A DNA stretch of 64,000 bases from Peromyscus leucopus (taxonomy: Eukaryota > Chordata > Mammalia > Rodentia > Cricetidae), in contig NC_051068.1 in assembly GCF_004664715.2 (NCBI RefSeq), forward strand, positions 16,674,668 to 16,738,667. Reading direction: 5' to 3'. This document shows, one piece after another, positions 1-64,000 of the stretch. The notes below the pieces were generated by a model, which did no database searches, was not told the origin of the DNA, and saw only the letters and a list, made by a program, of their open reading frames with translations. A program made the translations under genes and the position numbers. The first letter of the stretch is position 1. Each line of letters starts with the position of its first letter.

Positions 1-600
1 AAATCTCTACTATATGTTACTTTCTGAGACACTTCAGGTTGTAGGTGTTACATCAATTCACTAAACTCCATTAAGTCTAACAAGGATTGTTTATCTAGTT
101 ACCACACTACAATTGCCCCCAACTTTCAGGACGATTTGACTTCATCAAATACTCTGCCCTATCCACTCTGAAGTGTCCTAAGTCTGTTGACGTCTGTGAC
201 TCACATTTTACTTTTGTATGCCGCTCCATGGCTTTGTAACTATAGGAACTCTCCCAAAGAAGTAAGAAATGAAACAAGAGTGGAGAGAATCTCTATTTAT
301 TTCATCATGAGTGTAAAATCATTTCAGACGTCCCCAGCAAAATCCTCAGAATGTGAAACGGCCTGGATCTAGGAAAAGGACTGAAGATAACACAATGATT
401 AAAAGCAGGAGTCCTTCCAGCATGGTTAGAGTCTGAGTTCTTGCCTGTATTTGACCACATCACACCTGGAATACATGTTAAGAAGTAGAACGGTGATTTG
501 TGTGGTCATCAAACTCAGGATATGCATTTTATCTAGAGGAAAATATTACTTTTATCTGTGGTAGAATAATTATAATCTGTTAGTTAATAGGAATATCCTA
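1..600. other. no gene recognised
   Basis: AT-rich sequence with short, unconvincing reading frames. I see no splice-framed exon, RNA gene or repeat family that I can name. Confidence 0.4.
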
Positions 601-602
601 TT

Positions 603-1640
603 GTCTTAGTTTGGGTCACTATTGCTCTACTAGAACACTATTACTAAAAGCAAGTTGACAAGGAAAGGATTTATTTGGCTTCCATTCCCACACTGAAACC
701 CATCACTGAAGGAAGTTAGGAGAGAAACCCAAGCAGGGCTAGGACCTAGACCAGAAGAGGCCAAGGAGGACTGCTGCTTACTGGCTTGCTCCCCATGGCT
801 TACTCAGCCTGCTATCATATAGAACACAGGACCACCAGCCCTCCTCCATCAATCATTCTTAAGAAAATGCCTTACATCCAGATATTATGGAGGCTTTTTC
901 TCAATTGAGGTTCCCTTCTTTCAGATAACTCTAACCTGTGTCAAGTTGACATAAAATTAGCCAACACAATTGACCCCTTGTCAACTCAACTCACAAATAC
1001 CTTACTGTTAAGTCACACCCTCTTCTTGTCTATCTCAAGAGCACATATTAACATTGGCATTAAAATATTAAATATGTGATAAACTTTACAAGTCCCATAG
1101 GTTTTAAGTATTCAAACACTAAATAATTCAGTCTCTTTCAAAAATCCAGTATCTCCTAACTGTAGGCTCCTATAAAATAAAAAATGAGTAAATAAGTTGA
1201 ATACTTTCTTACTACAAGAGGAAAAAAAAAAAAAAACAGGACACAGCCACAATCTTAACAAAGCAAAACCAAACTCTTACTCCAATGACAAAACTCAGTA
1301 CCCAATATCTAGATCCTCTAATGATCTTCTGGGCTCCTCCAAAGGGCTTGGGTCACTTCTCTGGTTCTGCCCTCTGGCTCCACCCAGACAAGCCGGTCTT
1401 TTAGGTCCAGGCTGCCTCTTCTTCACACCTCCTGATGCCCCTGGCAGTCATCCCATGGTACTGGTATCTTTAATATGCTGGGGTCTTCTGCTGCAACTGG
1501 GTTACACTCTCACAGATAACCTTTCCTATGCTTTCTTCATGGTTCTAAGCCTCAACTTCTCTGCATGACCTCTTCAGTTCCAGATCTTCAAAAGCTACTG
1601 AGACTGCACCTTCAACCAATGGCCTGTTAATAAATGTTTG
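603..1640. repeat. RMER-type rodent interspersed repeat
   Basis: The stretch from 'gtcttagtttgggtcac' through 'tgtcaagttgacataaaat' and on to the 'cttctctgcatgacctcttc' block matches, from memory, a medium-reiteration repeat family common in rodent genomes. A run of A lies at 1222-1236. The frame at 1197-1568 lies wholly within this repeat and is not a gene. The family name is from recall and the strand was not decided. Confidence 0.5.
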
Positions 1641-1768
1641 CCTTTGATCACAAACTTTTAAATGAGCGTCATCCTGTGATGGAGTAGTTCCCTTATGTGT
1701 GTGCAGGCCTTGGTTCAACTCCAAGCTCTACAAAAGGACAAAATTCCTTTTGAATCCTTTTTTTGAAC

Positions 1769-1805
<37 letters not shown>
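1769..1805. repeat. (CA)n microsatellite
   Basis: An uninterrupted run of alternating C and A, about 36 bases. Confidence 0.95.
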
Positions 1806-1807
<2 letters not shown>

Positions 1808-4800
1808 ATTATTTTTCATTGATACTATCTTAAATGTTTCATTTTACTATACTTAGATGGCCTTAAATAAAATATACCAATTAATACTAGAGTTTCCTCA
1901 AATTACTTTGTCTTTCAGAATTACTAATCTGATTACTAATGTGTTCAGTATTCTATTTAAACAGCTGGTTGGAGATAATATTTTATGGTAATAAAATTGG
2001 GGAAGTAGCTCATAGTTATGAAAACAAAATTATCTTAGTTAAAATTCTGCTAACATAATGATGACCATTACCAGATTACAGGCATTTTAAATATTTCACG
2101 TCACACCTACTAAATCAAAGCATGCCAATCTTTTAAAGGTATGACAAATTCATTTTGATAACTTCCACAAATTGTTTGACAAAACTTGACAGATGAAAGA
2201 AAGCTACCTTGATATAAATATTTTGAAATCATTATTGGATTCGGATAAGTTAGACATCCAAAACTGTCTATGAACATACTATCCAAATCTAAGTCAAGGG
2301 CAAATCCAATTGTGAAAATACAACTAATCTATTGTAAAAACCACCATCGCCTACTAAATTACCATTCTCCAATACTGTAATTCAATGAGAAATAAGTTCT
2401 TGTTTTAACTTTGTGTGGCTTTAACTGTAAGTTGTCAATCTGTATTTGTAACGATAACAGGGAAATTTGAGTTGAGATCTTGTAACGTATTAGATGTAAA
2501 AATCCCAGGTGTATATGAAACATCAAGACTTGCTGAAAAATCCCTCATGTTATATTTGCACATATCATGTTTAGTACTACAAATAAACACATCTGTTATC
2601 TAGCAGCATATTGTGTAAAGAGACAATGAAATAAACTCTTCCCATTGGCTATCTGCCCAGTTTCACTGCTTTGTAAACAACAAATATGCCCAGGTATCAC
2701 AACTCTCCTTTTATAGAAGTTATTTTTATTTCAACTTTTAGTAAATTTTGGCAAGTACTTGGTGCATATAAATTTTAATACAAGTTTTATTTACCTCTTG
2801 TTGAGATTCTCAGAGTGGAGTGCACTGATATAGGCAGTTCTCTCAATATGCTTATCCTTAGTTTACAACATAGAGATTAAGATTAAGACATACCATTTTA
2901 AAGTAATTATTTCTGAGGATTAGCTATATTGATAAAATAAATAGTGATATAAAAATTAAGTCACAAATAATTGTATGCATGCTTTTCTAAAATTGTTGCC
3001 AATCTCTTGAAGGTTTAGGTAGCAGTTAGTTCAGAACCAATACGTGGTCTCATGTCCTCCTTGCATAACATCTAAGATTGCACAGAACATGTGTATAGGA
3101 AGGGGTCTGAGTCAAAGTCAAAATAACCCTAGAATTAGGCCAGAAATGGAATTTAAAGTTTTACATACTCTACTTTGGTACTAACACAGATATGTACAGT
3201 CTTATTAAAAGGAGAGAGGAAAATACTTTAACTGTAGTTACTTTACAGATGTTATATCTCAGTTTTAGGATTCTGACAGAACTCTTGCAAGGCCCTGGAT
3301 TCAATTCTCAGAATGTCAAAGAAAGTTAGAAAACAATCAACTTTTGGGACAGGTAAATTTTTAGATACTTCCGTGCCCACTGCTCTCATTTCCATACACT
3401 AAATTCACTTTTTATTTCATAAAGGAGTGAAGTTACTCTGCAATAGTAATCACTATGACTCTACAGTCATACGAAGACATCTTCAGTATAGTTGGTTTTA
3501 GTGAATGTGTTGCTGAAATGAATATCATATAGGTTTTGTTCTATGAGAGGAAAACTTTGCATAATACTTCTTTCACAATATTCATGTCTGAACTCTTTAT
3601 GCAACATCTCTCTGGGTTTATCACTCTTATTTACCCAAATAATTTAAAAGTTACTGGTTCCAAATTTTTATTGATTAATTTGTATTTTAAGAAAAATGAA
3701 TGTATATTTTCTCTAGCATATAAAAATATGTGATCCTTTGATATAGCCTGCAATAAATATTAGTTTACGTAATCTTTATATTCATTTTGGGACAGTATTT
3801 TAAACTTTGATAAAATAAAAATAATGTGTTTAATAATAAAAGTTATATTGGATAGAAATCTATTAATTAAAATAATAAAAAATGTATTTCATATGATCAA
3901 GTATATGAATGCTTATTATATTTCACTTCAGATATAAAATACATACACACATTGCCTATGAGTATAATTTGCTTAAGGGAAGAAACAACATAAAATATTT
4001 TTCTATGAATTTCAATAAAATTGTTAGAAACACTTCAAAATTCATCAACATCAATAGAGTGTCTGTGACCCCAAACAGGAAAACAGAAGACAATATATAC
4101 ATTTTGAAATTAATTACTAAGAGATCAAACTGAATGAATAATAAGCAGATATATTTTTGACAATAAGGTAATATAAGGATGAAGATATTAGAAGACTATG
4201 AAAATATCAGACCTTTTATAATCTTACATCACATTGTGTGGAGTTCAGGCATAAACAACATAGATCCCAGAGGTGTGCTGAAGTCTCTCTCTGACCTCTC
4301 CAGCCTCTGTGTAAATCAATCATTTTTTTTCTTTTGTTAGAGTTCATGACAAATGAAATGACTGGCTTTATCATATTCCATCAAGCTTGAAGTGTACCTG
4401 GCTTATACTCACCTGCCATGTCTTTGATCCTTTTTTTTTTTCTCTACAAATGTGGTATAGGATATGCTTACATTTTTCTGTGATTTCCTTTATTTGAATT
4501 AAGAAATTCCTCCAAGGTTGATTCCACTATTCCAGACCTTTCCCTGGTGGTTTCTTCATATAACCCAAGGAAGCTACTCACTGAGACAAGAATAAGCTGA
4601 AAGGTGTCACTATGCCTAGAGAGACTTTTCACATCTACTTGTCAAACTCAGAATAGCAGGGGGACTTTACAGGAAATGAATCTTAGCACTCATAACAAAA
4701 TGTCCCCCACCTTGTCATATGTCAGGGGAAATTTAACAAAATTCTTGTCTTGGTTTGGGTCCATGAATGTTCTCTAACAATGATCTATTATCTTTGGAAG

Positions 4801-5460
4801 TGGCCTACACTCTTCTTTCTCCTGCCTTCTGTAAAACAGGGTTTATATATGTCTGATCTCATTAGTTTATGACTAACCATTACCTCTGCTTCCCATGTGT
4901 TTTGAATGCTAATCATTAGTATCCTTTTGTCCTGTTAAATTTTTTCAGCACACTGGAACACTAGGAGAGAAGGAAATAAATCTCCCTTGTCTCTAAAAGA
5001 GGAAAATAAGATAAATTTCTTAAAATATAGAGTCAGCAATATAATTAATTATCTATATTCATTTTGAATTAACTTCCTCACACTTGCCATGGTATAAAAG
5101 GTCTGATATTTTCATCTTTTGAGGATGATGATGCACCGACACTCTTGCCAGGAAGGTATTTTATTCCTGAATTCATGGCTTATCCTCTTTCATAAACATG
5201 AAGAATTGTGTGCTCTCTGTTTTGTTAAATAAAAGGTTCACTTTTATGTTATTTTTACCAGTTGTAAATATCAAGGATGTGATATTTATCTATATATTTC
5301 ACATGACTTACCAAAAATTATATTGTTTATAAAGTATGTTTTTGCAAGAAATTTCATCAATTCAATGACTTAACTTATTCTGTTCCTATAGCAAGGATAA
5401 TAATTTCTAATTAATTCTCAACAAATGATTTTGTAAGTCTGTAATATTTTTTTTAAATTA
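1806..5460. other. AT-rich gene-free DNA
   Basis: Low-GC sequence with scattered stop codons and no recognisable exon. The one structural oddity is a perfect 23-nt inverted repeat whose arms are 4198-4220 and 5093-5115. I see no SINE of clear type here. Confidence 0.4.
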
Positions 5461-5463
5461 CAT

Positions 5464-5464
5464 G

Positions 5465-5514
<50 letters not shown>
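5464..5514. repeat. (TA)n(TG)n microsatellite
   Basis: A TA run passes directly into a TG run of about 30 bases, just left of an antisense SINE. Confidence 0.95.
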
Positions 5515-5515
<1 letters not shown>

Positions 5516-5693
5516 ATGTGAGTATGTGCAGTGACTGATGGTGCCCTTGAAGGCCAGATGTGTTAGATTTTCCTGGAGCTGGAGTTACATGTGGTTGTGA
5601 GCCATTGGATATGGGTGCCCAGAACCATATATTGACCTTCCGTGAGAGCAGTAAGTACTGTTATGTGCTGAGCTATCTCTTAAGGCCTTAGCA
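5515..5693 (-). repeat. B2/B3 SINE, antisense
   Basis: 'gaaggccagatgtg', 'ctggagttacatgtggttgtgagcc' in shortened form, and the tRNA-derived end 'gctgagctatctctt' run in the order of a reversed B2/B3 element. It is diverged, so probably an older B3 copy. The adjoining TG run is the usual degenerate tail on that side. Confidence 0.75.
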
Positions 5694-5925
5694 CAGGGAT
5701 TTTGAGAATCTCTAAATTGTATGAGTAAAATGTACCATATTCATGTTTGTTGTTGTGCACAGTCTATAAAAAAAAAAAAATCTGCCTTTTTCCTGTTTGC
5801 TGCTGGCCAGGTGATAGGAAGCAGTGTAAAAGCTGGACCAAAGTTCTCTAAGATTGGCAAACTTGCAGGGAGGATATAGATGCTTCAAGAACATTGTTTT
5901 AGCATTGATGAGCATAGCTAAATAT

Positions 5926-6038
5926 AAGGAGGAGGAGGAGGAGGAGGAGGAGGAGGAGGAGGAGAAGGAAGACAAAGAGAAAAAGAGGAGGAGGATAAAG
6001 CAAAAGGAAGAAAGAAGAAAGAGGAGGAGGAGGGTATT
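5926..6038. repeat. (GGA)n microsatellite and purine tract
   Basis: A pure GGA array is followed by A/G-only sequence. It creates a Glu-rich frame on + (5854-6084) and a Ser-rich frame on - (5712-5975). Both are artefacts of the triplet repeat. Confidence 0.9.
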
Positions 6039-6164
6039 CTTCCAGGTCCAGATACTCAGGAGGCTGATGTCACAGGGTAAATAGAGAACACATGTTTGAG
6101 ATAAGCCTAGGCTAACAAATGAGATTGTAGACTGTGTCTGAAAAATATAATTTTAAAATGTTTT

Positions 6165-6840
6165 AAATTGAAATATAATTACATTATTTTCTCTTTTCAT
6201 TCCTCCAGCTCTTCCCACCCATCCTCCATTGAACCTCTCAAATGTGACCCCCACACTCTCAAGTTCATAGTTTTTATTTGACTATTGTTGCTAATATAAA
6301 CATACATACATGTATGCATGTGCATGAGTCTGTGTGTTATTTACATACATGTATGTAACATAAAATACATACATGTATGTAAATAACACACAGACTCATG
6401 CACATGCATACACAAACACACAATCTGCTGAGTCTGGTTTAGGTGTTTGTATGTGTGTGTGGTTTGGAGGCATAATATATAAGACTGGATGGCCAAAATG
6501 GAGCTTCATCACTGAGAAATGCTAATTCATCTCCCAGCAGCCTTTAGTTTCCTGTGGTTTTTGTCTTAGGGGTGGAATCAGGTGAAATTGTTCCCCTGCC
6601 ATGGCAACATGATATTGCCATTAATATCTCTGGCCTTCTTTATACAGCCCTTTGTAGAAGAGACATTCACAGTAGGCTTCACTGTATTCTGGCTCTTACA
6701 ATCTTTCCAGTCCCACTTCAGAGAGGATAACTGAGCCATAGATGCAGGAACTGTAATGTAGATGCATCCATTGGAACTGAGCTCTATTAAAGGAAGCTGA
6801 TGCGTCAAGATTTCTAAAGTATTTAAAAGAAATCTCAAGA
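6165..6840 (-). mobile_element. old L1 3' UTR fragment
   Basis: The pieces 'tctcttttcattcctcc', 'aatctgctgagtctgg', 'ggctcttacaatctttcc' and 'tagatgcatccattgg' occur in the order of the antisense rodent L1 3' UTR. The copy is diverged and interrupted at 6311-6412 by a perfect hairpin. The reading frame at 6578-6838 is part of this UTR. Confidence 0.6.
6311..6412. repeat. perfect 47-bp inverted repeat, 8-nt loop
   Basis: The left arm 6311-6357 and right arm 6366-6412 are exact reverse complements over 47 bases. They are separated by the 8-nt spacer 'acataaaa'. The arms mix TG/CA-rich and TACATG motifs but are not a simple repeat along their full length. Confidence 0.95.
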
Positions 6841-8788
6841 AAAGGAAAAATTGTCCTAGAGGTCTACATTATATTGTTATTTTATATCTCTGAAAGGGAA
6901 CAGTCATCACTATCTTCTCTATAGAGTTATGGAATGAGACAGTGCCATTAAGTTCCCAGCATAAACCTGGCAAGGGTCCATGTTCCAACAGTTATAACTT
7001 CAGCTTGACCATAGACCTAAAGGAGGAAAGTCGCTCAGTGTAACATCACAGAGCACAGACTTTGTCATTAGACTTTGTTATGAGCCTTACACACCTTGGG
7101 AAGCTACTGAGCTTCATGGCCTGAGCCTGGGGTGGAGACTGGTAACTCTGAAAGTGCTTAATAAGATGCTCCAACAGGAGGTAGCCAGCAGATAGCTACT
7201 GTTCCTTTGTGACTAACAATTAAAAACTATGGATGGCTAAAAGGTATCACAGTAACAATCTTAATTCCAAAAACAATATTGCCAAAATCTTTAAAGTATT
7301 AGGTGCTGAGATTCAGTTATTTGCCTTGGAAAAGGTTACATTCATGGGTTAAAAAAAACTGGGGAGTGGATTACAATTCTAAATTATGACCCCTAATTAA
7401 TTACAAACCCATAAGCAGGAAGCTAATTTGGAATTCAGCCATCAACACACATACAGTGAACCTACAACTTTAACTTCCGAAATGACTGTGGTGTTTCCTA
7501 GCTTCACTAGAGCAGAACTGTTCTCCACACTGATTGAACCTGGAAAGGGAAACACAAAATCCCTAAAAAAGCAAAGGGAAATAAATAACGGCAAATTTTT
7601 CTACAAATTAATTTAAATGCTTTAGTGTGTTTAGATATCTGGCTAGACTTTTAAGTTGCCTCTTGCCTTAGTCTGCAAAGATATACAGTAGATGACAGCT
7701 GATACTTAAAAGGCCAATGAGGGATATTGCCTATAAATACCGACTGCTTCTGTCTGTAATTCTCTTGTGTGATACCATAATCCCTCCCAAAACAGCTGTG
7801 GGACTTGTCCTACAACAATAGCAGTGTGTTCCTCATTTATAGGGCACTGTTATTCCTGTGCATTGTCAGAAGGATGACTTCTTCCAATACTGTGTAATTC
7901 TGGTAAATCAAACAAGCCCTCATAGTTCAGCCTTTGTTCCACAAAATGGTGAGAAACTTTGAAGCCTGTTTTCCATCTTTAGCTAAGTTGGCAAGGCAAG
8001 TTAGCCAGACTGAGTGTCTCTGTGTAAGGATCCCAAGTTAGACTTTTACAGAAATTATTCAAGGACAAAAGTGCAAATGTCTGGTTTGTTGAATCAAAGT
8101 CTTTAGGGACACAAAAGTGACCTACATTGCTCTCAATTCCCTTTCCAGGTCCAGAGGACCTGCAACTGGTGGAATTCCCTAAGCAATTAACACTTTGCAC
8201 ATACTTCTAACCTCAATTTATGGTACAAGATTTTAGGCTTAGATAACTAACTGTTTATGTTTAAGTCCTGGATTTTATGTGGACAGCAGGCAATTAAGCA
8301 GTTAATCAATTAACCAAGTCCTGAGGGAATCAGCTTTACACCCAGTTCCCATGGGAGAGGCTCCACAAATGGTCAGAACTGCAGAGAATAATCTGGTCCC
8401 ACAGTCTTAAATAAAAAGTTCCTACTTTCCCCTCTTGTGCTCTGGGCTGTATTCAGGATAAGAAAAGGTATCTGTAGACTTGGGTTGTTTTTTAGTGCCA
8501 GGTTTTGTTGAAAGTGCTGATAAGACTTGGCACTGTTCACTTTCCCCCCTTGCTTTGTGCAGGTTGCCGTGGTTACTCATAGTTTGCTGTGGGGAAAACT
8601 TTCAGCCATGGCTGCACTTCCCAGGCACTTTTATTTTGTGCTGATCACAAAATGATAGCCTATAATGTTAATTTCTCCCTAGAAATGTAGGTTAGTGCAC
8701 AGCTCCTTTACTCCTTCCTTAATTTCCCTATAGTTCAACCTTTCTCCTTTGTAACCCTTGTAGCTGTCCCTTTAAGAGATAATATTAC
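6841..8788. other. no gene recognised
   Basis: Mostly unique-looking sequence. Frames at 7428-7616 and 7979-8200 are short, lack splice or start context and have no recognisable domain. I could not assign a repeat family. Confidence 0.35.
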
Positions 8789-8790
8789 AG

Positions 8791-8941
8791 CCTGGGTGGT
8801 GGTGGCGCACGCCTTTAATCCCAGCACTCGGGAGGCAGAGGCAGAGGCAGGCAGATCTTTGTGAGTTCGAGGCCAGCCTGGGCTACCAAGTGAGTTCCAG
8901 GAAAGGCGCAAAGCTACACAGAGAAACCCTGTCTCGAAAAA

Positions 8942-8944
<3 letters not shown>
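8791..8944 (+). repeat. B1 SINE
   Basis: A full-length rodent B1 with 'ggtggcgcacgcctttaatc', 'gttcgaggccagcctggg' and the cricetid-style block 'ggcgcaaagctacacagaga'. It ends in 'ctgtctcgaaaaaacc' and runs into an AG microsatellite. Confidence 0.95.

Positions 8945-8990
<46 letters not shown>
8945..8990. repeat. (AG)n microsatellite
   Basis: A pure AG dinucleotide run at the A-rich tail of the preceding B1. It likely expanded from that tail. Confidence 0.95.
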
Positions 8991-8994
<4 letters not shown>

Positions 8995-9250
8995 TTACAA
9001 ACCAGAATCCTATAACCACAGCTGCAGCTGCCCCTTGTCACTTACAAAGGAATGCTGTTGTGACCCTGAGAAGAAGCTTCTGGAACCTTCTTTATTGCCA
9101 AAGTTTGCTGTTGTATGTGGACATAAGCTATGGAAAGTTGAAGCTAGAGCAGAAGAATAAGAGAGCATGACAAACAGTTCATGTGTGAATTTATTACAGA
9201 TATTTCCCCAGTCCCCTCTACTCTGAAAACCATTCTTTTCTGCTACCCTG

Positions 9251-9590
9251 TGAAGGGTTCACAACACGCCCCCCACAGTCGCATATACGGGCGGACACCT
9301 CCGCCTAGCAAGTTCTGGGCCAAGGCGTCTCGCGTGACCAGGATCCGTGACATTACATGGCCACGTAAGCGCGCACACATGGAGTAGTGACGTGACCTGG
9401 CCACGCCCCCAGCCGGTTTTAAAGTGGAGCGCCATGCTTCCCAGCTTCTCTTCTTCTCCACGCACGTGTCTCTCCCACAGGCCTGCGCACTCTGTCCCTT
9501 TAACTCTAATAAACTCTTATAAGTGGATTCTGTCGTGTTTCGTGACATTTCCTTGCAGGGTAAGAACACAACGCAGCTGAATAACTAACA
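9251..9590 (+). repeat. 5' LTR of the class-I ERV
   Basis: The LTR starts TG and ends 'aataactaaca'. It has a TATA-like 'ttttaaagtgg' and the polyadenylation signal 'aataaactctt'. It is about 107 bases shorter than its 3' partner because it has one copy of an upstream U3 block that is doubled there. Confidence 0.9.
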
Positions 9591-9593
9591 TTT

Positions 9594-9611
9594 TGGTGCC
9601 GAAACCGAGCG
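9594..9611 (+). promoter_or_regulatory. primer-binding site, tRNA-Phe type
   Basis: 'tggtgccgaaacc' starts three bases after the LTR. This is the tRNA-Phe class of primer site used by some rodent ERVs. The last bases diverge from the usual sequence. Confidence 0.75.
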
Positions 9612-10205
9612 GGCGCTTCCGGGCGCCCTGTGCCTGGAAGCCTGCGAACCGGGTAATCTGCTCCGTACGGGACAGACTGCTCTCCATTAGCCTGAATCAC
9701 ATCCAAATTGCATCCAACACCGCTTTCTTCGATTGGTGAGTTCCCCCATTTTTCGGCCAGCGTAAACGGTCTCCTGAATCTGTGAGAACGACCGTTGATC
9801 GTCCGGCGCCTCACACGTGTTCTTGAGACCTGGGGTACCCGACCACGGTCTTCATTGGCTACGGTCGGCCCCTATCGCAGGCCTAACTTTTCTAGCCGTC
9901 TCCCACGTCTGCAGCCTGAGATATTTTTTGTGTTGGGGCCACCGTCGGGGTGCGTCCCGGAGAGCCATGTGAGGTCGACGGGTTCCTTCCTCCCAACGGA
10001 GAGGCAAACGCCGTCCGGATTCTCAGAAATTCCATTCCCTCACCGTGGAGGGAGCCACTGCCTTTCGCTGACCAGTGGAAAAGCAGGTCGTGCTCGGTAT
10101 CCACCCTTGACCCCGGGGACGCCTGAGGTCTTGGCTCCGGATCACGTTTATTTTTTATTTTTTTATTTTATTTTTTTTTATTATTTTTCTGCCTCTGCTG
10201 CAGAC

Positions 10206-11016
10206 ATGGGAAACAAGGCTTCCAACCATGTTAGTCCTTCCGCTCCATTAGGCTGTCTTGTTGAAGCTTTAAAACCTCTCAGTTTAATGCCTTACATGAA
10301 GATTTCTAAGCTAACTCGTTTATGTTCAAAAAGTGGCCAAAGTATGCTTTAAAAAATAACAAAGGGCCGCCGAGCGGCTCCTTAGATCCTGATATTTCAC
10401 GGGAGCTATCCAATCACTGTCAGCGTTCAGGCAAATGGAAAGAGTTGCTTTCTTCTTTCTCGATGTTAAACTGTCTCCTCTCGTTTCCTTCTCTCCTGCT
10501 CATATGCTCCTAGCTGTATGTAAACCAGCGGATTCTCTGACTCCGGAATCTCTGACTCTAGATCTTGCTAAGGAACCAATAATTAAAATTCATGTTCCAT
10601 CCTCTCTCTCTAAAAGAACTCTCTCAGATACAAAGTAAGCTGGGTTCTTATACATCTAATTCTGCTTCCTTTATTAAACAGTTTCAATATATAACTCAAT
10701 CTTATAGTCTCACCTTTCATGACTTCCTGAGGAGCTCAGGCGAGTATGGGAGCAGGCTAGGACTCATGCAGACGAAATTCATCAAACTGACCTTTCACAC
10801 CCCCCCAGGAGCTGAGGCGGTTCCTGACCGGGAGCCACACTGGGACTACAACACCCAGAGTGGCTGTCTAGCCAGAGATAGGTTTATTACCTGTCTCCTG
10901 ACAGGCCTCCGTAAGACTGCCCTAAAACCAGTAAACTATAAAAAACTAAAAATGGTAATTCAGGATAAGGACGAAAATCCGTCTCTTGTTCCCCAGACCT
11001 CCCTGACTAAAACTTA
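10206..11016 (+). pseudogene. ERV gag remnant, frameshifted
   Basis: The gag start at 10206 lies downstream of a leader and carries the Met-Gly of a myristoylated matrix protein. Matrix- and capsid-like text continues to about 11016 but moves between at least three frames (10206-10352, 10322-10513, 10435-10638, 10592-11017). The first break is near a run of five A at about 10329. The order and spacing fit class-I (gamma-like) gag. It is not translatable as a whole. Confidence 0.7.
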
Positions 11017-11339
11017 AGCATCTGGAGAGCAAGGCTCCTGACCCCACAGGCAAAAGAGTCATCTGTGGCATTTAAGGTGTGCCAGGGAAAAGATAAAAGC
11101 CCGAAAACAAAATTGCCAAGTGCTGGCACTCGCTGACTTCCAAAAGCTGTTGGGTCCCTGTTTTAAGTGAGGAAACGGCCACAGGCTAGCAAATGCCTTG
11201 CCAGGCCATCAACAGCCTTGTTAAAAGTGCCTCCTAGAAAGACAGGGTCAGCTGACTGCCCCCAGGCACCAAGATGCATGGGTACATCAAGCTAAGACCT
11301 CCAACAGACCTAGGCTTGGCTATAGACATGACAGGGAAC

Positions 11340-11662
11340 CCAGAACGCAGCAGGGAAGCGATCCATTTCTTTCCTTCTGGACACCAGAGCCATTGACTCA
11401 GTCCTGGGAGTTTTGGGATGCTACCTCCTTTATTGTCGGGGTTGGGGGACAGCCTTATCTACCTCAGCAGACACCGCCATTTAATTGTATTTTCAGAGAC
11501 ATCCCTCTCACACACACATTCTTAGTGGTGCCAAGCTGCCCTGTACCTTTAATGGGGAGGGATCTCCTAGCTAAGGTAGGAGCGTCCATTTCTTTTCACT
11601 CCACACACATTTGCCTCCTCCCAGACACACCAGCAGCTCTTACTTCTCCTCCTAGCCACTAA
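11340..11662 (+). pseudogene. ERV protease remnant
   Basis: An aspartic-protease-like stretch with a 'GRDLLAK' block near 11560-11580 lies after gag, as expected for a gag-pro order. The active-site region is in a different frame from the C-terminal part and is altered. Reverse transcriptase is not seen downstream. Confidence 0.6.
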
Positions 11663-12689
11663 CTCTACAGACTCCAAATATGCTTTTCATATCCTTTTGT
11701 CCCACGCTGCTATTTGGAGGGAGCGTGGACTTCTCACAACAAAAGGAGGATCCATGTCTAACTCAGGCCATATAATGGCCATGCTGGAGGCTTCCCACCT
11801 CCCAAGGGCTACAGCTCAATTTTACCCATATGCCCACCATCAGGAAAAGTTAAATATCTCCTCAGACCAGTTCTAACACCAGGTCTTTTTCCAACTGCCT
11901 CAGCCGTGTGACAATCCTTGCCCATCTCCAATACACATTGGGGATCAGGTTCTTCTCTTTCCAGTGAAACAAACAGGGCCTCTCACTCTCAAGCTCCAGA
12001 GGACATCAGGATCCACTGCTTTGTCGCCAATTCCAGAGGAATAAGGTATCACCCCTTCCTTTTCCAACCAGGGCCACACAGAGCCGGAGGCAAAAGGACC
12101 ATCAAAAATATCCAGGCGGTAAGGAATAATGTAATACAACAATTTATCATTGTTCAATACTCAGCAACTGATCACCTGTGTTTCCTAAATGCTAACCTAA
12201 TAAGAGAAACAGGTGCCTTAAATAAACTACCTCCAATGAGGCTTGTCTAAGGAAAACAGGTGCCTTAAATAAACTGCCTCTAATGAGGCTTGTCTCAGAT
12301 AGAAGTTAAGCAGAGTATTAAGACCAGATCTACTTCAGGTAAATGTCACATGCCTCTATCTGGGCAGGCCAGATCTACCTCAGACAAATGCCAACTCCAA
12401 AATAAAATAATAATGATTCTTTCTCTCTAAGCTCTCTCTATGTCAACAGTATCTTGTTAAATGGAAGGTCCCCAGCAGCAGCACGGATGGACAGCCGCAG
12501 AACCAGGAGACAGCAGAACGTCATTCCAGGACCTCCACCATCATCCCCGGACTTCACAAGATACCCCTCATCCCCCCCAAGAGCCAACCAACGCCCACTA
12601 TTCAGCTGGAAGCAGTCTTTGAGAGAAACGTTGCCCCCGTACCCAGTCAACCACAATTTTTCTTTTTTAAAAAATAAAAGAGTCGGGAA
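11663..12689 (+). other. ERV 3' internal remnant and polypurine tract
   Basis: Degenerate sequence without a continuous frame. It contains a diverged tandem pair of about 46 bases at 12209-12299, and ends in an A/G-rich tract at 12671-12689 directly before the 3' LTR, as a polypurine tract should. Any pol or env remains are too worn to name. Confidence 0.5.
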
Positions 12690-13136
12690 TGAAGGGTTCA
12701 CAACACTCCCCCCATGGTCGCATATACCGGGCGGACACTTCTGCCTAGCCAATTCCAGGTCAGGATAGGCATTTCCGGGTCAAAGCATCTCTTGTAACCA
12801 GGATACCCGACGAACCCGGACACCTCCGCCTAGCAAGTTCCGGGCCAAGGCGTCTCGCATGACCAGGATCTGTGACATTACATGGCCATGTAAGCATGCA
12901 ACGTGACCATGTGATCTACGCACACGCGTGGAGTAGTGACGTGACCTGGCCACGCCCCCAGCCGGTTTTAAAGTGGAGCGCCATGCTTCCCAGTTTCTCT
13001 TCTTCTTCTCCACGCACGTGTCTCTCCTACAGGCCTGCGCACTCTGTCCCTTTAACTCTAATAATCTCTATAAGCGGATTCTGTCGTGTTTCGTGACATT
13101 TCCTTGCAGGGTAAGAACACAACGCAGCTAAATACA
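12690..13136 (+). repeat. 3' LTR of the class-I ERV
   Basis: Matches the 5' LTR from 'tgaagggttcacaac' onward but is longer. It has two diverged copies of the block around 'cctccgcctagcaagttcc' and an extra 'acgtgaccatgtgatc' segment. Its end lacks 'actaa' relative to the 5' LTR. Confidence 0.9.
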
Positions 13137-13141
13137 TCCTG

Positions 13142-14160
13142 ACAGCTGGTCTTTCAAGTTGCAGTGACCTCTGAACTTTTGACAGGTTCAGGTCAAATGG
13201 TATTACTACTTAATGTCTCAATTTCTTTTCTTCTGTCCCCCAATTTGAGCTAATCATGTTTTGATCAACTACAAAGCTGGTGTCATGATGAAAATCTCAT
13301 AACATCTTTAAATGCCTTAGGCATAGTAGAACTGGCTGGGAAAAAGTGGCACACAGGATGGGGGGAGGGGTGTCCCACCAGCTGAAATGAAGTGTGTCTT
13401 CACCTACTTGACAGTTGTGGTTCTGAATTCACCAAGTTCTCTTCCATCGGGACGGCAGTTTTCTTCCTAAATGTTTATAAGGAAATAGATTACACATGTA
13501 TTTCACTTATGAAGGGAAAACACATTAAGCTCTACTAATTTAAATGAATTGAAAGACTATGCCTTGAAGCATGGCACTTTTATCAAAAGCCCTTTCCTCA
13601 TCAGAAATCTGTCATACTGCTCTGGTTCCACCCTCTAAGGTTTTAACCCTATTTATAAAAAGGCCTTACAGCAGCAACCAGCCTTCCTCGGTCCCCTTAA
13701 CTGTGCCCTAGTCAAGAGGACTGGAGTCCAAGGCATGTTTAGTTAAAGACAACAGACAGTGTCATACCTTGCTGTCTATTTATAAAAGTAGTTGAGGACT
13801 GAATGGTGTCCAGGAAGGTGTATATTTTTATGTTTTCATGAACAGAGAAAGTGTGTCCGTCTCTATCTACCCATGCCAACTCTACCTTTTGAGGATCTTT
13901 TCTTCCGGAAGCATGATATATGGAGGAATGCTGTGTTATTATTGGCATTCACTGCATTTTTAGTTTGATTATTGCTAATTTCTCTTTGGATTTTTTTTTG
14001 TCAGTTGCCTACGTCTCTGTTGCAGCATTTAGTTTTTCACTGGTCCTTTGATGATACTTTCTCTTGGTCTGTTGGAGACTTTTATTTGTAAATAGATACA
14101 ATAAGATTAAATCTTCCTCCTTTCCCTAGCTCTCATTATATTTCTTCATCATAGCCACCA
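13142..14160. other. no gene recognised
   Basis: AT-rich sequence without a recognisable exon or repeat. The minus-strand frame at 13739-13948 is short and resembles nothing I know. Confidence 0.35.
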
Positions 14161-14172
14161 GATTCTGATTTT

Positions 14173-14320
14173 GGTGGTGGTGGTGGTGGTGGTATTTTTG
14201 TTGGTTTGTTTAGATATGGTCTCAACTGTAGCTTAGGGTGGGCTTATACTTAAGGCAATCCTCCTGCCTTAGCTTCCTGAGTGCTGGAATTATAAGTATG
14301 AACAACCGTGCCCTGCATGG
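14173..14320 (-). repeat. (GGT)n and degenerate B1-type SINE, antisense
   Basis: A short GGT run is followed by 'gcaatcctcctgccttagct' and 'gagtgctggaattataagta'. This is the typical order of an old antisense B1/PB1 copy. Confidence 0.6.
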
Positions 14321-14508
14321 TCACCAAACTGTTGTGTACCCTTTTAGATGTGAAATATATATCTATATATTCATGAATATATTTGCATATGGCAAACTAA
14401 ATGCATATTTTCTACTTTGTTTTAAAATGCACCAGTTATTCCATATTCATTTATTTAATTCAATTATTTAATTAATATTTACTGAAGACCTAGACACAAT
14501 TCTGTAGA

Positions 14509-14946
14509 TGTAACCAAGCATCTTATTAAATAAGAAACACAGAACCAATGTAAAAGAGAAAGCCAAGAGGTCAGAGCTCAGAGCTAAAACCTTACCCTTA
14601 CTCCTGCAGTGCTCCTACCTCTCCAAATAGAGACCTACTTCCTGTGTGTATGTCTTTACATAGTCTTTCTGTTCTGCCTTCTCATTGGTTGTAAACCCAA
14701 ACACATGACTGCCTCATCACTGCCTGTAAGTACAGCCTCCAGGTCTTAAAGGTGTATGTCTCCAATGCTGGCTGTATCCCTGAACACACAGAGATCTACC
14801 TAACTCTGTCTACCACGCGATGGGATTAAAGGTGTGCGCCACCACCTCCATGATCTTGCTATGGCTCTAATAGCTCTGACCCCCTGGCAACTTTATTTAT
14901 TAACATACAAATAAAATCACATTTCAGTACAAATAAAATACCACCA
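14509..14946 (-). repeat. solo LTR, ERVK-like ('TGGTGGTATT' family)
   Basis: Read on the minus strand it starts 'tggtggtattttatttg' and ends 'aataagatgcttggttaca'. On + it begins TG and ends CA. 'taga' flanks both sides, a possible 4-bp duplication. Its start resembles that of the LTRs at 21735-24800. A B1-like block ('attaaaggtgtgcgccacca') is embedded. Confidence 0.55.
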
Positions 14947-15285
14947 TAGAATTCTTGTTGCTTAGGCTTGACTCATAATCAAAGAAGACAGCAATTCCTT
15001 GCTCATGGAGCTTGCTTATAGTGTACACATGTGGCTGCTTCTTTCTAGTGATTTTGTAGTGTCCCATGTAAAAGAATCATTTGGTCAACCGACAATTTCT
15101 TAATGTACATGTAGCTCTCTAGACTTTTGCCATTCCTAGTAACACCACATAACCCTTTGAAATAAATCTGTGATTGAAGCAGGTATAGCTACAAAATAAA
15201 ATACTAGGTGTGGTATTTCTGGGTGCATAGAGTCTGCAAAACTTTATAATAGAAATTTTTTTTTTAAAAAAAATCTGTAAAAGCA

Positions 15286-15432
15286 GCCAGGCATTGGTGG
15301 CACACACCTTTAATCCCAGCACTCGGGAGGCAGAGACAGGTGGATCTCTGTGAGTTCGAGGCCAGCCTGGTCTACAGAGTTCCAGGACAGCCAAGGCTAT
15401 TACACAGGGAAACCCTGTCTTGAAAAAAAAAA
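15286..15432 (+). repeat. B1 SINE
   Basis: 'cacacctttaatcccagcac' and 'gttcgaggccagcctggtct' in order, with an A-rich tail. Slightly diverged. Confidence 0.95.
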
Positions 15433-15449
15433 CTGAAAAGTAAAGGGAG

Positions 15450-15640
15450 TGGGGTTGGAGAGATGGCTCAGTGGTTAAGAACACTGTCTGCTCTTCCAGA
15501 GGTCCTGAGTTCAATTCCCAGCAACCACATAGTGGCTCATAACCATCTATAGTGGGATATGATGCCTTCTTCTGGCATAAAGCTGTTCATGCAAATAGAG
15601 CACCATTAAATAAATAAAAAGTAAATGGAGCAAAAATGGC
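15450..15640 (+). repeat. B2 SINE
   Basis: 'ggttggagagatggctcagt' starts the tRNA-derived head. 'ttcccagcaaccacatagtg' and 'gatgccttcttctggc' follow, then an AT-rich tail with AATAAA-like motifs. Confidence 0.95.
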
Positions 15641-15775
15641 TCTCATTATCTTAAAATTATATTTATTCTTTCTTTAAACAGCTTTCATAGTTTGGGAGAA
15701 CAGTTTTAGGATTACTAGGGAAATTAAGTATAAAATAGAGAGTTTTAAAATAAACCCCCTTCCCTGAGTAATAGT

Positions 15776-16166
15776 TGATAGATTCACAAAACGCCCCCAT
15801 GGTTGGGCATATTCGGCAGACGGAGACTCTTCTGGCTAGCCAGTTCCGGGTCAAAATAGCCATTTCCAGGTCAAGGCGTCTGGGACCCCATGGCTTTGCA
15901 TGGTTGCATAAGAGCATGCAACACAACCATGTAATCTACACACATGCATGGATTAGCCACATGGACCTGTGTATGTGTGCGTGACCCAGCCTTTATAAGC
16001 CAATGCCATATTCCTGGCTTCCTTCTTCTTCTCTACACACATGTCTCTTTAACAGGCCTGAGCACACCTGCCTTTCTCTCTTATCTTAATAAAACTCTTG
16101 TTAGTGGATTCTGTTGTGTTTTGTGACATTTCCTCTCAGGGTAAGAGCGCTGCCAAATAACTAGCA
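15776..16166 (+). repeat. solo LTR, same family as the class-I ERV
   Basis: Begins 'tgatagattcacaaaacg' and ends 'ccaaataactagca'. It shares the 3' block 'gtggattctgt' through 'gacatttcct' with the LTRs at 9251 and 12690. A 5-base repeat 'atagt' flanks it (15771-15775 and 16167-16171). Confidence 0.85.
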
Positions 16167-16177
16167 ATAGTCTCCTC

Positions 16178-16566
16178 TGTGGGCCCCGGCCCCCGACTGT
16201 GAGTGGCTGCTGCCTTGCTTGCCGACCTTGACCAGAAGTCCTCCCTATTCAGATTCCCTGCTGGTTTCCTTCTCACCTAATGATCACCAGAGAGATCACT
16301 GGAGGTTCTTTGTTCCTGTATCCTGCATTTGGTGTAAACAACTTAGATGCAAGAATGTAGAATATTCAGTAGCGAACTTCTGCCCTCCAGGGATCCTCCA
16401 TTGTGCTGTAAGCCTGTATTTAAGGTTTCCTCCCTCTTTCAATAAATGGCATTTGGCATTCAGCCGTGGCAAATGACTCGCTGTCTCTTGTCTCTTATTT
16501 TCTAATCAGCAGCCCCTCGCTCAGACATGGTGAACGGGTATCGGTAACTCAGGCACTACCGCTACA
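16178..16566 (+). repeat. solo LTR, ERVK-like with 6-bp duplication
   Basis: Begins 'tgtgggccccgg', ends 'ggcactaccgctaca', and has 'ttcaataaatggc' as polyadenylation signal. 'ctcctc' flanks it exactly (16172-16177 and 16567-16572), the 6-bp size typical of ERVK integrases. It begins only 11 bases after the previous solo LTR. A related, retroposed copy lies at about 18750-19180. Confidence 0.85.
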
Positions 16567-16979
16567 CTCCTCTATTCTTAAGATCCTGTATTAGTGTGTT
16601 ATATTTTGTGTGGATGTAAGTTTTAAACTTCTGGAGCTCATTGGTGAATGGCAATTGCTTTGCTGGCTCTGTTATGCTGATGTGAACTCATGTCTGAATG
16701 TCTTACCTTAAGATTCACTTTGCAATGTAGTACTAGCTGTTTTAACAAGCTAATATGACAGGTAGTGCCATTACTACATCAGAAAGAAGTGTCACTGCCC
16801 TAAATTGCTATACTGAAGTTTGTTCATTAACCTACTGATGGACATCTTGCTTGCTTTCAGGTTTTTGTAATTATAGATAGACCTTCTGTAAACATTTTTG
16901 TACAAGTTGCTGTGTGGACAAACTTTCAGGCTTATTTGGGTAAATACCATGGAGCAAGACTTCAATAGTGTATGATAAG

Positions 16980-17632
16980 TGAAAGGACCAAGCAGACACC
17001 ATAACAGGCTGCTCAGTCTTCTCTCAGAGATCAGGCCTCAATTTCAGTTTCCTGAGGCTTGAGCAAGCAGTTTCTGGGAGGGCCATGAACAAAAGACATA
17101 GTCCTTGTAGTAGTTCCCTTTCTGCACATACTCTGACTGTTCAAAGTTCAACCAATTGTTTACTGTCTGGGATCCCTCACCAACTTAGAGCTACGTGCAT
17201 GGGTCAATGTGAACGTGGGAGGCCAGCCAGCCTCAATGGCAGCTCATGGACAGAGCCTGGGCTACTGAGTCAGCCGTCACAGTCAATACATGCTAGGCCA
17301 GCCAGCCTCCATGGCAGCTCAAGGACAAAGCCTGGAACTTGTCCAGGCCTGCCCAAAATGGATAACTGTAACCCCCAATTAACCCTAGCCAATTAAAAGT
17401 TACTAACATGATCGACACTCACCTAAACCAACCCTGAGTCTGTTCCTACCCAGTCTGTAGATCCCAAGTCCCCCTTGCTTTAAAACCCTGCCCCATTGCT
17501 ACTCGGGGTCTCTCCTGCTCTGCTTCTGCATCAGACGGACGGAAAGTTCCCAGTTAACTCATAGTAAAGACTCTTTGCTTTTGCATTGGATTCGGTCCCT
17601 TGGTGGTCTTTGGGGGACTCTGGGTACAACAG
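16980..17632 (+). repeat. solo LTR inserted in the ancient L1
   Basis: Begins 'tgaaaggaccaagcag' and ends 'tctgggtacaacag'. The L1 text reads 'gtatgataag' on the left and resumes 'taagactattttt' on the right, so 'taag' (16976-16979, 17633-17636) is duplicated. That fits a class-I ERV. If the LTR ends at CA, a 5-bp repeat with one mismatch is the alternative. An internal block around 'ggccagccagcct' occurs twice. Confidence 0.75.
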
Positions 17633-17756
17633 TAAGACTATTTTTAGTTTTGTAAAATGGCTGTTTAACCTTCCTAATAGGAGTTACAATTGCTGTGTGG
17701 TGGGAACATCTTCACCAGCATTCACTGTCACTGATGTTTTCTGTATATATTTTCAC

Positions 17757-17908
17757 ATTTATTTATTGATTGATTTTGTAGGGAAGGGGGAGGGGTGCAT
17801 GCCGAAGTGCATGTGTGGAAGTAAGTTCTCTCCTTCCACCATGTGGGTCTCCGGCCATCTGATTCGGTGGCACATGCCTTTAACCGATGAGCCATCTCGC
17901 CAGCCCCC
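17757..17908 (-). repeat. B2/B3 SINE, antisense
   Basis: 'gtgcatgtgtggaagtaag', 'ccaccatgtgggtct' and 'gatgagccatctcgccagcc' give the reversed B2/B3 order. It interrupts the ancient L1. Confidence 0.8.
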
Positions 17909-18097
17909 AGTGTTTTCTATTTTCGATAGGTGTGCATTGTGTCATTGTTTTAATCTGCAGTTTCCTGGCAACACATGATGCTGCGCATCATCCCACATGC
18001 TCGCTTGACTTCTGTTTATTTTCCTTGCACTGGTTTATCTTTAGACCCTTTGCCTGTTTTAAATGCTACTGTTTGTTTTCTTACTATTTAAGAGTTC

Positions 18098-18339
18098 TTG
18101 CTGGGATACTTCACCTAGCCTTGATGTGGGAGAAGGAGCTTGGTCCTGCCTCAACTTAATGCTTTGTTGACTCCCCTGGGAGGCCTGCCCTTTCAGAATG
18201 GAAGGAGGAGTGAATGGGGCTTGAAGGTGGGGTGGGGGGTGGGGCGATGCCGGGGTGTGTGTAGACGAGGAATGGAAGGAGAGGAGGGAGGGGGAAATGT
18301 GGTTGGTATGTAAAATAAATGAATTTTTTTGATAAAAAA
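18098..18339 (+). mobile_element. 5'-truncated L1 3' end
   Basis: The G-rich 3' UTR ends 'tgtggttggtatgtaaaata' with a short A-rich tail. A 10-bp duplication 'ttaagagttc' flanks it (18088-18097, 18340-18349). It lies in the opposite orientation to the older L1 that it interrupts. Confidence 0.85.
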
Positions 18340-18552
18340 TTAAGAGTTCCTCAAACTGATTTGTGAGCATTTCATTACCCCACATTTGTCTTTTTTTCTC
18401 TTTGCAGAGTCTTTTGAAGAAATTCCTCATTTTGATGGAATCCAGTTTATCTGGTTTTTCCTCTTGTAGATCATGACTTTGGTGTTGCATGCAGGAATCA
18501 CAGCCAAATTTAAGTTTATCTTATTGTCTCCCAAGCTACCTTAGAGGTTTGG

Positions 18553-18720
18553 TTTTTTTGTTTGTTTGTTTTTGTTTTTCGAGACAGGGTTTCTCTGTGT
18601 AGTTTTGGTGCCTGTCCTGGATCTCACTCTGTAGACCAGGCTGGCTTCGAACTCAGCAAGATCTGCCTGGCTTTGCCTTGGGAGTGCTGGGATTAAAGGT
18701 GTGCACTGCCACCACTCGGC
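18553..18720 (-). repeat. B1 SINE, antisense
   Basis: A T-rich tail is followed by 'tcgagacagggtttctctgt' and 'gggattaaaggtgtgc'. It interrupts the ancient L1. Confidence 0.95.
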
Positions 18721-19196
18721 CTGAGTTTTATTTGTTTGTTTGTTTATTTATTTATTTATTTGTTTATTTATTGCTGAATGCTGTTTATTGAAGGAGGGAA
18801 GAGGTCTTAAATACAGGCTTACAGCACAATGGGAGAACCCTGGAGGGCAGAAGTTCACTACCGAAGTTTTACAATCTTGCATCTAAGCTGTTAACACCCA
18901 TTATGCAGGATACACAGACAAGCAACTTCCCTTAAGCATTCAGGAGGGTAGAACCCAGCAGGGAATTAGCATAGGGAGGATATCAAGGTCAAGGTCAGCA
19001 AGCAAGGCAACAATTACCCAAAATGGGGGCCAGGACCCTACAGGTCCCCCTCTTACTAAAAAAATGAGCTTCTGACTTAGGTTGCATGGGATGTCAGCAG
19101 GTCCCCTTACCCATCATGGAGATGCCTGCCCAGGCCACACAGGCACTCTGTCTTAGGTTGGTGAGCTGCCCCCCACCAGCCTGAGTTTTTATTTGT
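18721..19196 (-). mobile_element. ERVK transcript end retroposed by LINE machinery
   Basis: On the minus strand a polypurine-like 'aagagggggacc' is followed by an LTR start 'tgtagggtcctggccccc'. The U3-R text is closely like the solo LTR at 16178-16566. 'ttcaataaacagcattcagc' follows, then an A-rich (aaat)n tail. There is no U5, so the copy ends at the normal polyadenylation point. 'ctgagttttatttgt' at 18721-18735 recurs as 'ctgagtttttatttgt' at 19181-19196. Long duplication, A tail and loss of U5 indicate target-primed insertion, not an integrase. Confidence 0.7.
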
Positions 19197-19429
19197 ATTT
19201 TTTTGTTTAGGTCTGTAATCCATTTTGAGTGGAATTTTATGAAAATTATGAAGCATGAATCCAGATGTTTCTTTTTTCTGGTTTTGAATGTGGCTGTTCA
19301 TTTATTCCAGTGCCATTTGTTGAAAAGACTGATTGGATTTTCAAAACTAAAAATGTCCTCAAAAAGTAAATTTGTATATCTTCATACTTCAAATTACTAT
19401 CTATTAATTTGTTCTGTCTGTCTCTCTCA

Positions 19430-19560
19430 TCTGACATAGTCCATACTGACCTCAAACTTACCATACAGTCAAGAATGACCTTGAAATCCTGATTTCCTGC
19501 CTCCACATCCCCTTGTCCCAGGGCTGGAATTTCAGGCATTCACCTAAGTGCTCAGCTTTG
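19430..19560 (-). repeat. degenerate B1-type SINE, antisense
   Basis: 'gtcaagaatgaccttgaaat' and 'cagggctggaatttcaggca' are worn B1/PB1 landmarks in antisense order. Confidence 0.55.
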
Positions 19561-19879
19561 TTTACAGTTCTCCTGTTAATTGATGGTCTTGTTTGAACCT
19601 ATTAAATATTTAAGCCCTTTCTGGCTTAGATTCTTGATCCTGCCAATCACTATAGGCTGAGATCTGCTTCCTGGTTACTACTGGGTTGCCAATGAGAAAT
19701 CCAAACTCAAAATGGTGCAGCAAACAAAGGGATATGTATTGACCTTCATGATGAAAGATCCAGAAATAGATTTAATCAAGGCACAGAGTTCTAAATAAAA
19801 TCATGAGCCAGACTTAACCTTTGATCCCAGACTAACCTTTGATCCAGGTTAGCCACATTTCTTAAAACTCACACCCTTT

Positions 19880-20045
19880 GGATGGTGGTGGTGCCTGCCT
19901 TTAATCCCAGCACTCCCAAGGAAGAGGCAGGCAGATCTCTGTGAGTTCAAAGCCAGCCTGGTCTATAGAGTGAGTTCTAGGACAGGCTCCAAAGACATAC
20001 AGAGAAGCGCTGTCTCGAAAAAGAGTATTTAAAAAAAAAAAAAAG
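19880..20045 (+). repeat. B1 SINE
   Basis: 'gcctttaatcccagcactcc' and 'gttcaaagccagcctggtct', then a long A tail. Confidence 0.9.
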
Positions 20046-20735
20046 CTCACGCCCACCCATGCTATCACTACTGCTGCTGTTTCCCTGATGAGGGATGATC
20101 ATCAAAGATGACATCCTTTACCCAAGGTCAAGGTCTAGAAGCAGCTCACCCTCTAATGGGAGCATAAGGCAGAGGACAGGCATCATTTAAAGCCCTGCAC
20201 AGGCTCCAGGGACTTTGTCAAAGAGAACGGGGAGACTGCTCAGGCTGCACACCACCAGGCTGAAACGAGCCAGACAGCAGCGTGCCTCCCTAACAGGCCG
20301 GTCTAAAGCAGAACAATAAAGATGCTCTTGGTGTCTTACTCCTTGCACAAAAGAAACAGCGTGAAGTACCCGGATGTTAGCTAATCAGTTCTTTTCCTGT
20401 CCCATCTCCCATCCCTGCTCTGCATTACAAGCAGGGTAACTTTGAAACAGCCAATGTCCTTTTTGTTTCTGCTTCCTTGAAGCTCTTTCTGTTCACAGAA
20501 TCAGTCTGTTCATCTCATTGGAACACTATTCTGTTTTACAGAATGAATGTTGTCTGATTCCAGACTTCAAAGCAAAACCACAGATACAAATGTCATCAAA
20601 ATCCAGTTTTTCTCTCGGATCACTTCCCAGCTTTGCCTTAGGTATTTGACCCTCCCTCAGTCATATTTATTCAGCACCTGCTTTGTTCCAGGCACTGCTT
20701 AAAATGCTGGGGAGGCAGTGTAAACAGGCAAATGC
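20046..20735. other. no gene recognised
   Basis: Unique-looking sequence without a convincing exon or repeat. Confidence 0.35.
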
Positions 20736-20738
20736 AGT

Positions 20739-21065
20739 GGTGTGTGTGTGTGTGTGTGTGTGTGGCTTCACCCGCTCAAATACATACATGTTTGTGTGGG
20801 TACATGTGCATGTGGAAGTTGAAGTTCGATGTAGGATGCTGACCCTCAGTTGCAGTCCAACTTGTTTTTTGAGACAGGTCTCTCACTGACATGAACTCTA
20901 CTAATTAGATTAGACTGGCTGATGAGTGAGCCCCAAGGATTCACCTGCTTCTACCTTCCTAGCACTGAGAATATGATAATACTGAGACCACTGCTCCTAG
21001 CCTTTTTATGAGAGCTTTTGGAAGCCCTCATGCTTACATGGTGTTAATTGAGTTATCTCCCTAGC
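20739..21065 (-). repeat. (TG)n and B4-like SINE, antisense
   Basis: A TG run is followed by 'ttttttgagacaggtctctc', 'gactggctgatgagtgagcc' and an ID-like tail 'attgagttatctccctagct'. The layout fits an antisense B4 (ID plus B1) composite or a related rodent SINE. Confidence 0.6.
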
Positions 21066-21734
21066 TCCAAGTCCTTACTTTTGATAAACTTATATCCTGG
21101 TAGAAGGAGGAGGAGGGGAGGGGAAGGAAGAGGAGGAAGAGGAGGAGGAGATGGATCTGCATCTAGATCACTTGGATTGAGGGTGGGCAGGGCTTGAAAC
21201 CCAATGAATAGATGGGATGTTGTTGAGAAAAGGCATACTGGACATTGAGAGACAGAGAGTCCCTTTCATTAATATATTTGGGATTACTCAGAAGCGCTTT
21301 CGGGAGCCTCCTCCCTTACAAGGAAACAAGCTGGACATGCCTGATTGTCCGTTCTGATTTCTTCCTTTCTACTGCCTGAGTGGCATGGTTGTGTAGCCTC
21401 AGCTGTGGTGGCCTTGGTACCAGCACTCCCTCTGGGACATTTGTCATGAAGATGGGAGCTTGTTCTGAGCAAGCCAAGCATAAAATAAAGTAATATGTAC
21501 AAAGCCTGTTCACCTTTTTTTATTGGGTAACAAATGCTTCAATTAGTCAATGTATTGATTCCTCTATAAATTATTATGTGTTGAAGTTTCTGAATGCTTA
21601 CTAATTTAATATTTGAAAAAGATGAACCTATAATCAGTATGGGAACTAATTAGATATGAATTTTTGTAAATATTGGATTACCACAGTGCTAATTTTTATA
21701 TAGTAAATGTAGGTGGTTTTTTTTTTGGGGGGGG

Positions 21735-22210
21735 TGTCCATGCTGGTAGATCAGAGAGACAGAACAAGCCACAGCTATCTCACCTGGGCCGGATCCTCAG
21801 CTGGTCTTGTCTCCTCAGACTGGAGGCCTCTGAGTCCCCATCTGGAATGGGTCTCAGCTCAATTACTGCTCAAAAGCCTGGATGCTTAACCAGCCAAAAT
21901 CTCCTAGTTTCTCGTCCTCACGCCTTATATATCTGTCTGCTTTCTACCACCACTCCCTGGGATTAAAGGCTGGCTTTCTGGGATTAAAGGCTGGCTTTCT
22001 GGGATTAAAGGCGTGTGTCACCAGGCTTGGCTATTTCCAATGTGGCCTTGAACTCACAGAGATCCAGAGGGATTTCTATCTCTGGAATGCTAGGATTAAA
22101 GGTGTGAGTGCCACCATTTCCTAGCCTTTGTATCTAGTGGCTGTCTGTTCTCTGACCCCAGATAAATTCATTAGAGTACACAATATTTTGGGGAACACAA
22201 TACCACCACA
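21735..22210 (-). repeat. 3' LTR of the composite element
   Basis: On the minus strand it starts 'tgtggtggtattgtgttccc' and ends within 'ccagcatggac', short of the U5 end seen in the other copy, next to a C8/A10 tail. It contains an embedded SINE-like block and the repeated 'gggattaaaggctggctttc'. Confidence 0.8.
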
Positions 22211-22650
22211 TTTCCTCTCTTTTTGTCTAAAATTAAAAAAGCTTATAACTAATACAAGAAAAACTATCTTCAATAAGTATATGCAATATACAGTCAAGAT
22301 TACATTAACAATGTCTAGTCCATTAACATTTGACAGATCCAGACAAAAAACTCCATTATATATATTAACAATGTCCAGTCCAGTAACATCTGATAAACTC
22401 AGACCAAAAAAATTTTCATTACTTATCTTATTTAAAACAAGTAGTTCCTTTTTAAAAGTAGATTCCATAATCTCCCTTTTTATCTTACCATATCCATATT
22501 TTCTCTTTTTTCTTTTCATAATAGATTCATTAGTCTACCTTTTGTCATTTTTATATCTTCCCCTTTTTCTTCTGTGTAGATTCAGTGATCTACCTATTTA
22601 TCCTATTATTTCTTTATCTTTTTTCTCAGAGTAGATTCGATTATCTCATA
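22211..22650 (-). other. ERV 3' internal region
   Basis: AT-rich, non-coding. A purine tract (minus strand) adjoins the LTR at 22211-22225. About 60-70 bases around 'attaacaatgtctagtcc' are repeated at 22303 and 22364. The text resembles the internal part of the element at 35291-37344 ('cctttttaaaagtag' style blocks), so the two may be relatives. Confidence 0.5.
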
Positions 22651-23003
22651 TCTATATTCTCTTTTTCTTTTTGCTTTCTAGGGGTGAAGATATCTTTAGG
22701 GAATCTTGAAAAGAAAATTTTGGGTTAATCATCAAATTCTGTATCGTTTGTCCAGTCTCTGCATAATAGGAAAGTTCAGGGCTTGTTTCAAGTCTTTGTT
22801 CAAGTAGTCTGTAAGGCTGGATCATCTCAGCTAGCCATCTCAAAATTGTCCTAAGCAGTTTGTAGTCCAAAGCAGATCTTTCCGTGGTGTTAATCAGCTT
22901 AATGGCTTTATCATAGTCCATGTGGAATCATCGTTGTAGGATCCTGTCATCTTTTTGAAGATTTCAAAGTCACTGTTAGGCATGGTCATGGTTTCCTGCA
23001 GAC
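22651..23003 (-). other. unidentified segment in the composite element
   Basis: A minus-strand frame covers 22652-22921 and ends in Lys-rich codons; another starts near 22990. I cannot name a parent. It could be ERV internal remnant or a third captured host sequence. It lies between the A24 tract of the TGFBR1 fragment and the ERV 3' region. Confidence 0.3.
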
Positions 23004-23316
23004 TTTTTTTTTTTTTTTTTTTTTTTTGCCTCCTCTGTGGTTTGGAGCAATCACAGTCCGATAAATGTCTGTCTCTCGGAACCATGAACATTCTTCCCTA
23101 GAACAGAAAATCTTCACAACAATTTCTCCACACCATTTGTCTTGCCAAACTTTTCCAAACTGACCTTTGCCGATGCTTTCTTGTAACACGATGGTCCTGG
23201 CAATTCTTCTCTGAACCAGCAGCAGTAAACCCTTCATCCCAGGTAGCAGCATCACCGTAGTCACCAACACGATGAGAAGGAGCTGGCAACGTGGAGCAGT
23301 AGCCACTGCTTCCATG
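23004..23316 (-). pseudogene. Tgfbr1: TGFBR1 cDNA fragment, internally deleted
   Basis: The parent is the TGF-beta type I receptor, a membrane Ser/Thr kinase. The frame starts at 23316 with a signal peptide ('[18 protein letters not shown]'). It jumps straight to the end of the GS region and the kinase N-lobe ('[15 protein letters not shown]', then '[10 protein letters not shown]'). The extracellular and transmembrane parts are missing, so exons were skipped or deleted. It stops soon after the N-lobe and runs into A24 (T24 on + at 23004-23027). There are no introns. Several residues differ from the parent. It is a retrocopy fragment inside an LTR unit; I infer no receptor activity. Confidence 0.8.
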
Positions 23317-23535
23317 GTCCCACCACTGTTTGTGGCTCAGTCCAGGCCAAAGCTGCTCCCAAGCCTCCTAGGCCGGCCTCAAACTCGGGATCCTACTGCC
23401 TCTGTCTCCTTCAGCAAATCCTACCGGTGTGCACCACCACAACCGCCTGAGTGTAGCTTGGGCCTGAGCTGGGCTCACAAGGCCACAGGCAAACAGCTTT
23501 TTCATGAATTCGTAACAGGAACGTTGGGGTCCAGA
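23317..23535 (-). other. leader and B1-like segment before the TGFBR1 piece
   Basis: Starts (minus strand) with 'tctggaccccaacg', a likely worn Lys-type primer site directly after the LTR end. A short unidentified stretch follows, then a degenerate B1-like block ('gagtttgaggccggcctagg'). Confidence 0.45.
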
Positions 23536-23717
23536 TGTAGAAGGAACCTTAAAAGTTCTTATTAATAAAATCAAACCTGAGGCGAGTTATTGGGGTCCAT
23601 ACTGGTAGATCAGAGAGACAGAACAAGCCACAGCTATCTCACCTCACCGGATCCTCAGCTGGTCTTGTCTCCTCAGACTGGAGGCCTCTGAGTCCTCATC
23701 TGGAATGGGTCTCAGCT
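23536..23717 (-). repeat. partial LTR between the two captured fragments
   Basis: Matches the U5-side 180 bases of the 5' LTR, ending 'ggttccttctaca' on the minus strand. It joins the SRRM2 text at 'agctgagaccc'. Its presence shows that the unit arose from two LTR-plus-cargo joins, not one. Confidence 0.85.
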
Positions 23718-24266
23718 ACCATTGGCCTCTGCCCTGGGGTTTCTTCCTTGCCCGCAGGGTTCACATCCTTCTCCAGCAACATGAGTCGAAAGGTCGCCAC
23801 TTTCTCCTGAATCTGCTGTTCTTCGTACCCCTGCTCTTCCATCATCTCCTCCAGCTCGAGGCATCGCAGCTCCACGCGCCGCTTGCGCTCGTGGTCCAGG
23901 ATGTCAGGATTAGGACGCTTCACCAGGGCAGCCTCCAGGCGCCGCAGTTCCTCCTCTCCCTTGTAGCCAGGCCGCTCACCACGGCGGCCCCGCACCAGGG
24001 ACAGGTTGTGCTGGACGTAGCCATTGGTGCCGCTGCCCCGGGGCGTCGGCAGCCCGATCCTGTTGTACATGGCCCTGTGCCCAGGGGGGCACCACCGCTC
24101 CCGCCGCCACCACAGCCGCCGCCGCCGCCGCCGCCGGCCGCCGCCTCCGACGGGGAGAGGTCCTGCCGCAGCTGCCGCTCGAGTCTACGAATCCCTCGGG
24201 GCCTGAAGCCACAGCCTCGCAGGTCCGCCTGCCTCCGCAGCCGCCGCCGCCGCCGTCGCCCCCCGG
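23718..24266 (-). pseudogene. Srrm2: SRRM2 5' cDNA fragment
   Basis: The parent SRRM2 is a large nuclear SR-repeat spliceosome protein. The frame starts with ATG at 24070 ('MYNRIGLPTPRGSGTNGY') and runs about 115 codons through 'RLEAALVKRPNPDILDHE' and 'EEMMEEQGYEEQQIQEKVA' with no intron. It then enters LTR sequence. Upstream to about 24266 is a CGG-rich stretch that fits a 5' UTR and abuts the primer-site remnant. The conserved N-terminus makes the parent clear. Only a small part of the 5' end of the mRNA is present, so it is a captured fragment. Confidence 0.88.
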
Positions 24267-24281
24267 CTTTTGGGCGTCAGA
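24267..24281 (-). promoter_or_regulatory. primer-site remnant, tRNA-Lys-like
   Basis: On the minus strand 'tctgacgcccaaaag' follows the LTR end 'ttctaca'. It differs by one base from the start of a 'tggcgcccaa' Lys-type site. The captured cDNA begins at or just after it. Confidence 0.45.
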
Positions 24282-24800
24282 TGTAGAAGGAACCTTAAAA
24301 GTTCTTATTAAGAAAATCAAACCTGAGGCGAGTTATTGGGGTCCATGCTGGTAGATCAGAGAGACAGAACAAGCCACAGCTATCTCACCTGGGCCGGATC
24401 CTCAGCTGGTCTTGTCTCCTCAGACTGGAGGCCTCTGAGTCCTCATCCGGAATGGGTCTCAGCTCAATTACTGCTCAAAAGCCTGGATGCTTAACCAGCC
24501 AAAATCTCCTAGTTTCTCGTCCTCACGCCTTATATATCTGTCTGCTTTCTACCACCACTCCCTGGGATTAAAGGCTGGCTTTCTGGGATTAAAGGCTGGC
24601 TTTCTGGGATTAAAGGCGTGTGTCACCAGGCTTGGCTATTTCCAATGTGGCCTTGAACTCACAGAGATCCAGAGGGATTTCTATCTCTGGAATGCTAGGA
24701 TTAAAGGTGTGAGTGCCACCATTTCCTAGCCTTTGTATCTAGTGGCTGTCTGTTCTCTGACCCCAGATAAATTCATTAGAGTACACAATATTTTGGGGAA
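24282..24800 (-). repeat. 5' LTR of the composite element
   Basis: Near-identical to the 3' LTR over the shared part, but it continues through R/U5 to 'ttctaca'. It lacks the first 15 or so bases ('tgtggtggtattgtg' region) at its outer end, where the target duplication begins. Confidence 0.8.
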
Positions 24801-24809
24801 ATGTAGGTG

Positions 24810-26060
24810 TTTTTAACAGACACTACAGAATTAGCCATAAAACCACAACAAGCTTCTAAGAGTTGTTCAGGTTCACACTGTAATGTCCTAAAACTGTTTC
24901 ATAACCCTATTAATTCCTGAGTTCCAGATGTTACATGCAACATAATGAGTTCAGGGTTCCTTTATGGTAGCTTACTGCCCTAAGTCTCTGAAAGACACAT
25001 TAATTCAAGGGTAAAGACTCCTTTGGCATCATCCCAGGAAACAAAAGTGGAATTCTACAGGGCTAGACAATCCCAGGGAGGAGCCTCTGAGAAAGCAGAC
25101 TAGGCAATGTGACGAGATTCCCTTTCAAAATGTTTTTTTTTTTTTCTTTCATGTTTCAATACAAACTTTTGAATATATTATCCCAGCTTTGGATGTCTTT
25201 GTACATTATTTGAATTGCTCTTATCTTTATTCTAGAGCCATATGCCATAGATTCGAAGTACTTAAAAAGTTGAAATTATCCTTGTAAGTCTAATATCATT
25301 ATTATTCAGCCAGGTTCCTTTTTTTTTTTTCCCCCCCTCTGGTCCTAGGCAATCTCAAAAAAGGGCATAATTTTTGAAACAGAACAAGTAAAAATATGAT
25401 TTTTTCACATTCAATGTATGCACATATCTAAGTCTACATGATCATTGTTTACAGTCAACTATCTGTTACTATGACAGCATTAACTCTAAATGTACTCATC
25501 GTGCATGTACACAGAATCACTTCAGTGGTTCTCCATTTCTTAACACTTGATTAACAGAGGCAACATAAACTCAGTTACCTCTGCTGGTCAAGGAGCTTGT
25601 AGGAAGGCAAAGGGTGTATGGGTATGTATGCATGTGTGTGTGTGTGCACATGTGTGCATGCACATTTATATGTATTACGCGTTAATGTATATGTGGTTGC
25701 CTGTATGTATCGTACATTTGTGCTGCATGTTTGTATGGTTGTGTGTCTATGTGTGCATGTGTGTGTAGCTGAGTGTATGTAATTTTATGTGGTTGTGCTG
25801 TGTGTCATATGTTTCTGTTTGTGAATTGTACAGGTGTATGTGAGCACATATGTGCACATGCATGTGCATGGGGAGAGAGGAGGGCTCTGACTAGCTTGAT
25901 GTCATCTTCTCTACCTTCAAATGTCCTTTAGAAATCATAAATATTATGCAGCCCAAACAGACACAGCAGGCTCACATCCTATGGTCTGGTATGCACAGGC
26001 TGTTCAGGTTGTCGTTTGTTGCTAATAATAGGGACTTAAAAGGTGCCATAAGAGTTCATT
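24810..26060. other. no gene; GT-rich low complexity
   Basis: Unique-looking sequence with T-rich runs near 25132 and 25318. A GT/ATGT-rich stretch at 25615-25870 opens the false frame at 25547-25768. Confidence 0.45.
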
Positions 26061-26072
26061 TCCTTTAAGGTT

Positions 26073-26116
26073 TATATATATATAATTATATATATATATA
26101 ATAATATATATTATTT
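26073..26116. repeat. (TA)n microsatellite
   Basis: TA-rich run next to the 5'-truncated end or tail of an L1 fragment. Confidence 0.8.
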
Positions 26117-26500
26117 TACAATACCATTCAGTTCTACATATCAGCCATGGGTTCCCCTATTCTCCCCCCTCCCACCCCCTCCCCTTATCCCCAGCCTACC
26201 CCCCATTCCCACCTCCTCCAGGACAAGTCCTCCCCCGAGAACTGCAATCAACCTGGTAGACTCAGTCCAGGCAGGTCCAGTCCCTTCCTCCCAGACTGAG
26301 CCAAGTGTCCCTGCATGAGTTCCAGGTTTCAAACAGCCAACTCATGCAATGAGCACAGGACTTGGTCCCACTGCCTAGTTGCCTCCCAAACTAATCAAGC
26401 CAATCAGCTGTCTCACCTATTCAGAGGGCCTGATCCAGCTGGGGGCCCCTAAGCCTTTGGTTCATAGTTCATGTGTTTCCATTCATTTGGCTATTTTTTT
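26117..26500 (-). mobile_element. L1 3' UTR fragment
   Basis: A C-rich antisense 3' UTR ('ttctcccccctcccacccc', 'ctccaggacaagtcctcccc', 'gcccctaagcctttggttca') of the rodent L1 type. It is similar in kind to the start of the L1 at 46242. Confidence 0.7.
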
Positions 26501-26875
26501 TTTCAATAATTGAGTAAAACTGAAATTTATTATAAGCCACAGTCATCCTAGGGACCTCCATGCTTTAAGGTTTTAATGTCAGATCTGGACTGAGATTTTG
26601 AAACTTCAGTGTTATATTGCATCCTTTGTTTGTTTGCTTAAAAAAACAAAAACGTGGGACTATTAGCCTGGCCAGAGTTTTTAAATGTCTGAAAATATTT
26701 AGTCCATTGCTAAAAATTGTTTTCTATACATCTGGGTTACTGTAAAAAAAAAAGTCACCACAGAAATTTTTAGTACATATTTGACAACAAACTCAATCTG
26801 GTGGTTTAAGGATGATTAAACACAAAATATTTCCTCAATGTGATACCATGTAGTTACTTTAAGATGGAACATAAC

Positions 26876-27075
26876 AGCTGATGAGAGAGGCTCAGCAGTT
26901 AAGAACACGGTCTGCTCCTCCAGAGGACCCACATGGTGGTTCACAACCATCTGGAACTCCAGTTCCAGGGAATCTGATGCCCTCTTCTGGCCTCCTGGGC
27001 CACCAGACACACACATAGTGCACAGAAATACACTCAGGCAAAACACTCATACACACAAATTAATTTTTTTTAAAA
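26876..27075 (+). repeat. B2/B3 SINE
   Basis: 'gagaggctcagcagttaaga', 'ctgctcctccagaggaccc' and 'gatgccctcttctggcct' in sense order with a CA-rich tail. Confidence 0.85.
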
Positions 27076-30000
27076 AAGAGAAAGCCTTCAAAGTTGTGAA
27101 TTAAAAAATAAGACAATAAAATAAAATGGAACATATGAATTATATGTACCAACAAAACATTATTCTAATACATTATGCTAAAAAGTCCTGCCATAAAAGT
27201 TTGTGTTTACCATGGCTATAACTATATAAAACACATGTACAAATTGTCCATAAACAAATAAGAATAACCATGGACAACAGGATTCTCTGATTATTTTTAA
27301 AGCTTTAAAACTGTTTTACTGATCTTCTAATTGAAAAGTGAATGCATTACAATTTAGGAAAAACACACCGTGGAACGGTATGTGTGCGTCTAGCCTAACG
27401 TTTTGCACACTCTCTGAGGATGAGGCCAGCCTGACCTGGCTAGAGTGCCCAGGGCAGAACTTGTCTGACCCCTTTACTTTGAAAACCTGGGTCTCCAGGA
27501 CTCTTGAGATACAGGACCTTCTGTATGACTTTTCACTCTTTTGTTGAAAAGTATTAAGATATATACGTATGTCTTTTTTCTGAATCTAAAACTCCATTAA
27601 AAAATTCACTTATTTTACATCCTTTACCAGATTACTGTATTTGCTCCATGCTGAGGTTCAGATAAATATGAGAAGTAGGGGATCTGGAGATATGGTTGAA
27701 GATAAAAATGCATGCTGTGTAAGCTCCAAGGCCTAAGTTTGGATCTCCAGCACCCATGTAAAAAGCTGGATGTGTGTTATTAATAGTTAAATATGAAACC
27801 AGGCCATCTCTCTAGCCAATTAGTGGCTGGTTAATTGCTAATTAATTAGTGGTCAAATTTCTTAATTTATTCAGCAAATGCTTTGAGTACCTACATGGCT
27901 CTGGCCTGTGGAGCATGCATGAACAAAAGAGTCAAGCATCTCCACATCTTTGTGGGAGTTATCTTGGAGCAGGAGACAGAAAATAAACACTAGGCATGAC
28001 CAGAAGTTATTTCATACATTCAAAGGGAATAGCGCTGCTAAGAGAAAGCAGAGCAAGTGAGAGCTCTTGGCTGTAGAGAAGTCAAGAGCCTTGTGGTTGT
28101 CAATAGGCAGAAGAGGTCCTGATGGGGCATGAGCAAGGGAACCTGGTGGGGACTCCAGGGACACTGCTGCAGGCTGAAGGGACAGACATGCAGCCTCACT
28201 GCTGTGGCTGGTGACAAGACTCACTGTAGATCCCCATTGCCAGCACATCTGGCTTACTGGGGTGTCAGGGTACTCAGCATCCCAACAGGCACAGGACAGT
28301 ATAGCTAGGAAAGGCTGCAGATTGAAGAAAGGGAATCACAAATTCCACCTGGATATCAGTCACCTCTACCCCAACAAAACATGTCAGACTCGATGGTTTT
28401 CATCCAGCTTCATGTCTATCTGTGGACAGCTATCATATTGGATTTTGATGTGGGTTGAGACTCAGCTCACCTCACTCATTCCCAGACTCCTTTGCCTCTG
28501 AATACCCTGCCTGATCTTTGAAAGTAAGGCCCTTTTCCTGCCCTAAGTATATGGTTCCCATGCCCTTCCACAGAGTTCCTCTGCATCCTTCAGCTATGAG
28601 AAGTGAGAGACTGCCGTTCACAACACAAGCAGGATTCTTCAACACAAGCAGGACATTGGATAGTAGTTTTCTCAACTTATTGAGAAACATCCCCATGTTT
28701 CCTATTACCTCTCAGGAAATAAGAATGTTCTGTTCCTAGGTCTCTGGGATGTCCAGCCTCTGGTTACTGGCCCTCCAGGAAGTGTCAAGCATGGGCTCCC
28801 CTCACGGCATGGGTCTCACGTTTGACCACTTGCTTGGCCACTGCCACAAGTTCTGTGCCACCTTTTCCCCAGCACATCTTTCAGGCAGGACCCATAGGCC
28901 ATGGCTGCCCTTAGACACATGGTAGGAAGACAGTCCTGGATTGTAATAGCCTTTTCAAAACAAGTGTAGCCATGCTTCCTTGGGGCTTTGTAGGTCAAGC
29001 CTCCCAAGGCTAAGGATGAGACAGTTACAGGCTTTTGCTCAAAGTCTTTTGCATTCACTTGATGCATCCCCACTAAAGTATCCTTCATGGCCCATCAGGA
29101 CAAGTGCTAATGCGCACTCTCAGAACCCTTCTCCTGTATGCCCAGCAGCTCTGGATGTGCTTCAGCCTTCTCTGAAGCCCTCCCCGGGTGCAACCTCAGA
29201 AAAGGGACTCCCAGTCTCTGTGAGGAAACGCACCTCCCATGTCTACCTGAGCTATGGCTTTTCCTCTGCTCAAATCTTTCTACTCCTAAGGAGATGTGCA
29301 CCAATAATTTTTAATGTACAATTTCTAGCAGCCTATGACCCCTGATGTTTTGTCCAAGAAGCCCATAGCTCGTTTTCAAGTAATCACCCAGTCTACAACT
29401 TTGAGATATGAAAAACTGCAGACACACAGGGTCCATGTTGAGCCAGTAGACATCTCTGAAATGCTCTCTTTAAAAAAAAACAAAACCTGAAAATGGTATT
29501 TATTTAGATTTTAGAAAACTAACAAAACTCAGAATAAAGCAAAACAAAATCCATAATGTCGCATGACTCATTATGTCCAAGCAGAGTACCATTTGTTAAT
29601 GAAAATAAAAAATAAAATTTACCATTCGTACTTGCTCTTTTCCAAATGTTTATTACATGGATATTTCTAGAAGCTTGAGCTAAAGAAAAAAAAAAAAAGA
29701 AGAAGAAGAATCCATGAGCTACCCCAGAGACTACCATGTGACTGAGATTAGCGTCCTATAGAAAAACACTTTTCTATTCCTGGAGAGCCCACACAGCTCG
29801 ATCCCCTGGAACTCTAGACTGGGGCTTTCATGCGGAACACAGGCACTGCTGGTCTGGCACCTGTCGTGTTTTCCAAGTTCTCCACAGGATAACAGTTCTA
29901 AGCTGTCAGCAAGTTCTCCACAGGATAACAGTTCTAAGCCGTCAGCATTCCTGACAGCCCAGTCTACAGCCACTGCCATCGTCCTCAGGAGCAGCCTCCC

Positions 30001-30805
30001 AATTGCACAAAAACTGGCGTTAACGGAACTGGAGGTCAAACTTTGACCTGCACCCCTGGGAGCTGGAGGGCAGTTGGTATGGGAAGATCAAGAGTAGTGG
30101 CTGCTACCTCTCCTAAGTGAACACCTTCAAGGAGTAACCAAGTGCTGACTGTGCTTACCCACCAACATACAACAAGCCTAGAGCAAAGGAGCGAGCCGCA
30201 CCAGACCAAGCCCCTCAAAACACAAGGCAGATTTAGTGTGCTGAGGCCCTGGCCCGTGCTAATAACCCCAGTTCATCTGGGCCCTTCCCCGAAACACCTT
30301 ATTATCTCGTGCTTCAAGAAGCACCTCTGGTCAGGGCAGAGAACAGAAGGAAGCAGGACTTCCAGGACAGCACCACATGGAGCATCCCGAATATCTAGAG
30401 CTGCAGTGCTCGCCTGCTGGACCACATTCCTCGGGCCTCTTAGTGCAGCTTAATGGCAGCTGCTGGGCAACGTGGGGGAAGGACCTTTCCTCCCCGGGGA
30501 ACAGAGCTGCCTTTAGGATGATCCATCAGATCGGACCAAGTACTGATCCCGATCATGCCTTATGTGAATGAGCGCAGGCAGGGAGTGCTGAGCCTGGAGG
30601 TAATACCCGCGGAACAGCTGCAAGAGTGAGCAAGTGGGAACTCATCTGACTTTCCAAAGAACTTGTACTCAGTTTCTCATTTCTGAAGTAAAAGTTTCCC
30701 TTTCTCTTTTCTCGGTTTCTTTTCCAATTCTCTTTTCCTCTCTTCCTCCTGTTCTCCTAGCATAACTCTGAAGGCTCTCTCCTCGGCCTCATACAGTTCA
30801 GAGCT
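27076..30805. other. mostly unique DNA, no gene recognised
   Basis: A degenerate sense B2/B3 remnant is likely at about 27676-27790 ('gatctccagcacccatgt'). A 36-bp unit is tandemly doubled at 29874-29945. Frames near 27.3, 28.0-29.3 and 30.0-30.6 kb are short and overlap on both strands. None has a domain or splice pattern that I recognise. Confidence 0.4.
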
Positions 30806-30807
30806 CT

Positions 30808-30956
30808 TTTTTAAAAAGATTTATTTATTATGTATAGTGTTCTGCCTGCAGGCCAGAAGAGGGCACCAGATCTCATTACAGAAGGTCGTGAGCCACCACG
30901 TGGTTGCTGGGATTTGAACTCAGGACCTCTGGAAGATACTATCTTCCAGTGTCCCT
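30808..30956 (-). repeat. B3-type SINE, antisense
   Basis: 'aaaagatttatttattatgt', 'gccagaagagggcaccagat' and 'ggatttgaactcaggacctc' in reversed order. Confidence 0.9.
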
Positions 30957-30999
30957 TTGTTTTTTCCTTACTTCAGATAAGACCCCATCAGCAGCCGCT

Positions 31000-31990
31000 G
31001 TGAGTCCCTGTTCTGGCTTCTTTTCCTCCACTTCCTGCACGCACTTCACTCTTCAGCGGTCAATCTCCTGCTCCGGTTCTGTGGCCTGCACGACCTCAGC
31101 CTCCCTCTCAGCCTCTCCTTCCCTGACCCTCTCAGGAAGTCACAACAGGCGGCTTCCCGCCCTCTCCACCTCCCCAGTCGCATCTGGCCCTCGTAGGCGG
31201 CCTGGACCGGCTGCATCCCCTCAGCTAGCTCCACTGGCAGTGGTGCAGCCTGAACATGTAGGGAGGCCCAGGCTGCAATGTGGGTCCACACAAAGCAGAT
31301 ACTTACGTAACGAGAGACAGCAGCCCTGGTGTATGTGCTTTTCTCTGCCCTGACCCTTAGTTCTCCCCTGCTACCTTGATGATGCTCAAACTTTCCCCTC
31401 CCGGGACCGCTCATCAGCTGCGTCTCCCTTTCTCTTTCCCAAGGAAGCTTGTGTCGGCATGGCGGAGGCACTGCGCAGGCGCAAAGTGGCTGGTCCCGCA
31501 TTGGGTGTATGTGTGTGTTGGGTTGTGGGGAGGTGGGGGTGTGGGGGTCGCCTGGCCGCCTGGGTTAAGATCACCTCCTCTAGCCGATGCCGGGCGCGCA
31601 GGCGCTGATGGCTGTGTCGGGCAGCAGAGGCGCGCATGGCGGTCCAGAGCCGGGAGGCTGTGGCCGCGGATGCTCGCTGGTATCCGGCCCGGGAAGGGCG
31701 GGGACTGCGGAGGTGGCGGTGGCAGTGGCAGGGCGGCACCTTGAAGAAGCCACCACTGCCACCGCTGTCGCGGGAGGCCTCGGCCTGGGCAACGGGCTGC
31801 CGTGCAGGCAGAGGCTGGAGAAGGGGGGCGGTTGTCCCCGGGAAAGGGGCCGGCAGCTTGGGAAGAGGAGGCCGGAAAGCCTCATGGAGTGGGAGGTGGT
31901 GGCTGCCAGGGCTGCTGGGCCCCTGGCGACCCTGGGCGAAAAAGGGTGTCAAGGTCAGTCTGTAGTGCAGCGGCTGCGACAGTAATCTGT
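31000..31990. promoter_or_regulatory. CpG-rich promoter-like island
   Basis: GC content and CpG frequency rise sharply over about 31400-31980 in an otherwise CpG-poor window. Visible motifs are an NRF1-like 'actgcgcaggcgcaaag' near 31470-31486 and two 'catggcgg' YY1-like sites (near 31459 and 31635). On the minus strand an ATG at 31415 opens a frame that reaches a strong donor 'gttacgtaagtatct' near 31303-31309. On + the frames at 31587-31985 and 31636-31965 overlap. I recognise no product on either strand. It may be the first exon of an unseen gene, a bidirectional promoter or a CpG-rich retrocopy. Confidence 0.45.
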
Positions 31991-31999
31991 GTCCTGAAA

Positions 32000-33680
32000 T
32001 GCTCTTTTGCAGTGGGATTCACTGTTACTATTAAAGGTTGTTCCTCTGAAACTGTAAAATTTTGCCATCCATCATTCTCCAAGGGAGTAGGAATCCCTAA
32101 TTCTCTGTGACAACAGGGTTTAACTTAATGGAGGGGGATGCACTTTTAGGTAAATTCTGCTCTGTCACACACAAAGGGGAGTAAGTCCTGTCTTTAGAAG
32201 ACATGTGCTAATTAAAGGCATGGGCCACAACTGCCTGGCTAAGAATCACAATTAATTAATTAATTTGCACAATTTAAAGCAGCTTTGTGTGCAAACCACA
32301 GTGCATGTGACTTGGTCCTCTCCTCTGGGGAAGGACTCTTGAGTCTGCTGCTGACACCACTTGAAACTCAGCCATTGGCAATACCTGGCTAGGAAATGAT
32401 AGAGGGACCCCGAGGCCTGGTGTCAATACTTAACTATGCATATAAGTAGAAAAAAAAAACTACTTTTAAAACAGCTTCAAAGGGAGGTTATTGATGGAAC
32501 AGAAATTCCTCAGAGAAGGTTAAGCAGCAGCTCCCCAGAAGCATGCAAAGGTGCTGGGTTCCTTGCTAGGGAACGGAGGCCTGGGAGGTCCTGGGCAGCT
32601 TGGGGTCTCCACATGCATGAATGCCCTTCTCAGGAAAGTGGGATGTGCTCAACGTGCCTGGGATCCCTTCAGAGACATGTAGCGGGGCCTGGACAGGCAC
32701 ACCTGCTCCCTAGTACCAAGCCTAGGAACAAAAAATGGCTCAGGAAACATGGAGAAAAACGCTGTCTGGAACCTTTGTTTTGCACAGCGATGTGGCCCTG
32801 CAGAGGGCAGCTAAGGGGGCCATTGGTTGGTCGTGAGCCCATAGGGCAGCCTCACCCATTGAAAGAAGCCAGTCCATGCCACCAGTGTTCTCCAAGCCCT
32901 TGAGCCCCTTCCAGCTCTCATCCTCCACGTGCAGGACACACACTGCTCACAATGCCAGCTCCGGAGTTTCTTCAGGTTCCTGCAGGGTCAGGGCCTCAGA
33001 GAAAGAACTTGTGGGCTCTGGAGGCCAGGGCTATGGTGACTGAGGGCCACCCACAGCCCAGCATGCATGACATCACATCCTCCTAATCCCCATTACTGGA
33101 AGCTTCTCCAAACAGGGCTGGTGGTTCCTTCTGCTCCCTAGAGGTGTGGGGATGGCTTCCTGCTGTCCAGAGATTACCACCTGCACTGCACCCCTCCCCA
33201 TGCCGTATCTCACTGCACACCAGGCTCTGGCAGGTGTATTTACTTCTGCGGTAATGTGGGCTTCAGCAGGAAGCCATCAATGGGCGAGTTGAATGCATTT
33301 TCAATCCACTTACTGAGAACTAAGTTCTGGGCATGAAACAAACACAACCTATGACTGCCTGGGATAAGGTAGTCAACCTCTTATCCTGGATCCCAAATCA
33401 GAGAGTTTGAGAGTTTGTATCCCGACCCCAAAACATAAAGAACTAGCCATGACTGAGGGGCTGTGTGCAGTGCACACAAACCCCCAGATTGACACTTCCA
33501 GCAAAGGTTCTGCTGTGAGAGGACACTACAGCCTGATGATGCTAAGGACTGGGGCCAGCATGGTATGCTTGTATGGGTAAGTCTAGGCAGTCACATGGTG
33601 TCCTCACTTGGGAGGTACACCTTAGTACTTACTGGATTTGAGCCAAGAAGGTGGACAGTGCAGAGCATCAGGGTATAAAA
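32000..33680. other. no gene recognised
   Basis: Unique-looking sequence. A worn B1-like scrap lies near 32205-32250 ('attaaaggcatgggccac'). The frames at 32436-32903 (+) and 32740-32943 (-) have no recognisable domain. Confidence 0.35.
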
Positions 33681-33685
33681 GTGTG

Positions 33686-33875
33686 TGTGGTGGCCCAGGG
33701 GTAGAGTTCTTACCTAGAATCTCCCACTGAGGGGCTTTGGTAGTGTCTAGAGGGTAGAGCCTCTGCTTAGAATCTTCCAGTGTGGGGCTGTAGGCTTGGC
33801 CTAGTGCTACAGCACTTTCCTTCAAGCCGAAGATCCTGGTTTCCATTCCCAACACTGCAAAGAAAAGAGGGAAAA
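33686..33875 (+). repeat. ID-type tRNA-derived SINE copies
   Basis: Repeated 'ggtagag' box-A-like motifs, and 'gatcctggtttccattccca' before an A/G-rich tail, look like degenerate ID or related tRNA-type SINEs in sense orientation. Confidence 0.5.
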
Positions 33876-34299
33876 AAATAGTGTTGGTGGCTCTAGGAAT
33901 GCTTCATGGGCTGAATGGACCCCAGCCAAAGTCTAGCATGGAATACCAGGAGAACTGTGGGTATCTAGTGGTCCAGACACTGCTGAGCAGCCACATTCCT
34001 TGATGACCAAGGGCCATAAGGCTGTGAACAAAGCATGGGAGTGTAACTTCCAGCCAGAGCTCTCAGTGTGAGCCAGCATGGAGGGCACCATGGGCCAATC
34101 TGGAAGTTGGTTGGGCTGCTTGCTGGGATGCACACCTGCTGGGAGCCTTAGAGTATGAAGATGTTTTGGAATAGGGTCTTAACAGAAGCCAGGGAATAAG
34201 AACATAGCATAGGAAGTTGGAACAAGCTCTAAATATACTGTCTGGCCGTCTTAGAAGACACAAGGTTGGCATGATTGCACAGTCATGTGTTCACGGCAT

Positions 34300-34492
34300 G
34301 TGAGTTTCTGGGATTTTTTCAGCACTGGGAATGGAACCCAGGACCTTGTACAAACTGGGCAAATACTCTACCACTGAGCTACAGCCCCAAGCCCGACCCC
34401 ACACTGGAGAGGCTGAGGCAGGAGGGTCTAGAAGTTCAATCTAGGAGAGGTGATCAGGAACACCCTGTCTCAATAAAGACATAATAAAGAAC
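34300..34492 (-). repeat. ID/B1 composite SINE (B4-like)
   Basis: 'gggaatggaacccaggacct' and 'ctaccactgagctacagccc' form an antisense ID-like part. A B1-like right part ('gaggctgaggcaggaggg') ends in 'ctgtctcaataaag', so the orientation of the two parts is mixed. Confidence 0.5.
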
Positions 34493-34948
34493 ACAGGAAT
34501 TCAGAGGAAGACAGAGATGGAGACTGGTGGGATGTAACCTGACTCACAGGCCACCCAAGTCTTAGATCCTGGAAGAGGCAGAAAGGAGTCTTCCCCTAGA
34601 GCCTCTGAAGAAGACAGTCTACAGGATTTGGGACTTTGGGCCTCCAGAACCAGCAAATTCTATTCCTGCTGTTTAAAGCCACCTGGCTTGTGACCACTTA
34701 TGAAAACTGAGCACCCACATGTAGGTGCCCAAGTGGGAAAAGGAGGTGCTGCCAGCAAGCCCTGGAGCTTGGCCTTGCTGTGGCCTTCTGTCTCCCCAGC
34801 TTGAACAAGGTTAAAGGCTCCTGCTGAGCCTCCCCTAACTCCAACAGCACTCAGAACATACCATTCTTCTTTCTGAGACCACTCTTGCCATCCTAGGTAT
34901 CAGGTACCCTGGAGACAGCACCCCTCCAAGTATGACCTAGGACGCCTT

Positions 34949-35290
34949 TGTTGCTGGAGGGCTTCTCTCCAGGTTCCCCAAGCCCCACAGTACCACAATC
35001 CACTTATAAAATAATCACTCAGACGCTTGTATCACTTATAAACTGTATGGCCGTGGCAGGCTTCTTGCTAACTGTTCTTTTATCTTAAATTAACCCATTT
35101 TTATAAATCTATACCTTGCCACGTGGCTGGTGGCTTACCGGTGTCTTTACATGCTCTTCTCCTGGCGGTGGCTGCAGTGTCTCCCCTCAGCCTTCCGCTT
35201 CCCAGAATTCTCCTCTCTCCTTGTCCCACCTACTTCCTGCCTGGTCACTGGCCATCAGTGTTTTATTTATATAGAATGATATCCACAGCA
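34949..35290 (-). repeat. 3' LTR of the young ERVK element
   Basis: On the minus strand it begins 'tgctgtggatatcattc', has 'tatataaataaaac' as a TATA/polyA-like block, and ends 'ctccagcaaca'. The reading frame on + starting at 35123 recurs in the second LTR and is not a gene. Confidence 0.9.
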
Positions 35291-37344
35291 TTTCCCCTTT
35301 TTTCTTTTTTTAAAAAGGAAGGTTTTAACTTTAACATGGTAAAATTACATATAACAAAACAATTATCGAGCAAGAATTACAGTTACAATATTAAAGAAGA
35401 TGTCCTATCTATCTTATATTTGTGAGTTTAAGCTTTTATATCTAACTTATCTTTTATCATAACTGAGGAAATTACAACTATCTAGACTTCAACCACATCA
35501 AAGACCTGAGAAGGAACATAATGGTACCTGAGAAATGGTAGATGGATGCAAGCAACTTTCGGAAATCTTGCAAAAGTAGACCAAGACAGCTGGCAGCCTG
35601 GGCAGTCACCTAATGTTTCTCAGCATTGTTGGTGCATTCAAATTGGCTACAGGCCTAGAGTATCTGACAGACCATTTTGAGAAGCAGGATTTCTGAAAGA
35701 CCATCTTACCCTGTCTTGGCAGAGTACAGTGGTCGCTTTCCTTGTGTCCTGCTTGTCCAGAAAGGACAGCATTGCATTTGTACTGTTCTCTCGGGATCAA
35801 TTGGTGCAGCCAGGAGCAATTGTGTCTCACGTCAACAGAATTCTAAGTTATTTAAATGCCATATTCTCTAGGTCTATGAAGTGTTTGAAGATTACCTATC
35901 TAGTTGAAATATATCTATGTATACCTAGAAAACTTAACTAACATGGCTACAGATATGATTATCATAGATGACTAATTATTAATCTATTTTTAAATTATCT
36001 ATTACAATTTTAAATGAGTTACATAAACATAATACCTCAAACAAGAATAGAAATATATATATACACAGTATAACAATATTAACTTCAAGTTTGTATCAAT
36101 AAACTAAAATCCATACCAATGTAAAACATTTTAAACATAAACTAAAATCTATACCAATGTAAAACATTTTAAACAAGTTGTTCTTTAAAAGTAGGTTAAT
36201 TAATCTATCCTTTTATCTTATCATCTTTATATCCTCCTATATATCTATATTATATCCCCTTTTCTTTTTTAGAAAGAGATCACATTTATAATCAACCTGT
36301 TTTAAATAAAAATATTGGTTTTCTCTGTCCCACACCAGAGGGCTCTTCTGATTTGGGACACAAGAATCGCCTAACCATTTTTTTTTTTTTAAAGCAATAT
36401 GTCTGGGTTTAGAGGGGGAGTGAGCCAATTCCACCTCTAAAGCCAGCTTGGTATATTTGGGAATTTGGGCGTAGCATCTCTTACTACTTCCTGCTGGAGG
36501 GGGGCGCTGTATCTTATGGGGATGCAAAGAAAATTTTAGACCTATGGGGTAGTCCGTGAGGCTGTATTGTTTGAACTAGTTGCCTTGAAACCATTCTGGA
36601 TGTTGGATCATCTGGGCCATGGTGTCATCGGAGACCTTTCAGGGGGTCTTGGCTGGTGAAACCTGATGTATCTTAATCTGGAACAAATCCACAGCCTCTG
36701 GCTTTCTGTGGAAACAAAAGCAGGACCTCTTTTCCAAAGCAACATATCCTTAAATCCAAATTTTGAAGTCAAGGTACCTTTAAAATATACATTTTGGCAT
36801 AACTCAACAGCTTTTGTAATCAAATGTTTTTCTTCAGTTACAAATATCAAAGACAACATAATCCGGATTCTCTGTGTGGTAGCCATCGTTACGTGGCTTA
36901 TTTTTTATATTACCTTGAGCCTTGAGCCTATTGCTTTAAACTGTACCATTCTAAGACTGAAACGGCGCTGTGGCTGCTGGCTCCGCCCACTTCAGCTGCC
37001 CAACATGGCAGTGGTACATTTTCCGCCAGCTCTGGGAGTCATCAAGTCTCAGAAATAGTGGGTCTAAGCAGCTTGTAGCCCAGAAACCTTTTTTTTTTTT
37101 TTTTTAATACTAGTAAAGACTAAATCTACCACACAGCTTAATGTGCCGCTGGCAGACGCCTCATTTCCACCATACTGCCGGTCAAACGCACACGCCAGGA
37201 ACCCGCCAGTGTTCAAACCTGCGTTTTGCGGCGTCTAGCTGCCCGTATGAGACAAGAAGCAGGAACCTGGTTTTGGCTCTGTTTAGAATTGGTTATTAAA
37301 TATTCTCAGGTTTAAGGTGGAAACTCGAGCCGTTGGGCGCCATT
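35291..37344 (-). other. non-coding interior of the ERVK element
   Basis: AT-rich. It includes a 40-bp tandem pair around 'ccaatgtaaaacattttaaa' (about 36096-36177) and a T17 run near 37088. No retroviral protein is detectable on either strand. The primer site lies at 37323-37342 and the polypurine tract at 35291-35320. Confidence 0.75.
37323..37342 (-). promoter_or_regulatory. primer-binding site, tRNA-Lys type
   Basis: On the minus strand 'tggcgcccaacggctcgag' begins two bases after the LTR end. The first 12 bases are the classical tRNA-Lys1,2 site. It fixes the element's orientation. Confidence 0.85.
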
Positions 37345-37686
37345 TGTTGCTGGAGGGCTTCTCTCCAGGTTCCCCAAGCCCCACAGTACCACAATCCACT
37401 TATAAAATAATCACTCAGACGCTTGTATCACTTATAAACTGTATGGCCGTGGCAGGCTTCTTGCTAACTGTTCTTTTATCTTAAATTAACCCATTTTTAT
37501 AAATCTATACCTTGCCACGTGGCTGGTGGCTTACCGGTGTCTTTACATGCTCTTCTCCTGGCGGTGGCTGCAGTGTCTCCCCTCAGCCTTCCGCTTCCCA
37601 GAATTCTCCTCTCTCCTTGTCCCACCTACTTCCTGCCTGGTCACTGGCCATCAGTGTTTTATTTATATAGAATGATATCCACAGCA
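37345..37686 (-). repeat. 5' LTR of the young ERVK element
   Basis: Same length and sequence as 34949-35290 by eye. Confidence 0.9.
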
Positions 37687-37789
37687 CGCCTTAATTACAG
37701 TTTGCCACAAACTTTGTTACACATCTCTCAAGGCAGCTCTCCTGCCAGGGCCTACATGCCTGTGTCCTGAAAAGCCAGAATCTTTGTCT

Positions 37790-38000
37790 GTCTCAGTCTC
37801 TCTCAACAATGTCTCCTGTAGGTCAGGCTGGCCTCCAACTCTCCAAGAAGCTAAGGCTAACCTTCAAGTCCTGATCTTCCTTCCTGCCTGGATGTCAAGA
37901 TAATGTTTATATGGTGAGGGTATGGAACTAAGGCTTTGTGTGCCCTAGGAAAGCCCTCCACTAACTGAGCTCCTGCCCTGGTCTGCCTGTCTTCTTTGAG
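37790..38000 (-). repeat. degenerate B4/B1-like SINE, antisense
   Basis: 'gtaggtcaggctggcctcca' and 'ccctccactaactgagctcc' are worn SINE landmarks. The copy runs into an assembly gap. Confidence 0.45.
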
Positions 38001-38500
38001 NNNNNNNNNNNNNNNNNNNNNNNNNNNNNNNNNNNNNNNNNNNNNNNNNNNNNNNNNNNNNNNNNNNNNNNNNNNNNNNNNNNNNNNNNNNNNNNNNNNN
38101 NNNNNNNNNNNNNNNNNNNNNNNNNNNNNNNNNNNNNNNNNNNNNNNNNNNNNNNNNNNNNNNNNNNNNNNNNNNNNNNNNNNNNNNNNNNNNNNNNNNN
38201 NNNNNNNNNNNNNNNNNNNNNNNNNNNNNNNNNNNNNNNNNNNNNNNNNNNNNNNNNNNNNNNNNNNNNNNNNNNNNNNNNNNNNNNNNNNNNNNNNNNN
38301 NNNNNNNNNNNNNNNNNNNNNNNNNNNNNNNNNNNNNNNNNNNNNNNNNNNNNNNNNNNNNNNNNNNNNNNNNNNNNNNNNNNNNNNNNNNNNNNNNNNN
38401 NNNNNNNNNNNNNNNNNNNNNNNNNNNNNNNNNNNNNNNNNNNNNNNNNNNNNNNNNNNNNNNNNNNNNNNNNNNNNNNNNNNNNNNNNNNNNNNNNNNN
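38001..38500. other. assembly gap, 500 N
   Basis: Exactly 500 N. A fixed-size filler: the true distance is unknown. Confidence 0.99.
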
Positions 38501-39660
38501 GACCACAGCGACATTTTTCTTTTTATGAAGAGTGATTAGAAGTATTTAGACGTTCATAAATTCAGTTGAATGTTTACAGTGTCTTCAGCTAAGTGTTTAA
38601 AGTTCTGCCGTGTCACTTTTGTACACTGGTGACATTAGATGATTATGTAGACTACAGTACAATGTGAAGGTTGGGAATCACAGGCACAATCCAACCCTTC
38701 TGATGAAACTGGTTGCAAGAAATATAAAGTGGATGAGCAGGTAATTGTAGAAACATGAAATGTGTTGGTCTTTGGGCAAAAATCAGTCTATAGTTCCACA
38801 GAAAGTTACATGGAATTTCCATGATGAGCAGCTCCAAACATGGATGTAGAACCATTGAAAAAAGGAGACGAAAAGTCTGCACAAAAATCTTCTTCACAGC
38901 ACGGATCATTCATTTTATTCAGAATGTAGAAACAACTCACATATTAAACTTATGAATGGAAAAACAATATATGGCACAGGGATGTGGGCAAAGGGAAATA
39001 AAACTAGTGAGATGCACGGCCAGCTCCACACTATAGTGAACTTCTTATCATGAAAGATTTCCAGTGAAATAACAGGTCAATCAGAATCCCAGTCATATGG
39101 AGAAATGCCACCTACACCTGCACTCTCATTGATGACAACTGTCTTATATTTTTATGAGGAATAGTCTTAAAAATCTTTGCGTAAGTGTTTCAAGAGTCTA
39201 ATTTTTTCTCTTTTTTAGTTCCATGGAACAGAAAGATTGGTGGTATTTTTATCTCCAAAGGTATCTTACTAGTATTCATATTTTAATTCCTTGGTGGTAT
39301 AGGAATATAGGAATGGTAGTCTGTGATATATATAATCTGATAGATTGTCTCCAAATGTGGTGTTGATTAGATGATCCCTGACTACTGTTTCATTCTCTCC
39401 TGTTAATATGCATATTTTATTTAATTTTGAGGAAGCCCTGCTTGCCATGCTCTTCATCATCTCCTCTTTAATCTATATATTGGGGTAAACTGTACTCCAG
39501 ACTTATTTTAAACTCCCACCAATACAGGTTACACTATCATCCACATGCAAATCATCTGCTGCTTCCAATTTTGAAATTAAAGCAAGTTCCTGCCCTTCTC
39601 TGTCACACCAAAACCATTGAGGACTGGATATGCTTCCACAATCACATCTAGGGCAATGTG
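38501..39660. other. no gene recognised
   Basis: AT-rich sequence with only short frames (for example 38652-38909 on -). No repeat family was assigned. Confidence 0.35.
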
Positions 39661-40553
39661 CTATTACCTATGGGAGGCCAGCTTCCACCTTTTAAAGGGT
39701 TCCTATTAGGAGGAGAGATGGATAAGAAAATATTAGATAGAAAGATAGTGAAGAGGAGAAAGACAGAAACACAGGATATTTCAGGAGGATCTAGATCAAA
39801 ACCCACCAGCCCCTTCTGCCTCTTCAAAAGGGACTTTTATAATGGTGTCAAGGGGCAGAGCAAAAGACCTCCTCTTTGCTAGATCAAAGCACACCACCCA
39901 GCCAAGTGTAGACCCTTCCAAATACCTGGTAAACACGCCTGTGGTCAAATCATCGCCTTATGTAGCCCTGCTGGGTAAAGCAAGCTCAAATTCTTGGACC
40001 CTGAGTAAGTTCTTACTAAACCTCCGTGGTTGTCTACTGCTCCCACTTCTTAATACATTAAAGGGCCCTCAGACTCCTCAGATGGACTGTGCCTGCCTTA
40101 GGTCCTCCTTCTTTAGTAATCTTCTTTACCCATCATGAGATACACTTCCCATCAAGCATACTTTGTCATCCGTTAGCAGCTAGCAAGAACTTTACCCATC
40201 CCTGAATACCAGCCTTTGGAAGGGGGAAGTACAAAGCTTAACTCAGCTCGGACTCAAGTCCCTACTAGGAGCTGCAAGTAGTTCTAATAACCACAGCAAT
40301 CCCTATGGCTGCCACACACCCCCAGGAAAGGAGTAGAGGATGACCAAGATGGAATGTCCTTTTTGTATGGGTCAAGATGTTTATAACAGCCTTAGCTGTG
40401 CTAAGCCTTTTTTAAATCAATAAACTCTTGATGCAAAAGCATCAAATAAATTGATAAACTTTTGATGCAACTGTATAAAACCTAAAGACTCCCTTAGGCT
40501 CACCAAACTATAGTTCATTAATATTATGGATGACTTTGCCATTCTGATAGATG

Positions 40554-40569
40554 ACCCCCCCCCCCCCCG
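40554..40569. repeat. poly(C) run
   Basis: About 14 C followed by 'gcgcccg', inside the older ERVK interior. Confidence 0.9.
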
Positions 40570-41281
40570 CGCCCGAAGTTCGCTTCTGAGAAGGAGAGAC
40601 CTGAAGAGCTTCCAGTTTTTGAGAAAGAGAAATTATGAAGTTTTCCAAGCACTTTAGTTCCTCCCTTGTCTAATCCCAAGACTTCTGTTCCTTAAACTAA
40701 GCTTCATGGCTAAGAGGGAACTGACCCTGATTGAGTGATGTTGTAAAAGCATTCTCATCGACTGGCAGCTCTGGCAGAGCAGAGGGTTTTGTTCTGCCTG
40801 TATCTGCCTCAGGAAAACTCACCCCCACCCCCACCCCGTGCTGCTCAGAACGTAGATCTAAGCTGTCCTCGAATTAATGCCACAGACTAAAAGCTTCCAC
40901 TGGAATTTTTTCCAGCACCATGTTCCTCAGAATATTTTGCATTTCAACTCTTACTTTCCCCAGGAGTTTGTATCCAGAGTCCCATAGTCGGAAACCAAGG
41001 ACATGGCTCCTCTACGAACTCCAAGAACCTCTGTTCTTGTGCTGTTCTACCTTAACTCCCTAGTTTTCAAACTCTCTACAAACGAGTATACAAACATCTG
41101 CCTCCTATTTCCCTGCCCTGTAGCAACTTTTCTTCCTCAGACTGCGAAATCTGCAGTGGCTGCTTGTTCCTGGACGCTGTTTTCAGGTCCGGCACTATGG
41201 AAATTCTACTTATCCTAAGTTTCTTCCTACACAATATTCCTAACCTAAACCCTACATTTTTTTTCTTAATTTAATAGATAG

Positions 41282-41283
<2 letters not shown>

Positions 41284-41328
<45 letters not shown>
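41284..41328. repeat. (GA)n microsatellite
   Basis: Uninterrupted GA run inside the ERVK interior. It gives a false Ser/Leu-rich minus-strand frame. Confidence 0.95.
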
Positions 41329-41332
<4 letters not shown>

Positions 41333-41451
41333 TAGACAGAGATACTTGCTGTATACAGTTTTTGCTCCCAAAGAATAAAATACCGCTGCCTTTAACATTA
41401 ATACAAAACCAGACATGTCCAGCTGCTTCCGTGGTTCTTCCCCTCTGCACC

Positions 41452-41471
41452 CAAGTCCCTAGTTCTGGTGC
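41452..41471 (-). promoter_or_regulatory. primer-binding site, tRNA-Lys3-like
   Basis: On the minus strand 'tggcaccagaactagggac' starts three bases after the LTR end. It aligns with the Lys3-type primer site with a few changes. Confidence 0.6.
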
Positions 41472-41919
41472 CAATCTGTGGAGGCCAGCTCCCACCTTTT
41501 AAGGGTTCCTATGAGGAGGAGAGAGGGATAAAAATTAGATAGAAAGATAGTGAGGAGGAGAAAGACAGAAACACAGGATATTTTCGGGAGGACCTGGATC
41601 AAAACCCACCAGCCCTTCTGTCTCTCAAAAGGCTTTTTATAACAATACCAAAAAGCAGGGCAAAAGACTCCCCTTTTCTAGATCAAACACACACCACACA
41701 GCAATTGTAGACCCTTCCAAAATACCTGGTAACATACCATGGTCAAATCATTCCCTATGCATCCTGCTGGGTAAAGCAAGCTCAGATTTTCAGACACTGC
41801 ATAACTTGTTAATAGGAAACCTCTGTGGGTCTCTACAATTACCTAAACATGTCTTGTTGCTGAAATATTTTTGAACATTCCCTAATCTATAATGCATATT
41901 GCTGAACTGATAGTCTTTT

Positions 41920-42080
41920 TTTTTTTTCTTTTTTGGTTTTTCGAGACAGGGTTTCTCTGTGTAGCTTTGCGCCTTTCCTGGAGCTCACTTGGTAGCCAGG
42001 CTGGCCTCGAACTCACAGAGATCCGCCTGGCTCTGCCTCCCGAGTGCTGGGATTAAAGGCGTGCGCCACCACCGCCCGGC
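41920..42080 (-). repeat. B1 SINE, antisense, with duplication
   Basis: A T-rich tail is followed by 'cgagacagggtttctctgtg' and 'ggattaaaggcgtgcgccac', close to consensus. 'ctgatagtctttt' flanks it (41907-41919, 42081-42093), so this is a fairly young insertion. Confidence 0.97.
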
Positions 42081-42093
42081 CTGATAGTCTTTT

Positions 42094-42960
42094 ATTTAAA
42101 ACAACATGGTATTGATAAAATACTGACATGACTAGTGCAAAATAAGATATTAACAAATTCATTACTGTATTGTGTGTTTTAATGCATTTGAACAGATCCA
42201 TTAATGAAGCCAAAAGGGCTACAGGAAGCATGTTAAACTCCCGATATTCACCGAGGACATCCCAAGCTGTGCCAGTGTATGTGAATATAAAACCAAAAAA
42301 TGACATCCAAAGTTCATGACTAGGAGAGACATGCAGTTTATAGAGCAATGGAAGTTGGGGACATAAAAAGAGGGTGGAGGGAGAGAGAGTTTGAGATTTA
42401 GGTAGTATTTGTTGAAAAGGTATATGTGTATGCCATGCATACATGTCTTTCACATGTGATATGTAGAAAGCAACATGAAGCAAGATTGATCTACATTAGC
42501 TACAGTGCTAAAACAAAAGAAATAATTTTGGTTATATGACTGAAGATTGACTCAGGTAGTTACAACAACATACATTTCCAAGCTAAGTATTCCTACTGCA
42601 ATTAAATTTTTCCAGTCCTTATTGCTTACATAGAGACTTACGTGTTGTTTCTACTATTCCTTATTTATTTTAAAATATTTGTCTAATCATAAATTATTCT
42701 AATCATCTAATCTAATCTAGGGATTATCATAAACAAATTTTAAGCCAAATATTATCAAGAATTTTATTCCACTCTCCATACTCACCTGCTTGATCACAAT
42801 TGACCTCTATGAACCCGTCCCCTGCTCCTTCTCTTTGTCTCTCACTGGGTGTTCTCTCACGTGCTTTGAAGAACGGCTGCATCACATGTGAATCTCACGG
42901 CATAAGGACGTCCTTTCATGGAACTTCAGTTGAGAATCCACCATTAGATATTTAATATAG

Positions 42961-42995
<35 letters not shown>

Positions 42996-44030
42996 GTGTG
43001 TGTGTGTAAGAGAGAGAGAGAGAGAGAGATATCATGTGGTGTGTAGTCTTTAAAATAAGTCTATGACTTCATACATACTAGAGTTTTTTCTTCATGAGTT
43101 ACACCCATGTCTATTAATATACTTGTTTGCTTTTCTGGTTTGTTTTTTTAATTTTTGTATTTTTGTTCCCATTCCACTACTGGATTCACTGAAGATCAGC
43201 AATTTAGCTATTACGTAGAATGCTGAGCACTGAAAAACCTTTCCTACTATAAAAACAGGATGGAATCTAGCTAAAAGGAATCACCACCATTCTGACCTTT
43301 ATATAAAAAACATTTAGAGTCAATATTCTAATGTGTCACTGTGAAATTGAACTCAGGTAACCAAGGTGTGTCTGATGAAGATAGTTTTTAGATCATGCAG
43401 CAATTGGTTCTGCATACCAGGTTCCATCATACACAACAGTCCTTAAGGAGAAAAGTGTTGTATAAAAGTAATTTCTAGCCTGTAATGTAAATCATGAGAA
43501 CACTCTAGCTAGCTTTGCTGAACCAGATGTGTCTTCAGGGCAGAGCAGAGCAAAAATGACCAGTAGGGAAATGTTCTCTTGCCCCTGCTTGCTTGATTTC
43601 AGCCATGGCAAATGTTCAGTATTGTACACGAGAAATCTCCCAATACCTTAAGATACCATTGCAGATGAGACCTAATTCTTTTAAAATAAACTTTACCTAC
43701 CAATTTTCAATAACAAGATTCTGTTGCTTTTATATTTTGTCCTGCAATATTTTATCCAGTACCTTTTGTGTATGCAGGTGATTGGCTATAGATATGTTTC
43801 AGTTTTCTTCATGTGATAATGTGTTTATTTCCTCTTATTCTTAAAGAGATATTCTCAGAACATAGAACATTCTTTTGATTGTTTACTTCTTAAATACCAT
43901 CCATCATTTTTCTTTCTCCATGTTTTCCAGTCACAATGATCCTTCATACATACTTTTATCCACTTCTTTGAAAGTTTTCTTTGATTTTTCTATTTATAAT
44001 CTGGCCTTTTGAGGTTTGATTCTATGAATG
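42094..44030. other. no gene; (TG)n(AG)n microsatellite at 42962-43030
   Basis: Unique-looking AT-rich DNA with one compound microsatellite. The minus-strand frames near 42.0-42.5 kb have no recognisable domain, and part of one is the B1. Confidence 0.4.
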
Positions 44031-44043
44031 ATCTGTGTATTTC

Positions 44044-44061
44044 TTTTTTCTTTTTCTTTTT

Positions 44062-44097
<36 letters not shown>

Positions 44098-44242
44098 GTT
44101 TTCGAGACAGGGTTTCTCTTGTGTAGCTTTGCGCCTTTCTGGAACTCACTTGGTAGCCCAGGCTGGCCTCGAACTCACAGAGATCCGTCTGCCTCTGCTC
44201 CCGAGTGCTGGGATTAAAGGCGTGCGCCACCACCGCCCGGAC
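44044..44242 (-). repeat. B1 SINE, antisense, with duplication
   Basis: A long pyrimidine/T tail (44041-44097) precedes 'cgagacagggtttctcttgt' and 'attaaaggcgtgcgccacca'. 'atctgtgtatttc' flanks it (44031-44043, 44243-44255). Confidence 0.97.
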
Positions 44243-44255
44243 ATCTGTGTATTTC

Positions 44256-45313
44256 ATTACACTTAAAATCAACCTGTAATTTTTTTGTACTAATTTAGGG
44301 AAAGTTTTTTTTTTTTTTTGTAGTTATTCTTACTTTAGGACTATTTTGCCTCCTAATTTTCACATTAAAATTCTTAGAATTGAACATAGATCCCTTAGAC
44401 TGTTTATATTTCTAAACACATAGATGCAGATGATTTCTGAAATTATCTTCCATAATTTCATGCAAGTATACAAATCCAGTGCCAACTTACCTGCACCACT
44501 CCCAAGATACCCCAGATACCATTCTCTCTCTTCTCTCTCCCTTCCTTATTGACTTCAATTGCACATGTAGAAAATATTGACTTCTTAAACTTAATCTTGT
44601 GTACATAATAATTAACTGTGTGTCCTCATGAGTCAATGGCTATGCTATTGCTGGAAGAAAGCATTTCACTGCATGCCTATATGATTTTAAATAATAATTT
44701 TGAAATTCATGCCTTGTTAGTGATATCAATCATATTATTTTACCTGCTCATTGTTTTTAAATAGTTTTTTATGTATAAACTTCATTATTGTTATACTTTC
44801 TATTTCTATCTGAGGCATATTTTTTAACATTAAACATAATGCCCTTTATATCATTAAGCATAATTATAAAAAAACTTATTATTCCTCATAGTTTCAACAT
44901 GTGAGCTATTGTGAGGTTGGCCTTCACTCTTGAGAATATTTACATATCCCTGGTTCTTTATTGTCAAGTAATATTTTAACATATACAGCAAAACTGTGGT
45001 ATACTTTCATTTTTAATTCTCCAGTAAACCTTATTTTCAGAAATGTGTTTTTTTATATAGACTCTGCTTTTGAAATGTGTCTGTTTTTATGAACAAAATC
45101 ATCATCAGGAAGGAATGTACACATCCCTGAAATCATTATTTAGATATTAGTATGTTCCAAATGCTTTGAAAATACAATATCTTACAATGATGTGAATTAA
45201 AACACTATTAGCCATCACACACATTTTTTTTCTGTAAAAATACTTCTCTGTTTTAAAATTATTGAGAAGAGTTTTCACACATTCAACAAAATATTAGAAG
45301 CTTTCTTATTGTT

Positions 45314-45355
<42 letters not shown>

Positions 45356-46227
45356 TGCATCGTGTGTGTGTGTGTGTCTGTGTGTGTGTGTGTGGTGTTT
45401 CTAGTGTATGCATGTGTGTTAAAGTACCAATGTTGAGTTAAGAAGAAATCTTGCAGGAGTTGGTTGTCTAGTTCCTTCCATCATTGATGTTTTCTGAGCC
45501 CTGTTCTATCTTTCTGGCCAGAGATGATTAACTCCACATTCTGAACAAAAAAACCATTGCTCTTCCTACTTATGTTAAGTACTGTAAGATCAGAGCTCTG
45601 CTTTCAGATTTTGAGATGCTTTCTTAGCCTATGGTTAGTAAGCTGTTAAATCAGTGAGTGAAAGATGTCCTTGTTCATAAAATTCAATTAACCTGGCATG
45701 TTACGGTAAAGTTTTGGCATCAATCTTCAGCACTGCACACACATTTATTTTCAAGTTAATCAGTTATGCCTAGCAGTTAAAGGATAATAAAATAAAATTG
45801 CCCTGAAAGAGGTGGCTTATGGAGTGGTTCCTTTCACTTTGCTTCAGTATGTTGTTAAGGATAGGGAGAGGGCACCTGTGCTGTTTTTCTCCTTTAAAGG
45901 ACAGTTTCCGAGAGTCTTCCTACAATCCTTATTGCAGACATATCTGATATTGTAGAACCCATGTGCATAAAACTATACCTATCTATTGATTGTCTATTGA
46001 TTATTCTATAAAGATGTATTAGAATTCCACTATATCAGTGCTATCAACTCAGATTCCTATCAGTTGGTTTCATTCTATTTCCTACACAGTCTTCCTAGAT
46101 CTTTGGAGAAGATTATAAACGTGAGAGGCAGTAAAGAGCTAATACTATGAGCACATTGTTTTTCTTAAGAGTATTATGAGATGGGCTTTCATTTCTAAAA
46201 TCTTCATTTTGGATTTCTAGATCTATC
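44256..46227. other. AT-rich, no gene; (TA)n(TG)n at 45316-45400
   Basis: I searched this stretch for PH-domain exons of the gene that begins at 48589 and found none that I could support. A TA/TG compound microsatellite is present. Confidence 0.4.
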
Positions 46228-46241
46228 ACCTCAACAGATTT

Positions 46242-48066
46242 TTTTTAATTTAAGAAATTTTTTTATTCATTTGCATACCAACCACAGATCCCCCACTCAT
46301 TTCCTCCTGCTGCTCCTCTCCAGTCTTTTTCCCTGCTGACCCAGCCCCCATTCCCTCCTCCAAAAGGGTAAAGGATGCCATGGGGAGTCAGCAAAGCCTG
46401 GTACATTTGGTTGAGTCAGGACTAATCCCTTTCCCCCTACATCTAGGCTGAGCAAAGCATTCCACCATAGGTCGTGGGCACCAAAATGCAGCTCATGTAC
46501 CATGGATAGATTCTGATCCCACTGCCAGGTTCCCCTCAAACAGACCAAGCTACACCACTTCTCCACGTGCAGAGGGCCGAGTCTGGTCCCATGCAGGTTC
46601 CACAGCTGTTGGTCTAAAGTTCGTGAGTTCCTATGAGCTTGGTTCAGTTGTCTCTGTAGATTTCCCCATCATGATCTTGAACCCCCTTACTCATATAATC
46701 CCTCTTCCCTCTCTTCGACTGGACTCTAGAGTTTGGCCTGCTGCTTAGCTGTGGATCTCTGCATCTGCTTCCATCAGTTACTAAATGAAGGCTCAATGAT
46801 GACAGGGTATTCACCAATCTGATTACAGCAGTTAGGCCAGCTCAAGCACCTCCTTCACTATTGCTAGTAGTCTAGGCCGGGCTGGTCCTTGTGGATTCCT
46901 GGGAACTTCCCTAGCGCCATAATGTCTGCCTCTATCAAGATATCACTTTCATTGCTCTCCCACTCCATCCTTTTCCAGCTCAACTATCCTGTTCCCTCAT
47001 GCACTCATCCCCCATTCCCTCCCCTCTATTGCCCCCCTTGCTCCCAGTTTACTCATGGAGAGCTCATCTATTTCTTCTTCCCAAGGCAATCCATGAGTCC
47101 CTCTATGATCCTCCTTGTTACCTAGCTTCTCTGGAGCTGTGGGTTGTAGCCTGGTTACTCTTTGCTTTACATCTAGAATCCACATATGAGTGAGTACATA
47201 CCATATTTGTCATTCTGAGTGGATTACCTCACTCAGGATAATATTTTCTAGTTCCATCCAGTTGTCTGCCAATTTCATGATGTCATTGTTTTTTACAGCT
47301 GAGTAGTACTCCATTGTGTATATGTACCACAATGTTCTTTATCCATTCTTCAGTTGAGGGCATCTAGAGTTGTTTCCAGGTTCTGGCTATTATGAATAAT
47401 GCCGCTATGAACATAGTTGAGCATGTGTCCTTGTGGTATGGTTGAGCTTGCCTTGGGTATATGCTCAAGAGTTGTATCATTGGGTCTTCAATACTGATTT
47501 CCAAAAGGCTGTACAAGTTTGCACTCCCAGCAACAGTGAAGGAGTGTTCCTCTTGCTCCACATCTTCTCCAACTTAAGCTGTCATCAGTGTTTTTTGATC
47601 TTAGTCATTCTGACAGGTGTAAGATGGTATCTCAGAGTTGTTTTGATTTGCATTTCCCTGATGACTAAGGATGTTGAGCAATTCCTTAAATGTCTTTCAG
47701 CCATTTGAGAGTCTTCTGTTGAGAATTCTCTGTTTAGATCTGTAGCTCATTTTTTTTTTTTTAAATTCGATTGTTTGGTATTTTGATGTCTAGTTTCTTG
47801 AGTTCTTTTTATATTTTGGAGATCAGCCCTCTATCATATGTGGGTTGGTGAAGATCTTTTTCCATTCTGTAGGCTGTTGTTTTGTCTTATTTATCATATC
47901 CTTTGCTTTACAGAAGCTTTTAAGTTTCAGGATGTCCCATTTATTAATTGTTGCTCTCAGTGTCTGTGCTACTGGTGTTCTATTTAGTAAGTGGTCTCCT
48001 GTGCCAATGCTTTCAAGGCTACTTCCTACTTTCTCTTCTATCAGGTTCGGTGTCTCTGAATTTATG
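46242..48066 (-). mobile_element. 5'-truncated L1 retrotransposon
   Basis: The minus-strand order is ORF2 C-terminal part, 3' UTR, poly(A). On + it starts with T8 and 'attcatttgcataccaacca', then the C-rich UTR, then antisense ORF2 landmarks such as 'tgagtagtactccattgtgt'. 'acctcaacagattt' flanks it (46228-46241, 48067-48080). It is truncated at its 5' end, and the frames are interrupted. Confidence 0.92.
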
Positions 48067-48588
48067 ACCTCAACAGATTTCTACACTGAATATCATCTAT
48101 TTGCAAAGCCTGATATGGAGAAAGTGCTCATCCATATTGGTATTTTGAAGAGAAAGAAAAGATGCAGCCAGTTCTTATCCTGACTTTCCTAGACCTGCAC
48201 ACATGCTGTGCATGAAAATAAAGATGTAACATGATGGAGGCAGAGCTGGAATGGAAGGAAAAGCATCAACCCTCTTTTTAACCCCCAGCCCCAATAAGGA
48301 AAGAAAATTCAGAATGCTGAGTTCCAGCACCAATGGCTCCACAGTCTCCCTTTATAATAAAAACCAGTCACCTGCTATGTTTGAATACTCAGTACCCAAG
48401 TACTTAAATTGAAGTAAATATGTTAGACTTATAGTCTTCCAGCATTATGGTATATAAAGGGAAGAAAACAAGATATTTATTCTACATTAGAGTTGTCATT
48501 ATAGCCCATAGATTATAAGTGATGATTAGACAATAACTAATCATGTGCTTTAAGTTATTTTATAGCATTTTCTCTGCACTTTTTATAG

Positions 48589-48666
48589 CCTTTATATGTA
48601 GCAATAACAGACTTGGAAACTGTGAATGATGTTATGAAGAAGTTACTACCTATGATAGGAATGCCT
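48589..48666 (+). CDS. exon, RA domain part 1
   Basis: Acceptor 'tttttatag', donor 'cct|gtaagt'. 26 codons in phase 0, including 'LETVNDVMKKLLPMIGM'. Reads directly into the next exon's 'SAQDYQLW'. Confidence 0.7.
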
Positions 48667-49075
48667 GTAAGTTACTTTCAAGCTACTTTGACTTTAATTT
48701 GAGCCTTTTTTGGAGATCCACATATGTACAAATGTGCATATGAAGATATACAGAAGACACTTGTCATGATTTAGAACTGAAGCATCTAAGATATAATGAT
48801 AGATTTTAGAGGAACATTTTCTTGAATATTTGTCTAAGGTTCATGTGAAATGAAATTCATAGCTCAATGGTTTTGAGCTATACTTTTAGTCTCCCTGGAC
48901 AATTTACATTTTCTATTGTAAAAAATAATTGAGATTATTTGGTCATGTGCACACATCAAATTTAAAGACTGCCAATTGTGGAGGTAATGATGTTCTTTTC
49001 TTATTTCTTGATTATATTGTACTTCATATTTGGTATATAATTTGTCCTCCTCTCCCATTCTTTCTTCTTTAACTT

Positions 49076-49420
49076 CTGTGTGTGTGGAGGTGTAGATGGA
49101 TGTGTTTGGGTATGTTCTTTTTTCTCTCTCTCTTAATATTTATGTGTATGTGTCTTTTTCTATCTCTGTTCTTCTTTCTCTCTGCATACATATCTGTGTT
49201 TAACTTTGTCTTTTTGTGTAAATATACGTGTCTCTGTGTATTTATGTCTCTCTTTGTGTATATGTTTCTCTGTATGTATAGATGACCCTCTCTATCACCA
49301 TCTGTGAATTTATATGATTTCTCTGTGTTGTTCTCTCTGTCTCTGTCTTTCCATGTCTATGTCTGTCTCTCCCTGGGTCTGTCTCTCTCTCTCTCTTTCT
49401 CTCACTTCCATGGTGTGTTG
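49076..49420. repeat. TG/TCTG-rich low-complexity tract
   Basis: Pyrimidine- and TG-rich sequence in the first visible intron. It opens false Leu/Ser/Cys-rich frames on + and Arg/Glu/Thr-rich frames on -. Confidence 0.8.
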
Positions 49421-50248
49421 GGGATGGTATGGTGTTTATCTGCTTGAGTGTGTAGTCTGTCATTTTAATAATTTAAGACTTCTACAGGGCAGTGCAATTG
49501 TTTTTAATCTGGAATCAACAACAAAGTCCAATTAAGATAACTCCAGTTAAGCTATGTTTTACTTACCCACTATAGTGGGTGCTAAATATTTCAACAGAAT
49601 ACTCTATTTAGATGGTTGTTCCAAATGGATCCATAGCACTGGTGTACAGTATTGTGTGTGGAGCTGTTTTCAGCATCTGGCCTATTTTCTAGGTTAGACA
49701 CACGTCCTTCCTCTCCACAGATTGGACATTTCTAAATGAAAGCCAAAAGTTGTTTTTACTCCTAGGCATCCTCAAAGCCTCTCTGTTTTTTTTTTTTTTC
49801 TATTTTGCCCAGTCTTGCTGGCCCACATCTTTTAAGGATACTTTTGCTCAAGAAATCATAGGCATGAGGTTGTATGGCTCTCTGAGTACTAAGGTTGTCA
49901 TTCATGTCAAGTCAATATTCCACATACATGTGGACAAACAGATGTAACAGATCTTGGAATAACATTTTTGTTGGTAAGTGTTGATGGGTAAATGTAATTT
50001 TTTTATCCAGGGTCATTCAGAGTCTATTTGGATCAATAGATCTAGCTCCATCAGAAAGGCAAGGCAAGTACCCAAGGGGTTTTCTCCTGAAATCATGCAG
50101 ATGACTCAAACCTGTAGTCAAAAGACACATCATTAATACTGATCCTAATAACTTTCCTGCTGGAGAGCTGGGAATGGTGAGGAAAGGTATTCTTAAAGAA
50201 TCCACTGTGAAAGATTATCTCTGATGGTTGGTTCTTTTTGCCCCCCAG

Positions 50249-50312
50249 AGTGCTCAAGATTACCAACTGTGGTTCTGTCGTGGCCTCCAAGAAGCCCCAA
50301 GCCTACTCCAAG
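50249..50312 (+). CDS. exon, RA domain part 2
   Basis: Acceptor 'tgccccccag', donor 'ag|gtaagt'. 21 codons plus one base, with 'SAQDYQLWFCRGLQEAPS'. The leftover base pairs with the first two bases of the next exon to give Glu. Confidence 0.75.
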
Positions 50313-50663
50313 GTAAGTAACAGGGAAAACTAAAGAGGGCTGACCAAGGCAATGTTTTCACCCTGAATTCTCAACGTTTTCATCATTCAGTCTTAAATTT
50401 AAATCAACATTAAAAGAAAATAACTTAAACATTATTTAATTCATTTAATTCACAATTACCAACTATTTAATAGAACCCAGTCACATGATACTGTATCTTT
50501 ATGCAACAGTCTATGGTCTGGTGGAAAAAAAACCTGGAATTTTCCTGTGCATTTCCACCTGAGAAATATAATTTTCCTAAAAAGTCAAATAAAACAAGAT
50601 TTTGGATTTCTTGATTCTAAATAAAAAAATTTAATTTTCATTCGTTGAAGATTAAAGACAATG

Positions 50664-50880
50664 CTAGGGGCTAGAGAGATGTCTCGGTGATTAAGAGCAC
50701 TTACTAACTTGTTGTTCTTGCAAAAGGACTTGTTTTGATCCACAACACCCACAACCATCAAAACTCGAGTTTCAGGGGATGTGATTCCCTCTTCTGACCT
50801 GCTCAGGCAGCAGGTACAGCATGATGCACAGATATACATGTGAGAAAAAAACACACATTCATAAATAAGTCTAAAATTTA
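50664..50880 (+). repeat. B2/B3 SINE, intronic
   Basis: 'gggctagagagatgtctcgg', 'gattccctcttctgacctgc' and an AT-rich tail. Diverged sense copy. Confidence 0.8.
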
Positions 50881-52889
50881 AAAACTGAAATTTAAAAACT
50901 TTAAAGAATATTCCATTTATTCCAAACTATGTAGCTTCTGTTTTGGCATGAACATGTGAAATCTAGCCATTTCTCTGAATCCATGTAAATATAGTCAGTT
51001 ACATCTCTCTATGACCTCATTGAATGAGAAATATTCTGTTCAGACTTTGGAAGCCTTCCTGACTGAATCATCTGCTATTCCTTATGTTGCATTTTTCTGG
51101 AATTTTTCACAAGATTATTGACATATAGGTAATAGTAATAGATCGATTTATCTGAAGCATTTGGATAAGAATTAAAAATCTGAGATTACCAAATCTGCTT
51201 CTGAGGCTGACCTTCAAAAGATACTGAAAAGGTGATGTTCTAAGACATGTAGTGTTCCTCAGACAAGTAACAGTGAGGATGTCTGTTGGAGGTGAGAGAA
51301 CATTACCTTATTCAAACCTTTCTCATGTATCCTAAGAACAATCTGTGGGGACATTCTTGGTTATTCAACATACAGAAATCAGACTAATTTTTAAAAATAT
51401 TTATTTTCTGGGTTTTAGAACATTGGGCAATATCAGGGGAATAACCCACCTACATATTTGATTTTTTTTTTTATGGCACAGGGTATTGATATGGAGCCCA
51501 GGCAGGTAAGGGACTCCTGACCCTCACTGTCATAAGCAAATGAGTGCTGGGAATACAGACATATGCCAAAAATGTCTGGTCCTTTCGCTTTTTATAAGGT
51601 GGATACAATTACAGTTCTCAGTCAATAATAAAACAAATGGGGGGGCTTATTACAAAATAAATTTAATTACTGTAAGGTGTCAACTTGGTAATATTTTAAT
51701 TCTAAGGATTTGGAAGAGCTTTGCACATCATGGATGCTTCAGAAATCCCAAGAACTGAACAGTCTTGTTGATTTCTCAGCATTCATTTTGAATGTGTATT
51801 TCAACCCACAGGCCATACTCAAGTAAGTATACTCATACTAGATTGTTCCATATTGATCCCTTGGAAGCTTCTAGAGTCTACTAATTTAAATGTTACTGTA
51901 ACTCTTGATCTGATTGTAGCACTGGCATTGTATCTGTGTCAGAAGGAAAGGCAAAGCAAGAGCTTAATTATACTGGTGATTAATCAGAAATGGACAGGGG
52001 CAAGATTCCATCCTTCTCAGAAAATCATATCCACACCACAGCACAGACTCTTTAAGGTTCCTTTAGAGAAGAAAAATGTAAAACGTGGGAGAGCAAAGAA
52101 AACATCTCTACATTAATTCCAATTTTGTGCATGTAGTTCTAGCCCACAGTCGCTGTCAGAACAAAGTCCAAGAATGGAGTCTTGAGAGGGAAATTCTGAG
52201 TGCTTGTGAGAAAACTCCACAAGACCAAGACAATGGTCTTGTGACTTCTGTTTCATCAAAAACATGGAAATGTTTTGGCATGTGATTTTGTGCTCTTCCC
52301 AGGTGTAGCAGATAGGAGTGAGTTCACTTTCACGTCAGCTGCTGTTACTCAGCAGCCTCTATGGAAAGTATTTTTGCCACGGGCAGCTTGTCCTTGTGAT
52401 TGTGCACTTTGCTCAGGAGATTTTTCTTCACCCTCAGAGTACCAATTGTCTAATGCTCTCAATAAAGTTGGCTGCTTCATGAGACTTTAATCCACCTCAT
52501 GTTAAGGCCCCGTATCCCAGGTTCGTGCCCCCTCGAGTGGTAAACAACTGCTGTGTGCAGGAGGCTTCTGTGTTTTCAAGGCAGAAACCAGCAGGCCTTA
52601 AAACTGTCACAGGGAGCACAGCAAAATCCCCCACACAGTGTGCTGATGGCCTATGTTCTTCAAACAAAGTGACAAGTTGAAAGTTTTCTGTTTTTAGAGT
52701 TCTCAACTTACACATCCTTACCTCATCAGAGCATCCCAGGGAGGCTCCTGATGCTCAGCGTGTACAGTCTGCTTGGTCGAGAAGCACAAGGAGAAATCCA
52801 ATATAACAGTGCATGCTAAAGCACATTGGCAGGTTTGCTCACATTCATGACCCTCAGTTTCAACTCACATTCCTATTTTCTTCTCATAG

Positions 52890-53075
52890 AGCATGAGCAT
52901 CCCTATGACATCATCATGAGAAACATTCAAAGTAACGTCAGTCAACGACGACGACGGAAATCAAGGAAGTGCACAGCTTTTCCTGCCCTGCCTGGGCTGT
53001 ATGTGGAACAACCAGATCTACAGGGGCGATTCATCCTAAAGCCCAGAGACCCAGCAGGAAGCCAGAAGCAGAGCA
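52890..53075 (+). CDS. exon, RA domain part 3 and linker
   Basis: Acceptor 'ttcttctcatag', donor 'gca|gtgagt'. Contains 'EHEHPYDIIMRNIQ', a basic 'QRRRRKSRK' run and 'GRFILKPRDPAG'. Phase 1 at both ends, open throughout. Confidence 0.8.
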
Positions 53076-53639
53076 GTGAGTCCATGACCTTCCTTCAAGT
53101 GGCCTTTCTCAATTCCAGTTTCTGTTCTGCATACAATATCAATGCATAGTGTCATTTCTTGTTTGGAAAGGGGCACAATAAGGAACAAAATCAAAAACCA
53201 AACAACATGCCCCAGGCCAGACTTGAGAGAATTCTAAGTGCTGCAAGACTCGCTGTCCATAAGAGAACATTTTATTCTTCCAGACAGATTGTCACCATAA
53301 GTATGCCAAGATACTGCCACAATAACCATGTGTGCAGACAATTTTGGTCCCATTAGAATATGATTTCTAAGACCTGGGTCCCCATATGTTCCCCATCAAG
53401 TTTCATGATCAGAGCAAAAGATGTCCTAATCACTACACTTAGACAAACCTGTAATGAAAGTTATACAGAAAAGTTACTGTACAGAAGGGAGATCATCTTT
53501 CTGGACTTGGGTAGAAATGGCCTTAGGATTGGAGCCCAGTCTCTAATCTCATTTCAGTTCACAAAACAACTGTGTTTTATGTGTGTCTTTAGATCTGAGT
53601 CTGAACTGGAAATGGACCCAATATTTATATATTGGGGCC

Positions 53640-53960
53640 TTTGAATTTATTTAAATATTTTTCCAAATTATACTATACTTTCATTATTTTCCCTTTCCTT
53701 TCTCCAAAACCTTCCCATGAACACTGAGATTGCTTTCAAATTTTTTGTCTTTTAAAAAATTATTACATATATACATGTATAAGCACATGTGCACACGAAC
53801 ATACACACACACATATGCTCACTCACTCACTCACTCATTCACACATCTTACTCAAATCTCATGATATTTTACTTGTGTTTTAAGGCCTGACTATTTGGTA
53901 TTGGGAAGCCAACCAGTATATAGTATGTGAGAAAGACTGTATATTTTGTTTTGTTCTGAG
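53640..53960 (-). mobile_element. old L1 3' UTR fragment with CA/TC repeats
   Basis: 'ccctttcctttctccaaaac' and 'ggcctgactatttggtattg' are antisense L1 3' UTR landmarks. A CA-rich and 'actc'-repeat stretch lies between them at 53768-53845. Confidence 0.55.
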
Positions 53961-54273
53961 AACTCCCCCCTTGTTTTACTGTTCATGCATTTGTAGTAAC
54001 TTTTTAAGATTTCACTATGGTCCAGTATTTTAAAAGCAATCTTAGAAGCGAAAAAGAGACTTTGATCTCACTTTTGAACCTAACACATGGGGCATGGGCC
54101 CAGAGTTACCTGAAACCATAGTCATGGCACACTTGCCTCATGAGAGCATTGTGCTGACGGAAAAGAATCTTACCGTTGATTCTTCAAAAAGCTCAGCAGA
54201 AAGCTAAGAATGAACAACTTATGACACTGGAGGACAAGAACACAACTTGATCTGAACACCAGTGGGAGGCTTG

Positions 54274-54773
54274 NNNNNNNNNNNNNNNNNNNNNNNNNNN
54301 NNNNNNNNNNNNNNNNNNNNNNNNNNNNNNNNNNNNNNNNNNNNNNNNNNNNNNNNNNNNNNNNNNNNNNNNNNNNNNNNNNNNNNNNNNNNNNNNNNNN
54401 NNNNNNNNNNNNNNNNNNNNNNNNNNNNNNNNNNNNNNNNNNNNNNNNNNNNNNNNNNNNNNNNNNNNNNNNNNNNNNNNNNNNNNNNNNNNNNNNNNNN
54501 NNNNNNNNNNNNNNNNNNNNNNNNNNNNNNNNNNNNNNNNNNNNNNNNNNNNNNNNNNNNNNNNNNNNNNNNNNNNNNNNNNNNNNNNNNNNNNNNNNNN
54601 NNNNNNNNNNNNNNNNNNNNNNNNNNNNNNNNNNNNNNNNNNNNNNNNNNNNNNNNNNNNNNNNNNNNNNNNNNNNNNNNNNNNNNNNNNNNNNNNNNNN
54701 NNNNNNNNNNNNNNNNNNNNNNNNNNNNNNNNNNNNNNNNNNNNNNNNNNNNNNNNNNNNNNNNNNNNNNNNN
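54274..54773. other. assembly gap, 500 N, intronic
   Basis: Exactly 500 N between the exons at 52890 and 54902. Phase continuity suggests that no exon need be missing, but this is not proven. Confidence 0.99.
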
Positions 54774-54901
54774 CGGAAATTTTATATCAGAAATGATAAC
54801 CTCTTTGTATGCGTTACACCAGGTACATTATAAACTGGGAATCTGCGACAAAGGTTGCATAAATGAAACTACTCCGTGTAATGATCTCATCTCATCTTTA
54901 G

Positions 54902-55080
54902 ATACAGAGGAGCCAACATTTAAGAGAAGACAGCCTTTCATATCCTGGTTGTTCCACAAGGGCTCTGTGCCTCACCAGGACCAAGTGTGCACAACCCCAC
55001 CAGTTGTGAAGACAGGAAAACTCTTTGGAAAAGATCTGACTGCCATTTGTGAGGATGGCACTCTACCTACAGTGATTCTG
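54902..55080 (+). CDS. exon, linker and start of RhoGAP
   Basis: Acceptor 'ctcatctcatctttag', donor 'ctg|gtaggt'. Enters in phase 1, matching the previous exon, and ends in phase 0. 'FKRRQPFISWLFHKG' is the linker. 'LFGKDLTAICEDGTLPTVIL' begins the GAP fold. The exon starts 128 bases after the second gap. Confidence 0.85.
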
Positions 55081-55502
55081 GTAGGTCTCATATAGTTCTT
55101 CTCTGGCTGTCCTGAGGACAAAATCCTGCTTCTCCTAAATACCTCCCCTCTTCGATTCTATCATCAAGTGGAGAAACAAGTGTGCATCAAATCATTGGCT
55201 TAAGAATAGGAAGGTAAGAGAGGGCTATTCACCACAAACCGTGTATTGGAAAAGTTGGATTAAATCACTTTACTGTAGTGGAAAATCTGATTACAAATAA
55301 ACATTGCCTGAGGTCTCAGGGTTAACATTAGGGTAGGATTGGTACAACAGGAGATAGAAGCACCAAAACCAGGTCAGGTCCTCTTCATCCACACCAGCTC
55401 TGGCATTGCACCTGCGCACACCATTAGTCTGGTTCTCAAGAAGAAGGGACACCTGCTCTGTGCTGCCAGTGGAGTGACAGGTGTTTCTCTTTCTTTTCTC
55501 AG

Positions 55503-55664
55503 GACATACTATCCTTTTATTAGTGTAAGGGGGGCAATCACTGAAGGTATCTTCAGCACACCTGCAAAACAAGAGCATTCCTATCCCTAAAGGAAAGGCT
55601 GGATTCTGGGACAGAAGTGAACTTGAACAACGAAAGTGTCCCTGTTGTGGCATCTATCTTAAAG
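55503..55664 (+). CDS. exon, RhoGAP arginine-finger region, broken
   Basis: Acceptor 'ctcttttctcag', donor 'aag|gtaggg', 162 bases, which is 54 codons if intact. It opens 'DILSF' in phase 0. After a T4 run the sense continues one frame over ('ITEGIFSTPA'). After an A4 run it returns to the first frame ('LKERLDSGTEVNLNNES'). The two shifts cancel, but in the entry frame a TAG lies between them. Arg of the 'GIFR' motif is Ser. Confidence 0.8.
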
Positions 55665-56124
55665 GTAGGGCGAGTCCTCGCATCCTCTACACTCAGGATT
55701 CCTCCCAATCGGTGTGAGTAGTTTCCTGCATCATGTGTACTCTTGAAGGACAGTAGACAGGACTGATAGAAATCTGATAAGCCAAATGTTCCTCTGATAC
55801 TCACAACAGAAGGGTTCAAGCATAAACCAGTCACAGTGAAGGGTAATGTGACTAAGTATCTTCTATTTGATTCCTCTGTGTTCCTCATGCAAAACAGGTT
55901 TCAAAATAATAATAGGGTATGGAGGGTCATTTTATACAGTCATATGAGTGTCACCTTGTGTACATGCCTAGTCAGATGTGTTTTGTTACCAGTTTTCATC
56001 ATTCTTTGTCACTCTTTAAGTTTTTTCTGAGAGGCAAGTTTTTCTTCCTTAGTAGAGCATGCATCTCCTCCATTTAACATAGCCATTAAGATCCCATGAT
56101 TTTCCTGTCTCCCTCTCATGCAAT

Positions 56125-56670
56125 GTTGAGATCCAAATGCAGGTCCTCATGGCTTTGAAGCTGGCATTCTTAATCACTGAGCCATCTCTTCAGCCCCATA
56201 AAATGATACTTTTATGTTACTATTAAAATTCAACTTAAATTACATCATTTCACTCCTTCCTTTTCCTTGCTCTAAGTTCTCATGTTTCCCATCAACTTCC
56301 CACTTCCTCTCAAATACAGGGTCCATTTTCTTTAATTTTTGTTATTATATACATATATACATATACATCCATAAAAATGTTAAAACAACCTGATAAGTCC
56401 ACTAATGGTTAGCAGTATATGCATTATTTCTTAGCCACCAGTAGATATTGGATTACCAATTAGGGGGTTCATCTTTGAGGAAGACTTATTTTTCCACTCT
56501 CAGTAGTATTTATGTGTCTGTAGTTCTTCATCTAGAAGTCTGGCTTCATGAGATTTCCCCATCCCAAGTTAGTGCTACTAAGGATGATATTTTTGTTCAG
56601 AAATATTGTTTAAGGAACCATATTGTTGCTCAGTCTTGTGATATTTATTTGACAGTCACTATACAATGAC
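56125..56670 (-). mobile_element. B2 end and old L1 3' UTR fragment
   Basis: 56140-56200 holds the antisense tRNA-like end of a B2 ('cactgagccatctcttcagc'). 56228-56670 has antisense L1 3' UTR landmarks ('cctgataagtccactaatgg', 'gttcttcatctagaagtctg'). Confidence 0.6.
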
Positions 56671-56704
56671 ACACATTCCATTTCCTCTGCCACTTAGAGG
56701 ATGT

Positions 56705-57173
56705 TATTTTGTTGGTTTTGTTCTTTTTTGGTGGGGAGGGGGCTCTCAGTTCTCAAATAAACCACACACAAAGGCTTATTCTTAATTACAAATGCCCAGC
56801 CTTAACTTGGTTTATTTCTTGCCAACTTTTCTTACCTTTAAATTATCCCATCTAATTTTTCCCCTCTGGGTTTTTCCTTTTCTTACTTCTGTATATCTTA
56901 CTTTCATTCTTACTCTGTGGCTTACTATGTAGCTGGGTGGCTGGCCCCTGAAGGCCTCATCCTTCTTTGGCTCCTTGATCTCCCCAGATTTCTCCTTCTA
57001 TGTACTCTTTCTGCATGCCAGCCCCACATATTTCTCTGTCCTGCCTCCCTATTGGCCATTCAGCTCTCTGTTAGACCATCAGGTGTTTTAGACAGGCAAA
57101 GTAACAGTTTCACAGAGTTAAACAAATGCAACATAAACAAAAGTAACACACCTTAAAATAGTATTCTACAACA
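56705..57173 (-). repeat. LTR-type repeat, intronic
   Basis: On the minus strand it starts 'tgttgtagaatactat' and continues 'gttgcatttgtttaactctg' and 'aaaacacctgatggtctaac', a widespread rodent ERVK-like LTR by recall. 'atgtta' occurs on both sides (56701-56706, 57174-57179), though the inner boundary on the left is off by about three bases. Confidence 0.6.
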
Positions 57174-57606
57174 ATGTTACTACAAGCATTTTCTCTTGGA
57201 GAATGAAGCACATGAAAGCAAGTCCAGGCTCACCCAGCCTTGGCTTATGTGTGCATGGGTCCATGCAGTTAGGTCACTTGTTTCAGAGCCGTTAGAGTGA
57301 GAAGCAAAAAGTCCTTGATCATGAAGAAATTACCATAATGAATGTTTGTCATTTGAACATAAAAGTTGAGATGAGGTATTGATCTCTTAACTGTGTGCTA
57401 GTGTGCTCTACCCAAAATCTGCTCTTAGGTTTCTAGTTTTGATGGACAAAACATAGTGGGTCTACATGTCAGACTAGGCTCCAACTAGGGTATAGGTTGG
57501 GAACTATGAATGAAGTTGGAACTAAACTGAATTTTACAGTTGAAAGTATTTTGAGTAATTTCTGTGATATATATTTTCCACAAAATATTTTTTCTATGTA
57601 TGTAAG

Positions 57607-57716
57607 GAGTTTCTAAAAAATATACCAGGAAGTGTGCTGACATCTAGACTATATGATGAATGGCTTGGTGTCCTCGACCAAGTGTATGAAGAGAAGAAAG
57701 TAGCTGCAGTGAAGAG
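57607..57716 (+). CDS. exon, RhoGAP middle
   Basis: Acceptor 'tctatgtatgtaag', which is weak in pyrimidines at its end; donor 'ag|gtaatg'. 36 codons plus two bases. 'EFLKNIPGSVLTSRLYDEWL' is a typical GAP core. Fully open. Confidence 0.85.
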
Positions 57717-57935
57717 GTAATGATTCACTAATTTCCTGAGCAACACCAACAAAAAGAGGAATAATGTTTGCTTAGACACATTAGATCATATACCACAGAA
57801 TCATTTACTAAACATATTGACTGACAACAAAAGGTTTCAATTGTTCACAACACAGAAGACATTGTGAAAGGAGAAGTATGACTTGGGGAGTCACATTGGC
57901 CCATGCTTTTAATACATAATCAGCATTTATGTAAC

Positions 57936-57966
<31 letters not shown>

Positions 57967-58161
57967 TGTACATATCAATTAAATTTGTCCTTTTTCTGAC
58001 TTTGGAGAGATATTGCAAGCATAATTTATAGGACACATTCCTACTTTCACTTTACTCTCAAGGAATCATGAATAAGATACAATTACTCTGTTCCCTCTCT
58101 TTGTATTTACAATTTCATGAGTAAAATTTATTGTTTTAAAATAACTTGTCTCTGTGTTCAG

Positions 58162-58347
58162 TCTTTTAGAGCAACTACCCCAACCAAACATCATTCTTTT
58201 GAAACCATTTTTGGAATATTATATAAAATTGAGAGAAACTCTCAATTAAACCACATGACATCTTCTAATTTAGCCATTTGCATAGCCCTGTGTATTCTAT
58301 GCCTGCCTAGTTCTGGCAACTCAAGATTGACAGATATCACCAAAAAG
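58162..58347 (+). CDS. exon, RhoGAP helix region, one frameshift
   Basis: Acceptor 'ctctgtgttcag', donor 'aag|gtaatg'. Begins 'LLEQLPQPNIILLKP'. After a T5 run the family-like text continues one frame over ('HMTSSNLAICIALCIL') to the donor. With 186 bases the length is one short of what the phases of its neighbours need. Confidence 0.8.
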
Positions 58348-59104
58348 GTAATGAGACATATATTTATGCCTAGAGTAAATATACACAAATGAGACAGGAA
58401 TACAGGATTATCCTGAGAGTCTGGGGTTTGTTTTTTGTTTGTTTTTGTTTTTTAAATGAGTGCCCCTTTGATTTTCATTCATCTGGAGAGGAAAAATCAC
58501 TTGTGGGTTTTAAGTAAGTAGAATTTAAATGGTTATTTGAGCTCAGTGACTCAGTCCTTTGTCGATTGTGATTTAGAATATTGTTAGACTAACCCACTGA
58601 GAGCTAACATTGTGAAATGATAAGAAAACATGGGTGCTGGGTTAGAAAATCAAGACTGGACCCTTGATGTGATCACTGAGGAATGTGTGAATTTCTACTT
58701 GTTTTCAAGGTGATTTCCCAACTAAACAAAGGCAAAATGAATTGTTTTATCAGATATGTTGTTCTGAGACATGGTTAGTGTGATTAAATATATCCTTGGC
58801 CTCTTGTTGCTGATTATGGTTGAATTAGAGATACTTTTCTATGGCAGGCACACTTCAAATACTACAGTAAAATACCAGAATTTATTCAGCATAAAGACTC
58901 TAGTATTTGAGTTTCTGATTAACTATTGATTGAGCAATTGCTCTTGGGCCCCTAAGAAGTACATCACAGGAAGGCCTGACTCAGGACAGCTTTTCTCATT
59001 TTGTGTAGAATCAACGAACGGAAGAGAAAGCTAGGGTTCCAAACAACATGTCATTGCAGATCCACAATTACCCAATTCACTGCAAATAGGCCTTACATCA
59101 AATA

Positions 59105-59910
59105 TTTCCCAATATAATTGTAGGGAAAAGGGGCTGGCTAAAGAAACCCACCCTGACCCTGGAGCCCAGAAATAGGGAAAGATGGATCAGATCAGGGCAG
59201 AAAGAAACACAGTTAGGCTCAGATCAGAGCCGTCTCTGCCCCTGGCCAACTGATCTGTGAAATCAACCAATCACAGAGCAGGAAAGTAGCACCTTGGTAC
59301 TGAAGCCCAGGACCAGTGAAAGAAACACAGACTGGATTTGAGATCTGAGCCAGAGAAATGAACACTTTATCCCCAAACCTAGAACTAAGGAAACATGCCC
59401 TGACTCTGAAACCACTACCAAAGTAACACTCTTGGTCCCTAGAATCAGAGTCAGTGAAAGATATGTGCTGTGGCCTTAGAATTCATGTCAAAAAGCTAAG
59501 AAAGGCCAGTGAAGGAGACACAGGTAGGCTCAGACCAGAGTCATCTCTGCCCCTGGCCAACTGACCTGTGGAATCAACCAATCACAGACAGGAAAGCACC
59601 CTGGCCCTGGACTCCTAAGCAGCTCAAGATGTCTGGGACACCTCCATGGCAGAGGTGTTCTGTGCAGCTTGAGGTGTCTGGAATACCTCTCCCTCCAGGG
59701 CTGAGCTGTCTTTTTGCAGCTCCAACTGTCAGGGCTGTTCTAAGCAGCCCAAGGTGTCTGGGACACCTCCAGGTCAGATATGTTCTAAGCAGTTCCAGAT
59801 GTCCAGGATACCTTGCCTTCCCTGGCTGAATTGTCTCTTTGCAGCTCCAGCCATCAGCTGTCCTAGCAGCCCTAAGCAAACCCCCAGAATTGCACCTAAG
59901 TTACTTATAT
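59105..59910. repeat. diverged tandem-repeat/LTR-like block, intronic
   Basis: The block 'ctctgcccctggccaactga' with 'atcaaccaatcacagagcag' occurs at about 59230 and again at about 59540. Within 59610-59820 a shorter unit around 'aggtgtctgggacacctcc' is repeated about four times. The end 'ctgaaacccgggaccaagg' looks like an LTR U5/leader. The family is not known to me. Confidence 0.45.
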
Positions 59911-60474
59911 TTTGGTACTGAAACCCGGGACCAAGGCTACAGAGTTACAAAGTTACTTATAATGATGAACATGTTTGTCAAGCTGTTAACATTGCACTTT
60001 AACTGAGCAATCAGAGACACATGAATGCTCTTGCTCAGTTGGCTTTGCCTGTCTCTTCATTTTTAGTCACTCAGTAGGAACTTTCAATAGGATGGAGCCC
60101 ACATTGAGGGATAGTCTTCCCTCCTTAACTGTACCTTTCTGTAAGCATCCTTAGAGACATGCTCAGCTATGTCTGCCACAAATGGAACAAAAGTTATTCA
60201 AGTTAACAGTATATACTGGCCATCACATTGGGAACACTAGAAATCATCCTCTTATGTAGTACTGTGATGATCGCATTTTACCATCTGATCTCAAAAATCT
60301 TCTTTCATATTTCTAACAACTCCCATATTATATAGAAGCTGCCTTTTTCTCTGAATTTTGAACTACATACTTTTATATATTAAAAGGATTATATATTATA
60401 TATTATATATTAAATGTGATTTACAACCATGCAAAATGACAGAGACCCTTTGGGTTTGCCTTGTTTTTTCACAG

Positions 60475-60724
60475 ATTTCTCTTGTCAGATTTCTTATTGA
60501 GAATTATCCAAAAATATTTGGAGAAGAGCTCATTTATGAGAGCTCATTGCTTTGCTCTGATGGGGAGAAGGCTTACAATTCCCTGAACACTCCAACCAAC
60601 AATGTGGAGAGAGAGGAAAAAGAACAAGAAGACAACCCCTGTCCTAGTGGGAGGACAAGCCCCACAGGCAATGATGCAGAGCCCAAAAGTCCAACTGTTC
60701 CTCTCCACAGTGAGGGAAGTATAG
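60475..60724 (+). CDS. exon, end of RhoGAP and acidic tail
   Basis: Acceptor 'tgttttttcacag', donor 'tag|gtaagt'. Starts 'ISLVRFLIENYPKIFGEEL', the last GAP helix, then a Ser/Thr/Glu-rich tail ('VEREEKEQEDNPC'). Open for 83 codons plus one base. More exons must follow beyond the minisatellite. Confidence 0.85.
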
Positions 60725-60822
60725 GTAAGTATAGATGTTTAGCACACAAAAGCATTATTTACAACAAACAGCTTCTCGAGTCCTGCCTGGCCCCACAGTC
60801 AGGATAAATTTCTCTCACTCAC

Positions 60823-61125
60823 TAGTGTCCCACAGCCCCTTGGTCCCAAGTAAACACACAGAGGCTTATATTATTTACAAACTGTATAGCTTAATGGCTC
60901 AGGCTTCCCGAGAGCTAGCTCTTACAACTCAACTCAGCCCATTTCTATTAATCTATGCAGTAAGAGAACAGGAAAGCCCAGAGGCAAAAGATAGACAGGC
61001 TAATTTAAGGAAAACTGGCTAGAAACTAAGCCAAGCTAAGTCCTGGCATTCATAAGTAATAGTAAGTCTCCATGTGTAATTTATATGTGAGCTGGGTGGC
61101 GCCCCCCCAAAGAGCCAAAAAACAA
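60823..61125 (-). repeat. LTR-related repeat fragments
   Basis: 'tttacaaactgtatagctta' and 'cccatttctattaatctatg' are diverged matches to the LTR at 34949-35290. The stretch 'aatagtaagtctccatgtgt' to 'agctgggtggcg' looks like another rodent ERV-type block. It lies just before the minisatellite. Confidence 0.5.
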
Positions 61126-61187
61126 CAAACAACAACATCTATGCTTGGAGGAGAGAAATCAGACTTAAGCAATGGTCCCAAGGAGAG

Positions 61188-64000
61188 AGAATGTGTGAGG
61201 ACTTTCACAGTGCATGGTGGGAAGAGGGGACACAGGCAGACAGGTGTGACGACTGTCACAGTGCATGGTGGGAAGAGGGGACACAGGCAGGGCAGACAGT
61301 GGTGACGACTGTCACAGTGCATGGTGGGAAGAGGAGACACAGGCAGACAGGGGTGACGACTGTCACAGTGCATGGTGGGAAGAGGGGACACAGGCAGACA
61401 GGGTGACGACTGTCACAGTACATGGTGGGAAGAGGAGACACAGGGAGACAGGGGTGACGACTGTCACAGTGCATGGTGGGAAGAGGGGACACAGGCAGAC
61501 AGGGGTGACGACTGTCACAGTGCATGGTGGGAAGAGGAGACAGGCAGACAGGGGTGACGACTGTCACAGTGCATGGTGGGAAGAGGGGACACAGGCAGGG
61601 CAGACAGTGGTGACGACTGTCACAGTGCATGGTGGGAAGAGGAGACACAGGCAGACAGGGGTGACGACTGTCACAGTGCATGGTGGGAAGAGGGGACACA
61701 GGCAGACAGGGGTGACGACTGTCACAATGCATGGTGGGAAGAGGAGACACAGGCAGACAGGGGTGACGACTGTCACAGTGCATGGTGGGAAGAGGGGACA
61801 CAGGCAGACAGGGGTGACGACTGTCACAATGCATGATGGGAAGAGGGGACACAGGCAAACAGCGGTGAAGACTGTCACAGTGCATGGTGGGAAGAGGGGA
61901 CACAGGCAGACAGGGGTGACGACTGTCACACAGTGCATGGTGGGAAGAGGGGACACAGGCAGGGCAGACAGGGGTGACGACTGTCAGAGTGCATGGTGGG
62001 AAGAAAGGACACAGGCAGATGGGGGTGACGACTCTCACAGTGCATGGTGGGAAGAGGAGACAGGCAGACAGGGGTGACGACTGTCACAGTGCATGGTGGG
62101 AAGAGGGGACACAGGCAGGGCAGACAGTGGTGACGATTGTCACAGTGCATGGTGGGAAGAGGAGACACAGGCAGACAGGGGTGACGACTGTCACAGTGCA
62201 TGGTGGGAAGAGGGGACACAGGCAGACAGGGGTGACGACTGTCACAGTGCATGGTGGGAAGAGGAGACAGGCAGACAGGGGTGACGACTGTCACAGTGCA
62301 TGGTGGGAAGAGGGGACACAGGCAGGGCAGACGGGGGGGTGGGGGGGGGGGGGGGCAGGGGGGGTGACGACTGTCACAGTGCATGTAATGGGGAACAGGC
62401 AGACGGGGTGACGACTGTCACAGTGCATGGTGGGAAGAGGGGACACAGGCAGACGGGTGACGACTGTCACAGTGCATGGTGGGAAGAGGGGACACAGGCA
62501 GACAGGGGTGACGACTGTCACAGTGCATGGTGGGAAGAGGGGAACACAGAAACAAGGCAGTAGGGAAGAAACAGCAGGCAGCTGACGACTGTCACAGTGC
62601 ATGGTGGGAAGAGGGGACACAGGCAGACAGGGGTGACGACTGTCACAGTGCATGGTGGGAAGAGGGGACACAGGCAGACAGGGGTGACAACTGTCACAGT
62701 GCATGGTGGGAAGAGGGGACACAGGCAGGGCAGACAGGGGTGACGACTGTCACAGTGCATGGTGGGAAGAGGAGACACAGGCAGACAGGGGTGACGACTG
62801 TCACAGTGCATGGTGGGAAGAGGGGACACAGGCAGACAGGGGTGACGACTGTCACAGTGCATGGTGGGAAGAGGGGACACAGGCAGGGCAGACAGGGGTG
62901 ACGACTGTCACAGTGCATGGTGGGAAGAGGGGACACAGGCAGAGACAGGGGTGACGACTGTCACAGTGCATGGAGGGAAGAGGGGACACAGACAGGCAGA
63001 CAGGGGTGACGACTGTCACAGTGCATGGTGGGAAGAGGGGACACAGCAGGCAGACAGGGGTGACGACTGTCACAGTGCATGTGGAGAAGAGGGACACAGG
63101 CAGACAGGGGTGACGACTGTCACAGTGCATGGTGGGAAGAGGGACACAACAGGCAGACAGGGGTGACGACTGTCACAGTGCATGGTGGGAAGAGGGGACC
63201 AGCAGGGCAGACAGGGGTGACGACTGTCACAGTGCATGGTGGAAGAGGGGACACAGGCAGACAGGGGTAACGACTGTCACAGTGCATGGTGAGAAAAGGA
63301 ACACAAAAGGGTGACGATTGTCACAGTGCTGTGGAAGAGGGGACACAGGCAGACAGGGCTGACGACTGTCACAGTGCATGGTGGGAAGAGGGGACACAGG
63401 CAGGCAGACAGGGTGATGACTGTCACAGTGCATGGTGGGAAGAGGGGACACAGGCAGACAGGGGTGACGACTGTCACAGTGCATGGTGGAAGAGGGACAC
63501 AGGCAGACAGGGTGATACTGTCACAGTAGTAAGAGGGACACACAGAGAGGTGACGACTGTCACAGTGCATGGTGGAAGAGGGACACAGGCAAGGGGACGC
63601 TGTCACGTGGGGGGGGGGGACAAGGCAGAGGGGGGGGGGGGGAGAAACAGGCAGACAGGGTGACGACTGTCACAGTGCATGGTGGGAAGAGGAGACACAG
63701 GCGACAGGGTGACGACTGTCACAGTGCATGGTGGGAAGAGGGGACACAAGCAGACAGCGGTGATGACTGTCACAGTGCATGGTGGGAAGAGGGGACACAG
63801 GCAGACAGGGGTGACGACTGTCACAGTGCATGGTGGGAAGAGGAGACACAGGCAGAGAGGGGTGACGACTGTCACAGTACATGGTGGGAAGAGGGGACAC
63901 AGGCAGAAAGGGGTGACGACTGTCACAGTGCATGGTGGGAAGAGGGGACACAGGCAGACAGGGGTGACGACTGTCACAGTGCATGGTGGGAAGAGTGGAC
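61188..64000. repeat. 51-bp GC-rich minisatellite, continues past window
   Basis: Each unit carries 'gtgacgactgtcacagtgca', 'tggtgggaagagg' and 'gacacaggcagacagg' in order, about 51 bases in all; variants of about 45, 50 and 57 bases occur. Some 55 copies are visible. Long runs of units are nearly identical. Because 51 is 17 codons, a frame of 270 codons stays open on + and one of 260 on -. The array is in the intron after the last visible exon of the RhoGAP gene. Confidence 0.97.
62331..62366 (+). repeat. poly(G) interruption of the minisatellite
   Basis: Runs of 7, 15 and 7 G break one unit. A similar pair of long G runs lies at 63607-63645. Confidence 0.9.

Follow-up and report, generated by a model that had tools for sequence, protein, structure and literature searches.

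Probable capture of two host messages by a non-autonomous ERVK-type retroelement of Peromyscus leucopus: Srrm2 and Tgfbr1 mRNA in one LINE-type insertion

The window analysed here, a 64,000-nt stretch of the Peromyscus leucopus genome, contains one minus-strand insertion at positions 21716-24798 (Table 1). Read on that strand, it consists of an LTR, a primer site, a piece of Srrm2 mRNA, an R-U5 unit without U3, a second primer site and a leader, followed by a piece of Tgfbr1 mRNA, an A-run, a retroviral tail and another LTR. Both outer LTRs are incomplete, the 5' LTR at its start (15-17 nt) and the 3' LTR at its end (U5). An earlier note, made from the sequence alone, had reported intronless SRRM2 and TGFBR1 cargoes on the minus strand. 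Protein matches confirmed both, with the first piece matching SRRM2 residues 1-116 (E=1.6e-67) and the second matching TGF-beta receptor type-1 (E=3.8e-25, PDB match). The longest minus-strand ORFs encode 132, 124 (Srrm2), 114 and 109 aa. Among the five window reading frames scanned against Pfam, the sole match was cwf21, in the Srrm2 frame; the other four gave no family above the cut-off and gag/pol coding capacity was not seen in them. The frames scanned in the internal tail likewise gave no Pfam family above the cut-off.

Table 1. Features of the composite insertion, in window coordinates.
Feature	Position	Strand	Evidence or remark
Target-site duplication AAATGTAGGTG, left copy	21705..21715	none	sequence, 11 bp
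Poly(A) tail of retroposed RNA, 10 nt	21717..21726	-	T-run on +; minus-strand reading GGACACCCCCCCCAAAAAAAAAA
3' LTR, U3-R only, no U5	21727..22210	-	begins TGTGGTGG after purine tract AAAAAGAGAGGAAA
Internal retroviral tail (MID1+MID2)	22211..23003	-	sequence
24-nt A-run separating the Tgfbr1 piece from the tail	23004..23027	-	sequence
Tgfbr1 mRNA piece	23028..23315	-	exon 1/exon 4 join ~23230/23231; internal deletion ~23050
Family leader, primer site to Tgfbr1 start codon	23316..23519	-	matched in family loci
Second primer binding site, mutated (TGGACCCCAACGTT)	23520..23533	-	sequence
Partial LTR, R + U5	23536..23716	-	ends TTCTACA
11-nt identity CTGAGACCCAT, LTR R and Srrm2 exon 4	23705..23715	-	putative template-switch site
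Srrm2 mRNA piece	23717..24269	-	5'UTR, ATG at 24070, codons 1-116, then GGTA from exon 4 (4 nt)
First primer binding site, 10 nt (TGACGCCCAA)	24270..24279	-	joined to Srrm2 5'UTR
5' LTR	24282..24798	-	U3 truncated by 15-17 nt at its start
Target-site duplication AAATGTAGGTG, right copy	24799..24809	none	sequence, 11 bp

L1-mediated retrocopies carry a poly(A) tail, a 7-20 bp duplication and a TT/AAAA-like target. The window copy is like them in its A10 tail, in its duplication of 11 bp, an L1-type length (minus-strand context on the 5' side: TTAAAAACACC), and in its TT/AAAA-like target site (TGTTAAAAACACC); integrase-type ends with a short duplication are absent from it. Judging from these ends, the window copy is of LINE type, the composite RNA having been copied once more as a single unit. 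It differs from an L1-processed retrocopy of an ordinary mRNA in that its template would be a composite retroviral RNA starting in U3. The earlier observation holds, but the LINE-type insertion of this copy had been overlooked. The A tail and the 11-bp duplication, together with the A-run after the Tgfbr1 piece, might also suggest that Srrm2 and Tgfbr1 are independent LINE-type retrocopies that landed beside LTRs. We find this hardly credible. A single outer duplication encloses the whole composite, which disposes of the case of two independent retrocopies that the earlier note had named as refuting its reading. Further, the A-run is an internal repeat that follows coding sequence and varies in make-up within the family (in three long copies it consists of A or CA units and differs in length), and the same Srrm2-R-U5 junction occurs elsewhere in insertions of integrase type.

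The Tgfbr1 piece joins exon 1 to the start of exon 4, with exons 2-3 absent and about residues 253-366 deleted. The host exon 4 starts with GTTTACC after TAG (locus L080), and from this start the end of exon 1 was inferred; the piece is identical to host exon 4 at 159/185 bases (86%). A long copy elsewhere (L068) contains the exon 4/5 join, as expected of spliced mRNA. The TGFBR1 sequence is mRNA-derived, as had been stated, but not a continuous 5' cDNA. Similarly, the claim that each cargo directly follows an LTR end and primer site holds for Srrm2 but not for Tgfbr1, where a leader of ~204 nt precedes the start codon. This leader was matched in 12/12 long-form loci fetched, and MID1 was present in all 12 as well. 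Target duplications were inspected at 12 Tgfbr1-family loci, and in seven of these both LTR ends (TG..CA) lay within the fetched stretch; a 6-bp duplication was exact in five, 5/6 in one and absent in one. Tgfbr1 is an old capture and makes up the fixed body of a large family of non-autonomous ERVK-type elements, of which the window holds a deleted form.

The Srrm2 piece is 99% identical to host exon 3 and crosses the exon 1/2 and 3/4 boundaries, indicating spliced mRNA; the interior of host exon 2 is N in the assembly. In the host gene, exon 3 ends with CCAAT, followed by GTGAGT, and exon 4 starts with GGTAACTGAGACCCATCAG after TAG. The cargo reads ..CCAATGGTA up to the junction and GCTGAGACCCATTCC from it, so that the piece stops 4 nt into exon 4, at the 11-base identity CTGAGACCCAT with the R region of the LTR. 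This is the longest word that the 517-nt 5' LTR shares with host exon 3 together with 120 nt counted from the beginning of exon 4, and it lies at the junction. The longest word shared with the exon 2 part of the cargo was 8, and with exon 1 it was <6. Results were similar with the window 3' LTR. The break is also close to the exon 3/4 boundary, as would be expected of a chimeric transcript that was formed by nuclear splicing of Srrm2 exon 3 to an LTR splice acceptor and then reverse transcribed. We regard this as very unlikely, since the join holds the four bases with which Srrm2 exon 4 begins (GGTA), and these are missing at this point of the window LTR (TTGAGCTGAG). Splicing would need an LTR variant reading GGTAGCTGAG, and the match continues for 11 nt. 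CGG repeats at the upstream junction of the Srrm2 piece mask both the mRNA 5' end and whatever microhomology may exist there. The Srrm2 5'UTR also gave GC-rich matches at many places, which were discounted as CGG repeat. A 79% match at C20:27257965 (locus L039) aligned to the cargo over query positions 308-437.

A 182-bp partial LTR had been reported between the cargoes. It is present and measures 181 nt, comprising R and U5 without U3. Because the unit begins 73 nt after the TATA box, its R has probably lost the first 40-50 nt. The 11-base match would then lie 40-50 nt inside R, meaning that strong-stop synthesis would have been incomplete. The primer site, which we take to resemble that of tRNA-Lys(CTT), reads TGGCGCCCAACGTT / TGGCGCCCAACGT in most relatives, and the second site of the window is mutated. 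In two LTR-B family loci (L058 and L066), the primer site is extended by tRNA-like sequence. Besides the cargo loci's own, 15 R-U5 matches among the best listed reached the primer site (query position 739-740), where 13 continued into the Tgfbr1 leader, one into the R-U5 of another LTR family and one lacked the primer site. No third host cargo was recognised by eye after the primer site in 15 related 5' LTRs, nor in 11 further LTR-B loci (8 with primer site), both sets being best matches. With 13 of the 15 listed R-U5 matches carrying the Tgfbr1 leader, the repeated leader is better explained by where strong-stop DNA goes astray than, as earlier proposed, by a family in which host 5' mRNA ends are a regular cargo.

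Srrm2 followed by R-U5, with an identical junction, was found at four other places, namely on C3, on C11 and in two copies on C21 that form a duplicated pair. Since the junction is shared by the window and other loci, it is neither chance nor an assembly artefact. On C3, the duplication CCCAAA surrounds LTR-B-PBS-Srrm2-R-U5, which ends in TTCTACA, and the upstream LTR belongs to a different family. The C11 insertion (duplication ACAAGC) is an asymmetric provirus of LTR-PBS-Srrm2-R-U5-PBS and a truncated 3' LTR of another subfamily, without Tgfbr1. On C21, the duplication TCTGTC flanks a unit of 308/309 bp running from TGATGG to CTACA, in which the 'U3' is Srrm2 sequence; a related sequence (L021) spans its empty site. 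TG..CA ends with a 6-bp duplication, of integrase type, were thus seen on C3, C11 and C21. The full Srrm2-Tgfbr1 composite was present only in the LINE-type window copy, with no integrase-type copy among the 40/51 candidates scored. Read-through transduction of the oncogene type, which copies host sequence lying downstream of a provirus, does not fit well: Srrm2 is represented by a spliced 5' part upstream of R-U5, and none of the four other cargo places lies on C24, the contig of host Srrm2.

The earlier claim is borne out in that an LTR element took up spliced mRNA on two separate occasions, with template switching as the best explanation. The fragments are not equivalent cargoes, however; Tgfbr1 is the old family body, whereas Srrm2 is recent and was added later, and it looks like a single capture. 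We consider it probable that the element is an ERVK-type non-autonomous retroelement that gained host mRNA twice through reverse-transcriptase template switching.

An Srrm2-carrying and a Tgfbr1-carrying element could instead have recombined, either at the RNA level within one particle or at the DNA level, leaving the R-U5 between them as a crossover remnant. C11 has Srrm2-R-U5-PBS without Tgfbr1 and C3 has Srrm2 behind another LTR family, arrangements indicating that upstream LTRs have been exchanged. The internal R-U5 units of the different loci agree with one another at 96-99%, and they are roughly as close (95-99%) to the window 5' LTR as to the ordinary Tgfbr1-family LTR L006, which is also compatible with recombination. 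We nonetheless think this origin unlikely, as it leaves unexplained why R-U5 starts at the 11-base Srrm2 exon 4 match in every copy. A later exchange may have joined a finished Srrm2-R-U5 module to the Tgfbr1 body.

For the template-switching origin, we propose that tRNA-primed minus strong-stop DNA, containing U5 and part of R, paired with Srrm2 exon 4, which took the place of the 3' R as a false acceptor, and that the nascent strand was then extended towards the 5' end of the Srrm2 mRNA. The next switch would have been to the PBS of a co-packaged element RNA, where copying of its U5-R would complete a normal first-strand transfer and yield a compound LTR of U3-R-U5-PBS-Srrm2-R-U5. A provirus with such LTRs would give transcripts carrying two primer sites. 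No provirus in which both LTRs are compound was seen, and this intermediate is accordingly an inferred one. Priming at the first site would produce the arrangement of C11 and of the window's parent, while priming at the second site, or integration of the plus-strand strong-stop product, would produce that of C3. The C21 unit could have arisen from plus-strand synthesis primed at a purine tract within the Srrm2 sequence (GGAGGAGA followed by TG). One insertion event hints at this step, and the fit is a weak one because three of the six runs of at least 7 purines in the Srrm2 cargo precede TG. Lastly, L1 would have inserted a polyadenylated RNA of the double composite at the window site.

Two further loci suggest other strong-stop mis-transfers into primer sites. 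L046 consists of LTR-A-PBS followed by the R-U5 of LTR-B; the best target duplication there is the imperfect pair TTGACC/TTCACC, and the terminal bases are CTACC rather than CTACA. L062 consists of LTR-B-PBS-LTR-C within one outer duplication, CCTATC. The second LTR of L062 may include its U3, which the mis-transfer model does not predict. We offer the general form of this model tentatively. A host mRNA with a chance partial copy of R would stand in falsely for the 3' end of an ERV, and would afterwards provide both the polypurine primer and the U3 of a new integrating end. Misdirected strong-stop DNA would then give rise to compound LTRs with two primer sites, and these would be a recurring, self-propagating route of ERV leader exchange and host-mRNA gathering in this genome.

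These insertions would be a natural, genome-fixed record of first-strand transfer to a host mRNA in which the pairing can still be read, and the model predicts that the host messages that can be caught are those matching R. They also trace the body of one high-copy family of non-autonomous ERVs to a receptor mRNA. In LTR-mediated retroposition, spliced host mRNA is described as joined to an LTR element by template switching at microsimilarity and then integrated (PMC5408686). All three features have their likeness here, with 11 nt of microsimilarity at the Srrm2-R junction. In contrast to that description, the switch can be located within R at the first-strand transfer, with a compound LTR and two primer sites as the outcome, and the product multiplied and gained an LTR-like unit of host coding sequence. 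The mysTR-related ERVK subfamilies of the deer mouse are described as high-copy and non-autonomous, without coding capacity, with internal sequence not homologous to that of their autonomous parents and with homology to them just upstream of the 3' LTR (PMC10089650). By description, the Tgfbr1 family is alike in being a high-copy, non-coding ERVK with an unrelated interior. The main text of that paper calls the interior 'a nonhomologous sequence' and does not contain 'TGF', 'captured' or 'mRNA', whereas the interior of the one family described here is Tgfbr1 mRNA. In retroviral 'patch repair', two viral templates are bridged by a host RNA that shares microhomology by chance (PMC4997597); those cases come from experiments and patients, while the one in the window is fixed in the genome and has counterparts at several sites. 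Finally, transfer of plus strong-stop DNA to the PBS of another genome is reported to yield proviruses with asymmetric LTRs (PMC9278108). The C11 provirus is similar, its 5' LTR being full and its 3' LTR cut short in U3, but these LTRs belong to different subfamilies and enclose a host mRNA.

All parts of the window unit lie on one strand, the minus strand, and the whole is flanked by an 11-bp duplication, AAATGTAGGTG. The earlier note had described an LTR element that carries two host mRNAs, SRRM2 and TGFBR1. This was borne out, and the element proved richer than stated. Both protein matches were found, with SRRM2 residues 1-116 for the Srrm2 reading frame and with TGF-beta receptor type-1 for the second cargo.

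Parts of the window element, in order along the minus strand
Part	Position	Strand
5' LTR without its first 15-17 nt	24798-24282	minus
First primer site, 10 nt	24279-24270	minus
Srrm2 mRNA, 5' part	24269-23717	minus
R-U5, 181 nt, without U3	23716-23536	minus
Second primer site	23533-23520	minus
Leader, ~204 nt	between second primer site and Tgfbr1 piece	minus
Tgfbr1 piece	23315-23028	minus
A-run, then retroviral tail	downstream of Tgfbr1 piece	minus
3' LTR without U5, ending in ten A's	last part of the unit	minus

The window copy is a LINE-type insertion. On the minus strand, its 5' flank reads TTAAAAACACCTACATTT and its 3' side reads A10 and then CCACCTACATTT; its poly(A) tail, TT/AAAA-like target and duplication of 11 bp are all marks of L1. 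Since a single duplication pair encloses all parts, a composite RNA was evidently copied once, as a unit. The copy begins within U3, upstream of the TATA box, which indicates that transcription of its RNA started further upstream than usual. Aligned with each other, its LTRs share 446 bases, differ at 2 and leave 10 unaligned (99.35% in a separate alignment), a near-identity as expected of a young parent element.

The Tgfbr1 part belongs to a large non-autonomous ERVK-type family. Its short form, internally deleted as in the window, was present in at least 40 copies scored among 1988 first-look candidates, 39 of them outside the window at 96-98%. Both LTR ends were visible in 7 of the 12 short-form loci looked at; the LTR pairs were identical in four, had 3 differences in two, and had 14 plus a gap in one, and exact 6-bp duplications were seen at 5 of these 7. 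The host Tgfbr1 exons were placed on contig C2 by a protein search in which 85 of 1831 candidates were scored. At least 32 of the 87 rows of this search showed an unbroken stretch from residue ~181-219 to 343-391, the long form; one further unbroken row, 37% identical, was excluded from the 32 as likely another receptor. The leader and MID1, part of the retroviral tail, occurred in all 12 loci fetched from this search, which cover 12 of the 32 rows. In L068, a long copy, exon 4 continues into exon 5 with no intron, and exon 1-like sequence is joined to the start of exon 4 in all four copies displayed. These joins indicate that a spliced Tgfbr1 mRNA lacking exons 2 and 3 was captured, probably in a single, ancient event. 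The window piece and host exon 4 are alike at 159 of 185 bases. The short form lacks about residues 253-366, having lost them by internal deletion.

Besides the host gene on contig C24 (locus L038), the Srrm2 piece was found in the window and four other places (40 of 51 first-look candidates scored); the remaining matches were one of 79% on C20 and short CGG-type matches. Host exon 3 ends in CCAAT followed by GTGAGT, and exon 4 starts after TAG with GGTAACTGAGACCCATCAG. Across the 3' junction the cargo reads CCAATGGTA and then GCTGAGACCCATTCC, where the LTR has TTGAGCTGAGACCCATTCC; the cargo thus extends 4 nt into exon 4 and then enters R. This passage adjoins an 11-base identity, CTGAGACCCAT, and no longer word is common to the 5' LTR and the tested 229 nt, which comprised exon 3 and a 120-nt stretch beginning where exon 4 starts. 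With equal base frequencies assumed, simple arithmetic gives a chance of ~three in a million for an 11-base run at any one junction. The 3' junction is firm. At the 5' junction, 10 nt of primer site are joined to the 5'UTR in CGG-rich sequence where the exact position is ambiguous.

The 3' junction is identical in all five copies (window, C3, C11 and the C21 pair), and CCCAAAAGCC is common to the three having a 5' end. The simplest reading of these sequences is a single Srrm2 capture, then spread. One base (CCCTGCGGGC) found only in the window and C21 suggests that those two are closest. The C3 copy runs LTR-B (another family than the window's), primer site, Srrm2 and R-U5. This R-U5 has an internal gap of 30 nt and ends TTCTACA, and the target duplication is 6 bp, CCCAAA. 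C11, with the target duplication ACAAGC, runs LTR, primer site, Srrm2 (with a shortened 5'UTR), R-U5, primer site and a U3-truncated LTR that is 86-88% like the first. The C21 unit, from TGATGG within Srrm2 to CTACA, has the target duplication TCTGTC and occurs in two copies, 308 and 309 bp, with matching flanks. The sequence surrounding it is presumably L1, and a related stretch in locus L021 aligns over the empty site (117 columns, 78.6%, 2 gaps). These two C21 units (L023/L024, C21:111.70-111.72 Mb) are separated by 7.2 kb and agree in their near flanks, so the surrounding region was probably duplicated.

The junctions, the duplications and the order of the parts are directly visible in these copies; the intermediates of the strong-stop and compound-LTR route that follows are ones we infer. 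Normally, strong-stop DNA pairs through its R with the R at the 3' end of the genome RNA. Here, it would instead have paired with Srrm2 exon 4, been extended up to the 5' end of the mRNA, and then jumped to another RNA at its primer site. The outcome, a U3-R-U5-PBS-Srrm2-R-U5 unit bounded by integrase ends, would be what C3 shows. RNA made from a provirus whose LTRs were compound in this way would contain two primer sites. If the first were used, LTR-PBS-Srrm2-R-U5-PBS-body-LTR would result, as in C11 and the window's parent; the second, combined with priming of the plus strand at GGAGGAGA in Srrm2, would yield the C21 unit. This sequence of later steps is moderately supported.

Locus L046/L055 (C6:22229460-22230960, minus) consists of LTR-A, primer site and the R-U5 of LTR-B, with 112 of 116 LTR-B bases like those of C3 and an imperfect duplication; it fits a mis-transfer in the direction opposite to C3. 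L062 (C10:4576622 region, minus) joins LTR-B, 10-11 nt of primer site and LTR-C. It has one 6-bp duplication, CCTATC, at the outer ends only, and is compatible with misdirected transfer at the primer site. A different route is possible, since U3 may be included in its LTR-C part, which we class as an LTR by its ends and general appearance. In L058 (C8:70424765) and L066 (C22:20074209), the ~45 bases beyond the LTR-B primer site resemble a lysine tRNA (CTT) in reverse complement. In L066 these tRNA-like bases run straight into other sequence, as though over-copied plus-strand strong-stop DNA had integrated. At L057 (C13:80025670 region), an LTR-B element continues beyond its primer site into a different sequence (TGGGGCAAGAGTTTCC), which suggests that LTR-B is combined with more than one internal body. 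An older LTR-B relative in the window (14507-14946, minus), 84% like the C3 LTR, looks like a solo LTR.

Capture of Tgfbr1 or Srrm2 by these elements did not appear in the titles and abstract openings searched, which mostly exclude subscription papers, or inside PMC10089650. The nearest literature, as represented by the portions consulted, comprises that deer mouse TE paper (PMC10089650), a retrocopy review (PMC5408686), a review on host RNAs in particles (PMC4997597) and a study of asymmetric HIV-1 LTRs (PMC9278108). Host-mRNA capture via retroviral template switching is an already known phenomenon; within the literature searched, what is new is that the capture is placed at first-strand transfer, together with the compound LTRs and a U3 of host origin.
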